From the NCBI GenBank assembly GCA_001421185.1, contig LJKK01000092.1, positions 1 through 64,000 of the forward strand: 64,000 nt of DNA, given 5' to 3'. Shown piece after piece: positions 1 through 64,000 of this stretch. The translations under genes were made by a program, and so were the position numbers. Position 1 is the first letter of the stretch; each line of letters begins with the position of its first letter. Source of the DNA: Methanomassiliicoccales archaeon RumEn M1 (GTDB lineage Archaea > Thermoplasmatota > Thermoplasmata > Methanomassiliicoccales > Methanomassiliicoccaceae). The notes under the pieces were generated by a model. The model did not search any database. It saw nothing but the letters and a program-made list of their open reading frames with translations, and was not told where the DNA came from.

Positions 1-1600
1 CCGGCCCCGGGGCCACCGCCCGCGCCGGCCCGAGCCGCGATGACGTCGTCGATGCGGAGGATCATGACCGCCGCATCGGTGGCGGAGTTGATGGCCTGGC
101 GGCCGACCCTGATGGGCTCCACGACGTTCTCGGCCTTCATGTCGACGATCTTGCCGGTGTAGACGTTCAGGCCGGCGTTGATCTTGCCGTCCTTGTGGGC
201 CTTCCTCAGGTTGATGAGGACGTCGATGGGGTCCAGACCAGCGTTCTCCGCCAGAGCGGTGGGGATGACCTCCATGGCGCTGGCGTAGGCATCGATGGCG
301 ATCTGCTCGCGGCCGCCCACGGTGGCAGCGTACTCGCGGAGGCGGAGGGCGATCTCCGAGGCGGTGGATCCGCCGCCGGTGGCCATCCTGCCGTCCTCGA
401 TGGCGACGGCCACGACGGACATGGCGTCGTCCAGGGAGCGCTCCACCTCGTCGATGACGTGCTCGGTGCCTCCCCTCAGAAGGAGGGAGACGGCCTCGGG
501 TTCTTGCAGCCGGTGATGAATGTGAGCTCATCCTCTCCGAGCTTGCGGACCTCCAGCAGAGCGGCCTCGCCCAGCTCCTCGGCGGTCAGCTCCTCGATCT
601 TGGTCACCACGGTGGCGCCGGTGGCCTTGGCGAGCTTCAGCATGTCGGACTTCTTGACACGGCGGACCGCGAACAGGCCCTCCTTGGCAAGGAAGTGCTG
701 GGCCAGGTCGTCGATGCCCTTCTGCACGAACACCGCGTTGGCGCCGGAGGCCTTGATGGTCTCGACCATCTTGCGCAGCATGTTCTCCTCCTCGGCCAGG
801 AAGGCAGCCATCTGGGAGGGGTCGGTGATCTCGATCTTGGCGTCGATCTCGGTCTTCTGGACCTCGACGGCCGCATCGATCAGGGCGATCTTGGCGTTCT
901 CGATCCTCTTGGGCATGGCCGGGTGCACGGGCTCCTTGTCGATGATGACGCCCTGGATGAACTCGGTGTTGTCCATGGAACCGCCAGTCTTCTTGACGAT
1001 CTGGATGTTGTCCATGTCGACATTCCACTTGTCGCCGTCCTTCTCGGCGATGGCGGTGATGGCATCCACGGTCAGATCGGCCAGGCTCTGGCGCGATCCG
1101 CTGACGGACTTGGAGATCATGGAGGTGCTGGCGATGAGCTTGAGGGACTCCTTGTCATCGATGCTCACAGGGGTGGAAACCGAGTCCAGGACCTCCTGGG
1201 CCTTGGCGGCGGCGAGCCTGTAGCCACCGGCAATGATGGTGGGGTGGATGTTGGACTCGATGAGGTCGATGGCCTTCTTCAACAGCTCCCCGGCCAGGAT
1301 GACCGCGCTGGTGGTCCCGTCACCGGCCTGCTCGTCCTGCGTCTTGGCGACCTCCACCAGCATCTTGGCGGCGGGGTGGTCGACATCGATCTCCTTCAGG
1401 ATGGTGACGCCGTCGTTGGTGATGACAACATCGCCGAGGGAGTCTACCAGCATCTTGTCCATTCCGCGGGGCCCGAGGGTGCTGCGGACCGCGTCAGCGA
1501 TGGCCTTGGCGGCCTGGATGTTGTTGTACTGCGCGTCCTTACCCTTATCCCTCTTGGTGCCTTCCTTCAGGATGAGTATAGGTGTGTTTCCCATTCCCAT
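1..1600 (-). CDS. thsA: Thermosome subunit (group II chaperonin), frameshifted, C-terminus cut by window edge
   Basis: This is an ATP-driven protein-folding chaperonin that forms double-ring complexes in the cytosol. The N-terminal part (374 codons in frame) has the group II signatures [15 protein letters not shown] and the ATP-site GDGTTS. After TGCKNP the frame breaks near 498-500. Adding one G restores [12 protein letters not shown], and the new frame stays open to base 1 with the conserved motifs [21 protein letters not shown] and ILRIDDVIA. The gene then enters the Gly/Ala-rich tail and runs off the window. The missing base is probably a sequencing error, because an archaeon needs an intact thermosome. 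The ATG at 1600 follows a strong GGAGGT ribosome site about 7 bases upstream. A TATA box at 1675-1682 predicts a leader of about 50 bases. Confidence 0.95.
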
Positions 1601-1674
1601 GTATTTACCTCCAATGTCAAATCATATCCAGCTAGTATCCTATCTAGCTAAGCTTCCGATGAATGTTTGTTCTT

Positions 1675-1682
1675 CTATATAA
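1675..1682 (-). promoter_or_regulatory. TATA box of the thermosome gene
   Basis: On the minus strand this reads TTATATAG inside an AT-rich stretch. It lies about 26 bases before a predicted transcription start near 1652. An inverted repeat, AGCTAG-N8-CTAGCT (1630-1649), lies just downstream of that predicted start. Confidence 0.6.
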
Positions 1683-1840
1683 GTTTAGTGAGCGCATACC
1701 CTTCCCCAGGAATTCCCGTCGTGGAAAATGAAGGGACTGGCCTCATAGACTCGCGATGGGCGGCGGGACCTCGGCTTCGATGCCGAGCCTAGCGGCATGA
1801 GGGAGATTAAAATATCGAAAGGGTCGTTCGGAGGAACCAC

Positions 1841-2308
1841 ATGGGAGAGCTAAAGACCTGCTTGGCGGTGCTATACAAGCGAAAGGGAAAGAACGTCCTT
1901 ACGGAGGCGGAGTTCCAGTTCGCGGTCTCGTTGGACTTCCGATGGTTCACCCCTCAAGAGGCCCAGAGGCTCATGGAGCTGGCCATCAGACAGGGGCTGC
2001 TGGTCCGCACCGACATGTACCTCAGCCCCTCGTTCGATTACAAGGACGTCGAGGCCCCCCTCTCCTTCAGGCCCAGCCGCGAGGTGCTGGTGGGAGAGAA
2101 GGAGGAGGTCAGCCTGTTCGCCCAGCTGGTGGGCCTCATCACCTCCCAGGGCGGCCTCAAGAAGAGAGAGGCCGTGGGGCGCATCAACAGGACCCAGGAG
2201 CGCCTGGGGGTCGATGTCGAGGTGGCCGCCCTGGTGGTGGCCAACGACCTCGGGTTGGACATCTCCGATCTCGTCGGCCCGGTGAGGGACGAGGTCCTAT
2301 CCCGCTGA
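1841..2308 (+). CDS. DUF2240 family archaeal protein
   Basis: This 155-residue soluble protein resembles the archaeal DUF2240 family. The typical N-terminus is LAVLYKRKGKNVL, followed by an FxxAVSLDFRWFTPQEA segment and a possible winged-helix region (residues 20-70) with the pattern 'ligand/helix - RQGLLVR'. The function of the family is not known; a nucleic-acid-binding role is only inferred from the helical pattern. A TATA-like ATTAAAATAT at 1806-1815 sits about 30 bases before the ATG, and GGAGGA (1830-1835) lies just ahead of it. The gene converges with the MBF1 gene, whose stop directly follows. Confidence 0.7.
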   Translation: MGELKTCLAVLYKRKGKNVLTEAEFQFAVSLDFRWFTPQEAQRLMELAIRQGLLVRTDMYLSPSFDYKDVEAPLSFRPSREVLVGEKEEVSLFAQLVGLITSQGGLKKREAVGRINRTQERLGVDVEVAALVVANDLGLDISDLVGPVRDEVLSR

Positions 2309-2818
2309 TCACTTCTCCTTCTTGATGAGGTCTCCCAGCGTCAGCACGTTCCTGCCGCCCCTGGAAGACTCCGGCTTCACCAGGGTCACCTTCTCGGTGA
2401 GCTTGATGTTGAGCTCCCTCTCCAGCTTCTTGATGAGCTGGTCGCTGGGCCTCATGGTCCCGTTCTCGAGCTGGGCGATCACGCTGCTCCTCTCGTTGAC
2501 CTTGGACGCGAGCTCGTCCTGCTTCATGTTACGGGCCATCCTGGCATCCCGTATCACCTTGTCATAGTCGGGCACCAGATCGATGACCGTCTCTTCCTGG
2601 AAGACGTCCCGGGAGCGCATCCTCCTCTCGCGGGCCTGCAGCCTTTCCGCGACCACCGCCGGCGTGGGAGCTGCCCCTCCCTTTCCCTTCTTGGAGCCGC
2701 TCTTCCCCTCGGAGGTTTCGCCGAACCGGGAGCACTCCTTGCAAACCTTGAGCTGGGCACCCTCTAGGAATATGGTCCGAATAAAGTCGGACTCCTTGCC
2801 ACACATCTCGCAAATCAT
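2309..2818 (-). CDS. Archaeal multiprotein bridging factor 1 (MBF1)
   Basis: This transcription or translation-associated helix-turn-helix protein has 169 residues from the chosen start. The order of domains is typical: an N-terminal zinc ribbon (ICEMCGKES ... KVCKECSRF, two CxxC pairs, residues 2-35), a charged linker, and a Cro/C1-type HTH (RNMKQDELASKVNERSSVIAQLE, split here by its conserved Q and E positions) followed by a basic tail. I chose ATG 2818 because family members begin at the zinc ribbon and a TATA-like TTAAAT (minus strand, 2848-2857) lies about 30 bases upstream. An upstream in-frame ATG at 2890 would add 24 unconserved residues. Archaeal MBF1 binds the 30S ribosome or TBP in studied species; its role here is inferred from family. 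Confidence 0.9.
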   Translation of the reverse strand: MICEMCGKESDFIRTIFLEGAQLKVCKECSRFGETSEGKSGSKKGKGGAAPTPAVVAERLQARERRMRSRDVFQEETVIDLVPDYDKVIRDARMARNMKQDELASKVNERSSVIAQLENGTMRPSDQLIKKLERELNIKLTEKVTLVKPESSRGGRNVLTLGDLIKKEK

Positions 2819-3051
2819 TTCCTGTCGGCTAACAAAGCCGATACCACGATTTAAGGGCATTGCTATTTGCCGGGCCGTCGCGGTCCCCATCGCCCCTTTT
2901 TTCTTCTCACCTCGCAGAAGGGTTAGGCGCAGGAATAATAATGCTTGAGGACATATGATATATCAAAAATAAGGGGGCCGGGCATAGCACACACACGGGG
3001 GGAGAGGTGGCCTGGCCAGTACCGTTCCAGGCATCTGGTCCTGCGAAACGG

Positions 3052-3091
3052 TCTTATAGCTCAGCCCTTATTGTAATCGTCGCCGAGGTGA
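3052..3091 (+). promoter_or_regulatory. TATA box and ribosome-binding site of pan
   Basis: CTTATAG at 3052-3058 is a plausible TATA box. GAGGTGA at 3085-3091 is a strong ribosome-binding site, placed five bases before the TTG at 3096. This spacing decides the non-ATG start of the PAN gene. Confidence 0.55.
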
Positions 3092-3095
3092 GCCA

Positions 3096-4304
3096 TTGAA
3101 GGAACCCCAGTTGGAAGAGCTCGTATCCGAGATGAAGGACAAGGTCGAGGTCCTGGAAAGGCGCAACGGAGAGCTCCTGGAAGAGATAAGGAGGGTAGAG
3201 GGGGAGAAGCGCTATGTCGAGAGCGAGCTCTTCCGACTGCAGAAGGAGCTCAAGCGCATGCGGGCCGAGATGGAGCGCCTCAAGTCACCTCCTTTGATCA
3301 TCGGCGCCATAAAGGACGTGCTGGCCGACGGTCGGGTGATCGTCAAGTCCTCCACCGGTCCCGATTTCATCGTATCCACTTCCGAGTACGTTCCCATGGA
3401 GGACCTCATCGTGGGTTCGAGGGTCGCGCTGAACAAGCAGACCCTGGCCGTCATGGGCGTACTGCCTCCCTCCCTGGACCCCATCGTGGTGGGGGCGGAG
3501 ATCATCGAGAAGCCGAGCATTTCCTATGACCAGATCGGCGGGCTGGAGGAGCAGATCCTGGAGGTCAGGGAGGCCGTGGAGGACCCACTGCTCAAGCCCG
3601 ACCTGTACAAGAAGGTGGGCATAGAGCCTCCCAAGGGGGTCCTCCTGGTCGGGCCGCCTGGAACCGGCAAGACCCTGCTGGCCAAGGCCGTCGCCCACCA
3701 GACCAACGCCACCTTCATCCGCTTCGTGGGCTCCGAGCTGGTCCAGAAGTACATCGGCGAGGGGGCGCGCCTGGTGCGGGAGCTGTTCGAGCTGGCCAAG
3801 GAGAAGGCGCCCAGCATCGTGTTCATCGACGAGCTCGATTCCATCGGCGCCAAGAGGCTGGAGGTCGCCACCTCAGGGGACCGGGAGGTCCAGAGGACCC
3901 TCATGCAGCTGCTGTCCGAGCTGGATGGTTTCAACCCCATAGGGGAGGTGAAGATCATCGGGGCCACCAACCGCCCTGACATACTGGACGACGCCCTCCT
4001 GCGGCCCGGAAGGTTCGACCGGATCATCGAGATCCCCGTCCCCGGCTACGAGGGCCGGCTGGAGATCCTCAAGATCCACACCAAGAAGATGAGCATCGAC
4101 GAGGACATCGTTCTCGCCGACCTCGCCATGAAGGCCGATGGCGCCACCGGCGCGGACATCAAGGCCATCTGTACCGAGGCCGGCATGTTCGCCATCCGCG
4201 ACAACCGCGACAGGGTCTCCATGCTTGACTTCGAGAGGGCCATCGTCAAGGTCCTAGACAACGAGGCCACCAAGATCGTGGAGAGCGGCGTGATGTTCGC
4301 CTGA
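3096..4304 (+). CDS. pan: Proteasome-activating nucleotidase (PAN)
   Basis: This AAA+ unfoldase feeds proteins into the 20S proteasome in the cytosol. In 402 residues it shows an N-terminal coiled coil (about 1-70), an OB domain (about 75-125), and one AAA+ module. The module has Walker A GPPGTGKT (about residue 186), Walker [12 protein letters not shown], sensor ATNRPD and the arginine-finger segment RPGRFDR. The C-terminus ends in VMFA, an HbYX-like tail with Phe in place of Tyr; this motif opens the 20S gate in characterised PAN proteins. The start is TTG 3096, supported by GAGGTGA five bases upstream. A T-rich tract follows the stop. No 20S subunit gene is in the window. Confidence 0.96.
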
Positions 4305-4312
4305 AACCCTTC

Positions 4313-4352
4313 GTCCCCTTTTCTTCTAATTTCTTTAATTTATCTCTTCTAA
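4313..4352 (+). terminator. T-rich terminator after pan
   Basis: The 40 bases after the PAN stop are strongly pyrimidine- and T-rich on the plus strand (CTTTTCTTCTAATTTC and similar). Archaeal RNA polymerase stops at such tracts without needing a hairpin. Confidence 0.5.
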
Positions 4353-4383
4353 TAATCAGCAGCGATCATTATTAGCTCACGCA

Positions 4384-4394
4384 TTATATATAAT
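4384..4394 (+). promoter_or_regulatory. TATA box of the wHTH gene, leaderless layout
   Basis: The sequence TTATATATAAT is centred 25 bases before the ATG at 4414. Transcription would therefore start at or next to the start codon, giving a leaderless mRNA. Confidence 0.65.
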
Positions 4395-4413
4395 CGCCAT
4401 CGTCCATTGACAC

Positions 4414-4740
4414 ATGCCCTTCATGAGCTTGACCCCCGCCAGGATCGATGAGGCCTCGGCCCGCGTTGTCCAGGCGACCCTTGGCCGGCCGAGGACGGCC
4501 ATGCAGATAGCTGCGGCCACCGGGGTGCCGGTGGCCCTCGTGTTCCGCCGGATCAGGCAGCTCAAGGCGTTGGGCGTGCTGCGCGAGGAGGTGAGGGTGG
4601 TGGACGTCCGGGGCAGGGAGGTCACGCTCTACGTCAGCACGCTCCGCTCCGGGACCGTGTTCGTCGAGGGGGAGCGCCCGCGGGTCGTTCTCTCGATGAG
4701 CGCCGAGGCTCAGGAAACGAGCCTGGAGAGCATGCTCTAG
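4414..4740 (+). CDS. Small winged-helix transcriptional regulator
   Basis: This 108-residue protein has an ArsR/TrmB-like winged-helix pattern. The segment MQIAAATGVPVALVFRRIRQ (its HTH, about residues 28-48) is followed by LKALGVLREE and a beta-hairpin wing (VVDVRGREVTLYVS). The C-terminal 35 residues are not recognised and have no cysteine cluster or obvious ligand motif. The gene has a strong TATA box and appears leaderless. It converges with the GPN GTPase gene, overlapping its stop by four bases. The regulatory target is unknown; autoregulation or control of pan is possible but not shown. Confidence 0.7.
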   Translation: MPFMSLTPARIDEASARVVQATLGRPRTAMQIAAATGVPVALVFRRIRQLKALGVLREEVRVVDVRGREVTLYVSTLRSGTVFVEGERPRVVLSMSAEAQETSLESML

Positions 4741-5504
4741 GCGTTCCTGCCGATATCCTCGCCGCCCTCGAAATACATCTGCACTATGGAGTAAATGTCC
4801 TCCATTCCAGTGCCTTCCTCGGCCGATACCGGGTACATCTCCTTGTACATGCCCACGGTCTCCATGGCCTTGAAAAGCTCGATGCTCATGACCGACTGGC
4901 CGGTCATCTCCTTCTCGGTAATGGCATTGTAGAGCGCGTAGGGGTCGCGCGACCATTCCCGCATCTCCTCGAGGTCCTCCTCCTTGAGGATGTCCGCCTT
5001 GGAGATGACGTTCATGATGGGCAGGCCGAACCGGAACTGGGTGATGCCGCTCAGCATGAGGTCGGACACGAAGCCGTTGGGCGTCCTCGCAAGGGATGGA
5101 TCGGAGAGGAAGATGAGGAAACTGTCCTCCACGCCCAGCTCCTCGATGATGGCGTTGGTGGACGGACGGAACGTGAAGAGCTCCATCTGGCCTGGCGTGT
5201 CGATAAGGCAGTAGTCGGCGCGGAACTCCTTTACCACGTCGGTCCATTCGCGGTGGTTCAGCGCCATGAGGTCGGCGGCCACCACCTGCGCCCCGTTGGG
5301 GCCCAACAGGTGGTCGCGCATCACATCGGCCAGGTTGATCCAGTCCCGGATGTCGACGTCCGCCTGATAGGGGATGAAGTCCGCTCCCGGATCGAGGTTG
5401 ACCAGGACCGAGTCGATGCCTTGGATGTCGAGCCATTCCTTGAACGCCTGTACCAGGGTGCTCTTCCCGCTCCCCGCGGTGCCGATGAAATACAGATATC
5501 GCAT
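4737..5504 (-). CDS. GPN-loop GTPase
   Basis: This is a SIMIBI-class GTPase of the Npa3/XAB1 family. In eukaryotes these proteins help assemble RNA polymerase II; the archaeal role is not settled. The 255-residue form begins MRYLYFIGTAGSGKST, with the P-loop at residues 7-14. It contains the diagnostic GPN insertion (LLGPNGAQ), the switch motif DTPGQME, and VISKADIL as the G4 guanine-specificity element (NKxD variant). I chose ATG 5504, just before the first beta strand; the ATG at 5543 adds 13 unlikely residues. It lies alone, convergent with the wHTH gene. Confidence 0.9.
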   Translation of the reverse strand: MRYLYFIGTAGSGKSTLVQAFKEWLDIQGIDSVLVNLDPGADFIPYQADVDIRDWINLADVMRDHLLGPNGAQVVAADLMALNHREWTDVVKEFRADYCLIDTPGQMELFTFRPSTNAIIEELGVEDSFLIFLSDPSLARTPNGFVSDLMLSGITQFRFGLPIMNVISKADILKEEDLEEMREWSRDPYALYNAITEKEMTGQSVMSIELFKAMETVGMYKEMYPVSAEEGTGMEDIYSIVQMYFEGGEDIGRNA

Positions 5505-5594
5505 GTTTCTCCCAGTGGACGATGGGAGCATGAGCGGGGACAAAAAAGTTTGGTAGCATGACGTTTAATAACGCCGGGCTCGAACGGTCCTGCC

Positions 5595-6869
5595 ATGGAG
5601 CCGAACGAGCCACCAGGCCTGAGCGACCTGTCGACCTTCTCCCTCCTGGAGGCGCTGGCGGGCCGCCGGGCCCGACGCTTCTCCCTCGGCGCGTCCATCC
5701 CCTCCGGCGAGCTGTCCTACACCTCCAGGAGCGGGCCGATGCCCCTGTCGACCCTGGAACGCGGCGTGGTGCTGACCGCGGTGTCCGGCACCACGGGGTG
5801 GCACTACGCCATCCCGTTCAACGCCCGCTACGCCCCCGACCTCCCCAACTACGCCGGTTCGGCATGGGGGAGGACGTTCCCGTCGGCCGCAGGCTTCCAC
5901 ACCAGCGAGGTCTTCTTCACCGACGACAGCGGGACGTACCTCCTCCCGGGCCGGGACGGTCCCGAGGAGGCCGTGCTTGACCAGGGGCCATCGCGGTACC
6001 TGAAGGAGCAGGACGAACGGATGGTGCGGCTGTCCGACCGCCGGATGCACCTCCCGCCCCGCGACGAGCACGTGGAGCCGCACAACCATTGGTGCGTCAA
6101 CCGCCCGGGCAGCCTGCTGATCATCCCGGTGGCCGACGCCGCCCAGCACATGCTGTTGGCCCTCTGCTACCTCGTCCAGAACGGATTCGGGATCGAGGAC
6201 GACATCAACGGCCAGGCCGTCCCGGGCCTGGAGAGGTTCGATGATCTGGTGGCGCCGGGGCGAGTATATCCGCTGTCCGTGCTGGAGCAGCAGGTAGTGG
6301 GGGAGTGCGCGGCCGAGGTGTCCACCGCCTGCTTCGCCGGCATGCTGATGCTGCAGGCCATGGGCCTGGGGGGCTGGATGTTCGACGGTCTCAATCCGCT
6401 CAGCGTGCTGGGGGCCAGCGGCGACCCCGAGGTGCCGGGGCTAAGGTTCCGCTACGACACCGACGAGCGGTGGCCGGTCCCCAATCCCACCGGCCTCCCG
6501 GGCGTGTTCGAAGGGCACGCTCCTCCACACTTCCCTGACATGCGGGCGGCGGTCGAGCACGTGGTGGAGCGCAAGTTCGGCCCCGGCGGCCCTTTCAATG
6601 CATCGACGCCAGGCGCGTGGAAAGACAGCGCCAGGGTGCGGGGGTCGGCGCGGCGCCATGACGAACGGTTCATCGACTGCGTGAGCACCATGGCCCAGTA
6701 TGTCCTGGACCGCTTCGGCCGGTTCCCGGCCACCGTGCCTACGATGTGGACGCAGGTGTACCTGCAGGCCCACCATCTGGACCTGGAGTTCTATGACGCG
6801 CACTTTCGTCCTGGAGCGTACCTGGCCACGCACGCTCGACACATGGAGCGGTGGCACGGCCCCGAATAG
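5595..6869 (+). CDS. Protein of unknown function, faintly nitroreductase-like
   Basis: I do not recognise this 424-residue protein with confidence. The N-terminal RRARRFSLGASIPSGEL followed by a segment ending GTTGWHYAIPFN, and a later alanine-rich helix with MLMLQAMGLGGWMFDGL (about residues 255-275), recall the arrangement of nitroreductase-fold flavoproteins, where an N-terminal Arg-rich motif binds FMN phosphate. No signal peptide or membrane segment is visible. The C-terminal third is rich in His, Arg and Trp. A TTTAATAA box about 30 bases upstream supports the ATG at 5595. The function is open; an FMN oxidoreductase is one possibility. Confidence 0.6.
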   Translation: MEPNEPPGLSDLSTFSLLEALAGRRARRFSLGASIPSGELSYTSRSGPMPLSTLERGVVLTAVSGTTGWHYAIPFNARYAPDLPNYAGSAWGRTFPSAAGFHTSEVFFTDDSGTYLLPGRDGPEEAVLDQGPSRYLKEQDERMVRLSDRRMHLPPRDEHVEPHNHWCVNRPGSLLIIPVADAAQHMLLALCYLVQNGFGIEDDINGQAVPGLERFDDLVAPGRVYPLSVLEQQVVGECAAEVSTACFAGMLMLQAMGLGGWMFDGLNPLSVLGASGDPEVPGLRFRYDTDERWPVPNPTGLPGVFEGHAPPHFPDMRAAVEHVVERKFGPGGPFNASTPGAWKDSARVRGSARRHDERFIDCVSTMAQYVLDRFGRFPATVPTMWTQVYLQAHHLDLEFYDAHFRPGAYLATHARHMERWHGPE

Positions 6870-6890
6870 ATGATAGAAAATGGAAAGGAG

Positions 6891-6964
6891 CGGGCCCGGA
6901 GGGATTCGAACCCTCGGCCCATCGGTTAAGAGCCGATTGCTCTACCTAGCTGAGCTACGGGCCC
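6891..6964 (-). tRNA. tRNA-Lys (CTT)
   Basis: The minus strand folds as a standard cloverleaf of 74 bases without an intron. The acceptor stem GGGCCCG pairs with CGGGCCC, the anticodon stem-loop is ATCGG-CTCTTAA-CCGAT with anticodon CTT, and the T arm contains GGGTTCGAATCCC. The discriminator base is G and CCA is not encoded. Confidence 0.97.
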
Positions 6965-7070
6965 CTTTCAGGCCGCTAAAGAAAGTTGATGTACATAAGC
7001 CTTTCGTGTCCGCTCTCTGCCGCCTCCAGTCCATGAGGCGGGAGAACGATTATTAGCGTGCGCGAACAGA

Positions 7071-7589
7071 ATGAGCGGCATGACGCTAGCGAGGGAGATG
7101 ATGACCGCCCCGGTGGTCACGTTGGAGGAGGACATGACGCTGCGAGAGGCCACGGTGACCATGGCTCGCCGGAAGGTGTCGGGAGCGCCGGTCATGGACC
7201 GGGAGGGCAGGCTGGTCGGGGTGCTGTCGGAGAGTGACATCCTGGAGGAGGCCATGAGGAAGGTGGGCCACGAGGTGGGCTGCCGGTCGCTGTCGTTCCT
7301 CGCCCTGCCGTACGAGCGCATCGTGAGGAACGAGGAGGTGTGCCGGCGGTTCAGCGAGGTGGGCGACGTGAAGGTCGGCGACATCATGAACGACGAGGTG
7401 ATCGCCATCAACGGCGACGACGAGGCAGAGAAGGCGCTGGAGACCATGGTCCGGTTCGAGGTCAACCGCCTCCCGGTCATCGACGACGACGGCAGGCTCA
7501 TCGGTATCATATCGCGGCAGGACATCATGTGGTCCCTATGCCGCACCCTTCAGGCCGGGTGCGAGAAGCCTTCCGTCATGTGGAGGTGA
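7071..7589 (+). CDS. CBS-domain pair protein
   Basis: This 172-residue protein consists of two CBS domains (about residues 8-62 and 100-160), which pair to bind adenine nucleotides or S-adenosyl ligands. Each repeat has the usual motif, GAPVMDREGRLVGVLSESDI in the first and LPVIDDDGRLIGIISRQDIM in the second. There is no attached catalytic or DNA-binding domain, so it is probably a ligand-sensing adaptor for an unknown partner. A TATTAG element lies about 20 bases ahead of the ATG; a second ATG three codons on is also possible. Confidence 0.88.
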   Translation: MSGMTLAREMMTAPVVTLEEDMTLREATVTMARRKVSGAPVMDREGRLVGVLSESDILEEAMRKVGHEVGCRSLSFLALPYERIVRNEEVCRRFSEVGDVKVGDIMNDEVIAINGDDEAEKALETMVRFEVNRLPVIDDDGRLIGIISRQDIMWSLCRTLQAGCEKPSVMWR

Positions 7590-7619
7590 GGCGCTACTTA
7601 TTTCAATGGCGGGGGGATT

Positions 7620-8402
7620 GTGTGGACGGGATGCCATCTGAGCGGGCTTGAGGTCCACGTGCTTGCCAGCGGCAGTGACGGCAACTGTACCATCGTTCGC
7701 TGCGACGACACCGCGATCATGCTAGACGCGGGGCTGTCAGGCAAGCGGATCACCACGCTGATGAGCCGCGCGGGCGTCGGGCCGGAGGAGCTCTGCGGCA
7801 TTCTTCTCACGCACGAGCATTCCGACCACGTCAAGGGAGCAGGCATTCTCTCCAGACGATACAAGGTGCCCATCTACGCCAACGAGAACACCCTGATCTG
7901 TTCCAACATCGGGGCGGTGGACAGCAGCGTGATCTTCAGAACGATGGAGCCGTTCTCCGTGGGCCCGCTGACGGTACGACCGCTGCCGATCTCCCATAAC
8001 GCCGCCGAGCCCAACGCCTTTCACATCACCTGCGAAGGCCGCAGCATGCTACTGGCCACCGACCTGGGGGTGGTGAACGGCCATGTGTTCGGGGCCCTCC
8101 GGGAGGTCGACCTGGCCATGATCGAGTCGAACCATGACCTCAACATGCTCATCCACGGGCCGTACCCCCCGATGCTCAAGAACGAGATACGCTCCGAGCG
8201 CGGGCATCTGAGCAACGTCGACTGCGCCAGGGCACTGTGGAGCACCTCCCGCGAAGGTCGCAGGATCTTTCTGGCCCATATCAGCAAGAACAACAACACG
8301 CCCGAGCTGGCGAGAAGAACGGTCGCGAGGACGCTGTGCTGCGGCGAGGACGCCGTGGACTGCATGATGGACCCCGACGACGTTCGTTCGATCCTTCTCT
8401 AG
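7620..8402 (+). CDS. MBL-fold metallo-hydrolase (YycJ/WalJ-like)
   Basis: This 260-residue beta-lactamase-fold hydrolase carries the metal-binding motif HEHSDHVKG (about residues 62-70), a second histidine in PISHNAAEP, an aspartate in LLATDLGVV and a histidine near the C-terminus (FLAHISKNNN). The opening VHVLASGSDGNCT is typical of the YycJ branch, whose members are putative single-strand DNA or RNA nucleases. The substrate is not established. The start GTG 7620 fits a CTTATT box about 26 bases upstream. The gene converges with gins51 and overlaps it by four bases. Confidence 0.85.
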   Translation: MWTGCHLSGLEVHVLASGSDGNCTIVRCDDTAIMLDAGLSGKRITTLMSRAGVGPEELCGILLTHEHSDHVKGAGILSRRYKVPIYANENTLICSNIGAVDSSVIFRTMEPFSVGPLTVRPLPISHNAAEPNAFHITCEGRSMLLATDLGVVNGHVFGALREVDLAMIESNHDLNMLIHGPYPPMLKNEIRSERGHLSNVDCARALWSTSREGRRIFLAHISKNNNTPELARRTVARTLCCGEDAVDCMMDPDDVRSILL

Positions 8403-9212
8403 AGCCTGGCTATCTGGACAACGGCCGCCTTCTTGCTGGCGACCAGCGCCTTGGCGATGGCCGGAGGGAGGCACACCACGTCCTCCTTCTTGAGCCGGTA
8501 GTCCCGTCCGGGGCCGGCGAACGGCGGGAGGTCCTCCAGGATGCGCAGGACCGTGATGTCCGGCAATGCCTCAACGGCCGGCGCCTCCGGCGGCGATTGC
8601 GGGGGGGCCGGGCGGGGCCTCCTCAGGGCCGTCGTGCACGTCCTCGTCGTCCAGGTCGGCCTCCTCCAGGTCAGCGGCGTAGTCCGGCGCGTACTCCGGC
8701 AGGTCGTCGACGGGAGCCGCCGGCGCTGGCTCGGGGATGGTTTCCTCGCGCGCCACGGGCTCTTCTGCCAGGCGCCCCGGCGGCTCGGCCCCTGAAGCAC
8801 TGGAAGAGGCAGTCCCCGGCGATCCTATCTCCAACAGGGCGGCGTGACGCTCCCTCAGCAACGAGGACACCCGCTCGAAGATGTCCGCCTCCTCGGAGGT
8901 GAGCCGACCGGTGTCCACCCGATTTCCCAGGGCGGCCCGCAGGGCCATGGCCTGGAGCTTCTCCATGCGGAACTCGAACACCTGGTTGGCCTTCTCCTGG
9001 AACTTGGTGAGCTGGTTGGCCGCCAGCTTTGCTCGGGTGGAGAACTGGTCCAGCGCGAACTCCCGCTCCAGGTCCCGCCGGAGCTCGCTCAGCCTCTGCC
9101 TTATCACCACATACAGGTCCTTGCGGACCTCGGTGATGTTCTTGGTCCTCTGTTCCTTCCGGTAGACCTCGGTGAGATCATCGTACTCGAAGGCCTCGAC
9201 GGGAGGGGACAT
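8399..9212 (-). CDS. GINS complex subunit Gins51, frameshifted
   Basis: Gins51 is part of the archaeal CMG-type replicative helicase, joining MCM and the RecJ-like Cdc45 homologue. The 213-codon N-terminal part has the alpha-helical A domain (VYRKEQRTKNITEV, then RQRLSELRRDLEREF). An acidic Pro/Glu linker follows. The small beta-rich B domain (ITVLRILEDLPPFAGPGRDYRLKKEDVVCLP) sits at the C-terminus, the order typical of Gins51. The B domain is in another frame. Removing one base from the seven-G run at 8601-8607 joins the two and gives about 270 residues. The extra base is probably a homopolymer error, though it lies in a poorly constrained linker. Confidence 0.88.
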
Positions 9213-9316
9213 GGTTTAGGGAAATCAGAGGGGCGTATTTGAGCGTATCCCGGAAGATGCTCTGGAAAAAACAGGGGCAGGGCAAGATATTCATTCCAGG
9301 GAAGGGATGGGAGGGC

Positions 9317-9625
9317 ATGGACCTCTCGGCCGTTCTGCGGACCGTCAAGAACGGGACGGAGATCGACATAATGGTGACGCCGAACGCCAAGGACATGTCC
9401 ATTGGCGCGGTGGACGAGTGGCGGCGCCGGCTGGTCGTCAAGGTGAGGGCGGTGCCCTCCGAGGGAAGGGCCAACCGGGCGGTGTGCGAGCTCTTCCAGA
9501 ACGCTCTCGGCGAGAGGGTGGAGATCGCCCATGGCGCCACCGAGCGGCATAAGACGCTCTTCGTTCCCCTGGAAGCGGAGGAGGTCCGCAAGAGGCTGGA
9601 GGGAGCGAGTGCGCGACCCCGGTGA
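9317..9625 (+). CDS. DUF167 (YggU-like) family protein
   Basis: This small protein has the DUF167 pattern: VTPNAKDMSIG, then RRLVVKVRAVPSEGRANRAV and a final VEIAHGATERHKTLFV. Structures of the family show a compact alpha/beta fold, but no function is established. I prefer ATG 9317 because DUF167 proteins begin close to the first strand; an in-frame TTG at 9239 would add 26 residues and fits the ORF but lacks clear support. The gene overlaps the start of the Toprim gene, so the two are probably translated together. Confidence 0.8.
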   Translation: MDLSAVLRTVKNGTEIDIMVTPNAKDMSIGAVDEWRRRLVVKVRAVPSEGRANRAVCELFQNALGERVEIAHGATERHKTLFVPLEAEEVRKRLEGASARPR

Positions 9626-10016
9626 GATGCTGGAGGAGTTCGAGGCCATCATGGAGGAGCTGCGCGAGCTCGCCCGCGAGAGCGTGATTTTGGTCGAAGG
9701 AAGGAAGGACCGGTGCGCGCTCGAGCGACTGGGCGTGAGCGGCGAGATCGTGCAGGTGCAGGACGCCCGGGGCATCCTGGGAGTGGCCGAGGAGCTGGCG
9801 TCGCGGAGGCGGAGCGCCGTCATCCTGACCGACTGGGACCGAAAGGGGGGCCAGCTGGCAGAGCTGCTGCGGAACGCGCTTCGCTCGTGCGACGTTCCCT
9901 ACGACGACGGCATCCGAATGAAGATGGCCGTGCTCGGCAAGAAGGACATCAAGGACGTCGAGTCCCTGCCGGCGTTCGCAAACCTGCTGGAGGAGCGACG
10001 GCGGGCGGTACGATGA
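9609..10016 (+). CDS. Small Toprim-domain protein (UPF0292-like)
   Basis: A single Toprim domain fills most of this 135-residue protein. The conserved glutamate is in VILVEGRKD and the DxD-like pair is in VILTDWDRKGG, the metal site used by topoisomerases, primases and OLD nucleases. Stand-alone archaeal Toprim proteins of this size have no proven role; 5S rRNA maturase M5 is a distant relative of similar layout. I chose GTG 9609 because GGAGG at 9598-9602 lies six bases upstream; ATG 9627 is the alternative. It overlaps the DUF167 gene. Confidence 0.8.
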   Translation: MRDPGEMLEEFEAIMEELRELARESVILVEGRKDRCALERLGVSGEIVQVQDARGILGVAEELASRRRSAVILTDWDRKGGQLAELLRNALRSCDVPYDDGIRMKMAVLGKKDIKDVESLPAFANLLEERRRAVR

Positions 10017-10039
10017 TGGTCGCTTGCATTTTCCGTTAG

Positions 10040-10048
10040 CATAAATAG
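10040..10048 (+). promoter_or_regulatory. TATA box of the gcvPA-gcvPB-tmk operon
   Basis: CATAAATAG lies about 33 bases ahead of the gcvPA ATG at 10077. The predicted transcript starts near 10070, leaving a very short leader that contains GAGGAAC as ribosome site. Confidence 0.6.
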
Positions 10049-10076
10049 CCTCTTTGCACTGTAGTTGCTGAGGAAC

Positions 10077-11396
10077 ATGACGGACGAGAGGATGCTGAAG
10101 AGCCTGGGGATCGACAGCGTTGATGAGCTTTTCTCGGACATACCGCCCTCGGTCAGGACCGACGGCATCGAGCTACCGCCGGGAATGTCGGAGATGGAGG
10201 TCATAGGCGCGATCTCCGAGATGCTGTCCGTCAACCTGACCGCCTACGATCATCCGTGCTTCATGGGCGGAGGGGTGTACCATCGCTTCATCCCCTCGGC
10301 GGTCAAGGCGATCGTCTCCCGTTCCGAGTTCGTCACCTCCTACACGCCCTACCAGGCGGAGATCAGCCAGGGAATGCTGCAGACGCTCTTCGAGTATCAG
10401 AGCTACATCGCCGAGCTGACCGGCATGGAGGCCGTCAACTCGTCCAACTACGACGCGGCCACCGCCCTGGGGGAGGCGGCCGCCATGTGCCATCGGGTGA
10501 ACGGGCGCAAGAAGTTCCTGATACCGCAGGTCATCAGCTGCGACAAGCGGAGCGCGCTGCGCAACTACGTCGGCGGGGCCGGCATGGAGATCGTCGAGTA
10601 CGCGTTCGACCCCAGGACCGGGGAGGCGGACCTGGACGACCTGAGGCGCAAGGCCGATGGCGACGTGAGCGGCGTGTACCTCGAGGTGCCGAACTTCCTG
10701 GGCGTGCTGGACCGTCAGGCCACGGAGTTTAAGGCGGCCATCGGTGACGCCCTCCTGGTGGTCGGCGTGGACCCCATATCCCTCGGGCTGCTCAAGGCCC
10801 CGGGCGACTACGGCGCGGACATCGTCATCGGCGAGGGACAATCGTTAGGCTCGCCGATGAACTTCGGAGGTCCGCTGCTCGGCCTGTTCGGGTGCCGGCA
10901 GGAGCTGGTCCGCAAGATGCCGGGCAGGGTGGTGGGCCTCACCAAGGACGCCGAGGGCAAGAGGGCCTTCTGCCTGACGCTGCAGACCCGGGAGCAACAT
11001 ATTCGAAGGTCGAAGGCCACGTCCAACATCTGCACCAACGAGGCGCTCATGGCAGTGGCGGCCGCCGCTTACCTCGCGGTCGTGGGCCGCGATGGCCTCC
11101 GAAGCGTCGCCCAGACCAACATGGCCCGGGCCAGGAAGCTCAGGGACGCCCTGGCGTCCGTCAAGGGGGTGGAGTGCCCGGTGCTGGACGCCCCGTTCTT
11201 CAACGAGCTGCCGGCCCGTCCGCCCATCAAGCCGGAGAAGCTGTCCAAGGTGCTGCTGCGCAAGGGCATCATAGGCGGCATCCCGCTGGCCAGGCACGTG
11301 CCGGAGATGGGCGATTGCATGCTGTTCGCCGCCACCGAGATGACGACCGACCGGGACATAGAGAAACTGGTCGCGGCCATGGAGGTGATGGAATGA
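10077..11396 (+). CDS. gcvPA: Glycine dehydrogenase (decarboxylating) subunit 1
   Basis: This is the N-terminal half of the split P-protein of the glycine cleavage system, a PLP enzyme that decarboxylates glycine and passes the aminomethyl group to lipoyl GcvH. The 439 residues contain family motifs [30 protein letters not shown], and [15 protein letters not shown]. The PLP lysine is on the partner subunit, as expected. The ATG at 10077 follows GAGGAAC; the upstream TTG at 10065 is less likely. Its stop overlaps the gcvPB start (ATGA), indicating coupled translation. No gcvH or gcvT is in the window. Confidence 0.93.
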
Positions 11397-12923
11397 GCTA
11401 TCGCCAGGCCCGATACGACCTCCGGCTCATACAGGAGATGAAGGGCAGGAGCGACTTCTCCCTGCCGCCAGTGGAAGAGTACGATATACCCGAGGGGCTC
11501 AGGCGCGCGTCGCTGGACATACCCAACCTGGAAGAGAACGAGGTGGTGCGGCACTACACCAACCTGTCCCAGATGAACTACGGGGTGGACAATGGGCTCT
11601 ATCCCCTGGGCAGCTGCACCATGAAGTACAACCCCAAGTATGCCGACGTCCTGTCCTCCCTTCCCACCGTGGCGGACGTGCACCCCTACGAGGACGAGGA
11701 CGGGGTGCAGGGCAGCCTCCGCCTGATGTACGAGCTGGAGCGATCATTGGCCGCCATCTCGGGAATGGACGCGGTCAGCCTGCAGCCGGCCGCCGGGGCC
11801 CACGGGGAACTGACGGGCATGCTGATCGTCAAGGCCTACCACGACAGCATGGAAGAGGACCGCACCGAGGTCATCGTTCCTGACACCGCCCACGGCACCA
11901 ATCCCGCCTCGGCGGCCATGGCCGGCTTCGACGTCATCGAGATACCGTCCGATGAGAACGGCCGCGTCGACATCAAGGCGCTGGAGGCCGCCGTTTCGCC
12001 CCGGACGGCGGCGTTGATGCTGACCAACCCCAACACCCTGGGGATCTTCGAGCGGGACATCCTCAAGATGGCCGAGACGGTCCACGGCGCCGGGGGCCTG
12101 CTGTACTACGACGGCGCCAACCTCAACGCCGTGATGGGACGGACGAACCCGGGCGTCATGGACTTCGACCTCATGCACTTCAATCTCCACAAGACGTTCG
12201 CCACCCCCCCACGGCGGCGGCGGACCGGGCGCCGGACCGGTGGGCGTGAAGGCGTTCCTGGAACCCTTCCTGCCGTCGCCCCGCATCGTCCTGGAGGATG
12301 GCCTGTACCGTCTGGTCGAGGGACCGAGGAGCATCGGCAAGGTGCGATCGTTCCACGGAAACTTCGCCGTGCTGGTGCGCGCCTACGCCTATATCCTCCG
12401 CTGCGGCTCGGACGGACTGCGGGCCGCCTCGGAACGGGCGGTGCTCAATTCCAACTACCTGCGGAAACGGCTCGTGCCGACGTACGACATGCCGTTCGAG
12501 GAGCTGCGCAAGCACGAGTTCGTGGTGTCGGCCAAGAGGCTCAAGGACGAGAGGGGCATAACGGCCATGGACATAGCCAAGCGGCTGCTGGACCATGGGT
12601 CTATGGCCCCCACCGTGTACTTCCCCGCCCTGGTGGAGGAAGCGCTGATGATCGAGCCCACCGAGACGGAGACCAAGGAGACGCTGGACCGTTTCGCCGA
12701 CAACATCCTCCGCATAGCGGAGGAGGACCCGGAGGTGGTAAAGGCCTCGCCGCACAACACCTCGGTCCGCCGGGTCGACGAGGTCCGCGCCGCCAAGGAC
12801 CTGGTGCTGAGCTATCTTCAGCTGAAGCGCCGGCTGGCCAAGGACCTCGGGGGCATGAAGGTCAAGGACGATGGCAAGAGCTGCTCGTTCTGCGCCACCC
12901 TGATCGGGACGGATGGGCAATGA
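11393..12923 (+). CDS. gcvPB: Glycine dehydrogenase (decarboxylating) subunit 2, frameshifted
   Basis: This is the PLP-carrying half of the split P-protein. Conserved segments include [39 protein letters not shown] and [10 protein letters not shown], where the histidine-lysine pair holds the PLP Schiff-base lysine. Right after ATP the frame breaks. Removing one C from the seven-C run at 12204-12210 restores the glycine-rich [14 protein letters not shown], and the reading continues to LIGTDGQ. The joined protein has about 509 residues. The extra C is most likely a homopolymer error. The gene overlaps gcvPA upstream and tmk downstream by ATGA, so all three form one operon. Confidence 0.92.
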
Positions 12924-13573
12924 GCATCGCGGTCTCTGCGCCGTTGACGTCGGCGGCCGCGGCCACCGAGGTGGCCGCCCGGGGCCGGTTCCTGGTGTTC
13001 GAAGGCATCGACGGTTCGGGCAAGAGCACCGTGGCCCGAACGATGCACGAGCGCATGATGGCGGCCGGCAGACCGTCCGTGCTGACGGCGGAGCCGACCG
13101 AGAGCTGGATCGGCGACATGGTGCGGCGAGGCAACAAGGAAGCGGCCAGCCCGTTCACCGAGACCCTGCTGTACGTGGCCGACCGGGCCGAGCATACCGC
13201 CCAGATCGATAAGTGGCTGAACGAGGGAAAGAACGTCGTCTGCGACCGGTACGTCGGCAGCACCCTGGCGTACCAGGCCGTGACGCTACGGCCGCACCTC
13301 GGCGAGCCGGCGCGGGAATGGCTTCGGTCGGTCAACGCCCCCTTCACCCTGCGGCCGGACGTCACGTTCCTCTTGCTGCTGGACCCCGAACTGGCCATGG
13401 AGCGCCTGGGCTCCCGCCCCGGCCGGGAGAAGTTCGAGAAGCTGGACTTCCTGCGCAGCGTGGACGAGGAGTACCGCCGGCTGGCCGAGAAGGACGGTTA
13501 CGTGATCATCGACGCCGCACGACCGCTGGAGCAAGTGGCGGAAGATGTGTGGAACATCATTGCCAGGATGTGA
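12920..13573 (+). CDS. tmk: dTMP kinase
   Basis: Thymidylate kinase phosphorylates dTMP to dTDP for DNA synthesis. The P-loop is [11 protein letters not shown] (about residues 28-38), preceded by an unusual Ala-rich extension of about 22 residues. The DRY-type motif [12 protein letters not shown] and the lid-like [12 protein letters not shown] segment are present. The start overlaps the gcvPB stop (ATGA). The coupling to glycine decarboxylase is notable because glycine cleavage makes methylene-tetrahydrofolate, the one-carbon donor for dTMP synthesis. Confidence 0.93.
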
Positions 13574-13614
13574 CGGCGGCATAAGGTTAAGAACCGCGCC
13601 GGGAATGCGCCCTC

Positions 13615-14796
13615 ATGCATCCCTCGGAGGGCATCCGCTCGGCCAAGAGCAGGCTCCTTGAAGGAAAGCGCATCGTGCTGGGCATAACGGGCAGCATCGC
13701 CGCAGTAGAGTGCTTCGAACTGGCCCGCGAGCTGATCCGCCACGGCGCTGATGTGCAGGCGGTCATGTCGCCTGAAGCGATGAGGCTCGTCACCCCTGAC
13801 GCCATGCATTTCGCCACCGGCCACGAGGTCATCACCGCGCTGGACGGCCGGACGCAGCACGTGGACCTGCTGGGCGGCTACGATGACCATGCCGACCTGT
13901 TGCTCATCTCGCCCTGCACCGCCAACACGCTGTCCAAGATGGCGCTGGGGATCGACGATACGGCGGTGACGACCATGGCCACGGTGGCCATTGGCGGCGG
14001 CATACCGGTGCTGGTGGCGCCGGCCATGCATGCCTCCATGTTGAACCATCCCGCGGTGAGGAAGAACATGGACTCCCTGCGCGACATGGGCGTGGAGTTC
14101 ATAGGCCCCCGGATGGAGGAGAAGAAGGCCAAGGTCGCCCCGGTGGAGGAGATCGTCGCCTCGACCATACGGCGGCTGGGGCCCATGGACCTGGCGGGCA
14201 GGAGGGTCCTGGTCATCGGCGGCGCGTCCGAGGAGCCGATCGACGATGTCCGGGTCATCACCAACCGCTCCACCGGAGAGACGGCCGTGCAGCTGGCGGT
14301 GGCGGCCTGGCTGCGCGGTGCCGACGTGGAGCTGTTGAGCGGCCGCATGTCCTACCCGGTGCCGTCGTTCGTCACGAAGCGGGAGTTCAGGCGCGTGGCC
14401 GACCTGCTGGACATGGTTGGCGAGAGGGACGTCGTGATCGTTCCCGCCGCCCTGTCCGACTATGCCCCCGCGCCGTCCGAGGGGAAGGTATCCTCCAGCC
14501 TGGAAGCCCTGGAGATCAAGCTGACGCCCGTTCCGAAGGTGCTTCCCGCCCTGCGCCCCGGCGCCAGGTTCCTGGTGGGGTTCAAGGCGGAGGTCGGCCT
14601 GTCCGAGGATGAGCTGTTGCTGCGCGCCCGCCGGCGCCTGGAGGAGCACGGCCTGGACCTCATCGTGGCCAATGATCTCGGGGACGTATCGAAAGGAAGG
14701 ACCAAAGCCTTCATCCTCCGACCCGACGGCTCCCACGAGAGGTACGAGGGCACCAAGTCAGGACTGGCAGACCGCATACTGGACGAGGTGCGTTAG
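13615..14796 (+). CDS. coaBC: Bifunctional phosphopantothenoylcysteine decarboxylase / phosphopantothenate-cysteine ligase
   Basis: This enzyme makes 4'-phosphopantetheine from phosphopantothenate in two steps. The N-terminal CoaC flavoprotein half (about residues 15-185) has GITGSIAAVE, the catalytic-histidine region DAMHFATGHEV, and APAMHASML as the PXMNXXMW-like motif. The C-terminal CoaB half (about 195-390) has VIGGASEEPIDDVRVITNRSTG and the late IVANDLGD. At 393 residues it is full length. A TAAGGTTAAG element lies upstream. It is followed four bases later by pantoate kinase, so two steps of archaeal CoA synthesis are side by side. Confidence 0.93.
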   Translation: MHPSEGIRSAKSRLLEGKRIVLGITGSIAAVECFELARELIRHGADVQAVMSPEAMRLVTPDAMHFATGHEVITALDGRTQHVDLLGGYDDHADLLLISPCTANTLSKMALGIDDTAVTTMATVAIGGGIPVLVAPAMHASMLNHPAVRKNMDSLRDMGVEFIGPRMEEKKAKVAPVEEIVASTIRRLGPMDLAGRRVLVIGGASEEPIDDVRVITNRSTGETAVQLAVAAWLRGADVELLSGRMSYPVPSFVTKREFRRVADLLDMVGERDVVIVPAALSDYAPAPSEGKVSSSLEALEIKLTPVPKVLPALRPGARFLVGFKAEVGLSEDELLLRARRRLEEHGLDLIVANDLGDVSKGRTKAFILRPDGSHERYEGTKSGLADRILDEVR

Positions 14797-14800
14797 CGGA

Positions 14801-15655
14801 ATGAGAGCCACCGGGTTCTGTCCGGGACACATTACCGGGTTCTTCCATCCCTGCCCGCATGACGACGTGCTGTCATCCGGTTCGAGGGGCGCGGGCATGT
14901 GCGTGCATCTCGGCGCCGTGAGCGAGGTCGAGCTGAACGACTCCGGCGAAGTGCACGTGTCCATCAACAGGGCCGAGGGGAGCGCCCTGGTGACCGAGGC
15001 GGCGATGATGGAGATGCTGCCGCCCGGCATGGGCGCGAAGGTCGATACCAACCTAGAACTGCCGATGGGCAGCGGGTTCGGCATGAGCGCGGCCGGGGCG
15101 CTCTCGGCGACGGTGGCCCTGGCCGATCTGCTCGGCCTGCCAAGGCAGAGGGCGTTCGAGGCGGCCCATCGCGCCGAGATCGCCAACCACAGCGGGCTCG
15201 GGGACGTGGCGGGCCTGATGGCCGGCGGCATCGAGGTCCGAAGGCGGGAGGGCCTTCCGCCAGTGGGCGAGGTGGTCCGTCTGGCCGACGAGCTGGACAT
15301 CGTTGCGGGCGTGGTCGGCCCCCGCATGTCCACCGCGGCGGTGCTCCGCTCCGAGGAGGACCTCCTGCCCCGCACTGGGCAGGAGTGCCACCGTCGGCTG
15401 CTGGAGGACCCAACGGTCGATAGTTTCCTCCGCCTGTGCCGCAGCTTCGCGGAGAGGAGCGGCATCATCACCGAGCCGGTGAGAAGGGCGCTGGACGAGC
15501 TGGACGGCCTGGGGCCGTGCTCCATGGTCATGCTGGGCAACACGGTCTTCGCCGCCGGGAACCTGGACGCGCAGGAGGCGGTGCTCAGGAGGTTCGGACC
15601 GACCTACCGCCTGCACCTGGACCTGGATGGCCCCAGGGTCATTCGTAGAGGGTGA
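14801..15655 (+). CDS. Pantoate kinase
   Basis: This GHMP-family kinase phosphorylates pantoate in the archaeal CoA pathway, in which pantoate is phosphorylated before beta-alanine is added. The ATP-binding GHMP motif is PMGSGFGMSAAGALS (about residues 87-101). The opening GFCPGHITGFFHP matches the substrate-side strand of the family, and the late VMLGNTVFA is near the third GHMP motif. The protein has 284 residues. It begins five bases after coaBC, which supports the CoA assignment. Its 3' end overlaps that of the convergent DUF357 gene by 17 bases. Confidence 0.88.
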   Translation: MRATGFCPGHITGFFHPCPHDDVLSSGSRGAGMCVHLGAVSEVELNDSGEVHVSINRAEGSALVTEAAMMEMLPPGMGAKVDTNLELPMGSGFGMSAAGALSATVALADLLGLPRQRAFEAAHRAEIANHSGLGDVAGLMAGGIEVRRREGLPPVGEVVRLADELDIVAGVVGPRMSTAAVLRSEEDLLPRTGQECHRRLLEDPTVDSFLRLCRSFAERSGIITEPVRRALDELDGLGPCSMVMLGNTVFAAGNLDAQEAVLRRFGPTYRLHLDLDGPRVIRRG

Positions 15656-15929
15656 ACAGCTTGTCGTCCTGGCCCACGTCGAACAGCCCGATGCGGGCCC
15701 CGCAGTCCAGCCAGCCGTGGGCATAGTTCACGGCGGCGAACGCGTTGACGAGGTCCCCGCTCTCGCGGAAGTGCTTGGCATCCTCGTAGTAGGAGGTGGC
15801 CATGTTCAGGAAGTCCTCGGCCAGTCGGCGGTTGAACGAGCGCTCGGGCGCGGCGATGACCAGCTTTTCCAGCGCCCGGCGGGTGGTGTCGAGATACTTG
15901 AGCACCTTCTCCTCGCTTAGCTGTCTCAT
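15639..15929 (-). CDS. DUF357 family protein
   Basis: This 96-residue, mostly helical archaeal protein matches DUF357, with the conserved AEDFLNMATSYYEDAKHF and AAVNYAHGWLDCGARIGLF segments. The family's function is not known. Its start overlaps the herA stop by four bases, so both are made from one transcript. The helical hairpin layout suggests a small structural or binding domain; a partner role with HerA is inferred from coupling only. Confidence 0.82.
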   Translation of the reverse strand: MRQLSEEKVLKYLDTTRRALEKLVIAAPERSFNRRLAEDFLNMATSYYEDAKHFRESGDLVNAFAAVNYAHGWLDCGARIGLFDVGQDDKLFTLYE

Positions 15930-17581
15930 AGCTCCTCTTCCTCGATCTCGGCGTCCGCCTCTTCCTCCCCCGTCTCAGGCTCCGCATCCATCTCCGGTCC
16001 TTCCCAGGGCTCGTCGGATACGATCTGCACCGACTCGCCCCCGTGGCGGCTCTCCCTGGGACGCACCTCGACGAACAACGGCATCTGGACGTTGCCTCCC
16101 ACCACCAGGGCGACGCCGATCGGCAGCCGCTGGATCTCGTCGGCCATGCCGGCGGTGAGGCCCTCGACCGAGGCGGTGATGGCCTTGAGGTCGTTGGGGT
16201 TGGTCACCTTCAGGATCATCTGGGTGTTGCACTGGGACAGCACGCTCTTGTCGATCTTGGCCGCCCTCTGGCTTATGATGGTCAGGCCGAGGCCGAACTT
16301 CCGACCCTCGGCGGCGATGGTGCGGAAGATCTTGGACGAGGCGGCGGACCCCACCTGCGGACAGTAGTTGTGGGCCTCCTCCACCACCAGCATCATGGGC
16401 GGTATGCGGTTCAGCTTGCGCAGCTCGAACAGCGCCGTGCCGATGCGCTCCACCACCAGCTCGGCGATGTCGGGCGGCGTCCCCTTGAGATTGATGATGG
16501 TCATCTTGCCTTTGACGACCAGCTCGTCCATCATGGTGCCCGACTCGGCGAAGATCTTGATCTCGTCCAGGTACTCGAGCTCGTTGATGAGCGCGGCGTT
16601 GCTGCCCTCCTCCTCGGCCTCCAGCACCCTGATGATGTCCCGGAGCGAGTAGTCCCTCTTGACGCTCTTGATCATGTCCACCGCCTTGCGCAGCGGCGTG
16701 AGGTAGGCCTTGCCGTTCTTGATGCTCGTGAGGGCGAGGAGATCGCGGGGCTCGATGTTGGACAACGTGAACTTAAGGGGACTGGCGAGCGGATTGGCGG
16801 ACGTGTCGGTGGCGAACTCTCTGATCTTGTCGGCATAGCCGCGCGGCTCGACCCCGAAGTCCCGGCCCCCCTGCGGCTCCCGGCCCTTGTCGCGCATGGA
16901 GCCATACTCGCCATGGGGATCGATGACCATGATGGTGACGTCATGCTTCATCAGCTCCTCGATCAGGTCGCCGCACATGAACGACTTGCCGCCGCCGGTC
17001 TTGGCCAGGATGCTGACGTGCTTCTGCACCATGGAGTTGATGTCCACCTCGATGCGGATGTCGTGGCCGGCCAGCAGGCCGATGTACGCCCCGGTGGGGG
17101 TGTGCTCCTTGAGGCCGATGACCTCCTTGATGAGGTCGTCGGCCGCCTTGAAGACGGGCTGTCCCGCCCGAAAGGGCGTGCGGGGCGATTGGAGGAGCCC
17201 TCGGTCGTCGCGGTACCCTATCACGCTGACGGAGGCCGTCACCTTCTCCTCGATGCTCAGCTCCTCCCCGTTCAGGATCCTCTTGGCCCGTTCGATGGAC
17301 AGATCGGTCCGCCGCTCCATCTCCATGATCTGCCCCAGGACCCACCCGGAGCTGTCGTGCTCCACCTGGACGTAGTCCATCTTCTCCAGATGGCCGGTCA
17401 CCCACACGTTGAAAGAACCGGTGCCGACGTTCCCGTAGATTATGCCCATGGGCGTGGGGGCCGGGAGGGCCAGCGGCTCGACCGCCACCTGCTGATGCCC
17501 CTCATCCTCAAGAGTCGACGCCTCCAGCCCAGGCTCCTCATCCGGGGCGGGAACATCCGCCTCGATATCCATATTATGCAT
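15926..17581 (-). CDS. herA: HerA-type DNA helicase/translocase
   Basis: HerA is a hexameric bidirectional DNA translocase that normally works with NurA and Mre11-Rad50 in end resection. The 551 residues show an acidic N-terminal extension, a HAS-barrel (about 45-130), and a RecA-like core with Walker A AKTGGGKSF (about residue 193), Walker B MLVVEEAHNYCPQ, and the arginine-finger region IISQRAAKIDKSVLSQC. A long acidic tail follows. A TATATAG box at 17607-17614 lies about 30 bases before the ATG. nurA, mre11 and rad50 are not adjacent here, unlike in many archaea; the partner gene is DUF357. Confidence 0.92.
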   Translation of the reverse strand: MHNMDIEADVPAPDEEPGLEASTLEDEGHQQVAVEPLALPAPTPMGIIYGNVGTGSFNVWVTGHLEKMDYVQVEHDSSGWVLGQIMEMERRTDLSIERAKRILNGEELSIEEKVTASVSVIGYRDDRGLLQSPRTPFRAGQPVFKAADDLIKEVIGLKEHTPTGAYIGLLAGHDIRIEVDINSMVQKHVSILAKTGGGKSFMCGDLIEELMKHDVTIMVIDPHGEYGSMRDKGREPQGGRDFGVEPRGYADKIREFATDTSANPLASPLKFTLSNIEPRDLLALTSIKNGKAYLTPLRKAVDMIKSVKRDYSLRDIIRVLEAEEEGSNAALINELEYLDEIKIFAESGTMMDELVVKGKMTIINLKGTPPDIAELVVERIGTALFELRKLNRIPPMMLVVEEAHNYCPQVGSAASSKIFRTIAAEGRKFGLGLTIISQRAAKIDKSVLSQCNTQMILKVTNPNDLKAITASVEGLTAGMADEIQRLPIGVALVVGGNVQMPLFVEVRPRESRHGGESVQIVSDEPWEGPEMDAEPETGEEEADAEIEEEEL

Positions 17582-17685
17582 CCCGCGCGGATATTAGAGG
17601 GTGCGGATATATAGTTTTCAACCCAGGCATCCAGCCGACGCAGCGCGTATGGATGTCGTGCGTTCATGACGGCGCGGCTAGATAG

Positions 17686-17696
17686 CCTTAAAAAAC
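17686..17696 (+). promoter_or_regulatory. TATA box of prs, leaderless layout
   Basis: CCTTAAAAAAC is centred 26 bases before the ATG at 17717. Transcription should begin at the start codon. This also argues against the longer upstream start at 17666. Confidence 0.6.
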
Positions 17697-17716
17697 GTTC
17701 CACCAATGACCCCATT

Positions 17717-18574
17717 ATGTTAGTCATCGGAGGGACCTCTTCCAGGAATCTCGCGCAGGACCTGGCCCAGGAGCTGGGAACAAAGTTCATACAGGCCAAT
17801 GTGGTCCGATTCCCCGACGGGGAGTGCTATGTGCGCATCGAAGAGGAGGAGCTCGATGACGATGTGATCGTCGTTCAGAACACCCACCCCGACACCAGCC
17901 TGGTGGAGGCGCTGCTGCTGCAGGATGCGGCCGTCGGCCTGGGGGCCAGGAAGATCATCACGGTGGTCCCGTACTTCGGCTACGCCCGGCAGGACGAGCG
18001 GTTCAAGAAGGGCGAGGCGCTCAGCGCCAAGGTGATGATCAAGGCCCTGGAGATGAACTCCAAGCATCTGGTCACGATCGATGTGCACAAGCCCATCATC
18101 CTGGACTGGTTCAAGGGGCAGACGAACGATGTGCATGCGGCGCCGTGCGTGGGAAGGTTCTTCGACGGCCACGGCATCGACCTGGTGCTGGCACCCGACG
18201 AGGGGGCCATGCAGCGCGCCAGCGAGGTCGCCCGGGTCATCGGCGCCGATGTCGACCATCTTGAGAAGACCAGGCTGTCCGGCGAGGTCGTGAGGATGGC
18301 GCCCAAGAACGTCGACGCCAAGGACAAGAACGCCCTCATCGTCGACGACATCATCTCCACTGGCGGCACCATCGAGGCGGCGGCCAACCAGCTCAAGATC
18401 CTCGGGGCCAAGAGCGTCACCGCGGTGTGCACGCACGGCCTGTTCACCAAGAACGCCCTGGACCGGCTTCGGAAGTGCTGCAACGCTGTGTACTCTACCA
18501 ATACCATTGAGAACGAGGTGTCGGTGATATCAGTGGCGCCGCAGATCGCCCACGTTCTGCATGGCCAGATATGA
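17717..18574 (+). CDS. prs: Ribose-phosphate pyrophosphokinase (PRPP synthetase)
   Basis: The enzyme transfers pyrophosphate from ATP to ribose 5-phosphate, giving PRPP for purine, pyrimidine, histidine and tryptophan synthesis. The 285 residues contain the ATP-binding VVPYFGYARQDERF, the ribose-phosphate histidine region, and the PRPP loop LIVDDIISTGGTIEAA (about residues 212-227). I chose ATG 17717 (MLVIGGTSSRNLAQDLA) from the family N-terminus and the TATA box position. The neighbouring pur genes are about 3 kb away on the same strand, so any metabolic link is only by proximity. Confidence 0.95.
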   Translation: MLVIGGTSSRNLAQDLAQELGTKFIQANVVRFPDGECYVRIEEEELDDDVIVVQNTHPDTSLVEALLLQDAAVGLGARKIITVVPYFGYARQDERFKKGEALSAKVMIKALEMNSKHLVTIDVHKPIILDWFKGQTNDVHAAPCVGRFFDGHGIDLVLAPDEGAMQRASEVARVIGADVDHLEKTRLSGEVVRMAPKNVDAKDKNALIVDDIISTGGTIEAAANQLKILGAKSVTAVCTHGLFTKNALDRLRKCCNAVYSTNTIENEVSVISVAPQIAHVLHGQI

Positions 18575-18617
18575 ATAGCTGAGAATCGATAACGGCTCGT
18601 CCTCAACGGTGATGATC

Positions 18618-20014
18618 ATGAAGAAGGAAGAGAACTTCAGCGAGTGGTACAACGACCTGGTCGAACAGGCCGGCCTTACCGACAAGCGCTATCCCATCAA
18701 GGGCATGAACGTCTGGCCTGCCTACGGCTGGAAGATCATGCGGCTCATCGACACGTACATACGGCAGGAGCTGGACGCCACCAACCACGACGAGGTGTGC
18801 TTCCCCCTGCTGATCCCCGAGACGGAGTTCAAGAAGGAGAAGGACCACATCAAGGGCTTCGACGCCGAGGTGTACTGGGTCACCCATGCTGGCCTGAACG
18901 AGCTGGACGTGCGCCTGCTGCTGCGCCCGACGTCGGAGACGGCGATGTACCCCATGTTCTCCATATGGGTCCGCTCCCATGGCGACCTGCCGCTGAAGAC
19001 CTACCAGCTGGTCAACACCTTCAGGTACGAGACGAAGCAGACCAGGGCGTTCATCCGGGTCAGGGAGATCCACTTCTTCGAATCGCACACCTGTCACGAG
19101 GACGAGGCCGACGCGCAGCGCCAGGTGGAGGAGGACTTCGTCATCCTGGAGGCGCTGATGAAGCGCCTGGCGCTTCCATACCTTCTGCTGCGCCGCACCG
19201 ACTGGGACAAGTTCCCCGGGGCCCACTACACGGTAGGGATCGATACCTACATGCCGTCGGGGCGCAGCCTGCAGCTGGGCTCCATCCACCACTACCGGGA
19301 CAACTTCTCGAGGCCGTTCGACATCAAGTACGAGGACGTCGACGGAACGCAGAAGTACGTCCACCAGACCACCTTCGGCATGAGCGAGCGGCTGCTGGGC
19401 GCCGTGGTGGGCGTGCACGGCGACGACAAGGGCCTCGTGCTCCCGCCGGACATCGCGCCGGTGCAGGTGGTCATCATTCCGATCATCGCCAAGGGCAACC
19501 TGGAGGAGATCACCGAGAACGCCCGCGCGCTGGCCAACGAGCTGAAGGCCGCCGGCATACGGGTGCAGGTGGACGAGGGCGACGAGCGGCCGGGGGCGAA
19601 GTACTACAAGTGGGAGCTGAAGGGCGTCCCGCTGCGCCTGGAGCTGGGCGGCCGGGACATCGCCAATGGCGTCGTGTCCTACGCTCGCCGGGACACCGGC
19701 GAGAAAGGGACCGTCCTGCGCAAGAGCGTGGGCGAGGACGTCGAGGCGCTATTGCACAAGATCGCCCTCGACATGCGGGAGAGGGCGCGGCAGCGCATGG
19801 AGTCGTCGATCACCACCATCGACTCGTTGGAGAACGTGCCGGATAAGTGGCTGAGGTTCGGCTGGTGCGGGACCGAGGAGTGCGGAAAAAGATCGAGGAG
19901 ACGGCCGACATCAAGATCCTCGGATCGCCGTACACCAAGGAGGAGTTCCACGGCAAGTGCCTCGCCTGCGGCAAGGAGACCGACACCGTGGTCTACGCCG
20001 CCCGGGCGATGTAA
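18618..20014 (+). CDS. proS: Prolyl-tRNA synthetase (archaeal/eukaryotic type), frameshifted
   Basis: This class II synthetase charges tRNA-Pro. The motifs FPLLIPETEF, LRPTSETAMYPMFS (motif 2 region), TFRYE and the anticodon-binding domain with GDERPGAKYYKWELKG are clear. Near 19886-19890 the five-A run lacks one base. With six A the reading continues as CGKKIEETADIKILGSPYTKEEF and ends CLACGKETDTVVYAARAM, the zinc-binding C-terminal domain of the archaeal type. The joined length is about 465 residues. The loss is probably a homopolymer error. ATG 18618 is preceded by GGTGA; GTG 18609 and ATG 18612 are in frame too. Confidence 0.93.
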
Positions 20015-20027
20015 ACCCCTTTCCCCA

Positions 20028-20516
20028 TTATTCCGTAAAGAAGCCCATTCGGGCAAGGACCTTTCGCGCGTTGGTAAGGCCGTCCCGGCCAGCCCCATCG
20101 AGGTACACGGCCCCGATGAGGGATTCCATCGCCTCGCCCAGCATGGCGCTCCGGCCGAGATCGAGCCGTTCGCCCTCGCTCATCGTCAGATGCTCCTCGA
20201 GATGGAAGCGCCTTCCCAGAAGCGTCAAGCGGTCGCGGTTCACCATCCGCTGCCGCCCTTCCGTCAGCTTGCTCGTCTCATCCATGTGATGCTCCAGAAT
20301 AAGGTGCTCGGTGGCGAGAAGGTCTATGACCGAATCCCCCAGGTTGGCCAGGACCTCGATGTCATGCTGCCGGGCATTCTTCACGAGCGCATTGGCCGCC
20401 TCGTTCTCGAAGCCTTTGCGGACGGTCGCGTCGTACAGGAGCTGCTTGTCCCTGAACCGATAATGGATGCGGGACTCCAGCCTGCTCGCCCTGGTGATGA
20501 TGGTAGCATCTACCAT
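20028..20516 (-). CDS. RNase III-domain protein without dsRNA-binding domain
   Basis: RNase III cleaves double-stranded RNA and is uncommon in archaea. This 162-residue protein contains only the endonuclease domain. The signature region IEVLANLGDSVIDL aligns with the bacterial ERLEFLGDAVL motif: the first Glu and the final Asp are kept, but the second Glu is replaced by Ala. The second metal motif reads GEAMESLIGAVYLDG, with Glu in place of the usual Asp and the catalytic Glu retained. Size and layout resemble Mini-III-type enzymes, which mature 23S rRNA in some bacteria. Activity therefore seems possible but needs testing. The gene converges with proS. Confidence 0.78.
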   Translation of the reverse strand: MVDATIITRASRLESRIHYRFRDKQLLYDATVRKGFENEAANALVKNARQHDIEVLANLGDSVIDLLATEHLILEHHMDETSKLTEGRQRMVNRDRLTLLGRRFHLEEHLTMSEGERLDLGRSAMLGEAMESLIGAVYLDGAGRDGLTNARKVLARMGFFTE

Positions 20517-20553
20517 TTGGACGAGGATGTAGAACAGAAGGTAAAGGGTTTGC

Positions 20554-20757
20554 TCAATCCTTCAGACGGGTTAGCGCCAGTCCGAGGACGCCGAAGAGGA
20601 CCATCACGACCGTCAGGCCATAGATGGGGATGTACTGGGACTCGAAGAGGTTCCAGCTCCCGTAGGCGATGCCCCATCCGATGTACAGGGCGATGCCCCC
20701 GATGATGAGGAGCACGGACAGGATCTTTATGGACAGGTTGACAGAGCGGTCTGCCAT
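20554..20757 (-). CDS. Small two-helix membrane protein
   Basis: This 67-residue protein has two predicted transmembrane helices (about residues 10-32 and 45-63), separated by a short aromatic loop with GSWNLFESQY. No family is recognised. I prefer the ATG at 20757 over 20781 because the TTTAAT box just upstream (about 20780-20788) is about 28 bases from 20757, a leaderless arrangement. It lies between the RNase III-like gene and trmI. Confidence 0.55.
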   Translation of the reverse strand: MADRSVNLSIKILSVLLIIGGIALYIGWGIAYGSWNLFESQYIPIYGLTVVMVLFGVLGLALTRLKD

Positions 20758-20865
20758 TAGAGCGGCCAATACCCTGTCCATATTAAATTCTTTTTACCCA
20801 GAAACCCTCCGACACATCTCGCCGGCGCACGAAACCTTTTCATTCGCTCCCGATATGTGAGCCTC

Positions 20866-21645
20866 ATGCTTGGCGAGGGGGACCCGGTCTACCTGCTGGA
20901 CGATCGGGGAAAGCGATACTGGCTCCGCGTCCAGAGAGAGATGGTGAAGGTTCAGGGGCTCGGCGTCGTCGACGCGGGCCGCCTCATCGGGCTGGAGGAC
21001 GGCTCCCGGATGAAGATCGCTGGACGCGAGTTCTTCGTATTCAGGGGAGGCCTGATTGAACAGATGGAGTCGCTGGACCGCGGCCCCCAGATCATCACCG
21101 CCAAGGACGCTGCCACCATGGTGTTCCACCTGGACCTCAAGGCCGGGGACGTCGTTCTGGAGGCGGGCGTGGGGTCCGGCGCCCTGACCATCGCCCTGCT
21201 CCACGCGGTCGCTCCGACCGGGAAGGTGGTCACCGTCGAGCTCCGGGAGGAGTTCGCCCAGAAGGCCCGCAGGAACGTGGAACGGTCGGGACTATCGTCA
21301 TTGTGGGACCTCCGGTTCGGCGACATCAAGGAGGTCGACGTGGGGGCCGAGGTGGACGCCGTGGCCCTGGACATGCCCGATCCGTGGCTGGCCCTCGACA
21401 ACATCGGACGCTTCCTCCGCCCGGGAGGGCGCTTCGCGGGATACGTGCCGAACGCCAACCAGGTCGCCGACCTGGTGAACGGTCTGCGCGACCGGGACTA
21501 CCAGGAGGTGGTGGCGTTCGAGAACATCCAGAGGGGCATCGAGGTGCATCCCGGGGGCGTGCGCCCGTCGTACGATAACCTGGGCCACACCGGCTACCTC
21601 GTGTTCGGGCGCAAGACCGCCGGCCGATCGGTCGAACGACCATAG
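20866..21645 (+). CDS. trmI: tRNA (adenine-N1)-methyltransferase, TrmI family
   Basis: This SAM-dependent enzyme methylates N1 of adenine 57/58 in the tRNA T loop, acting as a tetramer. In 259 residues it has the N-terminal small beta domain (GDPVYLLDDRGKRYWLRV) and a Rossmann methyltransferase core. The SAM motif is VVLEAGVGSGALTIAL (about residues 100-115) and the catalytic region is ALDMPDPWLAL. The late VAFENIQRGIEVHPGGVRPS is typical of TrmI. The start may be GTG 20857 or ATG 20866; the latter fits better with homologues that begin close to EGDPV. Confidence 0.92.
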   Translation: MLGEGDPVYLLDDRGKRYWLRVQREMVKVQGLGVVDAGRLIGLEDGSRMKIAGREFFVFRGGLIEQMESLDRGPQIITAKDAATMVFHLDLKAGDVVLEAGVGSGALTIALLHAVAPTGKVVTVELREEFAQKARRNVERSGLSSLWDLRFGDIKEVDVGAEVDAVALDMPDPWLALDNIGRFLRPGGRFAGYVPNANQVADLVNGLRDRDYQEVVAFENIQRGIEVHPGGVRPSYDNLGHTGYLVFGRKTAGRSVERP

Positions 21646-21710
21646 GCGCGTTCTTCGACCGTTCCATCGCCGTTCGTTCGGGTGCGGACCAACGCGTAAT
21701 CTGGACGCGG

Positions 21711-21723
21711 ATAAACAATTAAG
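21711..21723 (+). promoter_or_regulatory. TATA box of the purSLQ operon
   Basis: ATAAACAATTAAG is centred about 27 bases before the purS ATG at 21744, so the operon transcript is probably leaderless. Confidence 0.6.
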
Positions 21724-21743
21724 TAGCGGAGCCCAATTCGGAA

Positions 21744-21992
21744 ATGGTCACCATGGTCAAGGCAGATATCCGTATCGAGCTCAAGCACGGCGTTGCCGAC
21801 CCCGAGGGGGAGAACACCCGGAAGGCCCTGGAGCTGCTGGGATTCAAGGACATCAAGAGCGTCAAGACGGTCAAGCTCTTCGAGGTGGAGATGGATACGG
21901 ACCCCGAGCAGGCCAAGGAGGCCGCCGAGGAGATGTGCCGCCGGTTGCTGGCCAACCCGGTCATTCAGACCTTCCGCGTCGACCTGAAGTGA
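21744..21992 (+). CDS. purS: Phosphoribosylformylglycinamidine synthase subunit PurS
   Basis: PurS is the small bridging subunit of the three-part FGAM synthase, which converts FGAR, glutamine and ATP to FGAM in purine synthesis. The 82 residues show the typical [20 protein letters not shown] and the C-terminal helix with [12 protein letters not shown]. Its stop shares one base with the purL start. The operon purS-purL-purQ encodes the full complex. Confidence 0.93.
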
Positions 21993-24316
21993 TGACCATG
22001 TCCGATCTCACCAGGAAGAGGGACGTGCCGTTCCCGCTGCACGAGGTGGACATCTTCTCCGCCTCGGACCGCGACCTCATGAACATGTCGGCATCCATGG
22101 GCCTGAACCTGAGCCTCAGCGAGATGTGCGAGGTCAGGAAGTACTTCCAGAAGAAGGGGCGGCTACCGACCGACGTGGAGATCCAGTCCATCGCCCAGGC
22201 ATGGTCCGAACATTGCTGCTACAAATCATCCAAGGTGTTCCTGCGGGAGCACATATTCTCGATCCACCACCCGACGTCCTGGCCAAGGGGGACGCGGGGG
22301 TCATGGCCTTCGACGACGAGCACGCCTACGCGCTGCGGCTGGAGAGCCACAACCACCCGTCGGCCATCGAGCCGTACGGCGGCGCCGCCACCGGCATCGG
22401 GGGCATCGTCCGCGACGTGTTGGCCATGGGCGCCCAGCCCATCGCCCTGGTGGACCCGCTGTTCTTCGGGCCGCCTGACCTGAAGGAGGTCCCGCCCGGA
22501 GTGAAGCCGCCCAAGTACCTCATCAGCGGCGTGGTGTCGGGCATCCGCGACTATGGCAACCGCATCGGCATCCCGACCGTGGCCGGAGGCGTCTTCTTCG
22601 ACCCGTCATACACGGGGAACTGCCTCGTCAACGTCGGCTGCATAGGCTTCATGCGCCGCGACAAGCTGCTGAACAATGCCGTTCGGGGCGTGGGCGACGT
22701 CCTCATCCTGGCGGGCGGCCGCACCGGCCGGGACGGCATTCACGGCGTCACCTTCGCGTCGGCCGAGCTGAACGAATCGTCCGAGGAGGAGTCCCGCGGC
22801 TCGGTGCAGCTCGGGGACCCGATAACCAAGGAGCCGCTCATACACGCCTGCCTGGAAGTGAACGAGCGCGGCCTGGTGTCGGGCATCAAGGACCTGGGCG
22901 GGGGGAGGCCTGTCCTGCGTGGTGGGCGAGATCGCCCTGGCCGGGGAGTGCGGCGCCGACGTGGAGCTGGACCGCGTGCCCCTGAAGGAAGCGGGCCTGG
23001 CGCCCTGGGAGATCTGGGTGTCGGAGTCGCAGGAGCGCATGATGCTCGCCACGCCCGAGGAGAACGTGGACGCCGTGCTGGAGGTGTTCGCCCTGTGGGA
23101 CGTGACGGCCACAGTGATCGGTCGAGTGGTTAAGGAGCAGAGGGTGCGCATCACCTACCATGGCGAGCCCATATACGAGCTGGACCTGGACTTCCTGACC
23201 AAGGGCCCCGAGTACTGCCGTCCGCTGGCCCCGCCGTCGTCGGCGTCGAAAGAGGTGTTCCAGGCCCCCAACCTGCCCGAGGACCTCAACGCGGTCATAC
23301 TGTCCACCCTGGCCGACCCTAACATCGCGTCCAAGGACTGGATGATCATGCAGTATGACCACGAGGTCCGCGCGTCCACGGTCGTCAAGCCCCTGCAGGG
23401 AAAGGTAGGCCTCCGAGGCCCGGGCGACGGCGTGGTCATCAAGCCGTTGATGGACTCCAACCGCGGCCTGGCGATCGCCGTGGGCGTCAATCCCTGGTTC
23501 ACGTCCGAGGACCCCTACAACGGCGGCCGGAGCTCCGTCGACGAGGTGTGCCGCAACATCGCCGCGGTGGGCGGCCGACCGCACGCGCTGACCGACTGCA
23601 TGAACTTCGGCAACCCCGAGAAGCCCGAGCGGCTGTACGAGTTCAGCGAGGCCGTTCGGGGGATCGGCGAAATGGCCAAGGCCATGAACCTGGCGGTGCC
23701 GTCAGGCAACGTGTCGTTCTATAATGAGACGGGACAGGGACCGGCGCTGCCGACCCCGACCTGCCTGGGCGTGGGCATCGTGGAGGACATCCGCAAGTGC
23801 GTGACGACCGACCTGAAGCGGGCCCAGAACCTGGTGTACATCATCGGCGACACCAAGGACGAGATGGGGGCCTCCATACTCTACCGCCGCTACGGCGGCA
23901 AGGGAGGAAAGGTGCCGGAGGTCGACGCGGCCGCGCTGTCGCGGAACATCGATACCGTGCTGGCGGCCGGCCAGGCCGGCCTTCTTAAGAGCTGCCATGA
24001 CTGCGCCGACGGCGGCCTGGCGATCGCCCTGGCGGAGATGTGCCTGGGCGGGGACCTGGGCCTCCAGCTCGACCTGTCGGGGATGGGGGACCTGAGCTTC
24101 GAGACCAAGCTGTTCTCCGAGTCCAACTCCCGCTTCGTGGTCGAGGTGGACGTCGCAAGACGCGCGGAGTTCGAGAAGCTGGCGCCACAGGCCATCTACC
24201 TGGGCACGGTCGAGCAGGACAAGAGGATGACGATCCGCGACGGCCGCCGGAAGGTCGACCTGAAGGTACCGGCCATGCGACGGGCGTGGACCGACGCGCT
24301 GTGGAGGCTGATGTAA
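21992..24316 (+). CDS. purL: Phosphoribosylformylglycinamidine synthase subunit PurL, two frameshifts
   Basis: PurL is the ATP-dependent synthetase subunit of FGAM synthase. Recognisable segments are [36 protein letters not shown], the glycine-rich ATP loop region, and [14 protein letters not shown] in the second half. Two frame breaks divide it. One base is missing near 22255-22275; adding a C gives [13 protein letters not shown]. One G too many lies in the six-G run at 22900-22905; removing it restores [18 protein letters not shown]. The joined length is about 774 residues, normal for the archaeal short form. Opposite shifts in one essential gene argue for sequencing errors. Start ATG 21992 overlaps purS; its stop overlaps purQ. 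Confidence 0.92.
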
Positions 24317-25149
24317 TGAACGTCGACGAGATCAAAGTGTGCGTGCTCCGCATAGAGGGCACCAACTGCGAGGAGGAGGCCTACAACGCGTTCAAGATGC
24401 TCGGCGCCAGGCCGGAGAAGGTGCACCTGAAGCAGCTGACCGGGGACTGTCCGCCGTCCATGAGGCGGGACCTCGACGATTACCACATCCTCATGTTCCC
24501 GGGCGGGTTCTCCGCCGGGGACTATGTCAGGGCGGGCGCCATCTTCGCCGCCCGCATCAGGAGCAGTCTCGGCCACGAGGTGGAGAACTTCGTGTCGTCT
24601 GGCCGGCCGGTGCTGGGAGTGTGCAACGGCTTCCAGATCCTGGTCGAGCTGGGCCTGCTGCCGTCGTTCGACGAGGTCATGAGCGAGGAGCCGCAGGCGG
24701 CGCTGTACACCAACGACTCGGCCCGCTTCGAGTGCCGGCCCACCTACCTGAAGCACGAGAACCATGGCAAGTGCGTGTTCACCTCGCTGCTGCCCAGGGG
24801 GGAGATCGTCCTCTTCCCGTCCGCCCATGCCGAAGGGAACCTAAGATTCCCGGCCGATCGGGAGAGCGAGATACTGCAGCGGCTGGAGGAGAACGACCAG
24901 ATCGTATTCCGGTACGTGGACGCCGACGGCGCCTATGCCGGTTATCCGTGGTCCCCCAGCGGCACCCTGGCCAACATCGCCGGGATATGCAACCCGGACG
25001 GGAACGTCCTGGGCCTCATGCCCCATCCGGAGAGGGTGATGTTCCGCTACCAGCATCCTGACTGGACGAGGGAGCAGGACCCCAACGCGCCCGGCGATGG
25101 CAGGGTGATCTTCGCCTCCGCCCTGGAGCACGTGTCCAAGCGGTATTGA
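24316..25149 (+). CDS. purQ: Phosphoribosylformylglycinamidine synthase subunit PurQ (glutamine amidotransferase)
   Basis: PurQ releases ammonia from glutamine for PurL. It is a class I amidotransferase of 277 residues. The nucleophile elbow is GVCNGFQ (Cys about residue 100), and the catalytic His and Glu are in LMPHPERVMF near the C-terminus. The opening VCVLRIEGTNCEEE is typical. It starts within the purL stop (ATGTAATG). It converges with rbkR, whose stop lies directly after. Confidence 0.95.
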   Translation: MNVDEIKVCVLRIEGTNCEEEAYNAFKMLGARPEKVHLKQLTGDCPPSMRRDLDDYHILMFPGGFSAGDYVRAGAIFAARIRSSLGHEVENFVSSGRPVLGVCNGFQILVELGLLPSFDEVMSEEPQAALYTNDSARFECRPTYLKHENHGKCVFTSLLPRGEIVLFPSAHAEGNLRFPADRESEILQRLEENDQIVFRYVDADGAYAGYPWSPSGTLANIAGICNPDGNVLGLMPHPERVMFRYQHPDWTREQDPNAPGDGRVIFASALEHVSKRY

Positions 25150-25818
25150 TCACTCTTCGGTGGTGATGCGGACCTCGACCGTGTCACCATCGTTCAGCCC
25201 CAGGGTCCGGCGCAGGCTGTACTTGCACAGCACCTCCATCACCTCCGAGTAGTGGGAGCGGGACGGCATGATGACCGCGCACTCCACGTTGTGCATGGTG
25301 GCGGGATACGCCTTCACCTCGCCGAAGGTGCGGCCGTTGCGGTGGAACCCGCTTATGGTTATGCCCTCGATGCGGCGAAGCATGTCCATCTTGGACTGGT
25401 CGGAGGGTACGATCTTCAGGTTGAGAGTGCCCTCGAAGGGCGTGAACCCGAGCTTCTCCTTGAACTGGTCCTGGTACTCGGGCTGGTTGACGTAGTACTG
25501 CCCTTCCCCCATGCCAGCGGTCACCACTCCCGTGATGACCAGGTGGTCCTTCATCTCGAAGATCCTCTGGTACTCGGAGTACTCGGCGCGGAGGGCGTCC
25601 AACCCCTTCTTGGTGATCTTGATACGCTGCTTCCTGGCCCCTAGGTCCCTCTGTATGTACCCTTCCTCCAGTAGCTCCAGTATCCTCTTTGACGCGGACT
25701 GCTGGCTTATGTCCAGCTTCTCGCCCAGCTCCCGAGAGGAGATGGCTATGTAATCATTGATGCCCCCCAGCAGAGCGATCTGCTTGAGAGCGGTTGAGAA
25801 CTTCTCGTTGATGTCCAT
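25150..25818 (-). CDS. rbkR: CTP-dependent riboflavin kinase with HTH domain (RbkR)
   Basis: This archaeal protein joins an N-terminal winged helix (about residues 10-85, with SSRELGEKLDISQQSASKRI) to a DUF120 CTP-dependent riboflavin kinase domain (about 90-220). The kinase domain has GVVTAGMGEGQYYV, PFEGTLNLKI and AVIMPSRSHYSEVMEVL. It makes FMN from riboflavin and CTP. Proteins of this layout are known as RbkR, where the HTH regulates riboflavin synthesis and transport genes. A TATTTAA box (minus strand, about 25875-25882) sits between two halves of an inverted repeat, which suggests autoregulation. Confidence 0.92.
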   Translation of the reverse strand: MDINEKFSTALKQIALLGGINDYIAISSRELGEKLDISQQSASKRILELLEEGYIQRDLGARKQRIKITKKGLDALRAEYSEYQRIFEMKDHLVITGVVTAGMGEGQYYVNQPEYQDQFKEKLGFTPFEGTLNLKIVPSDQSKMDMLRRIEGITISGFHRNGRTFGEVKAYPATMHNVECAVIMPSRSHYSEVMEVLCKYSLRRTLGLNDGDTVEVRITTEE

Positions 25819-25864
25819 CCCTCCATGGTTTTCTTGTAGCTACCAATTATAGCAGTCTTCCATC

Positions 25865-25891
25865 CGTGAATGGCTATTTAATGTTTTCACG
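25865..25891. promoter_or_regulatory. Inverted repeat around the rbkR TATA box, candidate autoregulatory operator
   Basis: CGTGAA (25865-25870) and TTCACG (25886-25891) form a perfect six-base inverted repeat with a 15-base spacer. The spacer contains the minus-strand TATA element CATTAAATAGCC. A dimeric HTH protein bound here would block TBP. RbkR itself is the natural candidate. Confidence 0.4.
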
Positions 25892-25967
25892 AGGATGTTG
25901 CGTAGGCCCGTCCCGATGGATGGGGGGAAGGCTTGATTTATGACCTGAGGATACTTGTTCGATCATC

Positions 25968-26786
25968 ATGGGCCGGCACGTGATAGAGGCGCTCGGATGC
26001 ACCAGGATCGTGATCGAGGACGGGAAGATCGTCGAGATCGGTCAGCCGCGGGCCACGTTCTGCCCCCTGTTCCTGAAGACCCGGGGGATCACCGAACTGA
26101 ACGAGGAGAGCATCCGCAAGAACATCGAGTTCCGCATCCAGGACTTCGGAATGTGCATGCCGAACCGCAAGATGCGCATGCGCGATTTCCTCTCGTACGG
26201 CGTATCAGAGCTGATCGGCATGGCGCTGACCAAGGGAATGATCGACGCCGCCGTCATGGTGTGCGAGGGCACAGGCACCGTGGTGGTCTCGGACCCGGAG
26301 CTGGCGCAGGGCATCGGGGGCCGCGTGTCGGGCATTATCGAGACGTCGCCCATCGAGGAGATCATCCAGGCCGTGGGGCGGGACCATGTGCTCGACCCCG
26401 AGAGGGCGACCATCGATCAGGTGAAGGGAGCTGAAATGGCACTGTCCCTCGGATACCGCCGGGTGGCGGTCACGGTGGCCAGAGCGGAGGACGCCCTGGA
26501 GGTCCGGCGACGGCTGGGGCAGAGGTCGGCGATCTTTGCGGTGCACACCAGCGGCCTGTCGGCCGAGGACGCCGAGACGCTGTTCGATGTGTGCGATGTC
26601 ATCACCGCCTGCGCCTCGAGGGCGGTGCGCGATGCCGCCCGGAGGAGGGCGCTATATCAGGTAGGGAACAAGGTGCCCATCTACGCCGCCTCACTGTGGG
26701 GAGAGGTGCTCCTCAAGACGCGAGTGGAGATGCTGGGGCGGCCGAACGTCACCTCGCCCGAGGAGCCGCCTCATCCGCTGTTCTAG
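25968..26786 (+). CDS. Methanogenesis marker protein 8 (DUF2099)
   Basis: This 272-residue protein belongs to a family found essentially in methanogens and relatives that hold methyl-coenzyme M reductase; its biochemical role is unknown. Conserved features are the opening HVIEALGCTRIVIEDGK, a FCPLF motif, ENIEFRIQDFGMC, VCEGTGTVVVSDPELAQGIGGR, AVTVARAEDA and ITACASRAVRD. Several cysteines (FCPLF, FGMC, TACAS) could bind metal or an Fe-S cluster. A GATTTATGA box lies about 28 bases before the ATG. The gene is divergent from rbkR. It is the best evidence in the window for a methanogenic host. Confidence 0.9.
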   Translation: MGRHVIEALGCTRIVIEDGKIVEIGQPRATFCPLFLKTRGITELNEESIRKNIEFRIQDFGMCMPNRKMRMRDFLSYGVSELIGMALTKGMIDAAVMVCEGTGTVVVSDPELAQGIGGRVSGIIETSPIEEIIQAVGRDHVLDPERATIDQVKGAEMALSLGYRRVAVTVARAEDALEVRRRLGQRSAIFAVHTSGLSAEDAETLFDVCDVITACASRAVRDAARRRALYQVGNKVPIYAASLWGEVLLKTRVEMLGRPNVTSPEEPPHPLF

Positions 26787-27136
26787 AAGTCGAACCCCAG
26801 ATGGCTTCCCCCGCGGAGCAAGATGACCTTGATCCTCCTCTCGCGCAGGCGGCCGATGAGGGCCCGGTCGTTGGTGACGACGTAGGCGTCATGCTTCTCG
26901 GCCAGCTCTATCACCGACTGGTCGCCGGTGGCCTCGGTGTCGACCACCTTGTAGTGGAACGCCAGGCCGATGGCCGCGCGGGCGTGCTTGCTGGGAGAAC
27001 GCTTCAGCTCGCCGATGAGCGGTCCGGGGACGAGGACCTCGCAATTGCCCAGCAGGGAGCGCAGCTGGGCATCTAGATTGATGGAGCGTTCAAAAGGAAG
27101 GAGGAGGGCGTTGGTGTCGAGCACGACGACCGGCAT
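26783..27136 (-). CDS. PIN-domain ribonuclease-like protein (FCF1/Nob1-like)
   Basis: This 117-residue protein is a single PIN domain. The acidic metal site is visible in VVVLDTNALLLPF, GPLIGELKR and AYVVTNDRALIGRL, with another acid in TGDQSVIELA. Its single-domain form resembles archaeal FCF1/UTP24-like PIN proteins. It begins eight bases after the aIF2 gamma stop, so it belongs to the S6e-aIF2 gamma operon, which points to rRNA or translation work rather than a VapBC toxin; no antitoxin gene is present. ATG 27136 is chosen at the first beta strand. Confidence 0.82.
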   Translation of the reverse strand: MPVVVLDTNALLLPFERSINLDAQLRSLLGNCEVLVPGPLIGELKRSPSKHARAAIGLAFHYKVVDTEATGDQSVIELAEKHDAYVVTNDRALIGRLRERRIKVILLRGGSHLGFDF

Positions 27137-27143
27137 GCCCACC

Positions 27144-28367
27144 CTACTCGATGATACCGTACCCGATGAGGCGCCACTTGCCCGATATGCGGCGGGATAT
27201 GGCGACCCTCTGTCCAACGTCGGCGCAGACGGGGATCTTGAGCGTCACTTCCGACTCGTTGCCACGGGCCGAGGTCACGACGCCCACCGTGGTGGCGGTG
27301 CCGATGCTGAGCATGAGCGGCTCGTTGGTCTTGATGTTCTCCACTGTCAGGTCCTCGGCGGTTCCGACCACCCTTTCCAGCAGGTGAGTGGTCATGGTGA
27401 ACTTGTGGAGCACCGGAGGCAGTGTTCCGGGCTTGCCGAGCACGCGCCCCGTAACGCCGTCCGACTTGGTCAGCGAGGGGTCCAGCTTGGTCCCGATGGC
27501 GATCAGGCCGCCGGGAAGGGCCTTGTCCAGGGAGATGCTCCCGCTGTGGAGCGACGATATCGTGGTGGTGATGCGCTCGTAGGTCGTCTTGCCTCCCGCC
27601 TCGACCTTGCGTCCCGGCAGGATCTCGATCTCGTCCCCCACCTCCAGGGTCCCCTGGGTCAGGGAACCGCCCAGCACCCCTCCCTTTATGGACCGGGGCT
27701 CCGAGCCGGGGATGTTGATGTCGAACGAGCGGGCCACGAACATGCGCGGCTCTTCGTCGGCCGAGGAGCGGTTCGTGGGTATGTATCTCTCGATGGTCTC
27801 GATGAGCTTGTCGATGTTGACATCGTGGTGCGCCGAGACCGGGATGATCGGGGCGTCCTCGGCGATGGTGCCCTTGACGAACTTCTTGATGGCCCGGTAG
27901 TTCTCCATCGCCTCTTCCTTGGTCACGATGTCGACCTTGTTCTGCACGATGATTATCTTCTCCACACCGATGATGGACAGAGCCATCAGATGCTCCTCGG
28001 TCTGGGGCTGGGGGCAGGGCTCGTTGGCCGCTATCAGCAGGAGAGCGCCTTGCATCATGGCCGCTCCCGACAGCATGGTGGCCATCAGGGTCTCGTGACC
28101 CGGGGCGTCGACCAGCGAGATGGCCCGGAGGAACTTGGCGTCCCCTCCGCACTCGGGACAGGTCGGCGCGTTGGTGTACTTCTCACAGTCGTTGCACTTG
28201 TAGAATGCAGCGTCAGCATAGCCCAGCCTGATGGAGATGCCCCTCTTGATCTCCTCGGAATGGCGGTCGGTCCACTCCCCGCTCAGCGCCTTGGTGAGCG
28301 TCGTCTTGCCGTGGTCGACGTGACCGATCATGCCGATGTTGATCTCAGGCTGCTGGCTGATCTTCAT
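27144..28367 (-). CDS. eif2g: Translation initiation factor aIF2 subunit gamma
   Basis: aIF2 gamma is the GTPase core that brings initiator Met-tRNA to the small ribosomal subunit. In 407 residues it has the P-loop GHVDHGKTT (about residues 15-23), a zinc knuckle (CNDC ... CPEC), DAPGHE (G3), and NKVDIV (G4), followed by two beta-barrel domains. It matches the normal length. Its start overlaps the S6e stop by one base, and the PIN gene follows it. Confidence 0.97.
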
Positions 28368-28762
28368 TACTTCTTCTCCTCGGTCGGGGTGAGCAGCTCT
28401 TCGATGGGCTTGGAGCCCTCCTGAGAGATGACCATGTTGATCTGCACCGTCTCGGGCCCCACGGTGTTGCCGCGGATGTTCTTCCGGCGCCTGAGACCGG
28501 GCTCGGTGGAATGGAAACCTACGCTGTCGGTGAGGAGGATCTTCTTGCGCCTGGAACCGGGAAGGTCGCTGCGCATGGGCAGTCCGTCCTTGTCGCTTCC
28601 GCCCCTGATCGTCAGCTTGTAGCTTGGAAGACCTACGAAGATTCCGTCTACGACATCCCCGATCTTCTTGCCGATCAAGGAGTTGGCATGGTGCCCTGAG
28701 ACCGGCACCTGATAGGACTTGCCGGACTTCACATCATTGATGACCGCTTTGAATTCAACCAT
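28367..28762 (-). CDS. rps6e: Ribosomal protein S6e
   Basis: S6e is a small-subunit ribosomal protein shared by archaea and eukaryotes. The 131-residue form starts [19 protein letters not shown] and contains [24 protein letters not shown], the family signature. Two ATGs lie side by side (28765 and 28762); GGTGA ends four bases before the second, so I chose 28762. It heads the S6e-aIF2 gamma-PIN operon, a common archaeal pairing. Confidence 0.95.
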
Positions 28763-28797
28763 CATTTCACCTGCTGTGGGTGAACGCCTTAAGGTAG

Positions 28798-28812
28798 CCT
28801 TAAATAAATAAC
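28798..28812 (-). promoter_or_regulatory. TATA box of the S6e operon
   Basis: The minus strand reads GTTATTTATTTAAGG. It predicts a transcription start near 28778 and a leader of about 15 bases that includes the GGTGA ribosome site. Confidence 0.6.
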
Positions 28813-29063
28813 TATTGTTCGGCCCGGGGCCGTGGATCGTCCATCTGGACCCTCCCTTTTCAGACGTCCAAGGACCTATGGGTCGCCCCCTTATTAACTC
28901 TGGCGTTTCCCAACGGTCACGCAGGGCTCCCTGCCTCGGGCCGCGCCCGGTCGCCGAGGTCGTTCGAGCGTTCTGCCGGCCTTCCGACGAGGCATGGTAA
29001 AACGCGTTCCAGGGCGAGGCCGCCCTCATTAAATCCCCCGCTAGATGATACGGTCACGATATC
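28813..29063. other. Intergenic region without recognised gene
   Basis: About 250 bases lie between the divergent S6e and GyrI-like genes. The middle (28900-29000) is GC-rich and contains several short complementary stretches, but I could not fold it into a tRNA, RNase P or SRP RNA. A CATTAAATCC element near 29030 probably serves the GyrI-like gene. Confidence 0.5.
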
Positions 29064-29519
29064 ATGGGAGAATATAGGGTGATCACCACCGAGGAGCAGC
29101 CCTCCGCGGCCATCAGGGAAAAGGTCAGACATGCGGACATCGCCGCGGCCATCGGCCGGGCCTACGGCGAGCTAGGCGAGTTCATGGCGCGCCGGGGCCT
29201 GCGCATGGTCGGGCCGCCCTTCGTCTACTATCACTCCTGGACGGGGGACGAGACCGATCTGGAATGCGGGTTCCCGGTCGAGGAGCCGTTCGAGGGGGAG
29301 GGGCGGATCAGACCGTTCACGCTGCCGTCTGTGAAGGTGGTCACAGGCGTCCACGTGGGGCCGTACCACCGGCTGATGGAGACGTACTCAGACATGGAAA
29401 GATGGATGCGCTCCCAGGGATACGAACCGTCGGGGCGCATGTGGGAGCGCTACCTCAACGAGCCGGGGAAGGTGCCGGACGAGAAGCTCATGACGGAGAT
29501 CTTCTGGGAGATAAGGTAA
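29064..29519 (+). CDS. GyrI-like small-molecule-binding domain protein
   Basis: This 151-residue stand-alone protein resembles the GyrI-like / AraC effector-binding domain, a fold that binds drugs and other small ligands. The segments YRVITTEEQPSAAIREKV, LECGFPVEEPF and VVTGVHVGPYHRLMETYSDM followed by a Trp-Glu rich end are typical. No DNA-binding domain is attached. Ligand and role are unknown. Confidence 0.75.
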   Translation: MGEYRVITTEEQPSAAIREKVRHADIAAAIGRAYGELGEFMARRGLRMVGPPFVYYHSWTGDETDLECGFPVEEPFEGEGRIRPFTLPSVKVVTGVHVGPYHRLMETYSDMERWMRSQGYEPSGRMWERYLNEPGKVPDEKLMTEIFWEIR

Positions 29520-29534
29520 GAGGTTTGAGGGGGG

Positions 29535-32068
29535 TCAGCCCTTCCTTCCCGGCAGGATCAGGCCCATGGCGACCAGGGTGATCGCCAGCATGGAGAGGCC
29601 CACCACCAGCATGATGGTGGTCGATGGCCCGCTCTTCACGGGGCTCAGGCCGACCACGGCCGTTCCTTCCGGCCCCAGCTGGAGCGCCACCATCACGCTG
29701 TGATACCCGTCCCGCGACACCGTGACCTCATAGGTCCCGGGCTCGACGTCGAGGAGGAACGTGCCGTCACCGTCCGTGACGGTCTGGTCGCCGGTGTTCA
29801 GGGCCACCACCGCGCCTGCCACCGGGCGGCCGTCGCTGTCGGTGACCACGCCTTGGCCGGCGGGAGCTCGGCGATGGTGAAGGACCACGACGTGCTCATC
29901 GCGTTCCCCGCCAGGTCGACGACCCTCACCGCTACGGTGTAGTCGATCCCCCGCAGCAGCTTGGAGGACGGGACGAACTCCAGGTTGCTGCCCTCCCAGG
30001 ACACGGTTCCATCGACGCCGTCCACCACTATGGTGGCCTCCGCGATGCTCTCAGACATCGCGACGGTGATCGCGCTGGGCTTCTGCTGAACGAGGTCCCT
30101 GGGCGAGGCCGACTCGACGACGGGCGCCACGGTGTCGACGTGGAAGGTGATGCTGTCGACATAGGTCCGACCGTTGGCATATGAGCCGCGGACGCTCACC
30201 TGATGCTCGCCGTCCGACAGGGCGGCCAAGGCTATCTGCCGGGATGCGGCGTCATATGCCATCCAGTCGCCCCCGTCCACCTGCACCTCCACGCCTACCA
30301 GGGACCCAGGGTCGTCGGAGGTCCATTCCACCACCACCGAGGTGGCGTTGGTCCTCGACCCCTGGGACGGCGAGAGTATGTCGATCGCCGGCACCGAGGT
30401 ATCGACCGTGAAGGACAGTGCAACGGTTCGGGTGTTGCCGAGCGCGTCGGTCGCCTCCACCTCGGCGGTGCGAACGCCGTCCGGGAGGCTGGAGAACAGC
30501 GCCGAGGTGGCCGTGGTCGTCTCCGACCACGAGCCGCCGTCGATGCGGTAGCGGAAGTGGGCCACGCCCGATGGATCGGACGCGGACCATGCCACATGGA
30601 CGGATGCCGTGTCCAGGCGCTGTCCCGCCGTGGGGGCCGTGAAGACCACCTCGGGACCGGTCCGGTCCACTGTGAACCGGACGGATGCCGTTCCGATGTT
30701 GCCTGCCCGGTCGGTGGCCGACACCTCGAACGAGTGCTCGCCGTCCGCCAGCTCGCCCATCGTCGCCGAGGTCGCGGCCGACAGGGAGGTCCACGAACCG
30801 CCATCCAGGCGGTAGCGGTATCCCGCTATGCCCGAGACATCGGAAGCGCTCCATTCGAACGCCACCGGCCCCCTTGTCAGGAGGCCATTGGTCGGTGAGG
30901 TGATGGAGATGGCGGGCGGCACCCTATCCACGGGTTCCTCCGGCCTCTCATGGACGTCCACCAGGGAGCCTCCCCGGTACGGGTAGCCGGGCGTGCCGGT
31001 CAGCACCATCGAGGCGATGGCCTGCCCGCCAGCGTTCCATATTGCCTGCTCGGCGAAGTCGTACCGGACGATGGGATAGTCCTTGTTGAAGGCCAGTTCG
31101 CCCCAGAACAGCGGTTTGCCGTTCTGTCGGGCCCAGCCCTCGGGCAGCTGGAAGTTGTAGGCATCATAGTTGGAGCCATAATAGTGGACGTGTAGGATCT
31201 CCACTCCGATCTTGCCGACCGCCAGATCGAAATCGGCCTTGTTCCACCCGAAGAGCGAGCCCAGGGCGGCCACGCCCATGGTGCGCGGGTGGGTGGACGC
31301 TCCCTCGGTGGCCGCCACGGCGGCCTTGGCCCAGTTGTTGAAGCGGACCTTGTCGCCCTTCCAGTAGTTCTGGTTCACGTAATTGTGGTCCGGCTCGTTG
31401 AACAGGTCGTACCAGCAGATGGCATTCTCGTCCTCCAGCTCCGCCATGACGTCCCGACAATAGGCGGCATACCGAGAGAACGCCGACGAGGAGGGGTCGA
31501 ACACCGAGCCAGAGCCTCCGAAGGTGAAGGTCGGGTACTCCTGAGAGCCGGCCAGGACCAGGCTGACCCACACTCCGTGGGCCTCGGCCTGCTCGCACAT
31601 GGTGCGCAGCAGTTCGATGTACGCGTCATGGTGGTTCAACCACGCATTGTATTGCAGCGATGTGCCCCAGGTGTCCCCGCATCCTATGCGCACCAGATTG
31701 CAGTCGTAGTACTGCAATAGGGCGAAATACTGGTGCCAGAAGTTCTCCGGCGTGTCGTTGGGAACGACCGGGCTCCGGACGTAATTGGGCGTGTCGGGGT
31801 TATTGAACACTGATGTCCAGCCCCTCACCCCCGTCTCACCGTTGATATAGGTCATGATGGCGAACTGCAGGGCGGTGGTATCGACGACCCCGTAGAACTT
31901 TTCCGAAGGTATGGCGCCGTCCACAAGTATGTTCGTCCCCGACACCGTCACCCGCCCGATGGCCGGAGAGGCGGATGCCGAGGGCATCTCATGCATGATC
32001 ATGGCCCCAGGAAGGATCAGCCCGAGCATGATCAGCACCGTCAATGTCTTGGCTAGTGGGCTTCGCAT
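29535..32068 (-). CDS. Surface-anchored glycoside hydrolase with Ig-like repeats, frameshifted
   Basis: The 844-residue product starts with a signal peptide (about 1-33, ending PSASASP). A TIM-barrel glycoside hydrolase domain follows (about 35-385). It has clan GH-A features: DLFNEPDHN with the acid/base Glu, and KPLFWGELAF with the likely nucleophile Glu, as in GH5-like enzymes. Three Ig-like repeats of about 90 residues come next (each with a DGGSW-type strand and a TVDxxxP junction), then a Big-like domain. One base is missing near 29856-29864. Restoring it gives a carboxypeptidase-regulatory-like domain (VVTDSDGRPVAGAVV) and a C-terminal transmembrane helix before LPGRKG. It likely acts on a polysaccharide outside the cell; the substrate is unknown. 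A TATATA box lies at 32112-32120. Confidence 0.8.
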
Positions 32069-32120
32069 AGTGCATCCCCTGATAGAAGATTCAGGCGCCG
32101 AGCGAAGGGAGGTATATATC

Positions 32121-32465
32121 GGGCTTTCCAGCCAATTATCAGCTAAAGTTATTTTTTAGATAATAATACTTTATAGATCGATATTCCGCTCGACCGTGAG
32201 GCTCGATGAGCAGCATCCAGACATTGCAACGTCGCCTTACGCCAGAAGGAGCCGATGACGGGGATGGCTTGTTATCATCCAGGTGAATGAGGCGTCCGTC
32301 TTTATCCTTCCTATGGAATTCATCGATATGTAATTAAATGTCATGCGATTGTCGCAACCCGACATACAGGATTCCTTCGTCATTGGACGTAACATCACGT
32401 GGAATAGTATTTCTATAGGATGTTCCTGCCACGTGCCGTTCCTAAAAGGAATAGGATGATGCGTA
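32121..32465. other. AT-rich intergenic region between divergent genes
   Basis: About 345 bases upstream of the glycoside hydrolase and a small hypothetical gene are clearly richer in A and T than the surroundings (for example around 32140-32180). Apart from promoter-like TATA stretches, including CCTAAAAGG ahead of 32466, I see no gene or RNA. Confidence 0.5.
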
Positions 32466-32867
32466 ATGACGAATGAAAGCGGCGAGATGACGAAGGAGAT
32501 GATCGAGGCCCTCGCCTTCGTGGACAGTGCGATCAGGCTCGACAAGGACAAGTTTCTGGAGATGACCCGCCGCGTCAACTCCCTGATAGAATACCTGGAA
32601 GGTTCAAGGGCCAACCCGGTGACCATATACTACGTGACAAGGGCGCTGGAAGGCTATGCCAAGGACAAGCTCATGTCGTTCGGCCGAGTGGTGGAGCGGG
32701 AGCGGCCAGAAGGTTCCTCCATCGCCTTCGAGGACATCAAGGCGGCGGCGGACCATCTGTTCTCGATGGCGCTGGACGACGCCTCCAAGATGACCCGAGA
32801 GGAGCAGCAGGCGCTGGTGGAGCAGGCGCTGGCGCGCAAGCGGGCCAGCGAGATCGGGTACGCGTGA
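32466..32867 (+). CDS. Hypothetical helical protein
   Basis: I do not recognise this 133-residue protein. It is predicted almost wholly alpha-helical, with no cysteine, signal peptide or membrane helix. The middle has NPVTIYYVTRALEGYAKDKL and the C-terminal half is rich in Ala, Glu and Lys. It lies just upstream of the nuclease-helicase gene on the same strand, but a separate TATA box between them suggests separate transcripts. Confidence 0.55.
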   Translation: MTNESGEMTKEMIEALAFVDSAIRLDKDKFLEMTRRVNSLIEYLEGSRANPVTIYYVTRALEGYAKDKLMSFGRVVERERPEGSSIAFEDIKAAADHLFSMALDDASKMTREEQQALVEQALARKRASEIGYA

Positions 32868-32897
32868 CGTCGATGCTCCCGAGTTGGACCCACAGGA

Positions 32898-32912
32898 CTT
32901 AAATTAAATATC
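32898..32912 (+). promoter_or_regulatory. TATA box of the nuclease-helicase gene
   Basis: CTTAAATTAAATATC predicts a start near 32938 and a leader of about 35 bases. GGGGAA lies directly before the ATG at 32971. Confidence 0.55.
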
Positions 32913-32970
32913 ACGAAACCGCCTGACCATCCAGTAAGCGCGGGCCCCGGCCCGCCTTCCGGATGGGGAA

Positions 32971-35900
32971 ATGACGGATCGGAACGGGGATGGTCCCGAT
33001 GTCAACGTAACGGACATCGGGGACTACGTGGACAAGAAGTGTTGCGAGCGGGACCTGAAGCTGCGGCTGATCATCCGCCGGGACCCTACCTCGCTGGACC
33101 GCATGTTCCCCCATCGTCACACTATAAGGGGCACCCTGGATCCCGTTCTCGCCACGTCCGGCCGCCTGAGGGAGAGGGAGACCGAGGCGGCCCTCTCGAA
33201 GCGGATGCGATGCCTCAATCCATCCAAGGAGGACGAGGAGAACAACATCCGATGGTCCAGCCTGCTGTCCGCCCTCCGGACGCTGGAGGAGGGGGAGGAG
33301 GTCTTCGCCCGGGAGGTGGAGATAGGCCGCCGCATCGGCCGCTACCGGGTGGCGGGCAGGATGGACTTCGTCATCCTCAGCTGGAAGGACGGGCAGCCGG
33401 TGCTGCGCATCGCGGAGTGCAAGGCCAGCAGGAAGGACAAGACCTATCACCGCATCCAGCTGGCCGCCTATCGGCTGATGGTGGAGGAGGAGCTTCGTGA
33501 GACGCCGCCGGTCATCGCCGGCAAGGTCCGGGAGGTCGTGCTGGAGGCGGCGGTGATCCGCATCGACAAGGACTCGCGCCGCACGCAGGACGTGCTGGAC
33601 ATACCGTCGCTGCCGCTAAGGGAGGAGATGGACGATATCCGCCGCCTGCTGGCCCCGGGCGGGCCGGTGGAGACTATCGACGCCACGCCGCTCGACGAGC
33701 TTAGCTTTCGTCTGGAGGAGAAGTGCGACAGCTGCGCGCACGATACGATATGCCTGCCCGAGAGCGAGCGGAGGGCGCGGCTGGAGCTGCTCGGCCTCGA
33801 CCCCGTCACGGTGCGCGCCCTGCGACATGGCGGCATCCAAGACCTTCTGGCGCTATCGGAGCTCGACCTGTCCTCCCCCCAGGCCTCGGCGGTGCGCAAC
33901 ACCCCGGCCTTCGGCGCCGACCTGGACGATCTGGTGAGGCGCGCCAGGGCGCGGCGCTCCACATTGCCCGAGAGGCGGAAGGACGACTACCAGGTGATGA
34001 ACCTGGGCCACCATGGCATCAGCCTGTTGCCCGCCCACCAGAACGACGCGGGCTTCCGCACCATACGGGTGTACCTCAACGTGGAGTATGATCACGTGGA
34101 GGACCGGCTGGTCGGCCTTAGCGCCCACCTCACCGACAGCGAGCGCACGATATCCACCGTCATGTACGGCGAGGAGCCCTACCCGAGGCCGATGGAGGAG
34201 CACGAGGGTACGCTAGAGCCGATGCAGGGTGTCTACGTCCTCAGGATGAGGGAGGAGGGCTGGAGCGGGGTCGTCGAGGATGACGACCGGGCCGAGGGAG
34301 AGATGGTCGCCTCCTTCTTCAACGGCCTGGGGAAGGCGATAGCGGCCATCGCCGGCAAGGACGAGTTCCGCCCGGTGCACTTCTACGTGTGGTCATCGAA
34401 GGAGATGACCTACCTGATCGAGTCCTGCTCCAGGGCCGGGGGGCCGCTGCTGCGCAGCCTCACCGAGCTGCTGGGCTGCCGGGAGAAATGCCGCGGCGAC
34501 CTCGAGCAGCTGATATACACGTCCATGAGCGACGAGATCTCTCGGAGCAGGGCGCTCGGCTTCACCTCGTTCAGCCTCCCCCTGGCGGCCAGCATCCGAT
34601 GGTATGGCCGATCGTTCCATTGGTGTCGAGAGGTCGACGGCGAGCCGGTCGACCTTGCCTATGCGTTCAGGCGCGACCTGTTCGACCATCGGGCGGCGCT
34701 CTACCTCACCGAGGACGGGGAATGGGCGCCCAAGGGCCGGAAGACCCCCGGCGCCCTGCGTCGGTACATGGAGGTGCACACGAGATTCCGCTCCGGCATC
34801 CCCGTGCCATACTGGTATGCCATGTGGGGCATCCTTCCCGACAAGGGCGAGTGGAAGGACCAGATGCTCCGCCGGGCCCTGGTCGACTACCGGCGCGGCG
34901 GCACTCCCAGCCTGATCAGGGCGTTCCTCATGGCCAAGTGCGAGGCGCTGCGATGGCTGGAGGAGCGCTTCGAGGCCAAGAATAGCCGGCTGGAAAAACC
35001 CATGGTCCCGGTGTACGAGCTGGAGAGCATGGAGCACCACTTCGCCGACCGCTACGACCTGGTGAGGGCGTGCCAGGACTTCCTTCGTTTGGACCATCAC
35101 CGGGACAAGAGCGAATGGCTGGCCGATCTGGCCCGCTCGCCGGCGGCCAGGGTGGCCGAGGGGACGTGCATACCGCTGCGGAACGTCCGCTTCCGCAAGG
35201 AGGGGAGGAGGATCGATCTCGAGGCGGACATCGACCTGGACAGGTTCGGCATCGGCATCCCCTCATTCCTTTCCATGTGCGGCCTGGACACCGGCATGAT
35301 GCGTATCGTTCCCTACGAGGGGGGCATCGAGCGAGGGCCCAGCGCATATCAGGCGCTGTACAAGGGCGTCACGGTTAACGTCACCGAACTGGACATCCCC
35401 CAGGGCATCTTCCGGGGAGAGGTCATACCGTACAGCGACAAGGGCCGGGGCTCCGATTACATCTTGAGCTCGATGGCCCCCCAGGACGGCCTCATGCCCT
35501 TCGCGCTGGCCGGCGAGTCCAAGTCGGCGTACGTCCGCGACCGGGTGGACCGGTGGCTCGACGTGAACCGGAACGCTCCCTCGATCAGGTGGTTCGAACC
35601 CATCGAGCCCTCCGTCCCGGTCCGCGCACCGCCGTCCAGGGAGCGGTTGGAGGCGTACCACCAGGTGCTGAGGGACCTCCGATTGCGCCACCATCCCCTG
35701 GACGATGTCCAGGTCCAGGCATGCCTGGAGGGGTTGAGCTCGACCGTGCAGCTGATGCTGGGGCCGCCCGGCACGGGCAAGACCAACACCGCCTCGGCGG
35801 CCGTCATGCTCCGCCTGGCGGCCCGGCCGGGGCACAAGCTGTTCCTTCTGTCGGCCACGACGCACACGGCGGTGGACGAGCTGTGCGGGCGGCTGCGCGA

Positions 35901-37071
35901 GGCGGTGCCCGAGTTCAGGAAGGCCGCCGACGCGGCCGGCGTCGACAACAATCCCGTGACGGTACTGAACATCAGGAGGGAGCCGATGGAGGAGGGCGAG
36001 ATCTCCTGCCACGACGTCTCCCTCATCAAGGAGCGCCTGGAGAGTGGCGACGTGGTCGTCTGCGGCACCGTCAACGACCTCCTCAAGCTGGGCGACGACT
36101 TCGACCGTTACCGGTGGCCCCGGGAGACGGCCCGGGCCGATGGACTGGTGGTGGACGAGGCGTCCATGATGGTCTTCCCCGACTTCCTGGCATTGTCCAC
36201 CCTGGTGGCCGAGGACGGGGAGATCATGCTGGCCGGCGACCACATGCAGCTGTCGCCCATCACCGCCCACGACTGGGAGCGCGAGACCAGGGAGCAGGTG
36301 GTGAGGATGTACCCGCACGACTCGGCGTACAAGGCCATGAGACGGCTGGGCGAGGTCTGCCCCGAGGGTGCGATACGGCAGTCGGCGCTGACCATCACCT
36401 ATCGCCTGACGCCCGAGCTCACCCACCTCATCTCGTCGGTGTACCTCAGGGAGGGCGTGAACCTGGTGTCCAGCAAAGGGTCGGTGCGGAAGAACGGGAG
36501 CCTAGCGTCGCTGGCGGACATATGGAGCTCGCCAGGCGTGTACCTGGCGGTGCACGACGAGTCGGCGTCCCGCAAGAGCAATCCCTTCGAGGCCGGCCTG
36601 ATACGCGACATCATCCTGGCGAGGGGCGTCGACGATGCAGAGGTGGTACCGGGGTCGATCTCCATCATCACCCCCCACCGGGCCCAGCGGGGGCTGCTCA
36701 AGGGAGCGCTCAGCGACCTGGCGTACCACATCCGGTTGATCGACACCGTTGAGCGGCTGCAGGGCGGGGAGTGCGAGACCATCATCGTGTCGGCCACCCA
36801 GAGCGATGCCTCGGCCATCAGCGGCAACGCCGAGTTCATCCTCGATCTGAACCGAACGAACGTCATCTTCTCCCGGGCGCAGGCCCGGCTGGTCGTGGTA
36901 TGCTCCAGGAACCTCCTCGACAGCATGCCGGCCGACTTCGACGACTACGCCTCGTCCATGCTGTGGAAGCACCTTCGCTCGGTGTGCGATCGCCCCATGC
37001 TCCAACTGCAAGGGTACGAGCACGAGGTCGAGGTGCGGGTCCCAAGCCGCTTCTGGGAGGGAGAGGGCTGA
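32971..37071 (+). CDS. Dna2-like Cas4/RecB nuclease - SF1 helicase fusion
   Basis: This 1366-residue protein combines three parts. The N-terminus (about 1-270) is a PD-(D/E)XK nuclease of the RecB/Cas4 type: GRMDFVIL supplies the Asp, AECKAS the Glu-x-Lys, and HRIQLAAYR the QxxxY motif. Cys24/25 together with C252, C255 and C261 (C-x2-C-x5-C) look like an AddB/Cas4-type 4Fe-4S cluster. The middle (about 330-560) has an RNase H-like stretch (RVYLNVEYD), as in TM0106-type proteins. The C-terminus is a UPF1/Dna2-like SF1 helicase with [10 protein letters not shown] (about residue 931), LVVDEAS, GDHMQLSP, and ERLQGGECETIIVS. A role in DNA end processing or replication repair is inferred. No CRISPR or toxin genes are near. 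Confidence 0.85.
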   Translation: MTDRNGDGPDVNVTDIGDYVDKKCCERDLKLRLIIRRDPTSLDRMFPHRHTIRGTLDPVLATSGRLRERETEAALSKRMRCLNPSKEDEENNIRWSSLLSALRTLEEGEEVFAREVEIGRRIGRYRVAGRMDFVILSWKDGQPVLRIAECKASRKDKTYHRIQLAAYRLMVEEELRETPPVIAGKVREVVLEAAVIRIDKDSRRTQDVLDIPSLPLREEMDDIRRLLAPGGPVETIDATPLDELSFRLEEKCDSCAHDTICLPESERRARLELLGLDPVTVRALRHGGIQDLLALSELDLSSPQASAVRNTPAFGADLDDLVRRARARRSTLPERRKDDYQVMNLGHHGISLLPAHQNDAGFRTIRVYLNVEYDHVEDRLVGLSAHLTDSERTISTVMYGEEPYPRPMEEHEGTLEPMQGVYVLRMREEGWSGVVEDDDRAEGEMVASFFNGLGKAIAAIAGKDEFRPVHFYVWSSKEMTYLIESCSRAGGPLLRSLTELLGCREKCRGDLEQLIYTSMSDEISRSRALGFTSFSLPLAASIRWYGRSFHWCREVDGEPVDLAYAFRRDLFDHRAALYLTEDGEWAPKGRKTPGALRRYMEVHTRFRSGIPVPYWYAMWGILPDKGEWKDQMLRRALVDYRRGGTPSLIRAFLMAKCEALRWLEERFEAKNSRLEKPMVPVYELESMEHHFADRYDLVRACQDFLRLDHHRDKSEWLADLARSPAARVAEGTCIPLRNVRFRKEGRRIDLEADIDLDRFGIGIPSFLSMCGLDTGMMRIVPYEGGIERGPSAYQALYKGVTVNVTELDIPQGIFRGEVIPYSDKGRGSDYILSSMAPQDGLMPFALAGESKSAYVRDRVDRWLDVNRNAPSIRWFEPIEPSVPVRAPPSRERLEAYHQVLRDLRLRHHPLDDVQVQACLEGLSSTVQLMLGPPGTGKTNTASAAVMLRLAARPGHKLFLLSATTHTAVDELCGRLREAVPEFRKAADAAGVDNNPVTVLNIRREPMEEGEISCHDVSLIKERLESGDVVVCGTVNDLLKLGDDFDRYRWPRETARADGLVVDEASMMVFPDFLALSTLVAEDGEIMLAGDHMQLSPITAHDWERETREQVVRMYPHDSAYKAMRRLGEVCPEGAIRQSALTITYRLTPELTHLISSVYLREGVNLVSSKGSVRKNGSLASLADIWSSPGVYLAVHDESASRKSNPFEAGLIRDIILARGVDDAEVVPGSISIITPHRAQRGLLKGALSDLAYHIRLIDTVERLQGGECETIIVSATQSDASAISGNAEFILDLNRTNVIFSRAQARLVVVCSRNLLDSMPADFDDYASSMLWKHLRSVCDRPMLQLQGYEHEVEVRVPSRFWEGEG

Positions 37072-37073
37072 GC

Positions 37074-37325
37074 GTGCATCCCTGGGCGGCGTATGCGGCC
37101 GTCAACGCCATCGTGTTCCTGATGTACGGCGTCGACAAGCTCCGCTCCCAGCGGAGGAGGATGAGAACGAGGGAGCGCACGATGCTGACCGCCGCGGCCG
37201 TCGGTCCGTTCGGAGCGCTGGCCGCCATGAGGCTCTTCCGTCACAAGACCCGCAAGACCAAGTTCCTGGCGGTGCCGTTGTTCGTTGCGCTGCACATCGT
37301 CATCATCGTCCTGCTGCTCCTCTAG
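37074..37325 (+). CDS. DUF1294 small membrane protein
   Basis: This 83-residue protein has hydrophobic segments at both ends and in the middle and the DUF1294 core (VNAIVFLMYGVDKLRSQRRRMRTRE ... HKTRKTKF, abbreviated). The function is unknown. The GTG at 37074 starts three bases after the helicase stop, with GGGAGGGAGAGG just upstream inside the previous gene, so it is probably translated from the same mRNA. Confidence 0.75.
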   Translation: MHPWAAYAAVNAIVFLMYGVDKLRSQRRRMRTRERTMLTAAAVGPFGALAAMRLFRHKTRKTKFLAVPLFVALHIVIIVLLLL

Positions 37326-37362
37326 GACAGATTGATGTACCTCCCGCTGCCAACCTGGGTGC

Positions 37363-37854
37363 ATGAGCTCCAAGATCAAGGTGGGAGACCGCGCTCCCAC
37401 GTTCCGCCTTCCCGACCAGGGGGGCAACGTGGTGGACCTGGCCGAACGCATCGAGAGGGGGCCGGTGGTGCTGTACTTCTATCCCAAGGACTTCACCACC
37501 GGCTGCACCATGGAGGCCCACGAGTTCCGTGAGATGTACGAGGAGTTCCAGCGTCGCGGCGCCGACGTCATCGGCGTGTCGAGCGACGACGTGGACACGC
37601 ACCGCCGCTTCGCCGACGAGCATGAGCTGCCGTTCACCCTGCTGAGCGATGCCGACGACCAGGCGCGAGAGATGTACGGGGCGTGGAGCGCCCTGGGCAC
37701 GCCCGACCGGGTCACGTACCTGATCGACCAGCAAGGCGTCGTGCGCATGGTCTTCTCCTCGCAGATGCAGCCGCGGAAGCACGCGCCGGAGGCGATGCGG
37801 GCGCTGGAGGAGGTCTTGGCGGAGAGGACGGTGACGTCAGCGAAATCATCTTGA
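37363..37854 (+). CDS. bcp: Peroxiredoxin (BCP/PrxQ type)
   Basis: This thiol peroxidase reduces hydrogen peroxide and organic peroxides. The peroxidatic cysteine is in DFTTGCTMEAHEFR (about residue 48), with the preceding YFYPKD and downstream IGVSSDD typical of the family. No second cysteine is visible, so this is a 1-Cys form that needs an outside thiol reductant. It has 163 residues. It would help a strict anaerobe face oxygen. Confidence 0.92.
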   Translation: MSSKIKVGDRAPTFRLPDQGGNVVDLAERIERGPVVLYFYPKDFTTGCTMEAHEFREMYEEFQRRGADVIGVSSDDVDTHRRFADEHELPFTLLSDADDQAREMYGAWSALGTPDRVTYLIDQQGVVRMVFSSQMQPRKHAPEAMRALEEVLAERTVTSAKSS

Positions 37855-37890
37855 ACTACCGGGCGACGTAGTGACATACGGTGGACGGAC

Positions 37891-38436
37891 ATGGAGAACT
37901 ACAATCTGTTGGTGACGTACCATCCCAACCGGGCAGGCCTGGCGGAGCGAGAGATCCGACAGCGGGTCGAGGACGCAGGCGGAGACGTTGACGAGCTGGT
38001 CAGCTCGTGCATCAATGGCGTGATGTGCGTCAGGGTGTCAGATGACGCCAAGCGGATCGTTTCCAATATCCGCGACGAGTTCCGCGAGGACCCCGGCGTG
38101 CTGACCCATACCTACCATTGGATACCGGTGGACCGGTGGGTCCGGGCCACGGTGGAGGACATGACCGAAGCCGCCCGGGAGCTGGCCGAAGGCATCGACG
38201 AGAACGAGCGGTGGATGATGCACATGCACAAGCGCCGCCACGACATGTCGTCCGAGGAGCTGGTGCTCGCTCTTACGGAGCCCATCAGCAAGGGCAAGGT
38301 GGACCTGACGAGGCCGGACAAGATCATCGCCGTGGAGGTGCTGGGCGGCATGGCCGGCATGTCCCTGGTGACCAGGGAGGAGATCATCGACGCCAATCGA
38401 CTGAGGCAGCAGGTGGGCGTACAGATGATCTACTGA
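37891..38436 (+). CDS. THUMP-domain protein (TAN1-like)
   Basis: The THUMP domain binds tRNA or other RNA. This 181-residue protein seems to contain only a THUMP domain (about residues 50-175: the RVSDDAKRIVSNIRDEF, WMMHMHKRRH and DLTRPDKIIAVEVLGG segments) after a ferredoxin-like N-terminus (NLLVTYHPNRAGLAEREI). It has no methyltransferase or sulfur-transferase domain. The layout matches Tan1, the tRNA-binding partner for cytidine-12 acetylation in eukaryotes. Its archaeal role is inferred. It converges with the M3 peptidase gene and overlaps it by seven bases. Confidence 0.82.
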   Translation: MENYNLLVTYHPNRAGLAEREIRQRVEDAGGDVDELVSSCINGVMCVRVSDDAKRIVSNIRDEFREDPGVLTHTYHWIPVDRWVRATVEDMTEAARELAEGIDENERWMMHMHKRRHDMSSEELVLALTEPISKGKVDLTRPDKIIAVEVLGGMAGMSLVTREEIIDANRLRQQVGVQMIY

Positions 38437-40214
38437 TCCTCCAGGGTGGACTCCAGCTCCCGCATGAAGGCCCGGGCCTGCTCCATTCCCTTGGACCAGA
38501 AGCTCGGGCTCTCGATGTCCATTCCCAGCCCGGCGGCCAGCTCGGCGGCCGAGCGGCTGGAGCCGGCCGAGAGCAGCTCCTTGAACGCCGGCACGAACTC
38601 CGCCCCCTGCTCCTTGTACATGCGATACAGGGAGAAGACGAACAGCTGGGCGAAGGTGTAGGGATAGTTGTAGAACCTGGTACCGGCGAAATAATGATGG
38701 GGGAACCGCGCCCAGTCCCATTCGGAATCGTCCAGCCATTGCACGGCGTCGCCGTACACGCGGTCCTGGGCGGTCCGCCACAGCTCGGAGATCCTCTTGC
38801 CATCCAGCTCCACGCCCTCCTCATGCTGCTCGTACAGGCTGGACTCGAACAGGAAGCGGAAGCCTTCCTGGAACACCGACAGCGTGAAGCCGTCCAGTAT
38901 CTTCACCAGGATGTCCTGCCGCTCCTCCCGGGATGACGCGCTCCCTTTCAGCCGGTCGGCCAGCAGCAGCTCCCCCATCAGGCTTCCGCACTCCGCCACG
39001 CAGAGCGAGACGTGGCAGTTGCTGTAGTTCTGCGCCCTGGTGTACATGTAGGCGTGCACGGCGTGGCCCATCTCGTGGGCCAGGGTGTTCACGTCGTTCA
39101 GCCGGCCATTGTAGGACTGCAGTATGAACGCGGAGCGTCCCGCCACCCAGGTGGAGCAGAAGGCGCCGGTCCTCTTGCCCCTGCGCACCTGTGCGTCGAT
39201 GCGGCCCCGCTCGAACATGTCGCCCGCCCATTCGCCCAGCTCCCGGTCGAAGTCGCGGAAGGTCGACAGCACCAGGTCCCTCGCCTCCTGCCAGGAATAT
39301 CGTCGGTCGGGAGTGCTGGGAAGGGGAGCCCGAAGGTCCCAGCTGCCCAGGCGGTCCAGGCCCAGCAGCCGCGCCTTGAGGCCGAAGTAGCGCTGGCACA
39401 GATCGACGTTGCCCTGCACGACCTCCATGAGGGCGTCGACCGCCCCAGCGCTGACGTCGTTGGCCAGCAAGGTCGGCTCCAGCGGCGAGTCATAGCCGCG
39501 CAGCTTGAACATGGCCGCGTGATCGGCCACGATGGTGCGGAGGATGTCCGACCATAGCAGCTCGTCCCGCTTGAGGGTCGAGCCGATCGACTCGTACACG
39601 GCCCGCCTCGTTCCCCGATCGGGGTCGTGCATGTAGGCGTAGACCTCCCCGATGCCCAGGGACCTCCTCTGCCCGGCGATCTCCACCTCGAAGGTGCGCG
39701 TGCTGAGCCACTTGCTCTGCAGCCTGGACATCATCTGGATGCCGTTCTGGTCCTTGGTCATGATGACCTTTTCCTCGGCCTCCGACAGCAGGTGCGGCGC
39801 CGCCCGGGCGCGCCTCTCCAGATAGTGGCGGTACTCGGCCAATGCCGGATCGTCGATGAGCTCCGGGCGGGCCATCAGGAGCTGCCCCAGCTCGATGCCC
39901 ACCGCCGCCATGGCCTTGCTGGCCTCGGTGCCGGCCCTCGTGTACGCGCTGTTGAGCTCGTTGGCCACCGGATCGGTCATGTCGGCCGCGAACAGCAGCG
40001 AGCAGTACTCCTCCACGCCCTCGTGGCGGAGCGCCAGCTCATCCTTTCGCTCCAGCATCTCCCTCAGCCCGACGGCGTCGAGGTCGGCGATCCGACCGCG
40101 GTAGGCGTCGGCGAACTTGCGAGAGGCGTCCACCATGGCCTCGAGCTCTGCTTTCAGGCCTTGAGGGTCGGTCGATGCTACCAGCTCAGACAGGTTCCAT
40201 TGGGGGGCGGACAT
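38430..40214 (-). CDS. pepF: M3 family oligoendopeptidase F
   Basis: This zinc metallopeptidase cleaves short peptides in the cytosol. The 594 residues carry the active-site HEMGHAVHAYMY (HExxH, about residue 380) with the third zinc ligand in a following CHVSLCVAECGSLMGE segment. The N-terminal part is the oligopeptidase F helical domain. Start ATG 40214 follows an AGGAG site. Its TATA box (minus strand, near 40242-40250) lies in the last codons of the ECF S-component gene, so it is transcribed separately from that operon. Confidence 0.93.
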   Translation of the reverse strand: MSAPQWNLSELVASTDPQGLKAELEAMVDASRKFADAYRGRIADLDAVGLREMLERKDELALRHEGVEEYCSLLFAADMTDPVANELNSAYTRAGTEASKAMAAVGIELGQLLMARPELIDDPALAEYRHYLERRARAAPHLLSEAEEKVIMTKDQNGIQMMSRLQSKWLSTRTFEVEIAGQRRSLGIGEVYAYMHDPDRGTRRAVYESIGSTLKRDELLWSDILRTIVADHAAMFKLRGYDSPLEPTLLANDVSAGAVDALMEVVQGNVDLCQRYFGLKARLLGLDRLGSWDLRAPLPSTPDRRYSWQEARDLVLSTFRDFDRELGEWAGDMFERGRIDAQVRRGKRTGAFCSTWVAGRSAFILQSYNGRLNDVNTLAHEMGHAVHAYMYTRAQNYSNCHVSLCVAECGSLMGELLLADRLKGSASSREERQDILVKILDGFTLSVFQEGFRFLFESSLYEQHEEGVELDGKRISELWRTAQDRVYGDAVQWLDDSEWDWARFPHHYFAGTRFYNYPYTFAQLFVFSLYRMYKEQGAEFVPAFKELLSAGSSRSAAELAAGLGMDIESPSFWSKGMEQARAFMRELESTLEDQ

Positions 40215-40248
40215 GATTGAACTCCTGCCCTACACCATGCCGGGCGAC

Positions 40249-41010
40249 TTATTTGGTTCTATTTCCGGTCGTCATGGCGCCGGCGAGGCCGGCACGATGG
40301 CCGTCCTCTGGGCGGTACGACACGTGCGTCCGGCGCCTGAACCTCTTGAACAGCGTGAGCACCGGGCGGCCCAGCACGGCGGCGAAGATGACGTTGCCCA
40401 CGACGTGCAGTATGCCATACGGTATGCCGGCCACCATCGTCGGCAGGAAGAGGTCCGGAACGGCCCGGTAGAACGTCAGCCAGCTGCTGAAGTCCATGAG
40501 GAGGTTGTACGCCAGTCCAAGGATGACGCCGAGGAATATCACGTGGGTGACTGTGACCTCGTCCTTGAGCCGCTTCCCGACCAGGGCCGAGATGATGCCC
40601 ACCATGCCCCAAGCCACCATCATCCATGGCGTCCACGGGCCGTGCCCGAAGAAGAAGTTGGACACTGCCGCGGTGGTGACCCCGGCCATGGCCCCGGCCA
40701 GGGAGCCGAAGATCAGGCCGGTGCAAATGATCAGGAAGGTGCACGGCTGTATGTTGGGCAGCGCGACGAAGGGGATCCGGGAGGCCGCGATTATGGCGCC
40801 CAGGATGCCGATCAGCGCCACCTCCTTGGAGCTTATCTCCGACTCCTCGAACCGGGCGAGGATGATCCCCACGACGAAGAGCAGCAGGATGAACGACAGG
40901 AAGGCCGCGTACGAGCTGAGCAGATGCTGCTGGAACATTGCCAGGTACAGCATCGCGCTGGCCATCACCAGCGTGGCCAGGACCATCAGGGTGCTAAGTT
41001 TCAGGCGCAT
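40249..41010 (-). CDS. ECF transporter substrate-binding S component
   Basis: This 253-residue integral membrane protein has about six or seven transmembrane helices and ends in a basic cytoplasmic tail. It has the loop-helix pattern of ECF S components (ALPNIQPCTFLIICTGLIFG is the central helix with a Pro-Cys kink, and SNFFFGHGPWTPWMM the aromatic loop). The S component sets the substrate. It follows ecfA by two bases with GGAGG in front, inside the five-gene operon. The substrate cannot be read from sequence; the linked DUF4430 proteins suggest a corrinoid. Confidence 0.82.
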   Translation of the reverse strand: MRLKLSTLMVLATLVMASAMLYLAMFQQHLLSSYAAFLSFILLLFVVGIILARFEESEISSKEVALIGILGAIIAASRIPFVALPNIQPCTFLIICTGLIFGSLAGAMAGVTTAAVSNFFFGHGPWTPWMMVAWGMVGIISALVGKRLKDEVTVTHVIFLGVILGLAYNLLMDFSSWLTFYRAVPDLFLPTMVAGIPYGILHVVGNVIFAAVLGRPVLTLFKRFRRRTHVSYRPEDGHRAGLAGAMTTGNRTK

Positions 41011-41011
41011 G

Positions 41012-42468
41012 TCAGGCCTCCGTTCCGCAGACCTTGACCAATTCCATCACCTTGGTCAGCGGCACCTCGGTCAGGGCGCCGCCATCGAGCGACAGGACGC
41101 GGGTGGCGTGCTCGGCCACGAAGCGGTAGTCGTGCGTCACCATCACCGTGGTCATTCCCTGCTCGCGCAACGTGGCCAGGATGGACGCCAGCCTCGCCTT
41201 GTTCCAGTGATCGAGGCCCCTGGTGGGCTCGTCCAGCACCAGGATCCTGGGGCGCCCGACCAGTATGGACGCCAGGGCTGCCCGTTCGCGCTCGCCGCAG
41301 CTGAGGTCCCTGGGGAATGAACGCCGATACCGCTCCAGATCTAGCATCCTCAGCGTCCAATCGATGCGTTCGGCCCATTCGGCCTCGGGCACCTTTAGGT
41401 TCCGGAGGGTGAACTGGAGCTCCATCTCCAGTGTGTCCTCGAAGAGGTAGTTGTTGGGGTTCTGCCCCAGATACCCGATGTCGCGCGCCAGGCTGGCCGT
41501 TGTCGCTTCAGAGATGTTCCTGCCCAACACCGCCACGGTGCCCTCGGCCGGACGCAGCAGGCCGTTCAGTTGCTTGAGGAGGGTGCTCTTGCCCGAGCCG
41601 TTGTGGCCGATGATAGCCACCACCTCCCGGTCCCTGACGTTGAGGTTTAGTCCCCTTAACACCGCATCTCGCTCGTAGGCGAAGGTTAGCCCCCGGGCGG
41701 ATAGGACGACGTCACCGAGACCGTTGCCCTGGACACCACGGTGGAAGTCGGCCACCAGGCGGTTCTTCCTCATGAGCGGCATGACCTCGTCGGGCGTGCC
41801 GTCGGCGATCACGCGGCCCGATTCCATGAACAGGACGCGGTCGGCATAGGACAGGCACCTCTCCAGGCGGTGCTCCACTAGGATGATGCCGATGCCCTGG
41901 TCACTGTTGAGCCTGTGAAGGAAGTCCAGGTACATGCTGGCCGACTCGTCGTCCAGCTGCGACGTGGGCTCGTCCAGGACTATGTACCGGGGCCTCATGG
42001 CTAGCACCGAGGCCAGGGCCACCTTCTGCTTCTCCCCGCCCGACAACTGGGGGATGAACCGCTCCAGGAAGGGGTCGAGGCCAAAGTACTCGGAGTATTC
42101 GGTGATACGACCCTGGATCTCCTCCCGGGGCAGCGCCAGGTTCTCCAGGCCGAAGGCCATCTCGTTCTCTACGTTGGTCATGACCAGCTGGTTCTCGGGG
42201 TCCTGGAAGACCATCCCTACGATGCTGGCCATCTTGGCCGGCGGCGTTCTCCGGGTATCGAGGCCGTCCACCGTCACCCGCCCTCCGACCTCCCCGCCAT
42301 AGAAGTGGGGGATGAGGCCGTTGAACGAGCGTATGAGCGTGGACTTGCCGGAACCGGATGCGCCGACGATGAGGAGGAACTCGTTCTCTCTCACCTCAAG
42401 GCTCACGTCGTCAAGGACGGGGCGTCCTTACCGGAGTAGGTGAACGAGAATCGCTCCATGCTGATCAT
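41012..42468 (-). CDS. ecfA: ECF transporter fused ATPase subunits A-A', frameshifted near start
   Basis: Two ABC ATPase domains are fused in one chain of about 485 residues. Domain 1 has GASGSGKST, LSGGEKQKVAL and VLDEPTSQLD; domain 2 has GHNGSGKST, LSCGERERAAL and VLDEPTRGLD. They power the ECF importer. The apparent start at 42406 misses the first beta strands. Upstream, ATG 42468 (overlapping the ecfT stop as ATGA) reads MISMERFSFTYSGKDAP, then the frame breaks. Adding one base to the four-G run at 42419-42422 joins it to VLDDVSLEV. This is most likely a sequencing error. Confidence 0.88.
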
Positions 42469-43343
42469 TGGCGGCCCCCCAGCAGTATGGGCGTGAAGAA
42501 CAGTATCTCGACCGCCGCCACCGTCGCTCCCGCGGCCGTGATGACCAGAGGCTCGCCGGCCAGATAGTTGACGTTACCGTATCCCATGATGAACATGGCG
42601 ACGCCGAAGGGGATGGCCAGCAGGAAGGATATCATCATCAGCCGGTCCGCGGTCCGCAGGGCAGGGTCCTTGTACCGAGAGCGTTTTCCGGCGCCGAAGC
42701 CGCGGGCCTCCATGGCCTCGGCGATGTCCATGGACCGCTCCATGGAGTTCATGAGCAGGGGCATCATGACCGGCGCCCTCGCTCTGGCCCTCCGCACGAA
42801 GCTGCCGTCGTCGAACTCCACCCCCCTCGCCTTCATGGCGTCCGATATGGCGGCCGAGTCGGCGGCGATGGTCGGGTACATCCTGGTAGCGATGGAGACG
42901 CCAGTCATGGACTTGAAGCCCAGTCTCGATAGGATGCGGAGTAGATCATCCGGATGCACCGTGAACGTGAGGACGGCGAACGCCACCACTGACAGGACGA
43001 GCCTCAGGGACATGCTGATGGAGAAGAGGACCGGACCCTCGGTGATCTTGACGATGCCCAGATCGAGCAGTACGGGACCGACCGAGGGCGTGAAGATGAT
43101 GCTGAACAGGAAGAGGAACGCCACCACGTAGATGGTGTACTTCAGCAGGCCCAGTGTCTCGCGCGCCACTCGCCCTCTGGCCACCACCGTCAATGCCAGT
43201 ACGAGCATGGCCGAGAGATACAGTATGTCCGATATCAGGATGGAGAGGAGGAAGAATGCCAGTACGAACACCATCTTGGGCCTGGCGTCCAGCCGGTGGA
43301 GGGGCGTGTCCTTGTCCTGATATGGGAACAGCATGGGCATCAA
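42465..43343 (-). CDS. ecfT: ECF transporter transmembrane T component
   Basis: EcfT couples ATP hydrolysis to the S component. The 292 residues contain several transmembrane helices and the two Ala-Arg-Gly coupling motifs, in AMKARGVEF and EAMEARGFG (preceded by MNSMERSMDIA). These helices touch the ATPase grooves. The length is typical. Its stop overlaps the ecfA start, and 13 bases separate it from the DUF4430 gene upstream. Confidence 0.9.
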   Translation of the reverse strand: MMPMLFPYQDKDTPLHRLDARPKMVFVLAFFLLSILISDILYLSAMLVLALTVVARGRVARETLGLLKYTIYVVAFLFLFSIIFTPSVGPVLLDLGIVKITEGPVLFSISMSLRLVLSVVAFAVLTFTVHPDDLLRILSRLGFKSMTGVSIATRMYPTIAADSAAISDAMKARGVEFDDGSFVRRARARAPVMMPLLMNSMERSMDIAEAMEARGFGAGKRSRYKDPALRTADRLMMISFLLAIPFGVAMFIMGYGNVNYLAGEPLVITAAGATVAAVEILFFTPILLGGRQ

Positions 43344-43356
43344 CTACTCGAGCCGG

Positions 43357-43863
43357 TCATAGATCGTACTGATTGGGCATGTACTTCCAGACGACCTCAG
43401 AGCCTTCCGTTAAGGGGTACTTGTTGCAGGCGCGATTGGCATACTGCTCATCGACCAGGAACTGCCAGGCCCTCTCGCCGTTGCTGATGTCAGGATCATT
43501 GTTCTCGATCCCGTCGATGGCCGTAACGAGGAGACCCTGGACCTGGCTGTCCACCTCCACCGTGAAGCCGGCGATGGACGCGGCGGCCGTGAGCATGTCA
43601 TAGCTGCTGGTCATGTTGGTCAGCCCCTTGAACACCCAGGTGGTATTGCCGCCGTTGGCCGTCGTGGTGTACGTCCACTTCCCGCCGTCGTTGGTCCATA
43701 CGGTCAGGTTGCCACGGTGGATGGTGGCAGGGGCGTCGTACAGCTCGATCGTCATGTCGCCGCTGACCGGTTCGGATGCGTTCCCCTGCAGGTAGACCAC
43801 AAGGAGAAGCCCCATGACGATGACCAGGACGGCGGTCGTCAAGATGGTGGTGCTTTTCCTCAT
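43357..43863 (-). CDS. Membrane-anchored DUF4430 (transcobalamin-like) protein
   Basis: This 168-residue protein has an N-terminal membrane anchor or signal (about residues 7-27) and an extracellular domain with the DUF4430 pattern. That pattern is a central AGFTVEVDSQVQGLLVTAIDGIENND, split by the usual Gly and Ile positions, followed by RAWQFLVDEQYANRACNKYPLTEGSEVVWKY, where the trailing segment recalls the 'wxfyvNg' strand. DUF4430 is related to the beta domain of transcobalamin and intrinsic factor, which cap cobalamin. It is the second gene of the ECF operon. I infer that it presents substrate to the S component. Confidence 0.78.
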   Translation of the reverse strand: MRKSTTILTTAVLVIVMGLLLVVYLQGNASEPVSGDMTIELYDAPATIHRGNLTVWTNDGGKWTYTTTANGGNTTWVFKGLTNMTSSYDMLTAAASIAGFTVEVDSQVQGLLVTAIDGIENNDPDISNGERAWQFLVDEQYANRACNKYPLTEGSEVVWKYMPNQYDL

Positions 43864-43865
43864 GT

Positions 43866-45518
43866 TCAGGCCTTCTTTCTCCAGTACATCAGGCCGACCG
43901 CGACGATGAAGATGACAGCAGCAATGCCACCGAGCAGCAGCCACGGGAACTCCTCAGGAGCGTCCTCCGGCCCAGGAGTGATTATTTCCTCGCTGCCTGT
44001 GCTGAGCGCGTAGACGTAGCCGTTGTTGGAAGTCACGAACAAGAAGCCGTCGATGAACGTCGGGGCGCACATCGCATAGTTGGCTGGTTCCAGAACGACC
44101 TCCTTGACCATCTTTCCCGTCAGGTCGACAGCCACCAGGCGGCTGGACTCCTCGTTGGTTACGGCGAAGATTGTATCACCGACAACGGTAGGCGCGCCAC
44201 CCCCGAACGTCTCACCGAGGGAGTAGTTCCACAGTTTGTCGCCGTCGAGGTCCATCATTATGATGTCGGTAGCAGTGGCCGCAACGTAGCCTACCGATGA
44301 AAGCGCAGCGGACGCCGAGGTGCCGCCGATGTGGGTCTGCCAGTCGATAGCTCCAGTGGTGAAGTTCAGCGCGGTCATGTTTCCGTTGGCGCCGGACGAT
44401 GTCACGATGACGCGGTCATTATCAGCGTCCACAAGAGGCGAGGCGCGGACCTTTCCGCCAACGGTGGTGGACCACAGGTACGAGCCGTCGTCCGCGTAAG
44501 CGCTGACATTGCCAGAGTCGTCGCCGATAAAGATGACCCCCTCATGGATGGCGGGTGATGAGGAGTAGATCGTCTGAGAGACGGTGACGTTCCAGTTCTC
44601 TGCGCCATCGGCGGCGTTTATGGAGAACATTTTCCCATTGCCAGCCGCGACGATGATGCTGTTGACGTACGCAACAGGTGAAGAGGTTATTCCGAAGGTG
44701 CTAGCGGAACCGGTGTCGAAGGTCCACACCTCCTCTCCGTCGGCTGCATCGAACGCGTAAAGCTTCCCATCAGCAGATGGGGCGATCACCATCTCACCAT
44801 ACAGCAGTGGGGTGGCAACCTGGAAGCCAGTACCGACGTCCTTGTTCCAGACGATCTTGCCAGTCGTGTCGAGGCAGAACAATGAGGAGTTCGAGGCAAA
44901 GCTCCAATCTTCATTCAGAAGTCCTCCAGTTATCACATACAGAAGGCCGTTAGCCCCGATCACCGAGCTGCTGATGGCACCGTTGCCGAGGTCCTTGGAC
45001 CAGTTCAGAGCTGGATGGTCGATGTTGCCAAACTCTTGTGACCCGGCATTCATGGCATCATATCGGAAGCTGGCCCAGGGGTAGCGATGCTCAGGGGTGG
45101 CCAGAGGCATGGGTCCTCCCCAAGCATCATACTTCCAAGCCAGGGCCTCGAGATCGTCTGCCGGAACTGCGTCCGCGCCCGACATCGAGGACTCCCATCT
45201 AGCGGTGGTAGAGTTCCAGATAATGAATCCCCAGAACTGGCCGGTGGCAGGGTTGTAGTCCATCCCCTCGATCGGACCGACCATTACACCAAATGTAGAC
45301 TCGGAATATTGCAGGTCTATGTCGAGCATGTCCGCTGCTTCCGCGGTCACATTGAACGCGTTCATGTCCTCGGTCACTGGAACGTCGGCCCACATGACCC
45401 GCCCGTTCCCGAAGTCGAACAGGACCGCGCAGGTGTCCTCCTCTTCAGCGGCACTAACCGTGCCAGCAAAGGTCGCCAGCACCATCATTCCCACGATCAG
45501 ACCTGCAAGGAACCTCAT
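43866..45518 (-). CDS. Secreted PQQ-like beta-propeller with DUF4430-like N-terminus and C-terminal anchor
   Basis: First gene of the ECF operon, about 550 residues. A signal peptide (MRFLAGLIVGMMVL to SAAEEED) is followed by a domain (about 30-140) that resembles DUF4430, with FNVTAEAADML, FGVMVGPIEGMDY and a GFIIWNSTTARWE strand. Then comes a beta-propeller of about seven PQQ-like blades (repeats such as DGKLYAFDAADGEEVWTF and DGSYLWSTTVGGKV), and a C-terminal transmembrane helix before YWRKKA. It would be held outside the cell membrane. The start could also be ATG 45530, four codons upstream. A substrate-capture role for the ECF importer is inferred from the operon. Confidence 0.78.
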   Translation of the reverse strand: MRFLAGLIVGMMVLATFAGTVSAAEEEDTCAVLFDFGNGRVMWADVPVTEDMNAFNVTAEAADMLDIDLQYSESTFGVMVGPIEGMDYNPATGQFWGFIIWNSTTARWESSMSGADAVPADDLEALAWKYDAWGGPMPLATPEHRYPWASFRYDAMNAGSQEFGNIDHPALNWSKDLGNGAISSSVIGANGLLYVITGGLLNEDWSFASNSSLFCLDTTGKIVWNKDVGTGFQVATPLLYGEMVIAPSADGKLYAFDAADGEEVWTFDTGSASTFGITSSPVAYVNSIIVAAGNGKMFSINAADGAENWNVTVSQTIYSSSPAIHEGVIFIGDDSGNVSAYADDGSYLWSTTVGGKVRASPLVDADNDRVIVTSSGANGNMTALNFTTGAIDWQTHIGGTSASAALSSVGYVAATATDIIMMDLDGDKLWNYSLGETFGGGAPTVVGDTIFAVTNEESSRLVAVDLTGKMVKEVVLEPANYAMCAPTFIDGFLFVTSNNGYVYALSTGSEEIITPGPEDAPEEFPWLLLGGIAAVIFIVAVGLMYWRKKA

Positions 45519-45542
45519 GAATGATACCATCCTAGATCGTTA

Positions 45543-45561
45543 GTTGGATAATACATCCAAC
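45543..45561. promoter_or_regulatory. Perfect inverted repeat over the TATA box of the ECF operon, candidate operator
   Basis: GTTGGAT (45543-45549) and ATCCAAC (45555-45561) form a perfect seven-base inverted repeat with a five-base spacer. On the minus strand the core reads TGTATTATCC and is the likely TATA box of the operon (transcription start near 45525). A dimeric repressor bound here would exclude TBP. I saw no second copy in the window by eye. Confidence 0.6.
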
Positions 45562-45668
45562 ACCATGGTTATACAACTAGCATCTAATAATGTTTCCTTT
45601 TATTCTATTGGCTCAGATAGTTCTTTTCGCTTTAGCGCTCACGATTAAATATCCTGCGATGCCACGCC

Positions 45669-46538
45669 ATGCTCATGAAGAGCCAGAGCAGCAATGTCAG
45701 AAAGGCCTTAGCGGTCAGTCCGGCCCAGCCCACCATGGAAGGCGCCGGGGTACGGCTGAAGAGGGCGTTCGGCGCGGTCGACCCCCGGCTGGACCCGTTC
45801 CTCATGCTGGACGACTTCTCCTCCAGGGATCCGGCCGACTATGAAGCGGGATTCCCCGAGCATCCGCATCGGGGAATGGAGACCGTCACCTACATCATCA
45901 GCGGGCAGGTCGATCACCGCGACAGCCTGGGGAACAGCGGCACCATTCGATCGGGCGAGGTGCAGTGGATGACCGCGGGCAGCGGCATCATCCACGCAGA
46001 GATGCCAAGGGAGACCTGGGAGCGGCTCTGCGGCGTTCAGCTATGGGTGAACCTGCCCCGGGAGAGCAAGATGATGACGCCTCGATACCGGGACATCAGG
46101 GAGGAGGACATCCCGGTGGTGGAGCCGTCACCGGGGATCAGGGTCAAGGTGATCGCCGGAACGTTCGACGGCGCGGTCGGACCGGTAAAGGACGTCGTGG
46201 TCAAGATCCTCTATCTGGACGTTGCCATGGGACCGAACACCGAGTTCCGTCATGACATACCGGGTCAGTTCAATGCGTTCGCATACGTCGTACAGGGGGA
46301 TGCGGACTTCGGCGGCAGCACGGCGGGACGGCAGCAGCTGGTGGTGCTCGGAAAGGGCGAGGAGGTTCAGGTGCGCTCCGGAGAGAAGGGAGCGAGGTTC
46401 ATCTTGGCCGCCGGCCAGCCCATCGGGGAGCCGGTGGCGTGGCGCGGGCCCGTGGTCATGAACACCGAGGGCGAGCTGAAGGAGGCGTTCCGCGAGATGA
46501 GGGAGGGCACTTTCGTCAAGACCGATCCTCTGCGGTGA
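45669..46538 (+). CDS. Pirin family protein
   Basis: Pirins are bicupin iron proteins; some bacterial members degrade quercetin. The 289 residues start with the N-terminal cupin: DPFLMLDDF, GFPEHPHRGMETVTYI (metal His motif), SGIIHAEMP and a later Glu. The second cupin (about 165-280) lacks the metal ligands, as usual. A GATTAAATATCC box (about 45647-45658) precedes the ATG; the second ATG at 45675 is also possible. The gene is divergent from the ECF operon and converges with citrate synthase. Confidence 0.9.
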   Translation: MLMKSQSSNVRKALAVSPAQPTMEGAGVRLKRAFGAVDPRLDPFLMLDDFSSRDPADYEAGFPEHPHRGMETVTYIISGQVDHRDSLGNSGTIRSGEVQWMTAGSGIIHAEMPRETWERLCGVQLWVNLPRESKMMTPRYRDIREEDIPVVEPSPGIRVKVIAGTFDGAVGPVKDVVVKILYLDVAMGPNTEFRHDIPGQFNAFAYVVQGDADFGGSTAGRQQLVVLGKGEEVQVRSGEKGARFILAAGQPIGEPVAWRGPVVMNTEGELKEAFREMREGTFVKTDPLR

Positions 46539-47699
46539 TCAGTGGCGCTTCTCTAGGGGAACGTACTCACGGTCCGTGGCGCCGACGTACGTGCACACGG
46601 GGCGGTACAGCACCGGCTTCACCGGGCTGGGGGGGAACTTCTCCTCCAGCACGTGCGCGGTCCAGCCGGCCGCACGGGCCATGGCGAACACCGCGGGATA
46701 GAAGTCTGGCTCGATGCCCATGGCGTGGTACATCGAAGCGGTGTACATGTCGATGTTGGGGTAGATCTCCCGGCCCTTGGCAGAGCGGAAGTGCTCCTGA
46801 GTGGCCAGGACCATGCGCTCGGTCATCTCGTACCATCGGAACTCGGGGCGGTCGTCCATTATCATCTGGGCCATGCCCTGGAGGATGGCGGCGCGGGGAT
46901 CGATCGTCTTGTAGACCGCATGCCCCATGCCTGACACCCTCCTCCCATGCTTGAACTGCTCGGCCACCCATTCCTCCACGCTGTCGGGATCGTTGACGTC
47001 GATGAGGTTCTTCATGACCTGGGCGTTGGCGCCTCCGTGCAACGGACCGGAAAGCGCTCCGATGCCAGCCGTCACCGCCGAGTACATGCTGGCCCTGGTG
47101 GAAGCGACCACCCTGGTGGTGAAGGTCGAGGCATTGAAGCCGTGATCGGCCTGGAGGATCAGGGCGACGTCCAGGAAGTGATTCATGGTCTCGCTCTGCT
47201 CCTCCCCCCAGATCATGTGAAGGAAGTTGGCCGCGTGCGAGAGATCGGGATCGGGAGCGATAGGTTCCTGGCCGCTGCGGAGGCGCTTCCATGCCGCCAC
47301 CACCGTGGGCATCACGGCGATGATGCGAACGGCCTTCCGCTCGTTGGCCTCGCGAGAATCGCAATCGTAATCGGGACATGTGCCGGACAGGAGCGCCACC
47401 ATCGCCGACAGCATGGCCATGGGCGAGGTGTTGAGCGGCTGGGCACGCATGGCGTCCAGCAGTCCGGGGGGAAGTGCGCGGTTGGAGGCGAGCTCCTGTG
47501 AGAACGCCCTGAGCCGCTTGGCGGTGGGAAGTTGGCCATGCATCAAAAGGTAACAGACCTCCTCGAAGGTGGACCACCTTGCGAGGTCCTCTATGGCATA
47601 GCCGCGGTACAGCAACCTTCCTGCCTCTCCGTCGACCAAGCTAATCCGGGATGTGGCGGCCTTGATCCCTCTCAGCCCGGTGTTCTCTGTACCGACCAT
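46539..47699 (-). CDS. gltA: Citrate synthase
   Basis: Citrate synthase condenses acetyl-CoA and oxaloacetate. The 386-residue form starts MVGTENTGLRGIKAATSRISLVDG and contains the catalytic GPLHGGANAQVM (His), GMGHAVYKTIDPRA (His) and a late DFYPAVFAM (Asp region). An in-frame extension to 47849 exists, but a TATTTTTCATTAAG stretch (minus strand TATA, about 47721-47735) is about 30 bases before 47699, so I chose that start. In a methanogen it probably serves glutamate synthesis through a partial TCA branch; this is inferred. Confidence 0.93.
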   Translation of the reverse strand: MVGTENTGLRGIKAATSRISLVDGEAGRLLYRGYAIEDLARWSTFEEVCYLLMHGQLPTAKRLRAFSQELASNRALPPGLLDAMRAQPLNTSPMAMLSAMVALLSGTCPDYDCDSREANERKAVRIIAVMPTVVAAWKRLRSGQEPIAPDPDLSHAANFLHMIWGEEQSETMNHFLDVALILQADHGFNASTFTTRVVASTRASMYSAVTAGIGALSGPLHGGANAQVMKNLIDVNDPDSVEEWVAEQFKHGRRVSGMGHAVYKTIDPRAAILQGMAQMIMDDRPEFRWYEMTERMVLATQEHFRSAKGREIYPNIDMYTASMYHAMGIEPDFYPAVFAMARAAGWTAHVLEEKFPPSPVKPVLYRPVCTYVGATDREYVPLEKRH

Positions 47700-47879
47700 C
47701 GCTACGTCATTCGGTATCAAGTATTTTTCATTAAGGGTCGTTTTCGTGCTCTGAACACGCCTGGAAAGGCCGCCGTAATCCATTCCATATCGTCGATCCG
47801 ACGGAGATGGAACGACGCTATGGCTCAAGCGACGGGGGCCCGTTATCAAGGAGGCGCTGCCTTGGTCTCCACCGATATC

Positions 47880-49022
47880 ATGGCCAAGGCGATGGTCCTC
47901 ACCAGACCGGGTTCGATCGATAACCTCGAGATGAGGGAATACCCGACGCCGTCAGCTGGACCGGGCGACATCGTGGCGGACGTCCGCATGTGCACCATCT
48001 GTGGCACCGACATAGACATCATCCATGGGGGTCAGGAGCTGCCGATGCCCATACTTCTGGGCCACGAATGGTTCGGGACAGTGAGGGAGCTGGGGGAAGA
48101 AGTGACCACGGATTACATCGGCCAGGAGCTGAAGGAAGGGGACCTCGTCGCCACCTCCAATGGGACCAGGGGGGAATGCTGGTATCTCAACAACGTCCCG
48201 GGGCGTAACAACCTCTGTCCGCAGCAGGAGGTCGTGGGCGTCTACCGACGCAGCGCCGATGAGGCGCCCCACTTCTGGGGGGCGTTCGCCCAGCATGTGT
48301 ACATCGAGGGCCACATCCCCGCGTTCAAGCTCCCTGCTGGCCTTGAAGAGAGGGAGCTGGTCTGCCTTGAGCCGATAGCGGTGGCCACGCGTTCGTTCAA
48401 GCGCGCTCATGGCAGCGGCTCCAGCGGGGCGGGAGCCGGAGAGGGGGTGGACCCCTCGCAGACGGTGGTGATACAGGGGCTGGGGTCGATCGGACAGTGC
48501 ATGGCCCTGGTGTGCAACGTCAACGGCATGGAGAACATCATCGCGGTGGACCGCCATCCGGACAGGATCAGGATGGGAGGGCGTATGGGCGTCACCGACA
48601 TCGTGGACCGAGGCGCCCTGAGGACCGTCGAGGAAAGGGCGAAGGAGGTCCGCCGCCTGACCGGGGGCCGGGGGGCGGACATCGTGTTCGAGTGCGCGGG
48701 CACCAACCAGGCGTTCGCCGAGGCGTTCAAGCTGGTGCGCAAGGGCGGCACCGTTATCGAGCTGGGGGTGGCAGGTGACAAGGGGACCATCGAGGTCAAT
48801 CCCTTCTCCGACTTCTGCGAGAAGGAGGTGAGCGTGTTCGGGGTGTTCGGCTATCCCTCGCTGGAGTACCGCATGGCCATCGCCACCATGAAGGTGGCCA
48901 AGCGCCGGGGCATACCGTTCGGCGACATCGTGTCCGACGTCCAGCCGCTCGAGAGCCTTCCGGAGCAGATCAGGAGACATGAGGAAAGGGATGTCCCCGG
49001 ATCGATCGCCATCAGGCCGTGA
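47880..49022 (+). CDS. Medium-chain zinc-type alcohol/glucose dehydrogenase-like protein
   Basis: This NAD(P)-dependent oxidoreductase of 380 residues has the catalytic zinc ligands in CTICGTDID and GHEWFG, and a Rossmann fold with VVIQGLGSIGQ (about residues 198-208). The four-cysteine structural zinc lobe is not apparent: only ECWYL and LC remain. The layout resembles archaeal glucose dehydrogenase and related polyol dehydrogenases. The substrate is unknown. Two further in-frame starts lie upstream (ATG 47820 among them, 31 bases from a CATATC element), so the N-terminus is uncertain. Confidence 0.8.
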   Translation: MAKAMVLTRPGSIDNLEMREYPTPSAGPGDIVADVRMCTICGTDIDIIHGGQELPMPILLGHEWFGTVRELGEEVTTDYIGQELKEGDLVATSNGTRGECWYLNNVPGRNNLCPQQEVVGVYRRSADEAPHFWGAFAQHVYIEGHIPAFKLPAGLEERELVCLEPIAVATRSFKRAHGSGSSGAGAGEGVDPSQTVVIQGLGSIGQCMALVCNVNGMENIIAVDRHPDRIRMGGRMGVTDIVDRGALRTVEERAKEVRRLTGGRGADIVFECAGTNQAFAEAFKLVRKGGTVIELGVAGDKGTIEVNPFSDFCEKEVSVFGVFGYPSLEYRMAIATMKVAKRRGIPFGDIVSDVQPLESLPEQIRRHEERDVPGSIAIRP

Positions 49023-50030
49023 TCAGGAGACGACGGTTTCCAGCACCAGGGGCGGTGACACGGGCCCGTCGGCGTCGGAAAGGTGTATGATCACCAGGTA
49101 ATGCCCCGGATCGTTGAACGTCAGCGTCCCGGCGCCCGACGGGGCCCACAGCTCCTTCGTCCATTCGTCGTAGGTGCCGGCCGCCGTGGTCAGCTCCTTG
49201 GCGTTGGGCGTCATAGCGGCCGTTCCCGAGAGCACGTTGCCGCCATCGCCGTCCCACGCGGTGTAGAACACAGTGTTGAAGCCGTTCTCCCATGCCGAGA
49301 TGGCCGATGTGGATTCCAGGGCGGAGCGGTCCACCCGGGTGTCGCCGGTGTTGTACACCGACAGATCGCCGCCGACCTCCATGCCTGTCGGGCAGACCAC
49401 GCTGATCGTCCAGTTATAGTAGGTCCCCCAGGGAGTGTCGCCCCATCGATCGATGGGCGCCGAGAGGGCGAAACCGAGCTCTTCGCCGACGTTGGTCTCG
49501 TTCTTCCACCCGCCGGCCCACGGGCCCAGCGTCGGCGCTCCGAACGTCGGCCGTCCGTTGTCGGAGATGGCTACCTCGTACACGGCCCCGCCCTTCTGGC
49601 CGACCGCCTCGGCCGCCACTCGATAGGTCCCCGCCTGGGCGAACGTCAGCATCAACAGCGTGCTCGAAGAGCCTACGGGCACCGCGCCGGTGAGCGAGCC
49701 GCCCGCCTTGGACATGGACAGCGGTCCCGACCGGGCGTCGTCCGGGAACGTTCGCGCGTCCACCTTGTCCAGGCCAGGGCCGTCGATCGTCACCGCGATG
49801 GACGATGCGCCATCGGACCCGATCTCCACGAACACTGGCCAGTTCGTCTCGGCGCGAACGGTGAGGTCCTCCCGGAGCGTAAGGCGCAGCTGGCCATCGT
49901 GAGCGTTGGCGTTTGCGCCGATATCAGGCACGCCCCCGGACAGGACGGCGGCCGCAAGAACGGACGATACGAGTATTAGCAGAGCGGAGCGGAAGATGAG
50001 GCCAGGTCTTCTCAGATTATCCCCCTGCAT
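49023..50030 (-). CDS. Secreted protein of unknown function
   Basis: This 335-residue protein has a signal peptide (hydrophobic stretch about residues 12-32), then a beta-rich, Gly/Thr/Ser-rich body. No family is recognised. The N-terminal part (about 45-150) reads like an Ig or beta-sandwich domain (LTVRAETNWPVFVEIGSDGASSIAVTIDG, abbreviated). The C-terminal GTLTFNDPGHYLVIIHLSD resembles a PKD/Ig-like strand pair. No C-terminal anchor is seen, so it may be released. It converges with the dehydrogenase gene. Confidence 0.65.
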   Translation of the reverse strand: MQGDNLRRPGLIFRSALLILVSSVLAAAVLSGGVPDIGANANAHDGQLRLTLREDLTVRAETNWPVFVEIGSDGASSIAVTIDGPGLDKVDARTFPDDARSGPLSMSKAGGSLTGAVPVGSSSTLLMLTFAQAGTYRVAAEAVGQKGGAVYEVAISDNGRPTFGAPTLGPWAGGWKNETNVGEELGFALSAPIDRWGDTPWGTYYNWTISVVCPTGMEVGGDLSVYNTGDTRVDRSALESTSAISAWENGFNTVFYTAWDGDGGNVLSGTAAMTPNAKELTTAAGTYDEWTKELWAPSGAGTLTFNDPGHYLVIIHLSDADGPVSPPLVLETVVS

Positions 50031-50109
50031 GTTTGTCAGCCAGCAATAGATAAGGATGATGCATGAGGAACGGCGGCCATGGGCCGTTTCTCGGAGCGGT
50101 GAGCGGACG

Positions 50110-52074
50110 TCAGATCTCGATGGGCCTGCCCACCGCCCTGGCCCTGACCCTCATCTCGGCCAGCTGGGTGATCCCCGGGGCATCGGGGGTGACCACTCTC
50201 TCCTCTTCCACCGTTATACTCACTGCGGGGTGCACCGCGCCGGCCCTGGTCGCCCGATCCAGGGCATGCTCGCTCGCCAGCTCCTTGGCGCGCAGCACCG
50301 CGTCCTGCTCGACGAGGAACGAGATGGGCGTGGAGAAGGCGGAGTGCACCGCGAAGCCCTTGTCCCGAGGGTACACGAAGACGTCCACGTATTCGGAGAT
50401 GTGCCCGCAGACCGCTCCCACCGCGTTGCCCACCTCGTGGTCGGAGGGTATGATCACCCGTGCGCCGACCTTTTTCTCCAGGGCGGCCATGTAGGCCCTG
50501 GCCGGCGCTCCGATGCCCACCACCGGAGCGTCGAGGACCGCGCCGAGCCGCAGGGGTCCGCAGGCCCTCTTTCCGCTGACCATGCCCATGACCTCATGGA
50601 ACGACGGGTCGTCAGGGAGGGCGCCCAGATCGTCGGTCAGCACCTTCCTGACGATCTCCTCGGCGATCTGCGAGGTGACGGAGTCCAGGACATGGTGGGC
50701 GAACTCCTCCCTGCTGGTGCGCATCACGGCCGCGAAGAGGTCCGCCCCCTGGACCGATGCTTCGACATCCCCCTCGACGTACGCTCCTGTCACGTGGAGC
50801 GCGTCGGTCGGAGTGAACCCTATGCCGGCGATCGCCCCGCGGGCGCGAAGCTCGTCCAGCATGGACAGCAGGAGGACGATGTCGAGATCGTTCTTCATCT
50901 GGGACAGCGTCCGGGGCCCACGCTCGTCCAGGTACGAGGCCAGCTTGCCCTGCGAGCCCGACAGGCCACGGCCGCGCTCCGTCAGATAGATGAACCGGGC
51001 CTGGCCGGCCTCCCTCATCCGCGCCGTTATGTCGGGGAACCTCTTGGCGGCGAAGCATAGCGGCACGACCCTCTGCGGCCCTATGGCCAGACCGCCGTCC
51101 GGCGACAGGCGCACCTCGGAATCGCCCCCCAGCGCCGAGGTCCTCATGTCCACCGCCTCCACCCTGGTGCGCCACCGGCCGACCGTCGAGCCATCCTTGC
51201 TGACCTTCGGTATCCCGCACTTCAGCACCGCGATGTCGGTGGATGTCCCGCCCATGTCCACCACCACGCAGTCGTCGATGCCGCTCAGCACCCGGCCCCC
51301 CATGGCGCTGGCCGCCGGGCCGGACAGGATCGTGTCCACTGGCCTCTCCCTCGCGGTGCGCATGTTCATGAGGGTCCCATCCCCCTTGAGCACCAGCACG
51401 GGAGCGGTCAGGCCCCTTGCCTTGAGGATGTTCGCCACCCTGTCGAGGAAGTCGGCCATCACCGGCATGAGGCGGGCGTTGAGGACGGCCGTCACGGTGC
51501 GCTCGTAGATGCCCAGCTCGGCCGTCAGCTCATGACCGGCGACCACTGGCAGGCCGTACTTCCTCTGCACCAGGTCCTTCACGCCGTTCTCCTGGTAGGG
51601 GTTCTGCGTCGAGAACAGCCCGGAGACCACCAGCGAGTCGATGTGCGGGGCCATCTCCTGGACGTTCCGGTCCAGCTCCTTCATGTCCAAGGTGGCGAGG
51701 GGGTCCCCCCGGGAGTCGTGGCCTCCGGGCAGGAAGCGCTGCATCTTGGCCCCCAGCTCCCATCCCTTCTCGGGCTTCCATCCCAGTCCGATAAGTCCGA
51801 CCTGCCCGCCCCTGCCCTCCAGGACGGAATTGGTGGCCAGGGTGGTGGAGACGCCGATGAGGGACGGTTCAAACGTCCGCTCCCCGAAGGCCTTCAGCAC
51901 GGCGTCGATGGATTCCGTCAGACCTCCGCTGAGGTCGTCGTGCGTCGTTCTGGCCTTGGACTTCGCCAGCACGCTGTCGGAGCGAAGGTCCATGATGACC
52001 GCGTCGGTGTACGTGCCGCCCGTGTCGATTCCGAGGCCGTAAACTGGTTCCAGGGGAGAGCGAATGATCCTCAC
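50110..52074 (-). CDS. hyuA: Hydantoinase/oxoprolinase family protein, HyuA type
   Basis: This ASKHA-fold ATPase of about 654 residues belongs to the N-methylhydantoinase A / 5-oxoprolinase / acetone carboxylase family. The N-terminal GLGIDTGGTYTDAVIMD is the phosphate-1 loop, VSTTLATNSVLEGRGG follows, and CVVVDMGGTSTDIAVL is the central signature. Members hydrolyse hydantoins or oxoproline with ATP, usually with a HyuB partner. No hyuB lies next to this gene. I chose GTG 52074, five codons before the first strand; ATG 52134 lies too close to the TATA element. Confidence 0.85.
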   Translation of the reverse strand: MRIIRSPLEPVYGLGIDTGGTYTDAVIMDLRSDSVLAKSKARTTHDDLSGGLTESIDAVLKAFGERTFEPSLIGVSTTLATNSVLEGRGGQVGLIGLGWKPEKGWELGAKMQRFLPGGHDSRGDPLATLDMKELDRNVQEMAPHIDSLVVSGLFSTQNPYQENGVKDLVQRKYGLPVVAGHELTAELGIYERTVTAVLNARLMPVMADFLDRVANILKARGLTAPVLVLKGDGTLMNMRTARERPVDTILSGPAASAMGGRVLSGIDDCVVVDMGGTSTDIAVLKCGIPKVSKDGSTVGRWRTRVEAVDMRTSALGGDSEVRLSPDGGLAIGPQRVVPLCFAAKRFPDITARMREAGQARFIYLTERGRGLSGSQGKLASYLDERGPRTLSQMKNDLDIVLLLSMLDELRARGAIAGIGFTPTDALHVTGAYVEGDVEASVQGADLFAAVMRTSREEFAHHVLDSVTSQIAEEIVRKVLTDDLGALPDDPSFHEVMGMVSGKRACGPLRLGAVLDAPVVGIGAPARAYMAALEKKVGARVIIPSDHEVGNAVGAVCGHISEYVDVFVYPRDKGFAVHSAFSTPISFLVEQDAVLRAKELASEHALDRATRAGAVHPAVSITVEEERVVTPDAPGITQLAEMRVRARAVGRPIEI

Positions 52075-52195
52075 CGTTCCATAGGTGGCCCAGCACCATT
52101 GGTGCCGGAGCCTGGGCAGGGATAAGGCCGGCATTTGGTATATCTGCTACGGCGAAAGGTCCCGTCGCGGCGGCGCCGATGCCGGGCCGGACGCC

Positions 52196-53138
52196 TTACC
52201 TCCAGGCCTGCAGCAGGGCCTCCAGGTTCCTCGGGAAGAGCTGGGCGCTCAGGCCGACCCTCCCCAACCTCTCTGCCAGGCGTTCCGCTCCCTTCCCGCC
52301 ATCCAGCAAGAGCGCCGTTTCCTCCTCCGAGAACTCCTCCCGGGCCTCCATCCAGCTCATCACGTTCTTGTTGTACGGGCATGCCCGCTGGCACCGTAGG
52401 CAGCCCACCAAGGCGTTGTGGCCCTTCCGGTCGATCCACGTCGGGAAGGGGACCGAGGCGTCCTTCTCGTTATGCCACGTCAGGCAACGTTCCCCCCCGC
52501 AGCAGCATCCTGTCGGAAGGTATGGCTCCCGTTGGGCAGGAGGCCAGGCAGGCGGTGCAGCTGTCGCAACCGGGAAGCATCTCCATGTCCTGCCAATGGT
52601 CCTCGCCGCAGGGCATGTCGGTGAAGAAAGCGGCAAGGCGATGGAAGGAGCCGAAGGTGGGAATGTAGGCGATGTTGTTCCTACCATATTGAGCGAGGCC
52701 GCTGCGGACGGCCAGGGCCTTCAAGGGCAGCTTGGCCTTGACATAGCGGTAACGGTTTGGCGCGGATATCCTGTCCAGCGCTGCCAGCACTTCCCCCTCC
52801 ACCTCCTTCCCGTCAGCATAGGCGGGAGGGACGATCAGCGGTATGGTCCTCCCCTCCCAGCGGAACGTCACGGACAGCATCGGTTTGGGCTTGGCCACCA
52901 CCACGATGGTGCTGGCATCAGGAAGCCCGTCCGGAACACGGAAGTCTAACCATGCCAGGTCGCCATCGTAGAACTCCTTATCGAACAACCCATCCTTACG
53001 CAGAGCGTCGATGTCGTTCCTCAGCGCATCCAGATGTTCGATCGAAACCATCCGGGCGAACAGCCCGCTGCTCCTCATCTGCCCTTCGAACGTCAGTTCC
53101 GCTGGTCCTGCTTTCATCCCGCATGCGTCCATCGTCAT
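52196..53138 (-). CDS. Double 4Fe-4S protein related to epoxyqueuosine reductase QueG, frameshifted
   Basis: The joined product has about 313 residues. The N-terminal half includes RSGLAQYGRNNIAYIP. The first cluster motif is CDSCTACLASCPTGAIP and the second is CLRCQRACPYN, spaced as in QueG-type proteins. The frame breaks between them. Removing one G from the seven-base run at 52492-52498 (C on the plus strand) joins MLLRGGERCLTWHNEKD. QueG needs cobalamin to make queuosine, but archaea make archaeosine instead, so this relative probably does another redox reaction. The typical DUF1730 start is not obvious. Confidence 0.8.
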
Positions 53139-53286
53139 TTGCCCCGGTCGCAGCTAACAACAGGATGGGAGATAATTCTGCGGGTCGGTTGCATATGTAT
53201 CGAAGATGGTAATTAGAGGAGCTGGCGTTGCAGCCAGAGCTTTCACGGACATCGAGCCTTCGCGTCGCGTGAGCGTGTCGCTCTCT

Positions 53287-53335
53287 TAGCTCAAAGTAAA
53301 AAGAAGATGGGAAGAGGTTTGGAAAATGGAGATCT
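53287..53335 (-). terminator. Pyrimidine-rich terminator after the acidic membrane protein gene
   Basis: On the minus strand the bases just after the stop at 53345 are rich in C and T, with runs such as CTTCTTTTTAC. It is a likely archaeal terminator. Confidence 0.4.
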
Positions 53336-53344
53336 CGGCTGGCC

Positions 53345-54565
53345 TTACAGCACTCCGTCCACGTTCGTATCGGAGAGAGTGAACGTCGTGGTCTCAGTGC
53401 TCGGATACTCGCCGTCCATGGTGGCTATTGTGACAGACACCTGGTACAGCACATAGTTGTCTCCCACCTGACCGACGTAGTATTCGTAAGAAGTGGTCTC
53501 AAACGAATCTCCAGAGGACATGAACGTTCTCTCCCAGCAAACGACATCATGCTCGATACCGCCGATCATGACCACATCTTCGCCCGCGTTCTCTGCGCCG
53601 GACAGATAGTTATCGGCCAGGGTATGGAGGTCACTCCAATAAGCTCCCAGGATGACCGGGTGCTGATTCGGGTAATATAGATGGGAGTTTGCGCCGGAAA
53701 CATCATCGGTCTCCGTGACCTTTATTGTCAGCTTGCTCGAGGTGACGGACTCGACTTCCCACTTGAGGCTGGGGCCATCAAACTCGTCATAGTCGTATCC
53801 GAGGTCCTGCTCGACGGTGCTGACATAAGTGAAGTAATCGCCAACACTTAGGCCGTAATCCAGATAGTCCCCATCAGGCCCGTCGTTGCCGACGTTGCTG
53901 CCGATCATGGCGATGTTCGAGTCATAGATCTCGAAGGTGCTGGTGCTGATGACGACGCCGTTCTCCTTCTCGACCGAGACCCATTTGTACAGTACCCCAT
54001 TGCTCTTGCCTACATAGATGTCGACATGATCCACGAGGCTGTCGTCGTCCTCGTCCTCGACGGCCACGTGGTAGTGCTTGACGGCCTTGCTGCCGAGGGG
54101 CGTGTCGATGGTCTCATCCTTAACGGTGACTCCGGTATAGAATGTGTCGAGCCAGTCATCGGTGATGTACATGTAGAAGCCGCCGATCAGTGGATCATCG
54201 GTGCTGTCGTAATGAGCCTCTATGTCAATTGAGTACCCGCCCCCTATCATGGTGGTCAGGACGTCATACCCGGATGAGGTGACGTTTGATACCGCCCATC
54301 TGTAGTTCATGACATCGGTATCGATATCATCGGCGTTAGTTATCCGGTACTCGATGAAGTCCCCGTTCTTCATCGTATACTTGCCATTGCCCTTCCCCTT
54401 GTCATCATCGTCGGCATCGCCTCCGCCAGAGAGGAGCATGATGGCACCTGCAGCGGCCGCTATTACCACCACCGCGGCGACTATCCCTACGATCAGCATC
54501 TTTGGCAGTCCTTTCGTTGGTCCCAATGGTTGACTCGTACCCGTTATGGATATGAACTCGACCAT
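53345..54565 (-). CDS. Membrane-anchored acidic surface protein with two internal repeats
   Basis: The 406-residue protein has an N-terminal transmembrane helix (about 23-46), an Asp/Gly-rich spacer, and a strongly acidic, Tyr/Thr-rich extracellular body. Two related halves are visible: NGDFIEYRITN ... YRWAVSNVTSSGYDV (about 70-115) and VGDYFTYVSTV ... LKWEVESVTSSKLTI (about 240-290). No enzyme motif or family is recognised. A TATATAAT box at 54580-54589 is close to the first ATG, so the real start may be the ATG at 54499. Base composition is lower in GC than its neighbours. Confidence 0.7.
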   Translation of the reverse strand: MVEFISITGTSQPLGPTKGLPKMLIVGIVAAVVVIAAAAGAIMLLSGGGDADDDDKGKGNGKYTMKNGDFIEYRITNADDIDTDVMNYRWAVSNVTSSGYDVLTTMIGGGYSIDIEAHYDSTDDPLIGGFYMYITDDWLDTFYTGVTVKDETIDTPLGSKAVKHYHVAVEDEDDDSLVDHVDIYVGKSNGVLYKWVSVEKENGVVISTSTFEIYDSNIAMIGSNVGNDGPDGDYLDYGLSVGDYFTYVSTVEQDLGYDYDEFDGPSLKWEVESVTSSKLTIKVTETDDVSGANSHLYYPNQHPVILGAYWSDLHTLADNYLSGAENAGEDVVMIGGIEHDVVCWERTFMSSGDSFETTSYEYYVGQVGDNYVLYQVSVTIATMDGEYPSTETTTFTLSDTNVDGVL

Positions 54566-54802
54566 TCATCAAAGTGGGACTATATAATGACAGAGCATAA
54601 AAAAATATGAATAATTGACAATGGCCTATTCTTGACCCAGAAATTTGAGAGAATTAGAATATATCCCGCGTGAACCGAGGGCGGATGAGGTCGCTTCGGG
54701 CATCTCCACACCGGGACGCCGATATGGTGTGGGAGAGCGAGATGCGGTAGCAGCGGTGGGGTGTCGGCCGGCGAGGACAGGGCATGGTTGAAATAACGGT
54801 CG

Positions 54803-55282
54803 ATGCCACATAGCATCATGATGAACATGACGCTCAGATGTCCATGTGGATGTGAGATCAATGGAAACGGCGACGGTGAGCGTTCGAGGAACTTCAGGGA
54901 GCACCTCGTCAAGGAGCATGATCAGGACCCGGACTCGCTTCGGATGCTCGAGATCAGGGAAAAGCTAGGAGAGGAGGTCACGAAAGGCCTGCTCGCCATG
55001 GAGATGGAGATGCGCGCTCATCTGTATCCGTCAACAAGAAGCCGCGAGGAGATCCTTGCCGATTCAGTGAGGGAATGTGGCGGCGTCTGCGTGACGGAGT
55101 TCTCCATGAGCAGGGACCAGCTGGAGGATTACATTCATACCATCACCTGCCCCGCCTGCGGCATCAAGGTGGGAGGGGACGACGACGGACAGCTTTCCGA
55201 TGCGCTTCGAGAGCATTGTAACGGGCATGAGGAGCTGCGGTCGAAAATGGCGATGCGCGTCCTGCCCGGTCCTCGCCGATAA
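54803..55282 (+). CDS. Small protein with two Cys/His zinc-binding repeats
   Basis: I do not recognise the family. The 159 residues contain two similar segments: CPCGCEINGNGDG ... FREHLVKEH (about 13-39) and CPACGIKVGGDDDG ... LREHCNGH (about 114-140). Each has a Cys cluster, a Gly/Asp-rich turn, and a helix with a His pair, like a C2H2-type zinc finger with a longer loop. A helical stretch joins them. The start could be one of several nearby ATGs (54803, 54818, 54821, 54827); a GAAATAAC element about 28 bases upstream favours 54818. Confidence 0.6.
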   Translation: MPHSIMMNMTLRCPCGCEINGNGDGERSRNFREHLVKEHDQDPDSLRMLEIREKLGEEVTKGLLAMEMEMRAHLYPSTRSREEILADSVRECGGVCVTEFSMSRDQLEDYIHTITCPACGIKVGGDDDGQLSDALREHCNGHEELRSKMAMRVLPGPRR

Positions 55283-55376
55283 GGTAATGGACCCGATCGA
55301 TAGCCTGAGAGTAAGAGGTTTGGAGGGGAGCATTTCCACGTGCTCCCTCTCCATCAGGGCATGGGCGTTCTCTAGT

Positions 55377-56453
55377 TCAGTCAGATAGGTCCTGTTCTGT
55401 CATCCGGTGGGTGGGGTTGGGGCGTCCGGGTGAGAAGCAGTCGTCGACGTAGGTATAGTCAGATACGCCGACCTCGCTCATCGCCCTCCTTACCGCCGCC
55501 TGGACATTGCTCCTCAACTTCTCCGGCGAGGAGACCACCCTGCCGTTCACCAGCATCTGCACGTCGCCCTGGGCGTATCGCGAGCCGGTGACGCCATCGG
55601 TGGTGAGGTTGCTGAAGATCAGGCTCATCTTCATGGCGCTGACGGGCGACCGGATCATGACCTTGGCGTGGGCGATATCCTGGGGCTCGTACCCTTCGGC
55701 CAGATATCTCAGTACCTTGTTGCCTAGGTCGTAAGTGTCCACCCTGTCGGTCACGAACGTTATCTGGCCATTGTACCAGCCGAGCTCCGCCTCGGCATCG
55801 GCGTAGGTGTCGTAATCGACGTTCACCGGGGCTCCAGCGCTCCGACGGTCCGAGGCGACCAGTTCCACGATCTCGTCCAGTCCCTTCTCGGTAATGGCGG
55901 AATACGCGATGACGGGCGCCTTTGGATTGATGCTCTTGACCGCATCGATCATCTCCTGCAGCCGGGCCGAGGAGATCATGTCGACCTTGGAAAGCACGAC
56001 GTACTCGGCCTCCTCGATCTGATGCTTGCGAAGATAGCCGCCAATGGACTTGGCCTCGATCTCGTCCGAGGAGAGACGGGAGCTGTCCACGAGCACCATG
56101 AGAGGCGCGACGGTGAACTCGTCACGGTAGAGCACCCGGAGCGGCGCGACCACCGTGGCCTGCAGATCGGTGCAGCTGCCCACCGGTTCCGCCAGGACCA
56201 TGTCGGGGTGCTCGTCGGCGACGATCTCCCGCGTGTTCTTGAGAAGGTCAGGGAAGCGACAGCAGAAGCAGCCTCCCAGGACCTCGGCGGTCCGGAATCC
56301 CTTGCCCCTGCTATACTGGGTATCGACCAGGTCCACGCCCTGGTCGTTGTTGATGATGGCTACCTTCCTGCCATTGGCCGTCAGTTTTCCCGCGACCTTG
56401 TTGATGAGCGTGGTCTTTCCCGCGCCCAGAAAACCACCCATTAGCACGATCCT
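55377..56453 (-). CDS. G3E-family GTPase (CobW/HypB/UreG relatives)
   Basis: G3E GTPases deliver metals (Ni, Zn, Co) or assist metal-enzyme maturation. The protein starts close to its P-loop: GGFLGAGKTT. It has the CobW-type metal motif GGCFCCRFPD (about residue 60), AEPVGSC and VVLSKVDMIS (G4). The C-terminal region is a second domain of about 150 residues. No ATG precedes the first strand: the in-frame upstream TAA is near 56490, so GTG 56453 is the likely start. The strong TATA box lies at 56495-56503. Its client metal protein is unknown. Confidence 0.82.
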   Translation of the reverse strand, partial: RIVLMGGFLGAGKTTLINKVAGKLTANGRKVAIINNDQGVDLVDTQYSRGKGFRTAEVLGGCFCCRFPDLLKNTREIVADEHPDMVLAEPVGSCTDLQATVVAPLRVLYRDEFTVAPLMVLVDSSRLSSDEIEAKSIGGYLRKHQIEEAEYVVLSKVDMISSARLQEMIDAVKSINPKAPVIAYSAITEKGLDEIVELVASDRRSAGAPVNVDYDTYADAEAELGWYNGQITFVTDRVDTYDLGNKVLRYLAEGYEPQDIAHAKVMIRSPVSAMKMSLIFSNLTTDGVTGSRYAQGDVQMLVNGRVVSSPEKLRSNVQAAVRRAMSEVGVSDYTYVDDCFSPGRPNPTHRMTEQDLSD

Positions 56454-56494
56454 TGTGGTCAGAATAACAACCTCGGCACCGTATTTCAGTTAGT

Positions 56495-56554
56495 GTTTAT
56501 ATATTTTATTTTTTACTCTATTGTGTAAGTATAGACTTAAACATTTATAATAAA
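56495..56554. promoter_or_regulatory. Divergent promoters of the G3E GTPase and aquaporin genes with a central inverted repeat
   Basis: A very AT-rich block holds two TATA boxes: GTTTATATA at 56495-56503 (read on the minus strand for the GTPase) and TTTATAATAAA at 56544-56554 (plus strand, aquaporin). Between them, 56523-56542 is an inverted repeat, GTGTAAGT-ATAG-ACTTAAAC, with seven of eight pairs matching. A regulator bound there could control both genes. Confidence 0.45.
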
Positions 56555-56591
56555 AATTCATTTAGTCTTGCCACAAGAGAAGGGTCTAGCA

Positions 56592-57356
56592 ATGCCTACG
56601 CTCAAACAGAATATGCTCGCCGAATTCCTGGGAACCTTGTTCCTGGTGGTAGTGGCCATAGCTTCTACTATCTTGCCGTCCAACCTGGACGGTTCGACCG
56701 TTGTCCTGGTGGTGTTCATCAACGCCGTCGCCGTGGCGTTCGTCCTCTTCGCTCTGATCGAGACGTTCGGATCGATATCGGGGGCGCATTTCAACCCGGC
56801 CGTGACGCTCGCGCTGCTGGCCGCAGGCGACATTGACCGGCGGAAGGCAGCAATGTACATCTCGGTGCAGATCGCCGGAGGCCTAGTGGGACTGCTGGTC
56901 GCCCATCTCATGTTCATCGGCACCACCTCGACCTTCTACGCCGACACCAACATGCTGTTCACCATCTCCGACAGCGTGAAGGAGCCGGCGCTGTACTTCG
57001 CCGAGTTCATCGGGACCTTCATCCTAGTGGGCGTCATCTTGGGCTGCGTCAGAGGCGGCTCGAAGCACACCGGCCTCAGCGTGGCCATGTTGGTCGGGGG
57101 CATGCTGGTCACCACGTCGAGCACGATGTTCGCCAATCCGGCCGTCACCATCGCCCGGATGTTCACCTACGCGATCTGTGGCATCGCCCCCGAGAGCGCG
57201 GTGTTCTTCATCATCGCCGAGGTGCTGGGCGGAATATCGGCGGCCGTGGTGTTCGGATACCTGTACCCGTCCAAGCTGAAGGACAAGTGCGACCCCTTTG
57301 ATTGCAAGAAGCCCATCACGGTGGGCAATCCTCCTTCCAACGGCGGGGCCCTCTAG
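56592..57356 (+). CDS. MIP-family aquaporin/glycerol channel
   Basis: This 254-residue channel has about six transmembrane helices and the two re-entrant loop motifs, HFNPAVT (about residue 65) and FANPAVT (about 185). The C-terminal tail contains CDPFDCKKP, a small cysteine pair. The pore residues needed to tell water from glycerol selectivity were not worked out. I chose ATG 56592; a TTG eight codons upstream is in frame. The gene is divergent from the G3E GTPase gene. Confidence 0.92.
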   Translation: MPTLKQNMLAEFLGTLFLVVVAIASTILPSNLDGSTVVLVVFINAVAVAFVLFALIETFGSISGAHFNPAVTLALLAAGDIDRRKAAMYISVQIAGGLVGLLVAHLMFIGTTSTFYADTNMLFTISDSVKEPALYFAEFIGTFILVGVILGCVRGGSKHTGLSVAMLVGGMLVTTSSTMFANPAVTIARMFTYAICGIAPESAVFFIIAEVLGGISAAVVFGYLYPSKLKDKCDPFDCKKPITVGNPPSNGGAL

Positions 57357-57490
57357 CCCCGCCCCCTTTTCCCGATCCTCGTCACACCGTACGCAGGACT
57401 TTCGTAACTGCGACAGCATGAGCGGCGTCGCCCTGGCTAACTAGCGGCAGGATGCGGCTTCGACCGCAGGCCATGGTCGATAACAAAGGG

Positions 57491-57500
57491 TTAATTATAT
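57491..57500 (+). promoter_or_regulatory. TATA box of the methyltransferase gene, leaderless layout
   Basis: TTAATTATAT is centred about 28 bases before the ATG at 57524. This supports the shorter start over the ATG at 57452. Confidence 0.55.
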
Positions 57501-57523
57501 GCCGCTCAAATAAAGTCCGTTGT

Positions 57524-58297
57524 ATGCTTGGGGGAAGAGAGAAGGTAGTGGAACGTACCGTGTTCGAACCGGCCCGTTCCATTTTTTCGGACAACGAGTT
57601 CAGGGAAGTGACGCTTGGGCGGACCAGGCTGGCAATGGATTGGATCAGGAAGGACGACGTCCTCCTGGACATCGGTTGCAGCGACGGCGTCCTGGTGTCG
57701 GGAGCATTGAGGAAGTGCAAGCGAGCCGTGGGCCTGGACGTCGATGAGGGGATGTTGCATCGTGCGCGAACGCTCTATCCGGAGGCTGAGTTCTATCACG
57801 GCTCGGCGGACGACCTCCCGTTCGACGATGCGACCTTCTCGGCCATCTCCATGCTGGACGTGCTGGAGCACGTCCCCGATCCCGTGGCCTCGCTGAAAGA
57901 GGTGGACCGCGTGCTGCGCCCGGGGGGCCGTCTGATACTATCGGTGCCCCATCGCGGGACCTTCGGGTTCGTGGACGCTCAAAGGTCCCTGCTGTTCGCG
58001 GCCGGAAGGAGGATCGCTCGCGGCAGGAGGGAGCCAGCGCCGGAGCATCGCCATTTCCGGCTTGACGAGGTGGCCGAGATGGTCGGACCGAACTATAAGA
58101 TCGGAAGGATGCACAGGGGCGGGCTCCTTCTATTCCCGCTATGCGGCTATGCCCTCATGTTCACCGACAACATGAACATCCCGGCCATGTCGCGCGCCAT
58201 CCGCAGGCTGGAGGAGCGCGACTATCAGCGGGACTATGGTGAACGCAGCTGGCATATCATGGCGGAGTTCATTAAAAAGACGCCATCGGAGAGCTGA
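57524..58297 (+). CDS. Class I SAM-dependent methyltransferase
   Basis: A methyltransferase of 257 residues with a Rossmann-type SAM site: DVLLDIGCSDGVLV (motif I, about residues 45-58), GLDVDEGMLHRA (motif II), and VLEHVPDPVASLKEVDRVLRPGGRLILSVPH, split here by its motif IV and post-IV parts, is typical of the UbiE/BioC-like fold. The substrate is not shown by sequence. The C-terminus ends in a hydrophobic, Phe-rich patch that may bind a lipid or quinone-like molecule. No neighbour points to a pathway. Confidence 0.82.
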   Translation: MLGGREKVVERTVFEPARSIFSDNEFREVTLGRTRLAMDWIRKDDVLLDIGCSDGVLVSGALRKCKRAVGLDVDEGMLHRARTLYPEAEFYHGSADDLPFDDATFSAISMLDVLEHVPDPVASLKEVDRVLRPGGRLILSVPHRGTFGFVDAQRSLLFAAGRRIARGRREPAPEHRHFRLDEVAEMVGPNYKIGRMHRGGLLLFPLCGYALMFTDNMNIPAMSRAIRRLEERDYQRDYGERSWHIMAEFIKKTPSES

Positions 58298-58469
58298 TCC
58301 AAGGCCGATGGGACGCTGGCCGGTCGTGTCGGCCCGCCCCGGAGCGCAGAAGCCCAACGGGTAAGATCGACCCGTCGTCGATAGCCCCTCGCCAACAAGG
58401 GCGCCCCAACAGGGCACGGTATGGGCAGGTTATAAGAGACCGCGGCTTCAACAGACGTGCTACCGGGAG

Positions 58470-59642
58470 GTGTCCGTTATTAGCATAGAGCGGTTCAAGA
58501 TCGATGTTCCCGAAGCGGTCCTGGACGACCTCAGGGAGAGGCTAGAACGTACCCGATGGAGCGATATCGACCCCGACGGTTGGGACCGGGGGACGAACCA
58601 GACATACATGAAGGATCTCGTGGACCACTGGATGGACCACTATGACTGGAGGGAGCATGAGGCCAATCTGAACCGTTTCGATCACTACGTGGCGACCGTG
58701 GACGGTGTGCGCATCCACTTCATACATCAACGCAGCGGACGTCCGGATGCAGTGCCGCTGCTTCTGATCCATGGATGGCCCGACTCCTTCTACCGCTATC
58801 ACAAGGTCATCCCCTTGCTGACCGGTCCAGGCGCCCCGGAGGGTCCTGAGATCTCGTTCGACGTCGTCGTTCCATCCATTCCCGGCTTCGGCTTCTCGGA
58901 GCGGCGGGCGATGACGGTCGACGCCGCCGCTGACCTCTTCGCGAAGCTGATGACCAAGGAGCTGGGATATGAGAGGTTCGTATGCGGCGGCGGAGACCTT
59001 GGCTTCCTCATAGCTAGATCCCTGGCCGTCCGCCGTCCCGAGCTGGTTTCAGCGCTCCACCTGACCGAGGTGGGCTATCCCGACCAAACGACCGACCTTT
59101 CCATGCTGTCCCCGGAGGAGCGGGAGTTCGCCTCGTTCATCCAGGAATGGTTGTTCAAGGACGGCACGTACAACATGATCCAGTCCACCAAGCCCGACAG
59201 TCTGGCTGTCGGCCTCAACGACTCACCGGCCGGGCTGGCGGCATGGATAATGAACTTCGCCGCCATCGGGATGACGGGCCAGGAGGTGGATAGGCGCATA
59301 CCCCGCGACGAGATGCTGACCAACATCATGATCTACTGGGTGACGGGGACCATCACCTCGTCCGTTCGCTGGTACTATGAGATCGCCCACGCTCCGCCTC
59401 CGGCGGGTACCGGAAAACGCTTGGAGGTCCCCACTGCGGTGGCCCACATGCCCTTGGACGCACCGCTGCCCCGGAGGTGGGCGGAGCGCAGTGTGAACCT
59501 GAAGCACTTCACCGAGATGCCCAGGGGAGGCCACTTCGGGGCATGGGAACTGCCGGAGCTGTTCGCCCAGGACCTGAAGGCCTCGATGGCCGAGATCCTG
59601 GGGATGAGGGAGGCGCCATTTGCGACCGCGGGCGCTCGATGA
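58470..59642 (+). CDS. Epoxide hydrolase-like alpha/beta hydrolase
   Basis: This 390-residue protein has the EHN N-terminal domain (about residues 5-110, with RERLERTRWSDID) and an alpha/beta hydrolase fold. The oxyanion HGWPDS motif is followed by a nucleophile position in GGGDLGFLIARSLA (Asp), and the C-terminal histidine in MPRGGHFGAWELPE. It resembles microsomal-type epoxide hydrolases. GTG 58470 is the start, with GGTTATAAG about 35 bases upstream. Such genes are more common in bacteria, so gene transfer is possible but unproven. Confidence 0.85.
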   Translation: MSVISIERFKIDVPEAVLDDLRERLERTRWSDIDPDGWDRGTNQTYMKDLVDHWMDHYDWREHEANLNRFDHYVATVDGVRIHFIHQRSGRPDAVPLLLIHGWPDSFYRYHKVIPLLTGPGAPEGPEISFDVVVPSIPGFGFSERRAMTVDAAADLFAKLMTKELGYERFVCGGGDLGFLIARSLAVRRPELVSALHLTEVGYPDQTTDLSMLSPEEREFASFIQEWLFKDGTYNMIQSTKPDSLAVGLNDSPAGLAAWIMNFAAIGMTGQEVDRRIPRDEMLTNIMIYWVTGTITSSVRWYYEIAHAPPPAGTGKRLEVPTAVAHMPLDAPLPRRWAERSVNLKHFTEMPRGGHFGAWELPELFAQDLKASMAEILGMREAPFATAGAR

Positions 59643-59698
59643 GAGGACACGGGCTTGGCAGGCCGACCAAGTGCACCTGCCAGGCCTTACTTGTCCTC
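59643..59698. repeat. Two-part inverted repeat (hairpin) after the epoxide hydrolase gene
   Basis: GAGGACA (59643-59649) pairs with TGTCCTC (59692-59698), and inside that TGGCAGG (59656-59662) pairs with CCTGCCA (59676-59682). Together they form a stem-loop of about 14 base pairs with an internal bulge. It starts directly after the stop codon at 59642. It may end or protect the transcript; no T tract follows. Confidence 0.55.
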
Positions 59699-59968
59699 AC
59701 TTTCATCAGAATACGAGCGTTGACGAGCTGGGCATCTTGACCTCCATCTCGTTCAAGTTGTGTGCCTAGTCGTCAATACTTACCCTTCGCGATGGAACCA
59801 CCCTCGGGGCCCTAGGGCGATCGCACCATCATGCACAGGCCTTTGAAGGTCTGCAGCCGAGCCTCTAGGGCTGCGTCCAGCATGCCCGGAGTTAATGGCA
59901 GGACTTGAGGTTCCCGGTGAAGGACCGTTGAATGAGAGCGAAAGCCGACAAGTTCGGTTGGGAGCCTC
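59699..59968. other. Intergenic region without recognised gene
   Basis: About 270 bases lie between the hairpin and the aIF5B stop. I see no convincing ORF, RNA or repeat. It probably holds the 3' ends of both convergent transcripts. Confidence 0.5.
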
Positions 59969-61720
59969 TCACATTCCCCAGAACTTGTCCTGCTTCCGCT
60001 TCACTTCAAGCGTCTCTTCCAATACCATGCGGTCATCGGGGTTGAGGTCCACGCTCTTGATCTCCTTGAGCGCCATCTCCCGAAGGTCGACGTACAGGAT
60101 ATCCTCGACGTTGATCTGCCGGCCGACGGTCGGCCCTTCGATGGCCACGGCGACCTCCTGGCCCTGGATGGCCTCCTTCACGACCTCTTCCCCGGAGCGG
60201 ATGGAGCGGATCTTGCCCACCTCGTTACCGTCGGTGTTCAGCAGCGCCTGCCCCGGGCGAATGCGGCCGCCCAGCACCCGGACGCCCACGATGGCCGGCT
60301 TGGACGCGCGGAACACGCAGTTGGGCAGCAGCTTGATCTTGCCGGGGAAGGCGAACTCGGAGCGCATCTCCAGGTCCAGCTTCCTCTTCTCCTCCTCCAC
60401 CCATGCCGTGTAGTCCTCGATGAGGCGGTACACGACGTCGCTGGCGAACACCTTGAGGTTGTAGTTCGGCAACGCCTCCTTCGCCTCCGGCAGCAGGTCC
60501 ACGCCGAACGCCAGGATGACGCGGTGGAACGTTTGGCCATAGGCGGCGGTGTCGATGAGGTCCTTGCGGGAGATCATGCCGGTGTCGTACTTCCGCACCG
60601 GGATGCCCGCCTTTTCGCACTCGAAGGCCAGCGCCTCCAGGGAGCCAAGGGCGTCGGCCTTGATGTACACGCCCTCCTCGGACGTCTGGATGTTCATGCG
60701 GGTCTCTTCCGCCACTTCCTCCAGCGCCTTGGCCATGTCGTCCCCGGTGGCCCTCAGGGGAGCGCCGGACACCACGCCCTCGATGTTCTGGCAGAGCAGC
60801 TTGACGCCTATGGCGGCCGATACCTCGGTCACGGAGTCGAAGCGGTCCTTGGGATCGCGTATCTCGTCCAGCGGCTTGGGCCGCAGGATGGCCTTGACCT
60901 TGGTGGTGACCGGCTTGCCCTTGGTGCCCAGGATGATGGTGTCGCCCCGGCGCAGCGTCCCGGCGAAGATGATGACATCGAGCGTGGGGCCGATGCCCTT
61001 CTCCTCCTTAACCTCGAGAATGGTGCCCTGGGCCGGGCCCTCCTCGGTCTTCAGCTGCGCCTCCAGGAACCTCTGCGCCAGGCCGATCAGTACGAGGAGC
61101 AGGTCCGGAAGCCCCTCGCCGTTGCGGGCCGACATCGGGACCACGGCTATGGCCTTGGTGAAGTCCTCGATGCGGTCGTAGCGGTCGACCGAGAATCCCT
61201 TCTCGTACAGGTCGCCGATGATCTTGTACATCTTGTCGTCCAGCTTGGCCTTCACCTGATCGGTCTGCGCCTTGTAGTTCAGCACGAAGGGGGCGCCGGC
61301 CTTGGACTGCCATCCCTCGATCAGGTCGATCTTGTTCATGGCGATGATGAACGGGGTCTTGAACCGCTTGAGGAGCTGGATGGACTCCAGGGTCTGTGGC
61401 TTCAGGCCCTCGTTGACGTCGATGACCAGGACGGCGAGGTCGGCCAGCGCACCGCCGCGGGCGCGCAACGAGGTGAAGGACTGGTGCCCCGGAGTATCGA
61501 TGAAGAGCAGCCCGGGAACGTTGAACTTGCGGCTGGCGCCTATCAGCGGCTTGGTGACCTTGTAGATGTGATCGATCGGCACCTCGGTGGCGCCGATGTG
61601 CTGGGTGATCAGGCCAGCCTCTCGCTTGGTGACCGAGGTGCCTCTGATGCGGTCGAGCAGGGAGGTCTTGCCATGGTCGACGTGACCAAGGACACTAACG
61701 ATGGGCTGCCTGGTGGCCAT
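59969..61720 (-). CDS. infB: Translation initiation factor aIF5B (IF-2 family)
   Basis: aIF5B is the GTPase that joins ribosomal subunits during initiation. The 583 residues include the P-loop [11 protein letters not shown] (about residues 12-22), DTPGHQSF (G3), NKIDLIEGW (G4) and four following domains, among them NVRxxNP-type VPMSARNGEGLPDLL. The length matches archaeal family members, which lack the long eukaryotic N-terminus. A CATTAATATCC box (minus strand, 61739-61750) is 25 bases before the ATG, a leaderless layout. It sits downstream of the L7Ae operon, as in many archaea. Confidence 0.95.
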   Translation of the reverse strand: MATRQPIVSVLGHVDHGKTSLLDRIRGTSVTKREAGLITQHIGATEVPIDHIYKVTKPLIGASRKFNVPGLLFIDTPGHQSFTSLRARGGALADLAVLVIDVNEGLKPQTLESIQLLKRFKTPFIIAMNKIDLIEGWQSKAGAPFVLNYKAQTDQVKAKLDDKMYKIIGDLYEKGFSVDRYDRIEDFTKAIAVVPMSARNGEGLPDLLLVLIGLAQRFLEAQLKTEEGPAQGTILEVKEEKGIGPTLDVIIFAGTLRRGDTIILGTKGKPVTTKVKAILRPKPLDEIRDPKDRFDSVTEVSAAIGVKLLCQNIEGVVSGAPLRATGDDMAKALEEVAEETRMNIQTSEEGVYIKADALGSLEALAFECEKAGIPVRKYDTGMISRKDLIDTAAYGQTFHRVILAFGVDLLPEAKEALPNYNLKVFASDVVYRLIEDYTAWVEEEKRKLDLEMRSEFAFPGKIKLLPNCVFRASKPAIVGVRVLGGRIRPGQALLNTDGNEVGKIRSIRSGEEVVKEAIQGQEVAVAIEGPTVGRQINVEDILYVDLREMALKEIKSVDLNPDDRMVLEETLEVKRKQDKFWGM

Positions 61721-61813
61721 GATTATCCGATAAGGGGACGGATATTAATGGGTTTGCCACCTCCAGCGGACGGTTCGGGCCGTGGCGATCCTCGTCGCGG
61801 CGAGGAGGACTGG

Positions 61814-61852
61814 GATAAAAGAATGAAAAAGATAGTTAGGGGGCGAAGCCCC
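61814..61852 (-). terminator. Hairpin and T-rich terminator of the L7Ae-NDK operon
   Basis: On the minus strand GGGGC-TTC-GCCCC (61840-61852) is followed by a T-rich stretch with CTTTTTC and CTTTT. It begins eight bases after the ndk stop. Confidence 0.65.
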
Positions 61853-61859
61853 ATTGGGT

Positions 61860-62312
61860 TTACTCGATCATCCAAGGCTGGACGGACCGGTCCCAGGTCT
61901 GCAGCTCGTAGTCGTTGAAGAAGAGCTCGATCTCCCTCTTCGCCGACTCGGGGGAATCGGAACCGTGGATGAGGTTCCTTCCGGTCTGCTGGGCCAGGTC
62001 CCCGCGGATGGTGCCTGGTGAGGCCTCCGAGGGGTTGGTCTTGCCCATCAACACCCTCATTCCGGAGATGATGTTCTCGCCCTCCCAGACCATGACCAAG
62101 GACGGACCGGAGGTGATGTACTCGATGAGCCCGGGGAAGAACGGCTTGCCCTTGTGCTCACCGTAGTGGCGCTCGGCCAGCTCCTTGGGCAGGCGCATGA
62201 ACTTCATGGCCACGGGCTTGTAGCCCTTGGCCTCGATGCGGCCCAGTATCTCGCTCATCAGCCCGCGCTGGATGGCGTCGGGCTTGAGCATGAGGAAGGT
62301 GCGCTCCATCAT
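61860..62312 (-). CDS. ndk: Nucleoside diphosphate kinase
   Basis: NDK balances the nucleoside triphosphate pool by phosphate exchange through a phospho-histidine. The 150 residues show FLMLKPDAIQRG, EHKGKPFF, and the active-site histidine in NLIHGSDSPESA. Two ATGs are in tandem (62312 and 62309). It is the last gene of the L7Ae-S28e-L24e-NDK operon. Confidence 0.95.
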   Translation of the reverse strand: MMERTFLMLKPDAIQRGLMSEILGRIEAKGYKPVAMKFMRLPKELAERHYGEHKGKPFFPGLIEYITSGPSLVMVWEGENIISGMRVLMGKTNPSEASPGTIRGDLAQQTGRNLIHGSDSPESAKREIELFFNDYELQTWDRSVQPWMIE

Positions 62313-62316
62313 GCTA

Positions 62317-62643
62317 TCACTCGCTGGTCTCGCTCGGCTCGACCGGGGCCTCGACCTTGGCCCGGACCTTCCGGGACCGCCTGGTGGTGGCCTTGGTCTT
62401 GGTCGGAACGGCCGGGATCTCCACCTTGGTCTCCTTGGTGCCAGCGGCCTTGAGGGTCGCCTTGAGGGTGGCGGCGGACCTGGTCCACTCGGTCCTCCTG
62501 GGAATGCGACCGAGGCCGATCATGTTCTTGTAGCACTTGCTGGTGTCGAAGGTGAGTATGGTGCCGTCCTTCTTGATGTACATCTTGCCGGTGCCGGGCT
62601 CCATCTCGGCCCCGCAGAACGAACAAACGCGTCTCTCGACCAT
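62317..62643 (-). CDS. rpl24e: Ribosomal protein L24e with basic C-terminal extension
   Basis: L24e is a small large-subunit protein with a zinc ribbon. The core (about residues 1-60) has CSFCGAEMEPGTG ... TSKCYKNM, with RIPRRTEWT at the end. The following 48 residues form a Lys/Thr/Ala/Glu-rich extension beyond the usual length near 60, probably disordered. It lies between S28e and ndk with very short gaps. Confidence 0.93.
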   Translation of the reverse strand: MVERRVCSFCGAEMEPGTGKMYIKKDGTILTFDTSKCYKNMIGLGRIPRRTEWTRSAATLKATLKAAGTKETKVEIPAVPTKTKATTRRSRKVRAKVEAPVEPSETSE

Positions 62644-62648
62644 TCATA

Positions 62649-62861
62649 TCACCTGATCGACAGCTTGCGAGCCTCTCTGGAGGTCTCGCGTAGCATCAGT
62701 ATGTCTCCCATGCGCACAGGTCCCATGATGTTGCGGGTGATGATGCGGCCCTTGTCGCGGCCGTCAAGCACACGCACCTTGACCTGGGTGGCCTCGCCGG
62801 TCATCCCGGTGCGGCCGATGATCTCCACCACTTCGGATGGAATGCTCTCCCCATCTGCCAT
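62649..62861 (-). CDS. rps28e: Ribosomal protein S28e
   Basis: This 70-residue small-subunit protein has the S28e features [20 protein letters not shown], abbreviated by its GRTG motif, and the C-terminal [14 protein letters not shown]. It is the second gene of the L7Ae operon, 12 bases after rpl7ae. Confidence 0.95.
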
Positions 62862-62873
62862 GATATCCCTCGC

Positions 62874-63245
62874 TTACTGCCTCAGCTTCTTGATCTGCTC
62901 GGCGAAGCTCTCGATCATGGGTTTCGCCTTGCCAGCGTCGAGCACGGCGACCGAGGCGGCGGGCTTCTCCATGCCGACAGCGTGGCCCAGCTCGGCCTTG
63001 GACGGAACGTAGGCGTACAGGATGTTGCGCTCCTCGCACAGCAGGGGCATGTGGGCCAGGATCTCTGGGGGCTGAACGTCCTCAGCCATGATCACCAGTA
63101 CGGCCTCGCTCCTCTCCACGAGCTTGGTCACCTCGTTGGTCCCCTTGCGCACCTTGCCGGTGTCGCGGGCGGCCTCGACGATCTCGTAGGCCTTGTCAGA
63201 GAGCTCCTTGGGCATTTCGAAACGGACGAACATTGCCTTTGCCAT
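62874..63245 (-). CDS. rpl7ae: Ribosomal protein L7Ae
   Basis: L7Ae binds kink-turns in rRNA, in box C/D and H/ACA guide RNAs, and in RNase P. The 123 residues have the RNA-binding [17 protein letters not shown] (about 36-52) and [26 protein letters not shown] lies six bases before ATG 63245. It heads an operon with S28e, L24e and NDK. Autoregulation through a kink-turn in the leader is known in some archaea; I did not find a clear kink-turn here. Confidence 0.95.
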
Positions 63246-63323
63246 AATTATACCTCATTCGGATGTTACACATCCTCATCATTCATCGGTTCGACGTGAA
63301 TGCAAGAGGAGCAAAGAGACGGG

Positions 63324-63334
63324 CTTATTTAAAA
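63324..63334 (-). promoter_or_regulatory. TATA box of the L7Ae operon
   Basis: The minus strand reads TTTTAAATAAG. It predicts a start near 63303 and a leader of about 58 bases containing GAGGT. Confidence 0.6.
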
Positions 63335-63415
63335 CTACTCTGTTCGCCGGGTGGGCTCCAGGAGGCCAGGCGGTCACGGCCCTGGGGCTTGACATGGTAG
63401 CCGAGCGAGGGGGGC

Positions 63416-63790
63416 TCACTTCGCCGCCGTTCGCACGATGTCGGAAAGCCTGTCCTCCGTCGCTTCGTCCAGCTCTTTCAGGAACCATGCCGATCCCAGG
63501 AGCTGATGCGCGTCGCTCTCCCGCACGAGGTTCGCGTCCTCCGTCAGGCCGAAGGTCATGTACCGGTCCGCGCGGAAGAAGCAGATGACCTTGCCGTCCT
63601 TCCGGTAGGCGGGCATGCCGTACCATAGGGTGGGCTGAAGGGCCGGCGCGCTCCGCACGATCAATGAGTGCAGACGCTCGCCCATCTCGCGGTAGGGCCC
63701 GGGCATCTCGGCGATCTTGGCCAGAACAGCGTCCTCGCCGTCGGCCTTTCGGGCCTGCTTCCCAGGGACGTCCTGGTTCCTTGAGGCCAT
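63416..63790 (-). CDS. DUF1801 family protein
   Basis: This 124-residue protein matches the DUF1801 (YdhG-like) group, with ERLHSLIVRSAPALQPTLWYGMPAYRKDGKVICFF, shortened, as the core; the LWYGMPAY motif is characteristic. The fold is related to frataxin-like or YdhG proteins; the function is unknown. It has a basic N-terminal stretch. It lies upstream of the L7Ae operon on the same strand, with its own spacing. Confidence 0.8.
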   Translation of the reverse strand: MASRNQDVPGKQARKADGEDAVLAKIAEMPGPYREMGERLHSLIVRSAPALQPTLWYGMPAYRKDGKVICFFRADRYMTFGLTEDANLVRESDAHQLLGSAWFLKELDEATEDRLSDIVRTAAK

Positions 63791-63845
63791 GGTAGCTTGA
63801 TGGACCCACGCCGTATAATGCTATTCTCCGGACGAGCGTCCTCCG

Positions 63846-64000
63846 TCACAGCATGGCCCTGACCGCTCTGACCGACTCCTTGAGCGCCTCCGAGGTCTTG
63901 GTCTCCACCAGCACCCGGATGTCCTTCCGCTGGGCGAAGTCTACCAACGCCGGGATGTCCACCATGCCGGTGCCAGGGACCTGGTGGTCGCTCTTCCCGT
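63846..64000 (-). CDS. Sugar phosphate isomerase/epimerase-like protein, C-terminal fragment
   Basis: Only the last 51 codons are in the window. The visible part, with HQVPGTGMVDIPALVDFAQ, VLVETKTSEALKESVR and the end RAML, matches the C-terminal end of the xylose isomerase-like TIM barrel family (AP endonuclease 2 superfamily). The VPGTG(M)VD segment and the closing beta-alpha unit are typical. Substrate and full domain cannot be judged because the gene continues past base 64000. Confidence 0.65.
   Translation of the reverse strand, partial: GKSDHQVPGTGMVDIPALVDFAQRKDIRVLVETKTSEALKESVRAVRAML

Follow-up and report, generated by a model that had tools for sequence, protein, structure and literature searches.

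In Bacteroides, BtuG is a surface B12-binding beta-propeller. Vertebrates secrete their B12 carriers (haptocorrin, transcobalamin and intrinsic factor) with a beta domain and an alpha/alpha-toroid, and the isolated beta domain of human transcobalamin binds cobalamin and cobinamide in crystals (PMC5599065). Among importers, ECF-CbrT of Lactobacillus delbrueckii (PDB 6FNP) was shown to import cobalamin and cobinamide, and its ECF module is shared by several S components (PMC5997447). In ECF importers, specificity lies with subunits that are themselves membrane proteins and work without the soluble binding proteins that serve other ABC importers (PMC7299338). For Methanomassiliicoccales, the published account of B12 covers BtuFCD, and the term ECF is absent from it (PMC10804542). 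In the parts of the literature available to the search, no function was given for DUF4430 in prokaryotes, and the literature searched held nothing combining transcobalamin, ECF transporter and lipoprotein.

The window analysed here is a stretch of 64,000 nucleotides from Methanomassiliicoccales archaeon RumEn M1. It carries a five-gene operon that probably serves corrinoid uptake (B12-type cobamides, cobinamide-like precursors or both) as an ECF-type importer equipped with surface binding proteins of its own. The locus resembles ECF-CbrT in the profile of its S component, in shared motifs and in the EcfT/EcfA/EcfA' logic. In contrast to the shared module of L. delbrueckii, the ATPases are fused and the operon has dedicated T-AA'-S genes, two surface proteins are added, and the S component has about 50 extra N-terminal residues. 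CbrT of L. delbrueckii has nrdJ/pduO alongside, which is supporting context and not a biochemical feature of the class. The window operon has no B12-related neighbours.

Organization of the operon

Five genes lie on the minus strand from 45530 to 40249 in the order PROP-D4430-EcfT-EcfAA'-S, with domains assigned by Pfam/NCBIfam:

43866..45530, minus strand: PROP, a 554-aa surface protein with a signal peptide, an N-terminal transcobalamin-beta-like (DUF4430-like) domain, a BamB/PQQ-type beta-propeller and a C-terminal membrane anchor
45081..45437, minus strand: PROP N-domain (119 aa, pLDDT 95), the segment used for structure prediction and for the fold ranking of PDB entries (top 19)
43357..43863, minus strand: D4430, a 168-aa N-terminally anchored DUF4430 protein, start ATG 43863 (PF14478, E = 1e-8, over the cut-off)
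42465..43343, minus strand: EcfT, transmembrane coupling protein with orthologues, start TTG 43343 (PF02361, E = 1.4e-25)
41012..42468, minus strand: EcfAA', a fused ATPase with two ABC_tran domains (TIGR04520/04521 over the cut-off), frame interrupted near the N-terminus
40249..41010, minus strand: S component, CbrT-like, 253 aa, start ATG 41010 (PF07155, 3.3e-13, also PF20221; CbrT 6FNP match; S fold)

A sequence-only reading of this DNA had described a five-gene ECF operon on one strand, and its genes, family assignments and positions were confirmed. Two starts were revised. D4430 had been started at GTG 43944 and was corrected to ATG 43863. EcfAA' had been listed from GTG 42406 because of a one-base shift of the frame starting at ATG 42468, and an apparent frameshift near its start was overlooked. 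The junctions, given earlier as 13 bases or fewer, are 2 nt (PROP stop to D4430 ATG), 13 nt (D4430 to EcfT TTG), a 4-nt overlap (ATGA, EcfT stop with EcfAA' ATG 42468) and 1 nt (EcfAA' to S ATG); this holds with EcfAA' from ATG 42468, and reading it literally from GTG 42406 would leave a 58-nt gap. The parts of an ECF transporter are all present: EcfT, an ECF-type ATPase pair and a membrane S component with a six-helix S fold in the model. No FecCD permease or BtuF-type binding protein was found among the five proteins in the Pfam/NCBIfam domain search.

An M3-type peptidase gene lies 34 nt past S. It adjoins S in genus-level loci only, indicating that it is outside the conserved unit. A pirin-like gene lies upstream and is divergent. 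The neighbours resemble an M3-type peptidase, a pirin-like protein and citrate synthase; none of them is B12-related, and there is no B12 gene within the operon itself. The Rfam search of the window gave a tRNA only, and a cobalamin riboswitch was not found.

Conservation of the gene order

A clear S orthologue was found in 19 of 147 genomes of the order (a twentieth, G069, with an S match of only 7e-5, was left out of the carrier count). The order PROP-D4430-EcfT-EcfAA'-S was present in the 14 loci with enough sequence, from three families, a few of which touch a contig end or a run of N. S identity among the loci of the order goes down to about 46%. G130 has the unit in matching gene order but divided between two contig ends, the loci of G003, G007 and G128 are truncated, and the more distant G020 has a variant in which EcfT, EcfAA' and S are accompanied by a DUF4430 protein of 346 aa and several large surface proteins in a row. 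The named relatives are Methanomassiliicoccales. The gene-order survey proposed in the sequence-only reading showed that orthologous loci with about 50% identity in S keep this order, indicating that the operon is more than chance. Methyltransferase-like genes were seen near some of the other loci.

DUF4430 and S occurred together in 16 of the 147 genomes, S only in 3, DUF4430 only in 3 and neither in 125 (Fisher, 9e-16, a value that ignores shared ancestry). The three S-only genomes all have truncated or N-containing loci, and the three DUF4430-only genomes have weak matches.

Beyond the order, relatives of S were sought more widely. At E <= 1e-12 they were found in 146 of 390 Thermoplasmatota. 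A DUF4430 or N-domain protein stood beside S clearly in 16 and weakly in 1 of 18 sampled loci complete on the relevant side, leaving 1 with none. The partner of S in families f35 and f43 is either an anchored DUF4430 protein of at most 217 aa or a protein fusing a propeller to DUF4430, and EcfT/EcfAA' are often absent near the pair. The analysis suggests that f35 and f43 are marine group II, which was reported without cobalamin synthesis (PMC10160649). Among the 31 S carriers covered outside the order, CbiC was found in none. Relatives of S with DUF4430-type neighbours were also seen in Aciduliprofundum, other Thermoplasmata, a Bathyarchaeota and a Bacillota contig (Bacillota by eye only). The neighbours in the Bathyarchaeota are DUF4430 proteins, one of them combining DUF4430 with an alpha/alpha-toroid (Prenyltrans at 1.9e-8, PF01122 at no better than E = 0.0085), which is the architecture of the vertebrate B12 carriers. 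By sequence, the 1059-aa Bathyarchaeota protein matched squalene cyclases in the PDB, not transcobalamin.

The surface proteins

The operon had been said to encode two surface DUF4430 proteins, with DUF4430 related to the beta domain of transcobalamin. Both claims held, the first by different routes for the two proteins. The profile search of both, as proposed earlier, gave DUF4430 for D4430; for PROP, Pfam matched a PQQ_2/BamB propeller and did not detect DUF4430. The alignment of D4430 was compared with that of the PROP N-domain by hhalign and gave a probability of 95.5 and E = 1.3e-8. The structure of the N-domain was predicted from 12 orthologues. In a Foldseek search with this model, PDB ranks 1-19 were the beta domains of haptocorrin, transcobalamin and intrinsic factor together with RUMGNA_00854 (E 2.8e-4 to 3e-3), followed by unrelated, mostly ubiquitin-like folds at 1.8e-2 and above. 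The TM-score against the B12-carrier beta domains was up to 0.71 by query length. Profile searches of D4430 and the N-domain against PDB sequences gave no significant B12-carrier match (intrinsic factor, E = 1.2), so it is fold and Pfam, rather than direct sequence similarity, that connect them to these carriers. RUMGNA_00854 of Ruminococcus gnavus (PDB 3U7Z), which has the same fold as the N-domain, was deposited as a putative metal-binding protein, and to our knowledge it has no tested function. A lipobox-like cysteine was seen at the N-terminus of some D4430 orthologues.

The predicted N-domain, to which D4430 is homologous, thus has the beta-domain fold of the vertebrate carriers. The sequence-only reading had named the absence of such a fold from predicted structures as grounds for refutation; the fold is there. 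Unlike those secreted proteins, the window proteins are membrane-anchored, and the N-domain is fused to a propeller. No alpha/alpha-toroid (PF01122-type) domain was found in the window proteins by the Pfam/NCBIfam search, and they are therefore not classed in the transcobalamin/intrinsic factor/haptocorrin family. A surface propeller in B12 uptake would make BtuG a functional parallel to PROP, although the cell envelope differs. The two are likened by description only, and a BtuG-like role of the PROP propeller is a guess. No BtuG-labelled chain was among the PDB matches to PROP. A pattern scan of genome contigs with PROP found no relative, while the S alignment did find relatives.

The ECF part might import corrinoids while the propeller and DUF4430 proteins serve a structural, sensory or docking role and bind no substrate. 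The propeller belongs to the type of BamB, which acts as a scaffold protein in bacteria, the toroid half is absent from both proteins, and ECF specificity subunits manage without soluble binding proteins (PMC7299338). However, the beta domain of transcobalamin binds corrinoids on its own (PMC5599065), and the DUF4430 partner stays beside S even in loci that lack the remaining operon genes. We consider this alternative unlikely and the surface domains the likely capture step.

Corrinoid need of the host and the EcfAA' frame

The host has no CbiC and 2 TP_methylases, compared with 6-8 in five genus mates. Two genus mates, G009 and G011, have eight cbi genes clustered with BtuFCD, flanked by purF on one side and a HEAT-repeat-like gene on the other. 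The same flanks are 0.86 kb apart in the host on the gap-free contig C8, versus about 10.5 kb in the mates. With no further copies found, the corrin-ring genes appear to be really lost, not merely unassembled. The host keeps CobS, a CbiP-like gene, two CbiMNQO-like clusters and nine B12-binding_2 (corrinoid-protein) domains. Host biology thus fits the corrinoid uptake proposed in the sequence-only reading, with corrinoid proteins retained and the corrin-ring cluster deleted, and the host would be expected to take up a corrinoid, whether incomplete or complete.

BtuFCD has the same presumed purpose as the operon and, with cbi genes, forms the cluster missing from the host; unlike the ECF operon, it has an unrelated FecCD permease and a conventional substrate-binding protein. 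A BtuFCD-like operon remains on another contig (C7), so the ECF system need not be the sole corrinoid route, and the host may have two. FecCD was rejected as a discriminating marker, being present in 144 of 147 genomes.

CbiC and CobS were both absent from 10 of 19 S carriers and from 9 of 128 non-carriers of the order (p = 5e-6). For CbiC absence alone p was 0.024 and for CobS absence alone 5e-5. All these values ignore shared ancestry, and the double losses are concentrated in family f3 and in two f6 genera. Corrinoid-protein domains were kept in 9 of the 10 carriers without CbiC and CobS; the exception is 63% complete. Counter-examples were found in both directions: CbiC is present in 7 of the 19 carriers, and G134, with one TP_methylase and seven corrinoid domains, has no S.

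The EcfAA' frame from ATG 42468, reading MISMERFSFTYSGKD, closes after about 21 codons, and only further downstream does the frame encoding the remainder of the protein open. The apparent one-base frameshift lies near 42425-42432, within a short run of C. It could stem from an error in the assembly or be a genuine mutation; if genuine, it would disable the transporter in this host. The operon could accordingly be decaying here and its importer inactive, as a frame comparison showed the same region open in five relatives. We regard decay as quite unlikely, since the remaining genes are all intact, short runs of C are sites where assembly errors are common, and a host that lost corrin-ring synthesis is expected to be under selection for uptake.

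Substrate class of the S component

The S component matched CbrT (6FNP) among PDB sequences with E = 7.7e-10 by single sequence and E = 7.6e-14 with a profile. CbrT was the sole significant match of the S profile among solved structures; the next matches were at E = 0.9 or worse, and the next S component (4HZU) at E = 3.4. S and CbrT have in common the motifs PN-QP-T and SN-FLG-G-WT--Q, with PNIQPCTF and SN-FLGQGPWT--QM of S aligned to PNVQPVTD and SNIFLGFGIWTLPQI of CbrT. The S component is thus clearly related to CbrT by sequence, rather than to other S classes. The sequence-only reading had set a clear assignment to another class, such as thiamine or queuosine, against corrinoids, and the profile matched CbrT alone. 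It had also proposed comparing the predicted structure with corrinoid S components. The model (pLDDT 83) has the S-component fold, and all Foldseek matches of probability above 0.9 were S components, with E not below 0.016. These included FolT, RibU, HmpT, ThiT and BioY, with TmRibU among the best. CbrT was not singled out by this structure search, as the fold does not separate substrates; it is the sequence profile that points to CbrT.

A different vitamin, e.g. riboflavin, would agree with the name of PF07155 (ECF-type riboflavin transporter S component) and with the rank of TmRibU by fold. The curated riboflavin model PRK13661 scored 27.4 against a cut-off of 99, and for this reason riboflavin was rejected as the reading; moreover, the S profile search yields CbrT, not RibU, and riboflavin would leave the transcobalamin-beta fold of the surface partner unexplained. 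A different vitamin is therefore very unlikely. Another tetrapyrrole (heme, porphyrin or an F430-type compound) is highly improbable: corrinoids and heme are related in structure and an ECF heme importer, LhaSTA, exists (PMC7299338), but hemin does not inhibit cobalamin uptake by CbrT (PMC5997447), the fold of the surface partner resembles that of B12 carriers and not of heme binders, and the distribution tracks the loss of cobalamin synthesis genes.

Discussion

Corrinoid uptake by this operon, as proposed in the sequence-only reading, is supported by the CbrT profile match, the transcobalamin fold and the loss of corrin-ring genes in the host; from these we infer the substrate. The parts are known, and their combination, a CbrT-type ECF importer with transcobalamin-beta-like surface proteins, is new. 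In the proposed mechanism, the transcobalamin-beta-like domain of PROP and the membrane-anchored D4430 would capture corrinoid at the cell exterior and hand it over to the CbrT-like S component. Toppling in the membrane on the EcfT/EcfAA' motor, S would then release the corrinoid inside. What we infer from these comparisons is that the surface domains bind corrinoids, that they hand them over to S and that these are then transported, as well as any part played by the propeller. The idea that S completes the binding site as its second half is speculative.

A broader reading, which we hold only tentatively and think may well be wrong, is that of an archaeal (and in part bacterial) B12 uptake family. 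Its transcobalamin-beta-like surface proteins would pick up corrinoids and deliver them to a CbrT-like S component. In place of the absent alpha domain, this S component would form the other half of the binding site. Such a family would be a main B12 entry route of Thermoplasmatota, including marine group II, and a prokaryotic equivalent of the human B12 carriers.

If the corrinoid importer is as proposed, DUF4430 surface proteins would gain a function and ECF importers would gain dedicated surface binders. Corrinoid-using archaea that are unable to make corrinoids, probably including marine group II, would have a testable B12 entry route.

Corrinoid genes in the host genome

A cluster of about 10 kb, comprising eight corrin-ring synthesis (cbi) genes and the corrinoid importer BtuFCD, is gone from the host but retained in two genus mates. 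The loss was judged by comparing host locus L155 (G000:C8), 10478-11337, with L147, 4322-14873, and with L146; a tRNA-like sequence is present at the L155 junction. In the window, an apparent one-base frameshift falls at 42425-42432, close to where EcfAA' begins, and the frame was open across the matching region in five relatives. Another gene of the window was also noted:

Window 32971-37071: 1366-aa ORF, helicase-nuclease-like by look

A 1544-aa gene resembling it lies near the S component locus in L030 (2602-7236).

DUF4430 proteins and the CbrT-like S component

In L139-L144, which come from two families of probable marine group II archaea, the S component adjoins an anchored DUF4430 protein or a propeller-DUF4430 fusion, and no ECF module was found near it. 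L088 (G020:C30 62000-81900) is a variant cluster in which large paralogous surface proteins stand in a row beyond EcfT and a DUF4430 protein; they carry PKD-like and propeller repeats, with DUF4430 in two regions. At another locus, one protein has a propeller-DUF4430 fusion, EcfT, EcfAA' and the S component as neighbours:

L133 12037-13926: single protein with two tandem transcobalamin-beta-like N-terminal domains

Counterparts of the anchored DUF4430 protein also differed in build. In the L028 orthologue (6392-7252) the N-terminal segment is apparently present three times. In those of L054, L055 and L056, DUF4430 precedes an additional domain that is about 150-190 aa long and had no Pfam match.

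In L055, from a Bathyarchaeota relative, the S component and a second DUF4430 protein are encoded downstream of the following protein:

L055 3-3182: alpha/alpha-toroid repeats plus DUF4430 in one protein of 1059 aa

This combination is the same architecture as that of vertebrate B12 carriers.
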